In this document: positions 1-33,850 of the stretch, in pieces
How positions within the stretch are numbered: position 1 is the stretch's first letter
Layout: the number at the start of each line of letters is the position of its first letter
DNA from: Rhodospirillales bacterium
GTDB lineage: Bacteria; Pseudomonadota; Alphaproteobacteria; CACIAM-22H2
NCBI GenBank assembly: GCA_016195145.1
Contig: JACQAF010000161.1
Coordinates: 1-33,850 of the forward strand
DNA: 33,850 bases
Direction of reading: 5' to 3'
Notes under the pieces: model-generated
Told to the model about the DNA's origin: nothing
Database searches by the model: none
Seen by the model: only the letters and a program-made list of their open reading frames with translations
Position numbers and translations under genes: made by a program

Positions 1-1
1 C

Positions 2-40
2 TTCGCCCTGCCCGCCTTCGTCTACCGCCACATGCGCTGA
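2..40 (+). CDS. C-terminal end of an upstream CDS truncated by the window edge (..FALPAFVYRHMR*)
   Basis: Open frame from base 2 to TGA at 38-40; too short to assign. Confidence 0.3.
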   Translation, partial: FALPAFVYRHMR

Positions 41-113
41 TCCGTGCCGCCGGCGCGGCTTGAGCGCGCGGCGGTCTTGGCCCACAATCCCCCTCACAAC
101 GCCACGAGGGGAG

Positions 114-1202
114 ATGCTCATGTCGATGCCCGGACCCGAATATGTCGGCGCCGACCAGGCGATGCGCCTGTCGGCCTTTTCCGTCCAGGACCATTACCCG
201 ACCCGCGGCCGCACCGTCGCCGAGCTCTATCGCGAGCTGATCGGCCAGGCGGAGCTGGCCGACGAGCTGGGCTACGATAGCTTCTTCGTCGCCGAACACC
301 ATTTCCATGAATACGGCGTCATCCCCAATCCGGCGGTGATGATCGCGGCCCTGGCCGCGCATACGAAGCGCATCCGCCTCGGCTCGGCGGTCGCCATCCT
401 TCCCTTCCACCATCCGCTTACCGTCGCCGAAAACTACGCCATGGCCGATTTGCTGTCGGGCGGGCGGCTGGTGCTGGGCGTCGGCTCGGGCTACCTCAAG
501 CACGAATTCGCCGGCTACGCCATCGATGGAGCCGAAAAGCGCGAACGTTTCGACGAGGCGCTCGCCGTCCTCAAGCGGGCGCTGGCCGGCGAACGGCTCG
601 ATTTCAAAGGCAAGTTCACCGCCTTCGACAGCGTGGCGCTCAACGTCCTGCCGGTGCAACGGCCCACCCCACCGATCTATGTCGCCGTTCTCAAGCGCGA
701 AGGGGCGTATTTCGTCGGCCGCCAGGGTCACGACATCATGTGCGTGCCCTATGCTTCGGTCGACCGTTTCGAGGAAGTCGGCGCGATGGCCGCCGAGTTT
801 CGCAAAGGCCGCGCCGAAGCGGGCCTCGCGCCCGAGACCGGCGACGGCCTGTTCGCCTTCCACACCCATGTCGCGGAAAGCGACGCGGCGTGCCGGCGCG
901 AAGCGGCCGAGGCGTTCGATCTTTACGTCGAAACGCGGCTCTATGCCAAGCGCCAGACCTTTGACGATATCCTCAAAAGCGGCCTCGGCCTGTTCGGGTC
1001 GGTCGATACGGTGGTCGAGAAACTGGTCCGCCTGCGCGAAATGGGGGTGAATCACGTCATGGCGCTGATGAATTTCGGCCTGATGACCGACGATCGCGTG
1101 CGCCGCTCGATGCGGCTGATGGCCGAAGAGGTCATGCCGCGGGTGCGCCGGCGATTGGCCGCTGGCAAGACCGTCCCCTTCCGCCGCCAGACGGGGCAGT
1201 AA
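114..1202 (+). CDS. LLM-class flavin-dependent oxidoreductase (luciferase-like monooxygenase)
   Basis: Translation contains ELADELGYDSFFVAEHHFHEYGVIPNPAVMIAALAAHTKRIRLGSAVAILPFHHPLTVAENYAMADLLSGGRLVLGVGSGY, typical of the bacterial luciferase-like family. The ORF track starts at 60; the ATG at 114 after an agggga-like SD is more plausible. Confidence 0.9.
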   Translation: MLMSMPGPEYVGADQAMRLSAFSVQDHYPTRGRTVAELYRELIGQAELADELGYDSFFVAEHHFHEYGVIPNPAVMIAALAAHTKRIRLGSAVAILPFHHPLTVAENYAMADLLSGGRLVLGVGSGYLKHEFAGYAIDGAEKRERFDEALAVLKRALAGERLDFKGKFTAFDSVALNVLPVQRPTPPIYVAVLKREGAYFVGRQGHDIMCVPYASVDRFEEVGAMAAEFRKGRAEAGLAPETGDGLFAFHTHVAESDAACRREAAEAFDLYVETRLYAKRQTFDDILKSGLGLFGSVDTVVEKLVRLREMGVNHVMALMNFGLMTDDRVRRSMRLMAEEVMPRVRRRLAAGKTVPFRRQTGQ

Positions 1203-1230
1203 CCGGCGTCACGCGCCGGCAAGGAATTCT

Positions 1231-2535
1231 CTACGATCGCGGCATCGCCGCGCCGTCGAGATTTGCGCCGTCGAGATTGGCGTTTTCGAGATTGGCGTCG
1301 GTCAGCTTCGCCTTGCTCAGATTGGCCTTGGCGAGGTTGGCGTCGGTCAGATTGGCCTTGAACAGATTGGCCTCGCTGAGATCGGCTTCGCTGAAATTAC
1401 AGGCGGCGAGATTGGCCGCCCATAGCCGCCCGGTCGGTTTGCCGTCCGGGCCTTTCATGTCGACCGCCGCCAGGTTCGCGCCCGTGAGCTTCGCCTTGCT
1501 GAGATCGGCGTGCGAGAGATTGGCCCCGTCGAGATGCGCGCCCGTCAGATCGGCCCCGACGAGCGCCGTGCTCGACAGATCGGTCATGATCATCGACGCG
1601 CCGCGCAATTTCGCCCCGATCAGCTTCGCGCCGCGCAGCGTCGCCCCGCTCAGATTGACGTTGGTCAGGTCGATATGGCTCATGTCGGCGTCGCTGAGAT
1701 TGGCGCGCTCGCCTGAACGGCCATCGGAGCGGATCCACTCCTGGTGGTCGCTCAAGGTTTTCTGGATCGCGTCGGAAAACGAATCGGCCGAGCGGGCGAG
1801 GTTCGCGCCGGTAATATCGGCCTTGCTGAGGTCGATGCCGGTCAGCGTCGCCCCGGTGAGATCGGCGCCGCGCATATTGGCCCCGTCGACGATCACGCCG
1901 GTGAGGTCGGCGCCGCGCAGATTGGCCCCGGTCAGCGTGGCGCCGGCGAAGCTCGCGCCCTTGAGATCGGCCCCCGACAGATTGGCCCGCGCCAGCGTCG
2001 CCTTGGACAGATTGCACCCCGTCATCCGCGCGCCCGAGCAATCGGCATCGTTGAGCTTGGCGTTGGACAGGTCGGCCCCGGTTACGTTTGCCCGCGCCAG
2101 CACCGCCTTTTCCATCTCCGCACCGCCGAGATCGGCGGCGACGACGCTGAGCCCATTCTTGCTCTGCGAGTTGAGCAGCGTGCCACCGCGCAAATCGACG
2201 TCGCGCATATTGGCGCCGTTCAGCTTCGCCCCGCGCAGATAGGCCCCGCGCAGATCGGCCCCCGAAATATCGGCGAAGGTCAGGTCGGCGCGGTCGAGAT
2301 TGGCGGCGAACAGATCGGCCTGGTTGAGGTTGGCCTCGCTCAGCACCGCCCGCGACAGATTGGCCCCCGACAGCTTGGCCGAACGTAGGTTGGCCTTTTC
2401 CAGACTCACGCCGTGCAGATCGGCCAGGGTGAAATTCGCCCTCGATCCTCCCGGTTGCTGATTAAGCCAACGTTCGTGACTGGTTAAGATTTTGAGGATG
2501 TCTTGGGGCGTCATGGGTGCGGCATAGTAATCCAT
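1231..2535 (-). CDS. Pentapeptide-repeat protein with two tandem repeat modules
   Basis: Dozens of A(D/N)Lxx units; two HxxW(L/I)-type linkers at the start and in the middle of the protein. Confidence 0.93.
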   Translation of the reverse strand: MDYYAAPMTPQDILKILTSHERWLNQQPGGSRANFTLADLHGVSLEKANLRSAKLSGANLSRAVLSEANLNQADLFAANLDRADLTFADISGADLRGAYLRGAKLNGANMRDVDLRGGTLLNSQSKNGLSVVAADLGGAEMEKAVLARANVTGADLSNAKLNDADCSGARMTGCNLSKATLARANLSGADLKGASFAGATLTGANLRGADLTGVIVDGANMRGADLTGATLTGIDLSKADITGANLARSADSFSDAIQKTLSDHQEWIRSDGRSGERANLSDADMSHIDLTNVNLSGATLRGAKLIGAKLRGASMIMTDLSSTALVGADLTGAHLDGANLSHADLSKAKLTGANLAAVDMKGPDGKPTGRLWAANLAACNFSEADLSEANLFKANLTDANLAKANLSKAKLTDANLENANLDGANLDGAAMPRS

Positions 2536-2602
2536 CGCCCATAGCGGCGAAAAGGGTTAACCGGACAATATCTTGCCGGATAGCGCCGGCCGCCTGCCGG
2601 CC

Positions 2603-3904
2603 TTAACGGCTCTTTTTGGCCTGGCCCCGGGGGCGGACGGGTTTCAACCCCCGGCCCTTGCCGATGCTGGCGGGCCCGAATTTCTCCCGTACCCGGTCGA
2701 TCGCCCGTTCAACCGCCTCCAGCCGGTCGTCCGGACCTCCAAACAGATCGGCCGGCGGGCCAGCCTCGACGGCCGGCATCAGATCGTCGAGTCCGATGCC
2801 GATCAGCCGGAAGCGTCGCCGGCCGGCCTCGCGGGCAAGCAAGGGGCGGGCGGCCCGGAACATCGCCTCGGCGAGCTGGGTCGGCCGGTCCAACTGGTGA
2901 CGGCGGGTCAGCAGGCGGAAATCGGCCGTCTTGAGCTTGAGTACCGCCGTCCGCCCGACCAGCCCGGCCTGTTTGAGGCGACCGGCGAGTTTTTCGCAGA
3001 GCGGCCACAATTCCTCCTCCAGCGCCGGCAGGGCGGCAAGGTCGGTCTCGAAGGTGGTCTCGGCCGACAATATCTTCGCCTCGTGGTCCCGTTCCACCTC
3101 GCGCGAATCCTCCCCCTCGGCGAGATGGGCGAGGCGCCGGCCGAACGCGCCATAGCGCCGGCCGAGCTCGTCCGCCCCGACCCGCTGCAGATCGCCGATC
3201 ATGGCGATACCGTCGGCGGTGAGCCGGGCCTCCTGCTTCGCGCCGACGCCGGGAATGACCCGTACCGGCCGCCCGGCGAGAAAACCGCGCGCCTCCTGCC
3301 GGCCGATTACGCCGAAGCCGCGCGGCTTGTCGATTTCCGAAGCCAGCTTGGCGAGAAACTTGTTGAAGCTGAGGCCGATCGACACGGTGATGCCGATCTC
3401 GGTCTCGATCCGCCGCGCGAGCCCGGCCAGCGTCAACGCCGGCGGGCGGCGATGCACGGCCTCGGTCCCCGCTAGGTCGAGATACGCCTCGTCGAGCGAC
3501 ACCGGCTCGACCAGCGGCGTCGCCTCGTCGAACAGTGCCCGCACGTCGCGGCTGACGCGGGCGTATTTGGCGATGTCGGGGCGGATGACTACCGCCTGCG
3601 GGCACAGCTTCAGCGCCTTGAACATCGGCATCGCCGAGCGCACGCCGTAGCGCCGCGCGATATAGCAGGCGGTCGTCGCCACGCCGCGCCGGCCGCCGCC
3701 GACGATCAGCGGCCGGTCGGCAAGCGTTGGGTCGTCGCGCTTCTCGACCGAGGCGTAGAAGGCGTCGCAATCGACATGGGCGAAGGCGAGCGCGAACAAT
3801 TCGGGATGGAACAGAAGCCGGGTCGATCCGCAACGCGGGCAGCGTTCGGCCTCGCCCGCGCGGTCGAGCGGCGACAGGCAGTCCCGACACAGGCCGGGCG
3901 CCAT
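2603..3904 (-). CDS. dinB: DNA polymerase IV (Y-family), with N-terminal CxxC..CxxC zinc-ribbon-like extension
   Basis: HVDCDAFYASVEKRDDPTLADRPLIVGGG, SLDEAYLDL and IGLSFNKFLAKLASEIDKPRGFGVI motifs; N-terminus CRDCLSPLDRAGEAERCPRCG. Confidence 0.94.
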   Translation of the reverse strand: MAPGLCRDCLSPLDRAGEAERCPRCGSTRLLFHPELFALAFAHVDCDAFYASVEKRDDPTLADRPLIVGGGRRGVATTACYIARRYGVRSAMPMFKALKLCPQAVVIRPDIAKYARVSRDVRALFDEATPLVEPVSLDEAYLDLAGTEAVHRRPPALTLAGLARRIETEIGITVSIGLSFNKFLAKLASEIDKPRGFGVIGRQEARGFLAGRPVRVIPGVGAKQEARLTADGIAMIGDLQRVGADELGRRYGAFGRRLAHLAEGEDSREVERDHEAKILSAETTFETDLAALPALEEELWPLCEKLAGRLKQAGLVGRTAVLKLKTADFRLLTRRHQLDRPTQLAEAMFRAARPLLAREAGRRRFRLIGIGLDDLMPAVEAGPPADLFGGPDDRLEAVERAIDRVREKFGPASIGKGRGLKPVRPRGQAKKSR

Positions 3905-3916
3905 CGCCGGCCGCGC

Positions 3917-4885
3917 TTATCCGGCCGAGCGCAGCCGCCGCAACGGCTGCGCGAGATCGCCGAGCCGGCGTTCGAGACGGGCGATCAAGCCATCGAGCTC
4001 CTTATGGTCGTCGGCGTCGAGCGCCGCGCCCGGCGCGCGCAGCGCCGCCGTCCCGATCACGCCGCGGCGGCGCAGGATTTCCTTGCGCACGGCGAGGCCG
4101 ATACCGGGCTGGTTCTCGTAACGGACGATCGGCAGATAGGCGTCGTAGAGATCGGCCGCACCCTCGACATCGCCGGCGAAAAACTTCTCGCACACGCCGA
4201 CCAGCATTTCGGGATAGGCGACGCCGGTCATCGCCCCGTCGGCGCCGCGGCCCAGCTCCTGCGGCAGGAACATGCCGCTATTGCCAACCAGGATGCTGAT
4301 CCGCCGGCGTTCGCCCTTCGCCTCGGCGGCGCGCACCTTGGCGAGTTTGCGCAGGCCCGGCACGTCCTCGTGTTTGAGCATCTTGAGGCTCGGGTGATGG
4401 GCGAAGAGCCGGTTGAGCAGCGACGCCGACATGTGGACGGCGGTGAGCTGCGGATAATCCTGGAGCACGATCGGCACCTGCAGCCCCAAATCCCTGATTG
4501 CGCCGGCGATATAGGTCTCGATCTGCTCGTCGGTCTTGAGGCCGGCCATCGGCGAGACCATCACGCCCGCCGCGCCCAGCGTCATCACCTTGTCGGTCAG
4601 CCGCTTGAGATTGAGGTTGCCGGCGCTCGACACGCCGACGACCACCTGCACGCGGCCGTTAACGTGCTTCAGCACCCGCTCGGCGAATTCCAACGATTCG
4701 GCTGCCGACAGCTTCGGCGCTTCGCCCATCACGCCGAGAATGACAATGCCGTCGACCCGCCCGTCGAGATAGAAATCGACCAGCCGGTCGGTGCTGTCGA
4801 AATCGATATCGCCCGCCTCGGTAAAGGGCGTCGCCGAGATGATATAGACGCCCCGGGCGGTTTCATCGAGCGGCTTGGCGGCCAT
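3917..4885 (-). CDS. Dihydrodipicolinate synthase (DapA)-family protein
   Basis: GVYIISATPFTEAGDIDFDSTDRLVDFYLDGRVDGIVILGVMGEAPKLSAAE, followed by VVVGVSSAGNLNLKRL. The ORF track starts at 5203; the internal ATG at 4885 fits the family N-terminus. Confidence 0.85.
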   Translation of the reverse strand: MAAKPLDETARGVYIISATPFTEAGDIDFDSTDRLVDFYLDGRVDGIVILGVMGEAPKLSAAESLEFAERVLKHVNGRVQVVVGVSSAGNLNLKRLTDKVMTLGAAGVMVSPMAGLKTDEQIETYIAGAIRDLGLQVPIVLQDYPQLTAVHMSASLLNRLFAHHPSLKMLKHEDVPGLRKLAKVRAAEAKGERRRISILVGNSGMFLPQELGRGADGAMTGVAYPEMLVGVCEKFFAGDVEGAADLYDAYLPIVRYENQPGIGLAVRKEILRRRGVIGTAALRAPGAALDADDHKELDGLIARLERRLGDLAQPLRRLRSAG

Positions 4886-4994
4886 GATGCGGGTTCTCCT
4901 GACGGCGGGATTGACGCATTCGTAGCAAATGCGGCGAGCGGCAACAATGCGGGCGTAGGCAGGCCGAAAGAGTTGGCCGCCCAGGCCCCAAAGG

Positions 4995-5909
4995 TTACGC
5001 GGACGCGGCTCCCTGGACGGCGAGCGTCCCCGACCGCCCGTCGACCGTACCGGCGACCAGTCGCGCCACGGGAATGCCCGATGGCCGGGAGAGCAGCTCG
5101 CGCGCCGTATCGCCGAGATTGACGAAGGCCACTCCCGCCCCGGCCATCGCAGCGAGAAAATCGGCAAACCACGCCTTGCGGGCCATGCCTTCGATCTCGG
5201 CATGGACGGTCATCACGTTAAGCCGGTCGGCGGCGAGCAGGCGCCGATAGGCGTCGATCAGCCTGCTCTCGGGATATTCGGGCCGGCCGAGCAGCTCGTC
5301 GAGCGTCGGCAGGGTGGTCGGTATCTGGAGCGTACGGAAGGTCCGCCCGTCGCAATGCGGGAAAAACGGCGTCGTGCCGCGCGCGTCGCTGGCGTAGTCG
5401 AGCGCGGCCGCGTCATAGGCGGCCAGGCTGTTGGTATCGGCCTGCCAGCCGGCGGCCCCGGCGGTGCGCGCCGGCCGGCCGAAGACATCGGCGAATGCGC
5501 GATGCGCCTTGGCGAATTCGGCGTCAGCCGCGGCCGCGTCCATCCGCGCGAGGCCGTCCTGCCAGCGCACATGGTCCCAGCAATGGATGCCGACCTCGTG
5601 CCCCGCCGCCTCGATGGCGCGCATCGTCGCCGCGTTGCGCCGCGCGATGTTCGGCCCCGGCCACAGCACGCCGTTCAGCAGCGTGCGCCAGCCATAAAGC
5701 GCCACCACGTTGGTGCGCGACACCTTGGCGAAAAAGCCCTTGCGGAAAATGCGCTTGATCGCGCGGCCGGTGTTGTCGGGGCCGAGCGAGAACAGAAACG
5801 TCGCGCGGACGCCCCGCGCGGTCAGCATTTCGGCCAACGCCGGCGCGCCGATGCGCGTGCCGCGGTCGGTGTCGACATCGACCTTGATCGCGAGCCGGAG
5901 ATGGCTCAT
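4995..5909 (-). CDS. arnD: Polysaccharide deacetylase family; ArnD-like 4-deoxy-4-formamido-L-arabinose-phosphoundecaprenol deformylase
   Basis: LAIKVDVDTDRGTRIGAPALAEMLTARGVRATFLFSLGPDNTGRAIKRIFRKGFF and EVGIHCWDHVRWQ; ATG overlaps the stop of the upstream arn gene (ATGA, 5906-5909). Confidence 0.9.
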   Translation of the reverse strand: MSHLRLAIKVDVDTDRGTRIGAPALAEMLTARGVRATFLFSLGPDNTGRAIKRIFRKGFFAKVSRTNVVALYGWRTLLNGVLWPGPNIARRNAATMRAIEAAGHEVGIHCWDHVRWQDGLARMDAAAADAEFAKAHRAFADVFGRPARTAGAAGWQADTNSLAAYDAAALDYASDARGTTPFFPHCDGRTFRTLQIPTTLPTLDELLGRPEYPESRLIDAYRRLLAADRLNVMTVHAEIEGMARKAWFADFLAAMAGAGVAFVNLGDTARELLSRPSGIPVARLVAGTVDGRSGTLAVQGAASA

Positions 5910-6970
5910 GGGGTCGTCGGGGTCTCTCGAAGGTCCGCCGAATCGGTCGGGCCGGCGAGCAGATAGTAGTCGAGCGTCTTGCGGATCGCCGTCTTGAGGT
6001 CGGTCGTCGGCCGCCAGCCGAGATGGGTTTCGGCGTTGCGGATCGAGGGCACGCGCACGAGGATATCCTCGTAGCCGGCGCCGTAATATTCCTTGGATTC
6101 GATCGGTACGATCTTCGCCTTGCGCGCCGCCTCGGCGTAACCGGGGTACGATCCGATCATCTCGACCAGAATCTCGGCCAGTTCGCGGATCGACATGTCG
6201 TTGCGCGCGTCGCCGATATTGAAGATGCGCCCGTCCGCCCCGCCGTTCTTGTTCTCGATAATGCGCACCAGCGCCTCGACCGCGTCGTCGATATAAAGGA
6301 AGCAGCGTCGCTGGCTGCCGCCATTGACCAGATAGACGTTCGAGCCGCGAATGATATTGCCGACGAATTGCGTCAGCACGCGCGAGCTGCCCTCCTTCGC
6401 CGCCCAGATGTTGTCGAGCTTCGGCCCGATCCAGTTGAACGGCCGGAACAGCGTGTATTGCAGGCGCTTCTCGAAGCCGTAGCCATAGATCACCCGGTCG
6501 AGAAGCTGTTTCGAGCAGGCGTAGATCCAGCGCTGCTTGTTGATCGGCCCGAGAACGAAGTTCGAGGTCTCCTCGTCGAACTCGCGCTCGGGATTCATCC
6601 CGTACACCTCGGAGGTCGAGGGGAACAGGATGCGCTTCTTGTGGCGCACGCAGTCGCGCACGATGGCGAGGTTGGCCTCGAAGTCGAGCTCGAACACCGC
6701 CAGCGGGTCCTTCACATAGGTCGCCGGGGTAGCGATGGCGACCAGCGGAATCACCACGTCGCATTTCTTGACGTGGTATTGCACCCACTCGCGATTGATC
6801 GTGATGTCGCCCTCGACGAAGGTGAAGCGCGGATTGCCGAGGCACTTCTCCAGCTTCCCCGACTGAATATCCATGCCGAAGATCGACCAGTCGCGATGCT
6901 TCAGGATGTATTCGCTGAGATTGCTGCCGATGAAACCGTTGACGCCGAGGATCAGGATTTTAAGACTCAC
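5906..6970 (-). CDS. arnA: ArnA dehydrogenase/decarboxylase domain as a stand-alone NAD-dependent SDR protein
   Basis: KILILGVNGFIGSNLSEYILKHRDWSIFGMDIQSGKLEKCLGNPRFTFVEGDITINREWVQYHVKKCDVVIPLVAIATPATYVKDPL matches the C-terminal half of enterobacterial ArnA. Confidence 0.9.
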   Translation of the reverse strand: MSLKILILGVNGFIGSNLSEYILKHRDWSIFGMDIQSGKLEKCLGNPRFTFVEGDITINREWVQYHVKKCDVVIPLVAIATPATYVKDPLAVFELDFEANLAIVRDCVRHKKRILFPSTSEVYGMNPEREFDEETSNFVLGPINKQRWIYACSKQLLDRVIYGYGFEKRLQYTLFRPFNWIGPKLDNIWAAKEGSSRVLTQFVGNIIRGSNVYLVNGGSQRRCFLYIDDAVEALVRIIENKNGGADGRIFNIGDARNDMSIRELAEILVEMIGSYPGYAEAARKAKIVPIESKEYYGAGYEDILVRVPSIRNAETHLGWRPTTDLKTAIRKTLDYYLLAGPTDSADLRETPTTP

Positions 6971-7070
6971 GGGGGACTCGTTTCTCCGCTCGGGATGGGG
7001 GCACGCGGGCGCCAGAATACAAGAGACCGCGCACCAAAGAAGCCAAAAATACGCTTTTTATATCAAATAA

Positions 7071-7997
7071 TTAATCGAGAATGCGGCCGGCGGCGGGAGC
7101 CTCCCCGCCGGCCGGCGATTCGACGATGGGCCCGCCATCCCACTGCCAGTGCCCGATCTCGACCGTCCCCTCGCCCGCCGCGACGCGCAACGGCGTCGAG
7201 GAAACCACCTCGCCCGGCCGCCCCGCGCCCGCGCCGGCATGGGCCCGCCAGACATATAGCCGCCGGCCGTCGAGATGGGTGAACGCGCCGGGAAACGGCT
7301 CGGCCACCGCGCGCACAAGATCGACGATGCGCTGCGCCGGCTGCCGCCAGTCGATACGCCCGTCCTCCGGCCGCCGGCCGCCGAAATAGCTCGCCTGCGA
7401 TTCGTCTTGGACGATGCGCGGCGCTGCCCCGCGCTTCAACGCATCGATCTGTCGCTCAAGCACTCGCCGCGCGGCGGGCACGAGCTTTTGCATCACCTCG
7501 AACGCAGTTTCCTCGGGGCCGATCGCCACCGCTTCCCGGTCGACGATGGCGCCGGCATCGGCGCGCTTGGCCATGCGATGGAGGGTCACGCCGGTTTCGC
7601 GTTCGCCATGCAGCACCGCCCAGTTGACCGGCGCACGCCCGCGATATTTGGGCAACAGGGAGCCGTGCATGTTGAATGCGCCGCGCCGCGCACGATCGAG
7701 CGCCGCCATCGGGATCATTCGCCGGTAATAGAAGGAGAGGATCAGGTCCGGCGCCAGTCGCTTCACCGTTTCGGCGACCTCCGGTCCGTCCTGCGGTTCG
7801 GCGAGGATGACGGGGATGCCGTGGCGGCGGGCAAGTTCGGCGACCGAACGGAACCAGACGCGCTCGCCCGGCGCGTCGGCGTGGGTGAAAACGCAGCGCA
7901 CATTCTCGCCGCGCGCAATCAGCAGGTCGAGACACTCATAGCCGACGTCGCTATAGCCAAAAACGACGATGCCGCCGCTACTCGTCGAGCCGTTCAT
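7071..7997 (-). CDS. ArnA-like formyltransferase domain as a stand-alone protein
   Basis: VVFGYSDVGYECLDLLIARGENVRCVFTHADAP, FNMHGSLLPKYRGRAPVNWAVLHGERETGVTLHRM (methionyl-tRNA formyltransferase-like fold, HxSLLPxxRG motif). Confidence 0.9.
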   Translation of the reverse strand: MNGSTSSGGIVVFGYSDVGYECLDLLIARGENVRCVFTHADAPGERVWFRSVAELARRHGIPVILAEPQDGPEVAETVKRLAPDLILSFYYRRMIPMAALDRARRGAFNMHGSLLPKYRGRAPVNWAVLHGERETGVTLHRMAKRADAGAIVDREAVAIGPEETAFEVMQKLVPAARRVLERQIDALKRGAAPRIVQDESQASYFGGRRPEDGRIDWRQPAQRIVDLVRAVAEPFPGAFTHLDGRRLYVWRAHAGAGAGRPGEVVSSTPLRVAAGEGTVEIGHWQWDGGPIVESPAGGEAPAAGRILD

Positions 7998-8973
7998 GGA
8001 CCGTCTTGATCGCGAAGCGCGGGCGGCGGCGCACCTCTTGATAGATGCGGCCGACATATTCGCCGACGATGCCGAGCCCGGTAATGCCGACCCCGACCAG
8101 GAAATAGAGGATGCCGAACAGGGTGAACAGGCCCTCCGCCTCGGGCCCGATGATCAGGCGGCGGAAGGCGAGATAGATGACCAGCAGCAGGCTGAGCGCC
8201 GACACGCCCATGCCGAACAGGGTGAAGACCTGCAGCGGCACCAGGCTGAACCCGGTCATCAGGTCGAAATTGAGCCGGATCAGCCGGTAAAGATTGTATT
8301 TCGACGCGCCGACCGTGCGCGCCGCATGCTCGACCTCGATTTCGGCCGGATTGATCGCATAATACTGGGCGAGCGCCGGAATGAAGGTCGAACTTTCGCG
8401 GCTGTCGACCATCCGGCGGACAACATCGCGGCGATAAGCGCGCAGCATGCAGCCCTGGTCGCGCATCTCAATGCCGGTGGTCTGGGCGCGGACGCCATTG
8501 ATCAGCAGCGAGCTCCAGCGGCGGAACGGGCTGTCCTGCCGGTTCTTGCGGTAGCCGCCGACGACGTCGTGGCCGCGCTCGATGGCGGCGAGCAGCTTGC
8601 CAATTTCTTCGGGCGGGTTCTGCAGATCGGCGTCGATCGTCACTACGATCTCGCCGCGCGCCTTCTCGAAGGCGGCCATGATCGCCATGTGCTGACCGTA
8701 ATTGCGCTCAAGCTCGATCACCCGCACCTCGCGCGGCCGCGCCCGGTGCAAGCCGATGAGGATTTCGACCGAGCGGTCGCGGCTGCCGTCGTCGACGAAC
8801 AGGATCTCGAACGGCTTGCCGAGATTGTCGAGCGCCGCGGTCAACCGGTCGAACAGCGTCTTGATGTTGCCTTCTTCGTTATAGACCGGGACGACGACGC
8901 TGACATAGGGCGCGCGCAATGCGCCGGCTGGCGCCAGATCGGGGGTGGGCGAAGAGCGTAGCGACATTTGCAT
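7978..8973 (-). CDS. arnC: Undecaprenyl-phosphate 4-deoxy-4-formamido-L-arabinose transferase (GT2 family, two C-terminal TM helices)
   Basis: YVSVVVPVYNEEGNIKTLFDRLTAALDNLGKPFEILFVDDGSRDRS and ARGEIVVTIDADLQNPPEEIGKLL; ATG at 8973. Confidence 0.9.
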   Translation of the reverse strand: MQMSLRSSPTPDLAPAGALRAPYVSVVVPVYNEEGNIKTLFDRLTAALDNLGKPFEILFVDDGSRDRSVEILIGLHRARPREVRVIELERNYGQHMAIMAAFEKARGEIVVTIDADLQNPPEEIGKLLAAIERGHDVVGGYRKNRQDSPFRRWSSLLINGVRAQTTGIEMRDQGCMLRAYRRDVVRRMVDSRESSTFIPALAQYYAINPAEIEVEHAARTVGASKYNLYRLIRLNFDLMTGFSLVPLQVFTLFGMGVSALSLLLVIYLAFRRLIIGPEAEGLFTLFGILYFLVGVGITGLGIVGEYVGRIYQEVRRRPRFAIKTVHERLDE

Positions 8974-8978
8974 CCCCC

Positions 8979-10154
8979 TTAGGCGTTGGCCCGGCCGAGG
9001 ACGACGGCCATCGCGCCGACGACGCGATCCTGATCGGCCTCGGTCATGTCGGGAAATAGGGGCAGGCTGCAGATGCGCGCGCAAATGCGCTCGGCCTCGG
9101 GGAAATCGCCCGGTTTGAAGCCGAACTCCCGCCGGTAATAGGCGAAGAGATGCGCCGCCGTGTAGTGGAGCCCGACGCCGATATCCTGCTCCTTCATCGC
9201 GGCGATGAATTCGTCGCGAGCGAGCCCGGTTGTCTTGTCGTCGATCAGGGCGGTGAACAGATGCCAGGCGTGGCGGTGCGGAAACGTCGCCGGCTGCGGC
9301 AGCTCGATCTGACGCCAGCCGGCGAACAGCTTCTGGTAACGCGCGGCGAGCGCGCCGCGGCGAGCATTGAAGCCGTCGACCTTGGCGAGCTGATGCAGGC
9401 CGAGCGCCGCCTGCAAATCCATCATGTTGTATTTATAGCCGGGCGCGACGACGTCGTACTCCTGGCTGCCGGCCTTGCTGAAGCGGTTGAAGGCCTCGCG
9501 GTCGATGCCGTGGAAACGCATCGTCGACACCGCGCGCGCCACGTCGGCATCGCGGGTGACGACCGCGCCGCCCTCGCCGGTGGTCATGTTCTTGTTGGGA
9601 TGGAAGCTGAACACCTGAATGTCGCCGAAGGCGCCGAGACGCCGGCCCTTGTATTCGGCGCCGATGGCGTGGGCGCAATCCTCGATCACACGCAGATTCT
9701 TCGCCCGCGCCAGGTCGTAAAGCGGGTCGAGATCGACCGGCAGACCGGCAAAATGCACCGGCACGATCGCCCGCGTCCGCGGCGTGATCGCCTTGGCGAC
9801 GCGGCCGACATCGAGGTTGAACGTATCGGGTTCGACATCGGCCAGCACCGGCCGGCCGCCGGCCTGGACGATGGTGTTGAGCGTGGCGACGAAGGTCAGC
9901 GGCGTGGTAATCACCTCGTCGCCCGGTTTGAGGCCGAGCGCGAGAAGGGCGAGATGCAGCCCGGCGGTCGCCGAGGTGACGGCGAGCACGCGCGGCCCGC
10001 CGAAATATTCGGCGAGCGCCGCCTCGAATTTCTGGACGCGCGGGCCGGTGGCGAGCCAACCGGATTTGAGGCAGGCGACGACCTCGGCGATCTCGGCCTC
10101 GTCGATCGAGGGCCGCGCAAACGGCAGGAAGGGCCGGGCTGGTTTGTCGTCCAC
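8979..10154 (-). CDS. arnB: UDP-4-amino-4-deoxy-L-arabinose--oxoglutarate aminotransferase (DegT/DnrJ/EryC1 family)
   Basis: FLPFARPSIDEAEIAEVVACLKSGWLATGPRVQKFEAALAEYFG and FSFHPNKNMTTGEGGAVVT (PLP lysine region). Confidence 0.92.
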   Translation of the reverse strand: MDDKPARPFLPFARPSIDEAEIAEVVACLKSGWLATGPRVQKFEAALAEYFGGPRVLAVTSATAGLHLALLALGLKPGDEVITTPLTFVATLNTIVQAGGRPVLADVEPDTFNLDVGRVAKAITPRTRAIVPVHFAGLPVDLDPLYDLARAKNLRVIEDCAHAIGAEYKGRRLGAFGDIQVFSFHPNKNMTTGEGGAVVTRDADVARAVSTMRFHGIDREAFNRFSKAGSQEYDVVAPGYKYNMMDLQAALGLHQLAKVDGFNARRGALAARYQKLFAGWRQIELPQPATFPHRHAWHLFTALIDDKTTGLARDEFIAAMKEQDIGVGLHYTAAHLFAYYRREFGFKPGDFPEAERICARICSLPLFPDMTEADQDRVVGAMAVVLGRANA

Positions 10155-10162
10155 CGCCCCCC

Positions 10163-10528
10163 CTACCCGCGCGCGATCAGGTAGACGCCGAGGATCACGA
10201 CGAGGATGCCGATGATCCGCATCGCCGTCAGGTTCTCGTTAAACAGATAGAAGGCCGCAACCGCGTTGACGATGTAGCCGATGCTGAGCATCGGATAGGC
10301 GTAGCTCACCTCGACCCGCGACAGGACCAGCAGCCACACCGCGACGCTGACCACATAGAGCACGAGGCCGAACAGGACGAAGAGATTGCCCGCCACCTGG
10401 AGGCCGATCGGGCCGAAATTGGCCAGCGCGAAGTCGAAATGCCCGACCTGGCGCATGCCCTGCTTGAGCGCCAGCTGCGCGCCCGCGTTGAGCAGCACCC
10501 CGAGCAGGATCAGCGGCATATACTTCAT
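10163..10528 (-). CDS. SMR/EamA-type small membrane protein, ArnE/ArnF-like flippase subunit
   Basis: MKYMPLILLGVLLNAGAQLALKQGM..SRVEVSYAYPMLSIGYIVNAVAAFYLFNENLTAMRIIGILVVILGVYLIARG; four predicted TM segments; start overlaps the upstream stop (10525-10528). Confidence 0.85.
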   Translation of the reverse strand: MKYMPLILLGVLLNAGAQLALKQGMRQVGHFDFALANFGPIGLQVAGNLFVLFGLVLYVVSVAVWLLVLSRVEVSYAYPMLSIGYIVNAVAAFYLFNENLTAMRIIGILVVILGVYLIARG

Positions 10529-12225
10529 TTTGGGTCGTCCCGGTTGACGGCCAGCACGAAACGTTCGGTCCGCGCGACCTCGTAAATCCGGTTGGTCGGA
10601 TCGGCCCGGAGTCCGTCGAATCGCCACGGCGGAACGATCATATAAACAGTTTTAGGCCCCCGCCAGCGTTCCCAGAACGTCGCATCCTCGATCATCCAAC
10701 CGCTGGTGTCCTCGATTGTCGTGCCGAACTCAAGCTCGCCGGTCCATTCGACGATGGTCACCGTGCGCCCGATATAGACCGGCAAGTCCTGATGGTAGTT
10801 GCGGTAGGTCACCACCTCGTCGCCGGGCTTGAGGCGCTGGTTGAGAATTTCGGCCAGCGGCTTGATCGAGCGCAGCTGATAGCGGCCGACCAAGGCGTCG
10901 CCGAGAAGATTGACCGACACGGCAGCGACGAACATGACGACGAGCGAGGCTATCAGGCCGCCGCGGCGCACGACGACGATGGCCGCCGCAGCACCCAGCA
11001 CCAGGCTTCCGGCGGTCGCCGGCACGAGCCAGCCGGCGACATGCATCTCGCCAGCATTCTCCGCCCCGATCAGGCGTTCGGGAAAGGCGAGCACGGCGAG
11101 CGCGGCGATGGCGAGCGCGCTCCACAACCCGGCAAAGGCGGTGAACCCGGCTCGCATGCCGCGCGGCACGACGGCGTCGGCGAAGCCGTCGGCGAGGTAA
11201 CGGCCGATGAAAATCGCCAGCGGCGGAAAGACCGGCAGGATATAGGGAATGAGCTTCGAATCCGATGCCGAGAAAAAGGCGAAAATCAGCAGAACCCAGA
11301 GCAGCAGGAACATCTCGTTCTGATGCCGGCGGCGGTCGCGCCAGGCCTCGGCGACCGCCCGCCCTGTCGCCTGCCCGAGGAACACCACCCACGGCAGGAA
11401 GCCGAGCAGGATGATCGGGATGAAGAACCACGGCGGCTGGTAGCGGTTGTGAATCTTGGTCACGAAGCGCAGGAAATGCTCGTGGACGAAATAGAACCAG
11501 TAGAATTCCGGCGTCCGCGAGCCGGCCATGATGTGCCACGGCACGGCGAGGACGAGGAACAGGAGCAGGCCCGTCGGCAGATGCACCTCGCGCAGCAGCC
11601 GCCACTGCCCCGTGACCGCCAGCCAGACAAACACGACCAGCCCCGGCAGCACGATGCCGATCAGCCCCTTGGTCAGCACCGCGCCGGCCGCCATTGCATA
11701 GGCAAGGTACAGCAGGACCGAACGCTCGCGCCCCGGCGGCGCGCGAACGGCAAGGAGAAAGGCGAGCAGCGTCGCCGAAATAAAGAAGCTCACCGGCATG
11801 TCGAGCAGGATCACCCGACTCAGGCCGAAATGGAGAAGCGATGTCGCCAGCACCCCGGCGCCGAGCAGGCCGGCAGCGCGGCTGTAAAGCCGCCGCCCGC
11901 CTATATAGACAAGCAGACAGCTCAAGAGCCCAAATCCCGCCGTGGTGAAGCGCAGCGCCGCCTCGGACGTGCCGAACGCTTCGATCGCCGCCGCCTGGAT
12001 CCAGTAGAACAGCGGCGGTTTCTCGAAATACTTCACCCCGTTAAGGCGCGGCGTCACCCAGTCGCCGGTCGCCACCATCTCGCGCGGGATTTCCGCATAG
12101 CGCGCCTCGCTCGGCACGCCGAGCGGCCGCTGGCCGATAAATGCGCCGAACAAGAGCCCGATGAGGACGGTGAGCGCCAGCAGATCGCGAATCCACGACG
12201 CCCGGGGGCGTGAAGAATCCATCAC
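10525..12225 (-). CDS. arnT: ArnT-like 4-amino-4-deoxy-L-arabinose (glycosyl)transferase, PMT/GT83-type membrane protein
   Basis: PSEARYAEIPREMVATGDWVTPRLNGVKYFEKPPLFYWIQAAAIEAFGTSEAALRF; multiple TM segments; first gene of the arn run. Confidence 0.88.
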   Translation of the reverse strand: MMDSSRPRASWIRDLLALTVLIGLLFGAFIGQRPLGVPSEARYAEIPREMVATGDWVTPRLNGVKYFEKPPLFYWIQAAAIEAFGTSEAALRFTTAGFGLLSCLLVYIGGRRLYSRAAGLLGAGVLATSLLHFGLSRVILLDMPVSFFISATLLAFLLAVRAPPGRERSVLLYLAYAMAAGAVLTKGLIGIVLPGLVVFVWLAVTGQWRLLREVHLPTGLLLFLVLAVPWHIMAGSRTPEFYWFYFVHEHFLRFVTKIHNRYQPPWFFIPIILLGFLPWVVFLGQATGRAVAEAWRDRRRHQNEMFLLLWVLLIFAFFSASDSKLIPYILPVFPPLAIFIGRYLADGFADAVVPRGMRAGFTAFAGLWSALAIAALAVLAFPERLIGAENAGEMHVAGWLVPATAGSLVLGAAAAIVVVRRGGLIASLVVMFVAAVSVNLLGDALVGRYQLRSIKPLAEILNQRLKPGDEVVTYRNYHQDLPVYIGRTVTIVEWTGELEFGTTIEDTSGWMIEDATFWERWRGPKTVYMIVPPWRFDGLRADPTNRIYEVARTERFVLAVNRDDPK

Positions 12226-12363
12226 GCTGGCCGACGGTAAGAAAGCATCGCGTAGAGCAGGTAAGGCAAAAGACCGAATCCGGACAGAAATGTTGCAGCG
12301 CAGCAGCGGGCGGCGCGACTATGGAAAGCTGCCGGCGGAGAATCAAGGGAAATCTGGGCATTT

Positions 12364-13797
12364 TTACGGCAAAAAAAGCGGCCCGGTGCGAGGGAAGGAA
12401 ATCCGCACCGGGCCGAAGGGTCGCATGGGGCGGCCTAGTCGTCGCTGCTCGTCGCCAACCCCATGCGACGGCGCCAATCGAGCCGGCGGAAGATCAGCGG
12501 CGCCAGACTCAGCATCACGATGACCCCGGCAACCACGAACCGCCACCATGATCCAAACGTCGACCACGCTCTGGTTCACCGCGTAAACGCCAAGCAAGCA
12601 GAAGACCAGGATCAGCGGATAGAGATACGGAAAAGGAATCCGCAGCAGCCACAGGAACACGCCGATCAGCGGCAGGTTGAGGATCAGCAGCACGACGTTG
12701 CCGACATACATGCTGGCGATGAAGCCCCAGAACAGGCCCGGCTGCTGTTCGATCAGCAGCGGGCCGGGCGACACGCCGTGGACCATCAGCGCCGCCAGCA
12801 TCACCGCCGGGATCGGGCCGGAGGGCACGCCCAAGGCCAGCATCGGCACGAACGCGCCGCACGCGGCCGAGTTGTTGGCCGTTTCGGGCCCGGCGACGCC
12901 GGCGACCGCGCCCTGGCCGAATTCCTCGGGCCGCTTCGCCACGCGGCGTTCGATCGCGTACGAGGCGAAGGACGACACGATATGCGCCGATCCGGGAATG
13001 ATGCCGATGATGAAACCGAGAACGCTGCCGCGGCCGATCGGGCCGACCGATTCGCGCATTTCGGTGCGGGTCGGCAGCATCTCGGCCAGGGTCGGCTTGC
13101 GCACCGTGGCGGTCGAGGCCCCGCCCATGGTGAGGAGGATTTCCGAAATGCCGAACAGGCCGACCACCACCGGAACGACGCCGAGACCGTCGCCGAGATC
13201 GATGATGCCGTACTGGAAGCGCAGGAACCCGGTCATCGTGTCGATGCCGACCGTGCCCAGCAGCAAGCCGAGCGTCGCCATGGCCAAGGTTTTCGCCATC
13301 GATCCCCCGCTCATATAGGCGAGGACGAGCAGCCCCAGCATCAGCAGCGCCGTGTATTCCGGCGGCCCGAAGCGCAGCGCGAAATCGGCCAGCGGCGGCG
13401 CGATCAGCATCAGCGCGACGAGGCTCAGCGTGCCGCCGACGAACGAGCCGATCGCCGCGATCGCCAGCGCCGCACCGCCGCGGCCCTTTTTCGTCATCGC
13501 ATAGCCGTCGATGCAGGTCATCACCGAGGCGGCCTCGCCCGGCAGGCGCATCAGGATCGACGTGGTTGAGCCGCCATACATCGCGCCGTAATAAATGCCG
13601 GCGAGCAGGACGATGGCGACCGTCGGGTTGAGCCCGAAAGTGATCGGCAACAGCAGGCTGATGCCGGCGAGCGGCCCGAGGCCGGGCATCATGCCGACCA
13701 GCGTGCCGACGACGCAGCCGACGACGGCGTAAAGAAGCACGCCCGGCTGAAGCGCGATCGAAAACCCGAGAAAGAGATTCTGAAAGGTTTCGATCAT
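12364..13797 (-). CDS. tctA: Tripartite tricarboxylate transporter large permease TctA; aberrant 3' end (probable deletion/frameshift)
   Basis: GTLVGMMPGLGPLAGISLLLPITFGLNPTVAIVLLAGIYYGAMYGGSTTSILMRLPGEAASVMTCIDGYAM. After ..GVYAVNQSVVDVWIMV the frame becomes non-membrane sequence; start codon shares one base with the tctB stop (TAATG). Confidence 0.85.
   Translation of the reverse strand: MIETFQNLFLGFSIALQPGVLLYAVVGCVVGTLVGMMPGLGPLAGISLLLPITFGLNPTVAIVLLAGIYYGAMYGGSTTSILMRLPGEAASVMTCIDGYAMTKKGRGGAALAIAAIGSFVGGTLSLVALMLIAPPLADFALRFGPPEYTALLMLGLLVLAYMSGGSMAKTLAMATLGLLLGTVGIDTMTGFLRFQYGIIDLGDGLGVVPVVVGLFGISEILLTMGGASTATVRKPTLAEMLPTRTEMRESVGPIGRGSVLGFIIGIIPGSAHIVSSFASYAIERRVAKRPEEFGQGAVAGVAGPETANNSAACGAFVPMLALGVPSGPIPAVMLAALMVHGVSPGPLLIEQQPGLFWGFIASMYVGNVVLLILNLPLIGVFLWLLRIPFPYLYPLILVFCLLGVYAVNQSVVDVWIMVAVRGCRGHRDAESGAADLPPARLAPSHGVGDEQRRLGRPMRPFGPVRISFPRTGPLFLP
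12371..12415 (-). terminator. Rho-independent terminator downstream of tctA
   Basis: Perfect 12-bp inverted repeat CGGCCCGGTGCG (12379-12390)/CGCACCGGGCCG (12404-12415), followed on the minus strand by T7 (12371-12377). Confidence 0.88.
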
Positions 13798-14282
13798 TAC
13801 AGGCCCCACGGACCGGTCGGCAGCACGACCTTGAGGAGATCGGCAAAGACGAAATAGGTGCCGAAGGAAATGCCGAACGAGGCCAGGGCGACCGCGACCG
13901 GCGACCGCCGCTCCATGACCCCGAGCAGGAAGACAAGGATGGCGAGGATGGTCAGGCGATAGCCGAGCGTTTCCAGGGCGAGCGCTGCGAACGCCGCCGA
14001 GCCGAGGATGCCGGCGGCGTGACCCCCCTCCTGCCAGCGGATGGCGCGCAGCGGCGGCGCGTCGCCGCCGCCGACGATCACCATCGTCGCGCACAGGCCG
14101 AGAAGAAAGGCCAGCGCCATCGGCATTGCGCCGGGGCCCGGATGGCCGAACGTGCCCAGCGGTAGAACGCGCGTTTCCCACGCAATCGCCACGGCGAGCC
14201 CCAGCAGCACCGCCCCGGATATCCGGTCGGTCCGCCAGAATCCCGGCGACGTCGGGCCGGGATCGGGATTTGCGTCGGTCAT
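13797..14282 (-). CDS. tctB: Tripartite tricarboxylate transporter small permease TctB
   Basis: DRISGAVLLGLAVAIAWETRVLPLGTFGHPGPGAMPMALAFLLGLCATMVIV; four TM segments; between tctC and tctA. Confidence 0.88.
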   Translation of the reverse strand: MTDANPDPGPTSPGFWRTDRISGAVLLGLAVAIAWETRVLPLGTFGHPGPGAMPMALAFLLGLCATMVIVGGGDAPPLRAIRWQEGGHAAGILGSAAFAALALETLGYRLTILAILVFLLGVMERRSPVAVALASFGISFGTYFVFADLLKVVLPTGPWGL

Positions 14283-14337
14283 GGCGATTCCTCGTGCGTT
14301 TCGTTGTATGGCGTCGTGCGACGTTGTTGTCCGGCCG

Positions 14338-15306
14338 CTATTCGACCTTGCCGATCCGCTTCACCGCTTCGGCGAGGCGGGCGGCATCCTTGTCGAGGAA
14401 CTTCTGGAACTCGGGCGCATCGAGATAGGCGCGCGGCGTCTGCATATTCTTGAGCGTGCCCAGGAACTCGGCGTCGTTGACGGCCGCGCGGGTGATGTCG
14501 CGCAGCTTGCCGATCAGCGGCGCCGGCGTTTGCGCCGGGGCGAACAGCCCGGCCCAGATGTAGAATTCGACGTCCTTGTAGCCCAGCTCCTGGAAGGTCG
14601 GCACATCCGGCAGGGCCGCGACGCGCGCAGCCCCCCAGTTGGCGAGCGGTCGCAGCTTGCCCGCCTCTATATGCGGCACGACGACGCCGGGACCGGAGGC
14701 GAGCGCCTGCACATGGCCGCCGAGCAGCGAGGTCAGGGCCGGGCCCGCGCCGTTGAACGGCACATGCTTGAGCTTGATATCCGCGGCGCTGGCGAACATT
14801 TCCATCGCCAGGTGCAGCGTGCTGTAAACGCCCGACGACGAATACGAAATCTCGCCCGGGCGTTTTTTCGCATCGGCGACGAAGTCGGCCAAAGTCTTCC
14901 ACGGGCTGTCCGCCGGCACGACCAGGATCGTCGGATCGGCGGTGATCAGCGCGATGGGCGTCAATTGATTCAACTGATAGGCCGGCTGGCGGCCGAACAG
15001 CTTGTCCGCCTCGGGAATCACCGAGATCGACGATAGCGCCATCAGAATCGTGTAACCGTCGGGCCGCGCATTGGCGGCCACGGAAATGCCGACCGCGCCG
15101 GCGGCCCCCGGACGGTTGCTGACGACCACCGGCTGGCGCAGCAGCTTCTCCATCGCCGACGCGGTGGGGCGGGCCGTCTGATCGGCCACGCCGCCGGGCG
15201 GAAACGGCACGACCATGGTGATCGGCCGGGTGGGATATTCCTGCGCGGCGATCGTCGCCGGCAGCAGCAACGCAAGACCGATCATGGCGGAAGCGAGGCG
15301 TTTCAT
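14338..15306 (-). CDS. tctC: Tripartite tricarboxylate transporter substrate-binding protein (Bug/TctC family)
   Basis: Signal peptide then EYPTRPITMVVPFPPGGVADQTARPTASAMEKLLRQPVVVSNRPGAAGAVGISVAANARPDGYT. Confidence 0.93.
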   Translation of the reverse strand: MKRLASAMIGLALLLPATIAAQEYPTRPITMVVPFPPGGVADQTARPTASAMEKLLRQPVVVSNRPGAAGAVGISVAANARPDGYTILMALSSISVIPEADKLFGRQPAYQLNQLTPIALITADPTILVVPADSPWKTLADFVADAKKRPGEISYSSSGVYSTLHLAMEMFASAADIKLKHVPFNGAGPALTSLLGGHVQALASGPGVVVPHIEAGKLRPLANWGAARVAALPDVPTFQELGYKDVEFYIWAGLFAPAQTPAPLIGKLRDITRAAVNDAEFLGTLKNMQTPRAYLDAPEFQKFLDKDAARLAEAVKRIGKVE

Positions 15307-15359
15307 CGGCGGATCCTCCGGTTTCAGGTTTGTCGTTCTTCAGCGCGTCGGGCGTCGCG

Positions 15360-16250
15360 TCAGGCGACGGTGTTTTCGAGCGTGCCGATCGGCTCGATGG
15401 TCAGCGCGACGACATCGCCTTTCTTGAGATACTTGGGCGGCTTGAAGCCGATGCCGACGCCGGCCGGCGTGCCGGTGGCGATCAGGTCTCCCGGCTCCAA
15501 CGTGATGCTCGCCGATATCGTCTCGATCAGCGTCGGGATATCGAAAATCAGGTCGGCAATCCGCGCGTCCTGCCGCACCTCGCCGTTGACGCGGGTGATG
15601 AGCCGCATCTTGCCGACATCGGGAATGTCGTCCGCGGTCACGATCCATGGCCCCATCGGACAGAAGCCATCGATACTTTTGCCGAGGAACCATTGTTTGT
15701 GCCGATGCTGGATCGTGCGTGCGGTCACGTCGTTGACGATCGTGTAGCCGAACACGTGATTGTAGGCCCGCGTTTTGGGGACGCTGCGCCCGCCCTTGCC
15801 GATGACGGCGGTCAGCTCGTTCTCGTAATCGACCGACTGCGTCGGGTCGAGATGGCCCGGGATCGCGTCGCCTGGGCCGATAACCGTGGTCGCCGGCTTG
15901 GTGAACACGATCGGCACATCGGGCACGGCGTTCGCGCCGGCCGAGGCGTCGAAGCCGCTCGAATGAAACTCGCGCGCATGCTCATGATAGTTCTTGCCGA
16001 CGCAGAAGATGTTCTTCGCCGGCCGGGGGATCGGCGCGCAAAGCCTGACCGCGCGCGCCGCGATCCGGCCCTTGCCGCTGGCGATCGCGCGGTGGGCCCT
16101 ATCGAATGCCGGCTTGCCGGCGGCGATGAATGCAATCATGTCGCGCGGCAGGTCGGGGGCTGCGATGGAAAAATCGACCAGCGTCGCCTCGTCCGCCTCG
16201 ATGACGCCAATACGCGCCCCTGCGGCATCGCTGAAAGTCACCAAACGCAT
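15360..16250 (-). CDS. Fumarylacetoacetate hydrolase (FAH) family protein
   Basis: PAKNIFCVGKNYHEHAREF..SVDYENELTAVIGKGGRSVPKTRAYNHVFGYTIVNDVTARTIQ..GDLIATGTPAGVGIGFKPPKYLKKGDVV. Confidence 0.94.
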   Translation of the reverse strand: MRLVTFSDAAGARIGVIEADEATLVDFSIAAPDLPRDMIAFIAAGKPAFDRAHRAIASGKGRIAARAVRLCAPIPRPAKNIFCVGKNYHEHAREFHSSGFDASAGANAVPDVPIVFTKPATTVIGPGDAIPGHLDPTQSVDYENELTAVIGKGGRSVPKTRAYNHVFGYTIVNDVTARTIQHRHKQWFLGKSIDGFCPMGPWIVTADDIPDVGKMRLITRVNGEVRQDARIADLIFDIPTLIETISASITLEPGDLIATGTPAGVGIGFKPPKYLKKGDVVALTIEPIGTLENTVA

Positions 16251-16278
16251 GTTGTCCTCGGGAAAGAATGGCTATCTA

Positions 16279-16298
16279 TACCAATAATCATATTGGTA
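16279..16298. promoter_or_regulatory. Candidate operator 1: TACCAAT-AATCAT-ATTGGTA
   Basis: Perfect 7-bp inverted repeat with 6-nt spacer in the AT-rich divergent intergenic region between the FAH gene and the GntR gene. Confidence 0.65.
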
Positions 16299-16366
16299 CA
16301 GTAAATAGATAAGAAATTCTCAGATTTTACGCTGATTAAATCAATAAAAATCTTGACCAATTTAGA

Positions 16367-16384
16367 ACCAATAAATAAATTGGT
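16367..16384. promoter_or_regulatory. Candidate operator 2: ACCAAT-AAATAA-ATTGGT
   Basis: Same half-sites and same 6-nt spacer as operator 1; an additional half-site ACCAAT lies at 16356-16361. Confidence 0.65.
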
Positions 16385-16414
16385 ATTAAATTTGAGCCGC
16401 CCCGGATTCCCGCC

Positions 16415-17083
16415 ATGTCCCGCCTCGCCCCGACTCTCGATCGTTTGCGCCAACTCATTGACACCGGCATTGGCCGGGGCAGCCGCCTGCCGCCCGAACG
16501 CGAGCTCGCCCAGCGTCTCGAAATCAGCCGCGGCACATTGCGCCGCGCGCTCGAGACGCTTGAGGCCGAAGGCGTCATCTGGCGTCATGTCGGGCAGGGG
16601 ACGTTCGTCGGCCTGCGCCCTGCCGGTCCCGACAATGCCGCGATCACCCGGGTGACCAACCCCGACGAGGTGATGGAGGCCCGGTTGGCAATCGAGCCGC
16701 ATCTCGCCAGGCTCGCCGCCCTGCACGCGACGGCCGAGGACCTTGCGCGCATGGAAAACTGCCTGCGCAAAGGCGATGCGGCGACCAGTATCGCGACCTA
16801 CGAAGCCTGGGATAGCCGGCTGCATCGCGCCATCGCCGAGGCAGCGCGTAACCGCATGCTGCTTGCCCTGTTCGACGCCCTCAACGCCGTCCGCAACGAC
16901 AAGATATGGGGGCGACTCAAGACCGAGACGCTGACCCGGCCGCGCCAGGAAGGCTATTCCACCCATCATCGCCGGCTTGTTGCTGCCATCGGCCATCGCG
17001 ACACGGCGGCGGCGGAGCAGATCATGCGCACCCATCTCGAGGCGGTGCGCCGCGACCTGCTGGCGCCGCGCGCCGCATCGTAG
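16415..17083 (+). CDS. GntR-family transcriptional regulator with FCD domain
   Basis: Winged HTH ..GRGSRLPPERELAQRLEISRGTLRRALETLEAEGVIWRHVGQGTFVG and FCD-like region EARLAIEPHLARLAALHAT..HRRLVAAIGHRDTAAAEQIMRTHLE. Confidence 0.93.
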   Translation: MSRLAPTLDRLRQLIDTGIGRGSRLPPERELAQRLEISRGTLRRALETLEAEGVIWRHVGQGTFVGLRPAGPDNAAITRVTNPDEVMEARLAIEPHLARLAALHATAEDLARMENCLRKGDAATSIATYEAWDSRLHRAIAEAARNRMLLALFDALNAVRNDKIWGRLKTETLTRPRQEGYSTHHRRLVAAIGHRDTAAAEQIMRTHLEAVRRDLLAPRAAS

Positions 17084-17112
17084 CGGCCGGACGTGCATCG
17101 ATGCGCGCCGCC

Positions 17113-18111
17113 TCAAAACATGAACCCCTTGCCCACCGCCGCCGGAACGACGGCGTCGCCAAAGGCCGCCGCCAGCGCGGCGACCGCGCGCCAACCGGTG
17201 CAATGCGCCGGAACGATGCGTTGCAGCCCGAACGCCGCAAGGTCGCGCACCGTATCGACGATGCGCGCTTCGGGCGGCCCGGCGAGATGGAGCCCACCCA
17301 TCACGGCGTAAAGGGGAATGTCCGGGAAAGCCGCGTGCGCCGCAGTCAGCACATTCACCACTCCGGCATGAGAGCAGGCGGTGAAGACCACGAGTCCCTT
17401 GCCGCGCACATGGGCGGCGAGGAACCGTTCGTCCATGATCAGGGGATCGGGCTCCCAGTCCGTGCCGTCGGCCGCGCGTCGGACATGCGGCGGATAGCCG
17501 GTTTCATACGGGGTCAGGCGCGGAATCTCGCCGCTCAGAAAGAAGCGCTCGTCGAGCAGCAGGGTCGGCCCCGTTCCGACGACAACCCGCGCGCCGATAT
17601 CGCTCATCTCCTCGATGCCCGGAATTGGCTTGTGCGGCAGGACCGATCCGTCGCCCTGCCGGGCGCCGCGCTGGCGGAACATGTCGGGATGGACATAGAG
17701 CGGCAGATCCCGCCCCCTGTTATGCTGGCGGATCAGCGACAGCGCGGCCGGCAGCCCTCCGGCGTGATCCCAGTGCCCGTGCGACAGCACCGCAGCGCCG
17801 ATCGCCCCGAAATCGATGCCCAGCCGGAAACCGTTGCGCTGCACCGCATAGCCGGCCGGCCCCGCATCGAACAATACGGTCGATGTCGTCCCTTCCGCCT
17901 CGCCGGCGACGACCAGCGACAGACCGTGATTGGCGCAGCACACGCAATCGCCATCGAGCACGGCCATGCCCGCGGCGCGCAAACCCACCCATTCCGTCTG
18001 CACGAAAGGCGGATTGCTCGACAGGCTGTCGGTTGCGTTGTCGATCAGAACGCGCACCGTCAGCCGGTCGAGCGGACGCAGGGTCACGGGCGCGGTATTG
18101 GTAGATGCCAT
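17113..18111 (-). CDS. MBL-fold metallo-hydrolase (7,8-dihydropterin-6-yl-methyl-4-(beta-D-ribofuranosyl)aminobenzene 5'-phosphate synthase-like)
   Basis: VLSHGHWDHAGGLPAAL metal-binding motif; CVCCANHGLSLVV N-terminal motif; VFTACSHAGVVNVL. Confidence 0.88.
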   Translation of the reverse strand: MASTNTAPVTLRPLDRLTVRVLIDNATDSLSSNPPFVQTEWVGLRAAGMAVLDGDCVCCANHGLSLVVAGEAEGTTSTVLFDAGPAGYAVQRNGFRLGIDFGAIGAAVLSHGHWDHAGGLPAALSLIRQHNRGRDLPLYVHPDMFRQRGARQGDGSVLPHKPIPGIEEMSDIGARVVVGTGPTLLLDERFFLSGEIPRLTPYETGYPPHVRRAADGTDWEPDPLIMDERFLAAHVRGKGLVVFTACSHAGVVNVLTAAHAAFPDIPLYAVMGGLHLAGPPEARIVDTVRDLAAFGLQRIVPAHCTGWRAVAALAAAFGDAVVPAAVGKGFMF

Positions 18112-18135
18112 GGGGACGTCCTCGCCCTTCCGGCG

Positions 18136-19254
18136 TCAGAGAACGAGCGCGACGGCAGGCCGCGCCGCCGGCGATCCGGCCGCTAGCGCGATTTCGACCG
18201 TCGCCCGGTCGAGGTCGCGGGTGATGAAGACAATGCGCGAGCGGCGGTCCGCATCCGGCCAGGTCGGCAGCCAGACCGGCGGGTGAAACAGGCGCTGCAC
18301 GCCGTGGATGACCGCAGGCCGGTCGCTGCCGGCAATATTGATCAGCCCCTTCATGCGCAGAAGATCGTCCCCGCGATGAATCGCGAGGCTGTCGAGCCAC
18401 GCGGCGAGCTGGTCCCATTCGAACGGCGTGTCGTAGGTAAGACAGAACGAACGGATGCGCGCGTCGTGGCGGTGCGCAGCGCGGGATGCGCGGTCGTGCC
18501 CTGCATCGCCTTTGTCGCCGCCGCCCGCTTCGTAAGTGTCTGCCGCGAGCCAGGCCCGTGCCTCCGGCCCATCCCGGCCGGTATCGAAACCGTCGCCGTC
18601 GAACAGATCGGCCGGCACCGCGCTGTCGGCGGCCCGGCGGGCGATCGGCGCCGCCCGATTGAGCCGCTGCAGCCGAGCCGCGAGCCGTACAATCTCGGCT
18701 TCCGCCGCCAGATCGGTTTTGGTCACGATCAGCCGGGTGGCCGAGGCGACCTGTTCGACCGCTTCCATATGCGCATCGAGCGTCCGCCAGCCATTGACCG
18801 CATCGACCGTCGTCGCCACCGCCGTCAGCCGGCAGCGCGCCACGATCAGCGGATCGGACATCAGCATGATCAGGACCGGCGCCGGGTCGGCAAGGCCCGT
18901 GGTTTCGATCACGATCCGCCGGATCGACCGGCCGGCATGCTTGCCGCGCCGGTCGAGCAGACCGCGCAAGGCCCGCGCAAGATCGCCATGTGAGGAGCAG
19001 CAGAGACAACCCGAATCGAGCAGGATGGTGTCTTCCTGCGCCGTTTCGATCAGGGCATGATCGATGCCGATCTCGCCGAACTCGTTGACGATCACCGCCG
19101 TGCCCATCATTGCCGGGGTCTTGAGCAGCCGGTTGAGCAGGCTCGACTTGCCGCTGCCGAGAAAACCGGTGACGACCGCCACAGGAAGACGATCATCGGG
19201 GGACGGACGAATGGCGTTCATAACGTCAACCTGCTCCTTCGGTGTCGCATGCAA
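18136..19254 (-). CDS. CobW/COG0523-family GTPase (putative metallochaperone)
   Basis: VVTGFLGSGKSSLLNRLL (P-loop), IVNEFGEIGIDHALI, SGCLCCSS (CxCC metal motif), C-terminal LINIAGSDRPAVIHGVQRLFHPP. An internal ATG at 19221 is an alternative start. Confidence 0.93.
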   Translation of the reverse strand: MHATPKEQVDVMNAIRPSPDDRLPVAVVTGFLGSGKSSLLNRLLKTPAMMGTAVIVNEFGEIGIDHALIETAQEDTILLDSGCLCCSSHGDLARALRGLLDRRGKHAGRSIRRIVIETTGLADPAPVLIMLMSDPLIVARCRLTAVATTVDAVNGWRTLDAHMEAVEQVASATRLIVTKTDLAAEAEIVRLAARLQRLNRAAPIARRAADSAVPADLFDGDGFDTGRDGPEARAWLAADTYEAGGGDKGDAGHDRASRAAHRHDARIRSFCLTYDTPFEWDQLAAWLDSLAIHRGDDLLRMKGLINIAGSDRPAVIHGVQRLFHPPVWLPTWPDADRRSRIVFITRDLDRATVEIALAAGSPAARPAVALVL

Positions 19255-19323
19255 CGATTGTCATGGGCAGTCCGCGCCAACCGCCGCCGGCGAAGAATCC
19301 GGCGGACGGCGGCGGGTATCGAT

Positions 19324-19899
19324 TCACCGTGCGTAATAGGCGCGCAGTGTCGTTTTCTCGATCAGGTTCTGGTTGAGATAGAAGCCGACCATCGCCGCCG
19401 GCGCGTTCTCGTCGAGCGGCAGCTTGTCGGTCTTCAGCGCGTGAACGGTGAACTCGTAGCGATGCGGCTTGTCGCCCGCGGGCGGGCAGGCCCCGCCAAA
19501 ACCCGGCTTGCCGAAATCGGTCCGGCTCTGCACGCTGCCGGCGGGGACGAGTTTGGCCCCTGCATTGCCGGCGTTCTTGGGCAGGGCGGTAACGTTCGCC
19601 GGAATGTTGAAGACGACCCAGTGCCACCAGCCGCTACCGGTCGGCGCATCGGGATCGTAGACCGTAATGGCGAAGCTCTTCGCCTCGGCCGGCGCTCCTT
19701 TCCACTGCAGGGCCGGTGAGACGTTTCCGCCCTCGCAGCCGAAGCCGTCGAACACCTGTTCGTCGGCGAGCTTGCGCCCCTCCTTGATATCGGCGCTCGA
19801 AACCTCGAAGCCTTGCGCGTTCGCCCCGGCCGCACCCGCCAGGACCAGCGCCGAGGCCAGAACCGCGCCCTTCGCCATCGTACCGATCGTTCCCATCAT
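19324..19899 (-). CDS. YbhB/YbcL-type PEBP (Raf kinase inhibitor-like) protein, exported
   Basis: Signal peptide then FDGFGCEGGNVSPALQWKGAPAEAKSFAITVYDPDAPTGSGWWHWVVFNIPANVTALP. Start within the ORF at 19324..20052 chosen at the MM before the signal peptide. Confidence 0.9.
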   Translation of the reverse strand: MMGTIGTMAKGAVLASALVLAGAAGANAQGFEVSSADIKEGRKLADEQVFDGFGCEGGNVSPALQWKGAPAEAKSFAITVYDPDAPTGSGWWHWVVFNIPANVTALPKNAGNAGAKLVPAGSVQSRTDFGKPGFGGACPPAGDKPHRYEFTVHALKTDKLPLDENAPAAMVGFYLNQNLIEKTTLRAYYAR

Positions 19900-20070
19900 A
19901 ACCTCCATCCCATCGTGACGTTTGAATGTGGCGCGGGAGAGAGCCTGACTGGACTGTCCCTCGCGCCTCTTCGGGACGATCAGGTACCACGGCGAAAATT
20001 TACGCGATGTTCGCAAACAGCCGTTTTCTGTTCGCAACCGTTCAACCGCCAAAACGGTCGGCGAAGACGC

Positions 20071-20120
20071 AGAAAAGAAACTCCCCGCGCCGGTTTCCCG
20101 ATGGGAATCCGGGCGGGGAG
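20071..20120 (-). terminator. Rho-independent-type terminator downstream of the alpha/beta hydrolase
   Basis: Minus strand: CTCCCCGC-CCGG..CCGG-CGCGGGGAG stem (20081-20120) with nested TTCCC/GGGAA, followed by TTTCTTTTCT. Confidence 0.65.
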
Positions 20121-20158
20121 GATCGCGCTCGCGCGGAGCCCTAAGCGCTGGCCCGTTT

Positions 20159-21121
20159 CTAGTCCCCGTTGACGAATTTGGCGATCACCGCAGCCGCATC
20201 GTCGGACACGATATCGGTGAAGAAGTGATCCGCGCCATCGACGATCGCGGTACGCACGTTGGGGTTCTTCTCCTGTTTGACCCGGCCGGCGAGGTCGGGG
20301 ACGACCATGTCCACCGTTCCGGCGACGACCAGAACCGGCGTGCGGATCTTGGAGAAGAACTGGGGCGAGTCCATCTCGCCATCGTCGCGATAGTAGGACA
20401 CGAACGTATCGGCGCGGACGGCCGCGTCAGGGCAGTTGAGGAAGCCAATCCCGCGCATCATTTCGCTGCCCTTGCCGGCGGCAACGAGCTTTTCCGCATC
20501 GGCCAGGCGCGCGGGCAGCGGCGCGTTATGGGCCATCTCGTAGCCATCCCTGACCCGCTTTTCGTCCCAGGTCAGCGGCGCCAGCAAGACGATACGCTTG
20601 ACCGCCGGGTCGATCTTGCCAGTGCCGTAGCGCATGACCTGGTTGCCGCCGCGCGAGAAGCCAAGGACGGTGACATCGCCCGCCCCCTGCCCCTTCAGCC
20701 AGTCGACCCAGGCGACGATTTCGCCCGCCGCGTCCTGAAGGCGGTGGGTCTGCGGCAGGCTGAAATCGGCGACGCCGCGCCGGTCTGAAACGTTAAGGCT
20801 AAGGGTGACGGCCAGGCTGGACACGCCCTGCTGGCGCAGCGTCGCCTGCAGCTGCTTCATCGTTTCCTGGCCGCTATGCGCCATCGTGCCGTGAACCATC
20901 ACGACCACGCCGTCCTTCCACGTCTTGTTCGGCGCGAACACCGCCTCGCCGAGCAGTCCCATTCCCTTGTGATCGGCCCGCACCTCGACGGCTTGCGCCG
21001 GCGCCGCTGGAACCGCTATCGCCAGCATGGCGATGCCGATAACCCCGGCCGCCAACCGCATCGCGCGCCCGGCCGCACCCGTTTTCTTGTTACAGATCGT
21101 TCGCTCAGATCGTTGCTTCAT
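20159..21121 (-). CDS. Exported alpha/beta hydrolase
   Basis: Signal peptide, VVVMVHGTMAHSGQETM, VTVLGFSRGGNQVM nucleophile elbow, VDGADHFFTD catalytic His region. Confidence 0.85.
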   Translation of the reverse strand: MKQRSERTICNKKTGAAGRAMRLAAGVIGIAMLAIAVPAAPAQAVEVRADHKGMGLLGEAVFAPNKTWKDGVVVMVHGTMAHSGQETMKQLQATLRQQGVSSLAVTLSLNVSDRRGVADFSLPQTHRLQDAAGEIVAWVDWLKGQGAGDVTVLGFSRGGNQVMRYGTGKIDPAVKRIVLLAPLTWDEKRVRDGYEMAHNAPLPARLADAEKLVAAGKGSEMMRGIGFLNCPDAAVRADTFVSYYRDDGEMDSPQFFSKIRTPVLVVAGTVDMVVPDLAGRVKQEKNPNVRTAIVDGADHFFTDIVSDDAAAVIAKFVNGD

Positions 21122-21396
21122 CTTGGTATGCCTCCTCAGTTATGTTTCGTCGTTGCTACGTCACTTGCCCACCAGGAACGCTTTCGCTGCCGCCAGCTCC
21201 GGGCGTGCCGTATCGTCGGCAGCAGCCGGTTGCGCGGCAAAGTCGCCGACGGCAAGCGATTGCGCGGAGACGAGAAGAAAATTTCGACGCATGGTTGTCC
21301 TCCCGAACCAGACAACCCCCCGGTTTTCCGGATGTCGTGTATATTAGTACCGCGTAAATTAGTTATTAGAGTAGACAAAAACCCGAGCGCCAAATC

Positions 21397-21945
21397 ATGA
21401 TAGCGATCATGTCGGAGACGATAATTCAGCATCTGCGCGACCTGCCGGGGACCGAACGGGTCTTCGACGAGGGAAAATTTCTGTTCCATCAGGGCGATAC
21501 GGTCGCGGTCCTCCATGAAATCCTGGACGGATCGGTGTCCCTGGCGCGCCATCAGGTCGATGGCGCCCTGGTCGTCACGCAACGCGCCATAACCGGCTCC
21601 ATCCTCGCCATGCCGTCGCTTTTCGCGGATGTCTATCATTGCGACGCCATCGCCGATCTACCGACCCGCACCCGATCGGTCGCCAAACCCGCGCTCTATG
21701 CGCGGCTGATCGAGCGGCCGAGGCTCGCCGCGGCGTGGCACGAACGCCTCGCCTCGGCGTTTCACAACGCCCTGCAACGGGCCGAAATCCTGTCGCTCAA
21801 AACCGTCGCCGCCCGCCTCGATGCCTGGATCGCCGCGCATGAGGGGAAATTGCCGCCGAAGGGCGAATGGAAAACGATTGCCGACGAGATCGGCACCAGC
21901 CCCGAGGCGCTCTACCGCGAGCTTGCCAAGCGCCGCAAGGACTGA
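21397..21945 (+). CDS. Crp/Fnr-type transcriptional regulator
   Basis: N-terminal cyclic-nucleotide-binding-like fold (GKFLFHQGDTVAVLHEILDGSVSLARHQ..) and C-terminal HTH (WKTIADEIGTSPEALYRELAKRRK). Confidence 0.75.
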   Translation: MIAIMSETIIQHLRDLPGTERVFDEGKFLFHQGDTVAVLHEILDGSVSLARHQVDGALVVTQRAITGSILAMPSLFADVYHCDAIADLPTRTRSVAKPALYARLIERPRLAAAWHERLASAFHNALQRAEILSLKTVAARLDAWIAAHEGKLPPKGEWKTIADEIGTSPEALYRELAKRRKD

Positions 21946-22046
21946 CGCGCCAGTCCACGGGCCTCTGTCCTCTTGTTTTTCCGCGATACCGAAATACCGC
22001 CATCGTTGCAGACACGAGCCCGAGACTCCCCGCCAACATCAATCGC

Positions 22047-22077
22047 TTGAGTCTGTAGTCCATACAGACAGTACAGT
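22047..22077 (+). promoter_or_regulatory. MerR-family-type promoter/operator (TTGAGT - 19 bp - TACAGT with internal dyad)
   Basis: -35 TTGAGT at 22047-22052, -10 TACAGT at 22072-22077, spacer exactly 19 bp; perfect dyad GTCTGTA-GTCCA-TACAGAC at 22051-22069. Confidence 0.7.
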
Positions 22078-22171
22078 GGGGATGCCTGCCCGGGTTTATG
22101 GCCGGAAGCGCGCAATCGAGCGCGACGCCGAAGGGCGATTTGCAACGACCCTTGCCGATAAGGAGAACGCC

Positions 22172-22960
22172 ATGACCAAGCCTGCCCCCGTTCGCACGGC
22201 AAAGCCCGCGGTGACATTGCGCGCGAAGACAGCGATGCCCGACTGGTCGGCCATCGCCAGCGAGCCGGCGGCCGCGGTGCTCGAAGCCATATTTGGCATG
22301 TTCGGCAAGGGCGACCGGCTGGCCGGCATCGACGAAGCCGAGGATCGCGTCTGGCGGGCTATTCAGGAGATTTTCGCTTATTCGGATTTGCCGCCGACGA
22401 CCCCAGCGATTGCCGCCGCGACGCGGCTCGATGGCAATACCGTGCGCCAGGCGTTGCAGCGCCTGCGCACGCGCGACCTCATTGTCGTCGACAGCGAAAC
22501 CGGCGATATCCGCGGCGCCTATCCGTTTACCCTTGTGCCGACCGAGCACCGCGTGACGCTGGGCGGTCGCGAACGCCTCGCCATGTGCGCGATCGACGCG
22601 CTTGGCATCGGCGCCATGTGCAGGATGGATACGGTCGTCAACTCGGCATGCCGCCACTGCAAGGCGAAAATCGCCGTGCGGACGGAACAGGACGGCCGCG
22701 CCCTTTCGGCCGTCTCGCCGCATGGCGCCGTCGTCTGGGCAGGTCTTGAATACGCCGACGAATGCGCGGCGACATCGTTGTGCCGCGTGCTGGCGTTTTT
22801 CTGTTCCGACGCGCATCTCGATCTTTGGCGGCGGGAAAACGACGCCCGGCACGGTTATCGTCTTTCGATGGCCGAGGGATTGCAGGTCGGCCGGGCGATT
22901 TTCGCGCCGATTCTCGCCGACGCGCCGCCCCTTACGGCCGCCGCAGCCGCCCGCGCCTGA
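22172..22960 (+). CDS. Alkylmercury lyase (MerB)-like protein with N-terminal helix-turn-helix-like segment
   Basis: [106 protein letters not shown] resembles the MerB domain; C-A-I-D and a downstream Cys align with the catalytic Cys/Asp/Cys. SD AAGGAG upstream of ATG 22172. Confidence 0.78.
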
Positions 22961-23078
22961 CCAGCCGCGACGGGCGCATCCGGGGCAAGACTCGGGGCGG
23001 GGAGTGCACTATTCTCCCCCGATCCCGCGCCGATTCTCCGTCGGCGCCCTCTCCGCCCCTCTCGACCGGAACCCGCTC

Positions 23079-23717
23079 ATGGCCTCTTTCCCCAACGTCA
23101 CCGTCGTCTCCCACCCGCTGATCCAGCACAAGCTCAGCCTGATGCGCGACAAGGAGACTTCAACCGCCGCCTTCCGCCGGCTGCTGCACGAGATCGCGTT
23201 GCTGCTCGGCTACGAGGTGACGCGCGGCCTGCCGCTCACGACGCGGCGCATCGAAACGCCGCTGGCGGCGATGGACGCGCCGTTCATCGAGGGCAAGAAG
23301 CTGGTGGTGGTGCCGATCCTGCGCGCCGGGCTCGGCCTCGCCGATGCGCTGCTCGAGCTCGTTCCCTCGGCCCGCGTCGGCCATATCGGGCTTTATCGCG
23401 ATCCGAAGACCCGCGCCGCGATCGAGTATTACTGCAAACTGCCCGAGGACGTGACGCAGCGCACCGTGATCCTGTGCGACCCCATGCTGGCCACCGCCCA
23501 TTCGGCGATCGCCGCCGTCGATCTTCTCAAGCGCAAGGCGGCTGTCCAGATCAAGTTCCTCGCCCTGCTTGCCGCGCCCGAGGGCGTGAAAGCCTTCACC
23601 GCCGCGCACCCCGACGTGCCGGTCACCCTGGCGGCGATCGACGAGCGCCTCAACGACCACGCCTATATCGTGCCCGGCCTCGGCGACGCCGGCGACCGCC
23701 TGTTCGGCACGAAATAG
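23079..23717 (+). CDS. upp: Uracil phosphoribosyltransferase
   Basis: [87 protein letters not shown]. Confidence 0.96.
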
Positions 23718-24014
23718 GCGGTATCTCTACGCGTGCTATTTTTAAGAGGCGTTGATTCAACGGCACGGCATCATCGCCGGCTGACCCAGGATACGCTCTG
23801 CGGCCGCCGACAAACGATGGGGGATCATCCGACGCCCGCGCGATCACGCCGGGCCTTCACGATTTCGGCCTCGGAGAGGCCCTACCGTCCGCACAGAGTA
23901 CGTTACCGATAAGAGCGCGCAACCGCGCTACCCGCTACAACATGCCCACCACAAATTCCTTGGCATTGACTACTCAGCAGCTATCAAATTTTTAATCAAA
24001 TTTGCCCACAGAAC

Positions 24015-24476
24015 CTAACTTGACTCCGTAATCGGAAAGTTTCTTATAGTATGCTCTCGGACTTTTCTGCGCTCGATTGATCGAAAATCAACCTGGATCG
24101 GCCAAACATCAGATGGCAAAATGATATCATTTTTCATATAAATACAGTATGTAATTATAGTTTTACAATAAAGCATTAGATATTCTTTTTCAGATCGTGA
24201 AAATTTATTAACATCATTATTGATCTGGCGTAAAGCTATTATCGTAGCCGCCACGGCCAAATCGTAGTTTCCCAATCGACTAGCCACGTTCCCACATAGA
24301 ATATTGACATTATAGGTAACAGTGGCTGAGGGCATCTCATCTCGAAAGATGTCATAGATCGCCTTTAAACAGAGCCATGCTTCCGCATATTTCTCTTGAG
24401 ACGCGTTATCGAGGGCCTTGTTCCAAAAAAGGGCCGCTCTGAATGCTCTAGCGAGCCTGCACATAGTGCCAAACAT
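24015..24476 (-). CDS. Hypothetical protein; candidate immunity protein of toxin cassette A
   Basis: AT-richer 153-aa ORF whose ATG directly follows the TAA of the upstream minus-strand ORF (24477-24479). No family recognised. Confidence 0.5.
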   Translation of the reverse strand: MFGTMCRLARAFRAALFWNKALDNASQEKYAEAWLCLKAIYDIFRDEMPSATVTYNVNILCGNVASRLGNYDLAVAATIIALRQINNDVNKFSRSEKEYLMLYCKTIITYCIYMKNDIILPSDVWPIQVDFRSIERRKVREHTIRNFPITESS

Positions 24477-24772
24477 TTATTCGCCACCAATCTTTCCAGA
24501 AAAATTAACAGCGGCTCGAATCACCTCCATAAATTTCTCAAAGGGTGTCCTTGGTGTCGGGCTGTTCGCTGGACCAGGACTTGCAGACCCTTTTAGTGAA
24601 TCATAAAAGTGAATATCTTCCAAGTGCCTATCTTGGGTATATGCGCGAGTATTAGCGGTTGGATCTTTATTGACGTTCAAGTCGATTGACGGGCTTCGGG
24701 TAGGCCCTCCACCATAGCCTCTCCCGCCTCCCGCGCCGGCCCCCTCGGTAGCATCAATATCATGGGGACTTA
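24477..24772 (-). pseudogene. Cassette A toxin C-terminal segment, frameshifted relative to the pretoxin repeat
   Basis: Continuous reading ..LSPHDIDATEGAGAGGGRGYGGGPTRSPSIDLNVNKDPTANTRAYTQDRHLEDIHFYDSLKGSAS..KIGGE* in a frame different from the pretoxin repeat at 24776-24909, which itself hits TAA at 24770-24772. Confidence 0.45.
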
Positions 24773-24775
24773 AGC

Positions 24776-24909
24776 GAAGGCGGCGGTGACGGCGCCGTTC
24801 TGGAACTTGCCGCCGGCGAGGACGGAGGTCGTGCCGCCGATCACCGCGTGGCTGACCAGCCGCACGGCGAAGTCGTTGGACGGGATCAGCGGCCCGGCGA
24901 ACGATCCGG
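24776..24909 (-). repeat. 134-bp direct repeat, copy A (pretoxin GSFAGPLIPSNDFAVRLVSHAVIGGTTSVLAGGKFQNGAVTAAF)
   Basis: Identical to 26461-26594 except two positions, both synonymous (TCC/TCG Ser, GAC/GAT Asp). Confidence 0.95.
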
Positions 24910-25162
24910 CCGCCGCCGCATCATCCCGCCGGCCGGGCGTTCACGATTTCGGCCTCGGCGAGCGTGCGCCCGCCCATCGTCGTCATCCGCACGGCGGTCG
25001 TGCGCTTCACCATTGACCGGTGCAACGCTACTGGATGCAGGGGTGGCGGTAGGGGTGCAAGCACGAAGTCAAGACTTTCTGAGGTAAAACCATCGCCCTC
25101 GCGCCAACATTTCGCAGTGCACTCATCAACAAATTCGCGACGCCGCAATCGTAAAAGAGAGA

Positions 25163-25470
25163 TTACATTTCTTTATCACGGGCGGCTTCCTCGTTCTCAT
25201 ACAATTCTGCCCATGCCATAGACTCAAGCTCGTTCTCGTGTATGAGCTCCCTATCCCGCAAATTTTCTATCAGCCCGCGCGCGACATGCACAAATACCGG
25301 CCATGAAACAATCGGGAACAGCGACGCCCCGGCGTGGCGCGTTGCCAAAACTATCTCAGCGATGTCGTTCTACCACAGCCCATATTTTTGCCCGATGATC
25401 GGCGGATCGATCCTGACTAACAGAAGATCGTCCCTGTGCTCGCTCCGCAACCGCCGCAACCGAAAGCAGC
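25163..25470 (-). pseudogene. Degraded small protein (possible immunity gene remnant) with in-frame TAG
   Basis: One frame reads SEHRDDLLLVRIDPPIIGQKYGLW*NDIAEIVLATRHAGASLFPIVSWPVFVHVARGLIENLRDRELIHENELESMAWAELYENEEAARDKEM*; internal TAG at 25370-25372. Confidence 0.45.
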
Positions 25471-25720
25471 GCCGGGGGAATCAAGATCATGATCGTTAGA
25501 CGAGGCCAAATAGAAATCCAGCCGCGGCTCGTTCGGCTTCGAACAAGCCCCTTCACTGTCGGCCGCTCGGATCATTCTAAATGGCGGCGTCAGCCCCGGC
25601 GCGTGGCGATTATCGGAAACGGCTCAGGATCGGCATCACCGCCGCCGCCCGCACCGTGCGCTTCGCCAGAGACCCGGCGCGGCTCTGTTGATGGCTGTAG
25701 GACACAGAACGCTCAGAAAG

Positions 25721-26059
25721 CTAAATATCGAGTTGATACATCCACCAATAGATCGCCACGCATAGTCCAAGCACGACGATTCCAGCAATGAAATTTGTCA
25801 AGTATCTTTCCGCGCGCATTAGATGACGAGCAACCAAATAGTATATCACCACGAAAATCCCCGGGCCTGCCAACGCAGACGCCCCTAAAAAAAGCCAAAC
25901 CAGCGATAATCTCTCATCCGTTGCATAGGAGAGAAAGATTACACCCGCATCCCAACCCAATCGAATCATCGGCAGGAGAAGAATTGCTGCTGTTATGGAT
26001 GTGCATCCAGATATTATGCGGATCAATATTTTAAACCTAATCTGTCTATCGTTTCCCAA
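25721..26059 (-). CDS. Small membrane protein; candidate immunity protein of toxin cassette B
   Basis: 112 aa with about three hydrophobic segments (ITAAILLLPMIRLGW, LVWLFLGASALAGPGIFVVIYYLV, FIAGIVVLGLCVAIYWWM); start overlaps the 3' end of the toxin ORF by 37 nt. Confidence 0.55.
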   Translation of the reverse strand: MGNDRQIRFKILIRIISGCTSITAAILLLPMIRLGWDAGVIFLSYATDERLSLVWLFLGASALAGPGIFVVIYYLVARHLMRAERYLTNFIAGIVVLGLCVAIYWWMYQLDI

Positions 26060-26964
26060 TAATCAATCGCGGGGGCCCTCGGAATCGTCGGGACAGATCC
26101 TCCAGACTTGTAGATCGGATATGTTGCAGCACTGTTCGAATTCGGTCCAGAAAGCATGCGATATGTTGGCGCACGATATGAATTAGCATGCCCTATCACG
26201 AGAGCGTCAAAGTCTTTCTGCGATATGCCATCTGGTGGAGAGATTTTATAAACATTTTTACCGCTCTGAAATGCCTCTAAATCTTTGGCACTGGTCTCGG
26301 CGCTCTTGTTAAACTCGACATTCCCTCCGCCAAGAGAAAACTGTGCGTCGATCTTTGCCGTTGCGGTGTCATTCCCCTGATATACGAACAAGCCGCAATG
26401 ATTGAACGGAGAGCCTGCTACATCGCGACACGCCAGCGCCACTTCATTGAAGAGGTAACCGAAGGCGGCGGTGACGGCGCCGTTCTGGAACTTGCCGCCG
26501 GCGAGGACGGAGGTCGTGCCGCCGATCACCGCGTGGCTGACCAGCCGCACGGCGAAATCGTTCGACGGGATCAGCGGCCCGGCGAACGATCCGGTGGCGC
26601 CGGCCAGGGCCTGCGATCCGCAATCCCCGCTCTGCGCCGCCAAGACGCTCCGGCTCGTCGGCATGCGCGGCGGCGCTCCCGAACTCGCCGTCGATCTCAC
26701 CGGGCTCGCCGAGCCGGAGGCCCGATACTGGCCCCGGATCATCGCTTTCTTGAGATAGGACCCAATTCCGGCAACCGACACTTCCGGCGCCAAGCATCGG
26801 GCGGCACGCGCTGCCTCGATATGCCCCGAATACCGCCGTGCGGCATCCCGGCCTGGATGGCCCCCCAACGATACGAGGCAGGGGAATGGCGCCCGGGCAC
26901 CCGTAACGCAACCAAGCTGGAGCGCTTTCCAGTCCGCAGGAATCGCTGAAAGGCTGCCTAGCAT
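26023..26964 (-). CDS. Polymorphic toxin C-terminal fragment (pretoxin plus toxin domain), N-terminal delivery region absent
   Basis: GSFAGPLIPSNDFAVRLVSHAVIGGTTSVLAGGKFQNGAVTAAFGYLFNE is a typical pretoxin segment preceding variable C-terminal toxins; then ..NHCGLFVYQ..GHANSYRAPTYRMLSGPNSNSAATYPIYKSGG... No RHS or haemagglutinin repeats upstream; the N-terminal reading of this ORF is uncertain. Confidence 0.55.
   Translation of the reverse strand: MLGSLSAIPADWKALQLGCVTGARAPFPCLVSLGGHPGRDAARRYSGHIEAARAARCLAPEVSVAGIGSYLKKAMIRGQYRASGSASPVRSTASSGAPPRMPTSRSVLAAQSGDCGSQALAGATGSFAGPLIPSNDFAVRLVSHAVIGGTTSVLAGGKFQNGAVTAAFGYLFNEVALACRDVAGSPFNHCGLFVYQGNDTATAKIDAQFSLGGGNVEFNKSAETSAKDLEAFQSGKNVYKISPPDGISQKDFDALVIGHANSYRAPTYRMLSGPNSNSAATYPIYKSGGSVPTIPRAPAIDYWETIDRLGLKY
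26461..26594 (-). repeat. 134-bp direct repeat, copy B
   Basis: 132/134 identity to 24776-24909 by direct comparison. Confidence 0.95.
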
Positions 26965-27068
26965 GGCGCAAAATACCTATTTTGACGCTGCTTCTGATGC
27001 TGCTCATGAAACATATCGTTTGGTTGCTACGGACCCGGCCGATAACCTGTTTGTGAAGGGGCATTAAT

Positions 27069-27098
27069 TTGACAACGTTGCGCGCCGCGCCCTAAATT
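27069..27098 (+). promoter_or_regulatory. Sigma70-like promoter of the metal-efflux operon (TTGACA-18 bp-TAAATT)
   Basis: TTGACA at 27069-27074, TAAATT at 27093-27098, immediately upstream of ATG 27106. Confidence 0.55.
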
Positions 27099-27105
27099 CC
27101 GGCCC

Positions 27106-27441
27106 ATGATCCGCAAAGTCATCACGGCGCTGTTCGTCCTCGCGTCGGTACTTATCGGTTTCTCGCCGGTCGGCGCGCCGACCGCGAGCCCGATGGCCGC
27201 CTCTATGGATATGCAGGAACCCTGCTGCGACATTTGCGACCGGCAGGCCATGCCCGAAATGGGGAAGTGTCAGACGATGGCTGTTTGCGTGACTGCGCCG
27301 TCGCCGGTGCTCCCGGACTATGTAGCCGTGCCGGTGCGCTTCTTCACCACCGCCGTACATCCGATGCGGCGGCAGGCGGCGTTGGCATCGGCCGGTTCGC
27401 TGCCACCCTTCCGACCACCGCGATCCTCCCTCCTCGTCTGA
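27106..27441 (+). CDS. Small exported Cys/Met-rich protein preceding the Cus-type efflux genes
   Basis: Signal peptide MIRKVITALFVLASVLIGFS then MAASMDMQEPCCDICDRQAMPEMGKCQTMAVC. Confidence 0.65.
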   Translation: MIRKVITALFVLASVLIGFSPVGAPTASPMAASMDMQEPCCDICDRQAMPEMGKCQTMAVCVTAPSPVLPDYVAVPVRFFTTAVHPMRRQAALASAGSLPPFRPPRSSLLV

Positions 27442-27547
27442 GCTGCTGCCTCGGCCGCTTTGCGGCTGAGCGCGAACGCGCGGCTGGCTTGTCGTCGACC
27501 GGACGGCAAACGCCGCGAGCCGCCAACACGTAGTGAGGATTGCAACA

Positions 27548-29107
27548 ATGAGGAAAATCGTTCCGCTATTCGGCGGCGTGGCCACGTTGGTCGCCGCCCT
27601 GCTAATTCTGTTCCCCGGCTTGTCCGGCGCCGCCGCGCAAACCTGGGAAGCCGTCAATCCGCAAATCGCCGTCGGCAAGAACATCCGTCTGGAGGTGAGG
27701 CTAGTGGAGGCCGACGGCAAAGCCATCGCCAGACTCGTCACTGCAAAATCGACACGGCTTGATATGGGGCCAGACGGCATGGCGACGATGACCTCTCGCC
27801 TCAAGCCCGTCGCGACGACGACCTCCGGCGCCCTTGCGTTCGAGACCGACATCGTCATGGCCGGCCGTTGGGCGTTGACCATCAGCGGCACGCCGGCGGG
27901 CCAGTCGACACCGATTTCCGGTATGGTGATCTTTACCGCCACGGAGAAGCGCAGCGAGACGGAACCGCCCGCGGACAAAGCGGCGCCTGCCGAGCGCAAG
28001 CCCGCTTACTACCGAAACCCGATGGGCCTGCCGGACATATCGCCCACGCCCAAGAAGGACTGGATGGGAATGGACTACATCCCCGTCTATGCCGACGAGG
28101 CGAACGATCCGCCCGGCACGGTGCGCATCAGCCTTGCCAAGGTACAGCGCGCCGGCGTGCGCACGGAGGAAGTGACGCGGCGCAATCTCGCGCGCACTGT
28201 GCGCGCCGTCGGCACCATCGAGCCCGACGAGAGCCGCCTTGCCGTTGTAACCGCCAAGTTCGGCGGCTTCGTCGAGGAACTATTCGTACCGGTGACCGGA
28301 GCGTCGGTGCGCGCCGGCGCCCCGCTCATACGGGTGTGGATCGAAAGCACCGAGATTCTGCAGAAGCAATCGGACCTGCTGACCGCCCTGCGCGGTGGGG
28401 CGGGGCGCCCCGAGGACGTGGACAGGGCCGTGCGCAACCTGCGCCTGTTCGGCATTCCCGATCCGGTGATCAACCGCCTGCGCGACACGCGCGAGCCTGT
28501 ACGCTCGATCGTGCTCACCGCGCCCGCGGATGGCACGGTGATGCAGAAACCGGCGCTGGTGGGTATGCGCTTCGCGCCCGGCGACACGCTGTTCAAGACC
28601 GCCGATCTGTCGAAAGTCTGGGTCCGGGCCCAGGTGGCTGAACGCGATTTGGCGTTGGTTCGTGCTGGACAGGGAGTGCGGGTCATCCTGAAGGCGTACG
28701 ACGATCAACCCCGCGACGGCCGGGTTGCCTTCGTTTATCCCGAGCTCGACGCCCCGACACGCACCGCCCAAATCCGGATCGAACTGGACAATCGCGACGG
28801 GGTACTGCGTGCCGGGCTCTACGCCGATGTTGAAATCGACACGCGCTCCGACACGCCGGTGATCGCCATTCCGGACTCCGCCATCATCGACAGCGGCAGG
28901 CGCCGGGTCGCCTTCGTCGCCAAGGACGGCGGCGTGTTCGAGCCGCGTGATCTCCTGCTGGGCCGCCGCGGCAACGGCTTTGTCGAGGTTCGCAGAGGCC
29001 TCGCCGAAGGCGAGCGCATCGTTGTCACCGGCAATTTCCTGATCGACGCGGAGAGCAATCTGCGCGCGGCCCTGGCCACCTTCGACCCGCCGCCGGATGC
29101 GCAATGA
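27548..29107 (+). CDS. cusB: CusB-type RND efflux periplasmic adaptor with N-terminal YtkA/FixH-like domain and heavy-metal-binding domain
   Basis: RLEVRLVEADGKAIARLVTAKSTRLDMGPDGMATM..FETDIVMAGRWALTISG (YtkA/FixH-like), YYRNPMGLPDISPTPKKDWMGMDYIPVY (metal-binding domain), then membrane-fusion-protein sequence. Confidence 0.9.
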   Translation: MRKIVPLFGGVATLVAALLILFPGLSGAAAQTWEAVNPQIAVGKNIRLEVRLVEADGKAIARLVTAKSTRLDMGPDGMATMTSRLKPVATTTSGALAFETDIVMAGRWALTISGTPAGQSTPISGMVIFTATEKRSETEPPADKAAPAERKPAYYRNPMGLPDISPTPKKDWMGMDYIPVYADEANDPPGTVRISLAKVQRAGVRTEEVTRRNLARTVRAVGTIEPDESRLAVVTAKFGGFVEELFVPVTGASVRAGAPLIRVWIESTEILQKQSDLLTALRGGAGRPEDVDRAVRNLRLFGIPDPVINRLRDTREPVRSIVLTAPADGTVMQKPALVGMRFAPGDTLFKTADLSKVWVRAQVAERDLALVRAGQGVRVILKAYDDQPRDGRVAFVYPELDAPTRTAQIRIELDNRDGVLRAGLYADVEIDTRSDTPVIAIPDSAIIDSGRRRVAFVAKDGGVFEPRDLLLGRRGNGFVEVRRGLAEGERIVVTGNFLIDAESNLRAALATFDPPPDAQ

Positions 29108-32100
29108 TCGCCGCGCTCATCCGCTGGTCGGCGACCAACATCGTGTTGGTCCTGATCGGCGCGGTATTCGTGACGCTGGCCGGGCTCTACGCGATGACGC
29201 GTATCCCGCTGGACGCGATTCCCGACCTCTCGGACACCCAGGTCATCGTCTACACGGAGTACCCCGGCCAGGCGCCACAGGTTGTCGAGGATCAGGTCAC
29301 ATTTCCGCTGACCACGTCGCTCTTGAGCGTGCCGCGCTCCAAGGTGGTGCGCGGCTTCTCGATGTTCGGGGTGTCCTTCGTCTATGTCATTTTCGAGGAC
29401 GGCACCGATATCTATTGGGCACGCAGCCGCGTGCTCGAATACCTGAACGTCGCCGCGCGGCGGCTGCCGAGCGGCGTGACCCCCGGCCTTGGCCCGGACG
29501 CCACCGGCGTCGGCTGGGTCTACCAATACGCGCTCACCGCCAAGGACCAAGACCTCGCCAGCTTGCGTTCGCAGCAAGACTGGCAAGTGCGCTTCAGCGT
29601 CGCGAAGGCCGAGGGTGTTGCCGAAGTTGCGAGCGTCGGCGGCTTCGTCAAACAATACGCGGTCGTGGTCGATCCGCATCGCATGCGGTCGTTCGGCATC
29701 TCGCTCAAGACGATTCAAAACGCGGTCCGCAGCAGCAACATGGATGTCGGCGGCCGCACCATCGAGCTAGCGGAAACGGAGTTCATGATCCGTGGTCGCG
29801 GCTATATACGCGATCTCGCCGATCTGGAGCGGATCACGCTGATGGTCGATAACGGCACGCCCGTGCTGCTGCGCGACGTGGCGCGCGTCGAGCTGGTACC
29901 GGACGAGCGACGCGGCATCGCCGAGATGAATGGCGAAGGCGAAGTGGTCAGCGGGATTGCCGTGCAACGCTACGGCGTCAACGCGCTCGACGTCATCCGC
30001 TCGGTCAAGGAGCGCCTTGCCGAAGTGGCGTCGAGTCTGCCATCCGGGATCGAGATCGTTCCGGTCTATGACCGCTCGGCGCTCATCGAGCGCGCCATCG
30101 CTACACTGATCGCCACGCTGACCGAGGAGAGCATCGTCGTGGCGCTGGTGTGCTTTGTCTTTCTGCTCCACGCGCGGAGCGCCCTGGTGGCGATCCTCAC
30201 CCTGCCCATCGGGATTCTTATCTCCTTCGCCGCCATGCATGTGCTCGGGATCAGCTCGAACATCATGAGCTTGGGCGGCATCGCCATTGCCATCGGCGCT
30301 ATGGTCGACGCGGCTATCGTCATGATCGAGAACGCCCATAAGCGCTTGGAGCACGCAAGGCCCGAAGCTTCGCGCACCGAAGTCCTGATCGGGGCGGCGC
30401 AGGAAGTCGGGCCGGCGCTGTTCTTCAGTCTGTTGATCATTACGGTGTCGTTCTTGCCGATCTTCGCGCTCGAATCGCAGGAAGGCCGCCTGTTCAAACC
30501 ACTCGCCTACACCAAGACTTTCGCCATGGCGGCCGCGGCGATCCTGTCCATTACTCTCGTGCCGGCGCTTATGGTTCTGTTCATACGCGGCCGCATCGTC
30601 GCCGAGGCCAAGAACCCGATCAACCGGCTGTTGATCTGGCTTTATCGGCCCGTAATCGGCTTGGTCCTGAGGGCAAAAATCCTCACGCTCGTCATTGCGG
30701 CGGCAATTCTTGGTTCCGCCGTCATCCCGGCCCAGCGTCTCGGCACCGAGTTCATGCCCAACCTCAACGAGGGCACGTTGTTCTACATGCCGACGACGTT
30801 GCCCGGTCTGTCGGTGACCAAGGCAGCGGAGCTGCTCCAGGCTCAGAACAAGATTATTCGCTCATTCCCGGAGATCGACACGGTATGGGGCAAAGCCGGC
30901 CGCGCGCAGACCGCGACCGATCCTGCGCCGACCGAGATGTTCGAGACGATCATCAATTTGAAGCCGGCGGCTCAGTGGCGACCCGGCGTCACCGTGGACT
31001 CGCTAATCGCCGAGATGGATACGGCCCTGCAGTTTCCCGGCGTGAGCAACGCCTGGACCATGCCGATCAAGGCCCGCATCGACATGCTGGCGACTGGGAT
31101 TCGCACGCCGGTCGGCATCAAGCTGTTCGGCGATGATTTGCGCGAACTGGAGCGGCTGGCGCGCGAGATCGAGACTGTGGTTCGGGCCGTGCCGGGAACG
31201 GCGAGTGCCTACGCCGAGCGGGTGAACAGCGGTTACTTCCTGGAAATCGAAACCGACCGCGACCGGCTCGCTCGCTACGGTCTGATGGTCGAGAACGTGC
31301 AAGAGACAATCGCCATGGCGCTCGGCGCCGCACCGGTGACAACCACCGTAGAGGGTCGCGAGCGCTATGCCGTCGTTCTGCGCTACCCGCGCGACGTACG
31401 CAGTGATCCGGATGCCATCGCGTCCGAGGTTCTGGTGTCGCTACCCAACGGTGCGGCGATTCCGCTCGGCGATGTCGCGACAATTCAACGCACGCAAGGT
31501 CCGACAAGCATCCGGACCGAAAACGGCCGGCTGGCGGTCTACCTCTATATCGATATGCGCGACCGCGATCTCGGCGGTTATGTGCGCGAGGCCCGCGAAA
31601 TCGTTTCACGCTCTGTCCAACTGCCGCCGGGCTACTCCGCCGTGTGGAGCGGCCAATTCGAATACTTCGAACGGGCGCAGAAACGGCTGCAGATAGTTGT
31701 GCCAGCGACCCTGCTGGCGATCTTTCTGCTCCTCTATTTGAATTTCCGCCGCCTGACCGAGACGTTAATTGTGATGCTGTCGCTGCCGTTCTCACTCGTC
31801 GGCGGGTTGTGGATGATGTACGCCATGGGTTTCAACCTGAGCGTGGCAGCCGCCGTGGGGTTCATCGCGCTGGCCGGAGTCGCCGCTGAAACCGGCGTCG
31901 TGATGCTCATCTATCTTGATCATGCCTATCGCGATCGTGCGGCCGCGTGCGCGCACAAAGGCGAGCCCCTGACCCGACAGGATATCTATAAGGCGATTAT
32001 GGTTGGCGCCGTCGATAGGGTGCGGCCGAAGATGATGACGGTAACAGCGATCATGGCCGGGCTCTTACCGATTCTGTGGAGCAGCGGCACCGGCTCGGAA

Positions 32101-32253
32101 GTGATGCGCCGGATCGCAGTTCCTATGATCGGCGGCATGGTCTCGTCGACCGTGCTCACTCTCATCGTCATCCCGGCGATCTACGCTCTCGTCAAGGGCG
32201 CAGCGCTGCGGCGCGCATTGAGAATGGATGCCCCCGCTCCAGCGGCGAGATGA
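29104..32253 (+). CDS. cusA: CusA/CzcA-family heavy-metal efflux RND permease
   Basis: 1049 aa; LIRWSATNIVLVLIGAVFVTLAGLYAMTRIPLDAIPDLSDTQVIVYTEYPGQAPQVVEDQVTFPLTTSLLSVPRSKVVRGFSMFG; ATGA overlap with the adaptor stop. Confidence 0.96.
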   Translation: MIAALIRWSATNIVLVLIGAVFVTLAGLYAMTRIPLDAIPDLSDTQVIVYTEYPGQAPQVVEDQVTFPLTTSLLSVPRSKVVRGFSMFGVSFVYVIFEDGTDIYWARSRVLEYLNVAARRLPSGVTPGLGPDATGVGWVYQYALTAKDQDLASLRSQQDWQVRFSVAKAEGVAEVASVGGFVKQYAVVVDPHRMRSFGISLKTIQNAVRSSNMDVGGRTIELAETEFMIRGRGYIRDLADLERITLMVDNGTPVLLRDVARVELVPDERRGIAEMNGEGEVVSGIAVQRYGVNALDVIRSVKERLAEVASSLPSGIEIVPVYDRSALIERAIATLIATLTEESIVVALVCFVFLLHARSALVAILTLPIGILISFAAMHVLGISSNIMSLGGIAIAIGAMVDAAIVMIENAHKRLEHARPEASRTEVLIGAAQEVGPALFFSLLIITVSFLPIFALESQEGRLFKPLAYTKTFAMAAAAILSITLVPALMVLFIRGRIVAEAKNPINRLLIWLYRPVIGLVLRAKILTLVIAAAILGSAVIPAQRLGTEFMPNLNEGTLFYMPTTLPGLSVTKAAELLQAQNKIIRSFPEIDTVWGKAGRAQTATDPAPTEMFETIINLKPAAQWRPGVTVDSLIAEMDTALQFPGVSNAWTMPIKARIDMLATGIRTPVGIKLFGDDLRELERLAREIETVVRAVPGTASAYAERVNSGYFLEIETDRDRLARYGLMVENVQETIAMALGAAPVTTTVEGRERYAVVLRYPRDVRSDPDAIASEVLVSLPNGAAIPLGDVATIQRTQGPTSIRTENGRLAVYLYIDMRDRDLGGYVREAREIVSRSVQLPPGYSAVWSGQFEYFERAQKRLQIVVPATLLAIFLLLYLNFRRLTETLIVMLSLPFSLVGGLWMMYAMGFNLSVAAAVGFIALAGVAAETGVVMLIYLDHAYRDRAAACAHKGEPLTRQDIYKAIMVGAVDRVRPKMMTVTAIMAGLLPILWSSGTGSEVMRRIAVPMIGGMVSSTVLTLIVIPAIYALVKGAALRRALRMDAPAPAAR

Positions 32254-32283
32254 ACACCGCAGGGTCGTGTCACGCGAGGAAGC

Positions 32284-32415
32284 ATGAGCCGCATGATGGG
32301 CGGCATGGGATCGACGATGGGCAAAATTACATGGCCGCATCGCAGCGATCGTCTCATCCTATGCATTGCGCGCACACTGGCCGATCCCGACAATGCAGCG
32401 CAGGTCGCGCGCTGA
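32284..32415 (+). CDS. Possible 43-aa Met-rich small protein
   Basis: MSRMMGGMGSTMGKITWPHRSDRLILCIARTLADPDNAAQVAR*, preceded by gagga SD-like sequence, 30 nt downstream of cusA. Confidence 0.35.
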   Translation: MSRMMGGMGSTMGKITWPHRSDRLILCIARTLADPDNAAQVAR

Positions 32416-32506
32416 CATTGTCGAGGCGCCTTTGCGCGGGACGAAGCCGATTATTCTATCGGCTTGGCTTTCCGGCCCCATCGGCCGTCGTTAACGAGCG
32501 TCATAC

Positions 32507-33472
32507 CTATTCAATCTTGATATCCGCTGCCTTGATCAGCTCGCTATTGGCCTTGATGTCGTTTTCCAAAAATCTTGCCATTTCCTCCGGCGTCTGCAAC
32601 GGCACGAGAACATTGATCGCTTGCATACGCGCCTTCATCGCATCGGTCTTGGCAATGTCGAGAATTGTCCGGTTAAATTTCGCAATGACGTCCTTCGACA
32701 CGCCAGATGGCGCCTGAATCGAAAACCAGATCGGGACGTCAGCCCCTTCATAGCCGAGCTCTTTGAGCGTCGGTACGTTCGGGAATTCAGGATATCTCTC
32801 CGTGTGATTGACGGCGAGCAGGATCACTTTACCGCCCTTGACGTGCGAAATCGCACTGAGTTCATTCATCATCTGAATGTTCCCGGCGAGCAAATCGTTG
32901 AGCGCATCCGCGCTGCCGCGATAAGGCACATGAAGGATGTCGACGCCTGCTTTGTACTTCAGCATCTCAATTCGAAGGTGCGTCGAAGTGCCCAGCCCCG
33001 ACGAACCGAAGGCGAGCTTGCCTGGCTTGGCTTTCGCATAGGCGATCAGATCCGGGAAGGTTTTTACGCCAACGGATGGATGAACCACGAAGCCGGTAAT
33101 CTGGTCGCCGACGCGGCCGACTGGCGAGAAGCTAAGGATCGGGTCGTAGGGAGTCTTGCGCAACTGCGGCAACACGCTAAGCGGCGCATTTGGCGTCAAC
33201 AGGAACGTATAACCGTCAGGCGACGCTTTCGCGGCAATTTCGGTGCCGATCATGCCGCTGGCGCCGCCGCGATTCTCGACGACGAATTGCTGACCCAGGG
33301 CCTGGCTCAGTTTTTCTGCCCAGGGCCTGCCGATCAGGTCAGTGCCTCCCCCTGGACCATAGGGCAAGATCAGCTTGACCGGCCTGTCCGGCCAACTTTG
33401 CGCCAATGCCGGCAGGCTCTCCATTATGGCAAGAGCGACGATAAGAAAACCAAAGAAATTTCGGCGCATCAT
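32507..33472 (-). CDS. Tripartite tricarboxylate transporter substrate-binding protein (Bug/TctC family)
   Basis: Signal peptide then SWPDRPVKLILPYGPGGGTDLIGRPWAEKLSQALGQQFVVENRGGASGMIGTEIAAKASPDGYTFLL. Confidence 0.93.
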   Translation of the reverse strand: MMRRNFFGFLIVALAIMESLPALAQSWPDRPVKLILPYGPGGGTDLIGRPWAEKLSQALGQQFVVENRGGASGMIGTEIAAKASPDGYTFLLTPNAPLSVLPQLRKTPYDPILSFSPVGRVGDQITGFVVHPSVGVKTFPDLIAYAKAKPGKLAFGSSGLGTSTHLRIEMLKYKAGVDILHVPYRGSADALNDLLAGNIQMMNELSAISHVKGGKVILLAVNHTERYPEFPNVPTLKELGYEGADVPIWFSIQAPSGVSKDVIAKFNRTILDIAKTDAMKARMQAINVLVPLQTPEEMARFLENDIKANSELIKAADIKIE

Positions 33473-33499
33473 TCTACGTTACCTCCGTTGGGTTCATGA

Positions 33500-33850
33500 T
33501 TATTCCTGAAATGCCTTCTCCCGCGCCTTACCCACCTTGGGCAAAACGATGAATACGAGCAGCACGACGACGAGAATCAGAAAAGTAAGCGATAGCGGCC
33601 GCTCGACGAACACCCAGGGATCGCCGCGCGACAACAGCATGGCGCGCCGCAAATAGGTCTCCATCATCGGACCGAGAATAAACCCCAGCAGCATCGGCGC
33701 CGGCTCGCAATCAAGTTTGAACAGCAAGTATCCAACCACCCCGAAGAAGGCAATGAGCAGCACCTCGTTCGCCGAGTTGTTCAGGCTGTAAACGCCGATG
33801 CTGCAGAAAAACAGGATGGCTATGGCGAGCAGCCGGTAGGGCACCAGCAG
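33500..33850 (-). CDS. TctA-family permease, C-terminal part (continues beyond the window)
   Basis: IGVYSLNNSANEVLLIAFFGVVGYLLFKLDCEPAPMLLGFILGPMMETYLRRAMLLSRGDPWVFVERPLSLTFLILVVVLLVFIVLP. Confidence 0.88.
   Translation of the reverse strand: MLVPYRLLAIAILFFCSIGVYSLNNSANEVLLIAFFGVVGYLLFKLDCEPAPMLLGFILGPMMETYLRRAMLLSRGDPWVFVERPLSLTFLILVVVLLVFIVLPKVGKAREKAFQE

Follow-up and report, generated by a model that had tools for sequence, protein, structure and literature searches.

A solitary merB gene behind a predicted mer-type promoter in a Rhodospirillales genome

How does a gene for an organomercurial lyase come to stand apart from the rest of a mercury resistance operon, and what would switch it on? 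The question is raised by a stretch of Rhodospirillales DNA (33,850 bp, one whole contig, C159; hereafter the window) from a 2.82-Mb genome bin (320 contigs, completeness 83%, contamination 0.04%) whose protein relatives place it among the Alphaproteobacteria. Here merB lies directly behind a predicted promoter of the type that MerR proteins control.

The gene (22172..22960, + strand) encodes a protein of 262 residues, assigned from Pfam, PDB matches, and AlphaFold and Foldseek. The Pfam MerB profile (PF03243) scores 109.8 bits (cut-off 27), and the MerB equivalogs of NCBIfam, which are narrower, reach 60-64 bits, under their cut-offs. PDB sequence matches are the MerB2 of entry 5c17 along with MerB entries. 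An earlier note, made from the sequence alone, had described a MerB-like gene with a Cys-x-x-Asp motif and a downstream Cys, and had proposed alignment with MerB as a check on the Cys/Asp/Cys set. The alignment bears out this reading: Cys139 to Asp142 (C-A-I-D, codons 22586..22597) include the equivalents of MerB Cys96 and Asp99; Cys160 (22649..22651) corresponds to Cys117; and Cys204 (22781..22783) to Cys159. All four residues are invariant across an alignment of the window protein and its relatives (33 sequences); in 5c17 a Ser takes the place of Asp99. An AlphaFold model based on this alignment reaches a mean pLDDT of 90, and a Foldseek search (E<=0.001) returned 11 PDB matches, all of them MerB chains, with 5c17 the best (TM 0.82 by target length). 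Sequence and model together confirm the predicted product of 22172-22960 as a canonical organomercurial lyase (MerB). SaoL, a MerB-like lyase (NF040728), was also considered and was rejected, its weak match of 64.6 bits lying far below the cut-off of 140. The assembled genome holds one MerB gene, the window copy.

The nearest sequences, 40-50% identical, are either MerB proteins encoded in alphaproteobacterial mer operons or the MerB portions of MerBA fusions. The merB1 product of plasmid pMR68 is 39.6% identical to the window protein, and the cloned operon that contains merB1 confers phenylmercury resistance and volatilisation in E. coli (PMC3737084). In the MerB tree the window protein occupies a long isolated branch (0.94 changes per column) with weak support, so no donor of merB is claimed. 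Despite this large divergence, the reading frame and active site are intact.

The surroundings of merB suggest long residence. Both GC and GC3 of merB are those of the neighbouring genes, and no flanking repeats were found, so the gene looks like an old resident of the genome; a mobile-element origin finds no support in repeats, GC, or GC3. Downstream, after a gap of 118 bp, lies upp, a housekeeping gene for uracil phosphoribosyltransferase (23079..23717, + strand). Upstream is a small Crp/Fnr-like gene with a cNMP-binding domain (21397..21945, + strand), assigned, as was upp, by profile search. This upstream gene is probably unrelated to merB: its homologues in 7 other genomes of the family adjoin neither merB nor upp. 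It was rejected as the merB regulator on that ground and on the type of the dyad described below, which is presumably not a Crp/Fnr-type site.

Other parts of the window drew separate remarks. Positions 5200-12225 hold, on the minus strand, an apparently complete arn-type operon (lipid A aminoarabinose modification; judged from translations only). Positions 27533-32253 hold a CusB/CusA-type heavy-metal efflux pair with a YtkA-like N-terminal domain on CusB. Between them, 23750-26964 is A-T-rich, its GC falling to 41% where the contig as a whole has about 65%; an open reading frame there (24015-24476) is without a Pfam match, and another (26023-26964) looks, by eye, like the C-terminal portion of a protein of polymorphic or Rhs-like type.

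The putative control region lies on the + strand immediately ahead of merB. It comprises three elements: a -35 hexamer, TTGAGT (22047..22052), where CTTGA is conserved in relatives' mer promoters; a -10 hexamer, TACAGT (22072..22077), placed 19 bp from the -35 as in relatives' mer operons; and a mer-type operator dyad, GTCTGTA-GTCCA-TACAGAC (22051..22069), recognised from the sequence, from comparison with relatives, and by a scoring matrix. The dyad core, CTGTAGTCCATACAG (22053-22067), has an odd centre at 22060, 7 bp past the -35 box, a distance in keeping with the published rule for 21-bp sites (PMC5045206). In the window dyad an A in place of C breaks the innermost pair of the arms, which are usually 8 bp long. 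A 5' leader would then run from 22078 to 22171 and includes a Shine-Dalgarno sequence, AAGGAG (22160-22165), ahead of the merB ATG at 22172, which begins 94 bp beyond the -10. (A further in-frame ATG, at 22082, falls close to the expected transcription start and is not preferred as the start codon.)

Comparison with relatives was made through 80 merB loci from named genomes, recovered with an alignment as query of genome contigs (a single-sequence query gave no match). The core CTGTA-N5-TACAG is present in 72 of these related loci, mostly between divergent merR and merT; examples are the merR-merT gaps of Bosea (TTGACTCTGTAGTTGCTACAGACTGCACACT) and Bradyrhizobium SK17 (TTGACCCTGTAGTCCCTACAGGCCTTAGGGT). 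Several relatives (loci L078, L109, L125, and L108) have merB units with an operator of their own. The consensus of 60 sites reads tCTTGAcCCTGTAGTtaCTACAGACCgCATgnTAcg, against GCTTGAGTCTGTAGTCCATACAGACAGTACAGTGGG in the window. The published mer operator/promoter dyad of pMR68, GCACCTGTAGCCGCTACAGGTTG, likewise has a 19-bp spacer (PMC3737084). A literature search for CTGTAG, merB, and merR together gave no match.

Scored against a matrix of 60 distinct operators, the window site reaches 29.4 bits, within the leave-one-out range for true sites (25.7-58.5) but towards its bottom; some 26 of these bits are owed to the 13 core bases by which the training sites had been picked, so the score shows class membership more than strength. 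Elsewhere in the window the score never rises above -0.2, and in 2 Mb of random sequence it peaks at 8.1. The pattern TTGNNN-19-TANNNT carrying a dyad of 7 bp or more is expected about 0.03 times per window, a rate that comes from one event in 2 Mb of simulated first-order Markov sequence matched in composition. Could the pattern be a chance palindrome, with merB expressed by other means? Matches to a consensus promoter generally turn up often, and the site upstream of merB shows no ordinary sigma-70 promoter with a 16-18 bp spacer, but the matrix score, the exact match to the mer core of relatives, and the position directly before a mer gene leave this reading next to no credence; score and core match refute it in practice. 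The elements that the earlier note had placed here, about 95 bp ahead of merB, are all found where it had them, and its likening of the layout to mer promoters holds: the core recurs in relatives' mer operons and the matrix score stands far above background. Comparative analysis confirms TTGAGT-19 bp-TACAGT with its dyad as a real, if predicted, mer-type operator/promoter.

This operator also appears to have been maintained. By a rough estimate, which takes the amino-acid branch as a stand-in, the neutral chance of keeping the 13 core bases is about 5e-5. The intact core on so long a MerB branch suggests selection for binding, and together with the intact active site argues for continued use.

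To which metal would such a promoter respond? The operator class is also used by CadR (Cd/Zn), so sequence by itself does not prove mercury as inducer. In favour of a promoter that answers to a CadR/PbrR-type sensor (Cd, Zn, or Pb) and not to mercury, the preferred site of Pseudomonas aeruginosa CadR, AACCCTGTAGTTACTACAGGGTT, has the same core (PMC12301328). However, in relatives this operator adjoins merR-type genes and drives mer genes, and no CadR-PbrR-type gene was recognised in the genome, which makes that sensor very improbable. Since the target is MerB and this operator, in relatives, governs mer genes and neighbours merR-type genes, mercury is by far the most probable inducer.

The regulator itself is harder to locate. 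A search that included the window upheld the earlier note's statement that no MerR, MerA, or MerT lies there: merR, merT, merP, merF, and merA are all absent from the contig. In the assembled 83% of the genome the best MerA matches are 33-36% identical, which is the reductase background seen in other genomes as well (where the search met true MerA, in other genomes, identity was 64-65%). A family search for MerT in the genome found none and matched no control genome either. A whole-genome search found no second copy of the operator; it occurs once, so no regulon was built. The lyase unit that the earlier note called isolated is therefore isolated in this assembly, while its companion claim, control in trans, gained no cognate regulator from the assembled 83%.

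Six proteins in the genome contain a MerR domain, as classified by NCBIfam or by reading: a CueR (C81) and a SoxR (C195), both above cut-off; three distant members of the family (C244, C303, and C311); and a Tn501-like MerR on contig C150. None is of the type expected to bind the merB operator, and at 83% completeness this absence is not proof. The scan for a MerR-family gene with the same operator, suggested beforehand, thus came up empty, the sole mercury-type MerR having a different one.

That MerR deserves a closer look. It heads a cluster (280-1636 of locus L035) in which the Tn501-like merR, with its own CCGTAC-N4-GTACGG operator, is followed by a MerP/CopZ-like protein, then by a membrane protein that by eye is CcdA-like, and farther on by a heavy-metal P-type ATPase. 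The name Tn501-like goes back to the C-x8-C spacing and the operator of Tn501. Might this protein also drive merB? All three of MerR's metal-binding cysteines are present in it; NCBIfam places it closest to the MerR equivalog, at 130.8 bits, below cut-off (a genuine mer-operon MerR gives 134); and its recognition helix has the E-T pattern common to mer regulators. But its own promoter, TTGACTCCGTACTAAAGTACGG, contains an operator, CCGTAC-TAAA-GTACGG, with an even centre and half-sites one base farther apart: GTA and TAC are separated by 6 bp, against 5 in the merB operator. In CadR, one linker base more or less strongly reduced binding (PMC12301328), and by that measure control of merB from C150 is distinctly improbable. 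A related and speculative proposal, also improbable, is that of a split mercury system without MerA, made up of the Tn501-type merR-HMA-CcdA-like cluster and, on another contig, merB under an operator of other spacing. In this scheme organomercurials would be sensed and then demethylated, reduction would not follow, and the cell would get rid of Hg(II) in some way not yet described.

The best explanation is control in trans by a MerR in the unassembled part of the genome. A dimeric MerR-family protein belonging to the CTGTAG-type class, whose operators span 21 bp, would bind the dyad inside the 19-bp spacer, and would hold the promoter off until it bound Hg(II) or an organomercurial. The mercury-bound regulator would then untwist the DNA so that RNA polymerase could use the -35 and -10 elements. 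The MerB made in response would protonate and cleave the carbon-mercury bond through Cys139, Cys204, and Asp142. Since no merA was found, the released Hg(II) is probably handled by thiols or by another route, and not volatilised. A 19-bp mer promoter is nearly silent without MerR and is on with MerR and Hg(II) (PMC11049809); by analogy the window unit should act likewise, provided that its regulator exists. The activity of the enzyme, the identity of the inducer, the presence of a regulator gene in the unassembled part, and what becomes of the Hg(II) are points that we infer, and the whole chain (functional MerB gene, mer-type promoter of its own, unassembled CTGTAG-class MerR, and induction by mercury or organomercurials) is judged probable, with real room for doubt. 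Three things weigh against it: the genome's MerR-family members include no cognate regulator; the operator, with its broken innermost arm base pair, scores at the low end of true sites; and transport genes, MerA, and a second operator were not found.

These same gaps lend weight to the main rival, loss of the regulator. The locus would then be a relic of a merR-merTP-merA-merB operon that has shed its other genes, merR included, and merB would now depend on the weak basal activity of a promoter with a 19-bp spacer, or on read-through. Neither a merR of matching type nor merA nor merT was found, and the near silence of a 19-bp mer promoter without MerR (PMC11049809) fits a relic as well. A possible precedent exists: in genome G404 (locus L063), merB stands alone behind TTGAGTCTGTAGTCCGTAGAGG, in which the right half of the dyad has decayed, with no match to the mer-type MerR query. 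By analogy, such a half-decayed operator is how a relic should look. In the window, however, the dyad core, reading frame, and active site are intact despite large divergence, and the genome is only 83% complete. We regard a relic as unlikely but worth keeping in mind. Trans regulation is favoured on precisely this comparison, the intact core and active site here against the half-decayed operator there.

Other merB settings turned up among the relatives. In Siccirubricoccus sp. G192 and Crenalkalicoccus roseus (L114 and L129, around 8001-8710), merB directly follows an ABC-transporter permease gene (in L114 the order is substrate-binding protein, ATPase, permease, merB), with no mer operator or mer gene nearby; the genome has no MerA, and the arrangement might serve to take up and cleave organometals. 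Translations place merB beside hydantoinase A/B-like genes and a membrane protein with a CC motif in L108 (2624-4129) and L063 (7980-9532), with a TlpA-like protein also near merB in L063. The L108 MerB carries a C-terminal Cys-rich domain, GDCCVFCSYGDVKCPP, which in L124 and L128 is a separate gene before merB. Finally, L030 (G049:C27, about 7000-7450) has a mer-like operator, TTGCTCCTTTAGTGACTACAGG, ahead of a small gene, after which comes a shortened merB without the first catalytic Cys, possibly another decaying unit.

Mercury cycling still poses the question of how organisms survive the Hg(II) set free by MerB when they lack MerA (PMC8261052). A lone merB that has kept a mercury-type switch suggests that demethylation by itself can be a regulated function, and the window unit offers a concrete promoter and enzyme to test. 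Moreover, CTTGA-N3-CTGTAG-N3-CTACAG provides a motif for finding other orphan mer targets.

Both ingredients of the locus, MerB-only genomes and merB units with an operator of their own, are already known. The closest systems are the alphaproteobacterial merRTP(F)(B)A operons and MerBA fusions (for example in Bosea sp. AS-1 and Bradyrhizobium sp. SK17) and pMR68 of Pseudomonas K-62, which share with the window 40-50% MerB identity, the catalytic residues, the CTTGA-N3-CTGTAG-N3-CTACAG core, and the 19-bp spacer. Unlike them, the window is without merR, merT, merP, merF, and merA, and its operator stands directly before merB. The defective merR-o/p-merB2-merD operon of pMR26, also from Pseudomonas K-62, likewise has merB directly behind its own operator and no merA (PMC3737084), but there merR adjoins and merD follows merB2. 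About 900 genomes are documented to have MerB and not MerA, with no known route for the released Hg(II) (PMC8261052); the present genome, as assembled, resembles these merB-only genomes in that respect, and its merB keeps a mer operator. In locus L063 (CAJXFT010000061.1, an uncultured alphaproteobacterium), merB is again alone, behind TTGAGTCTGTAGTCC..., with no mer-type MerR match and no MerA in the bin; unlike the window, it has a decayed right half of the dyad, a MerB in another branch, and other neighbours. The merB unit of the window is thus a further reduction of a known mer system, one that has no linked merR, no merA, and no transport genes, and whose operator is intact.
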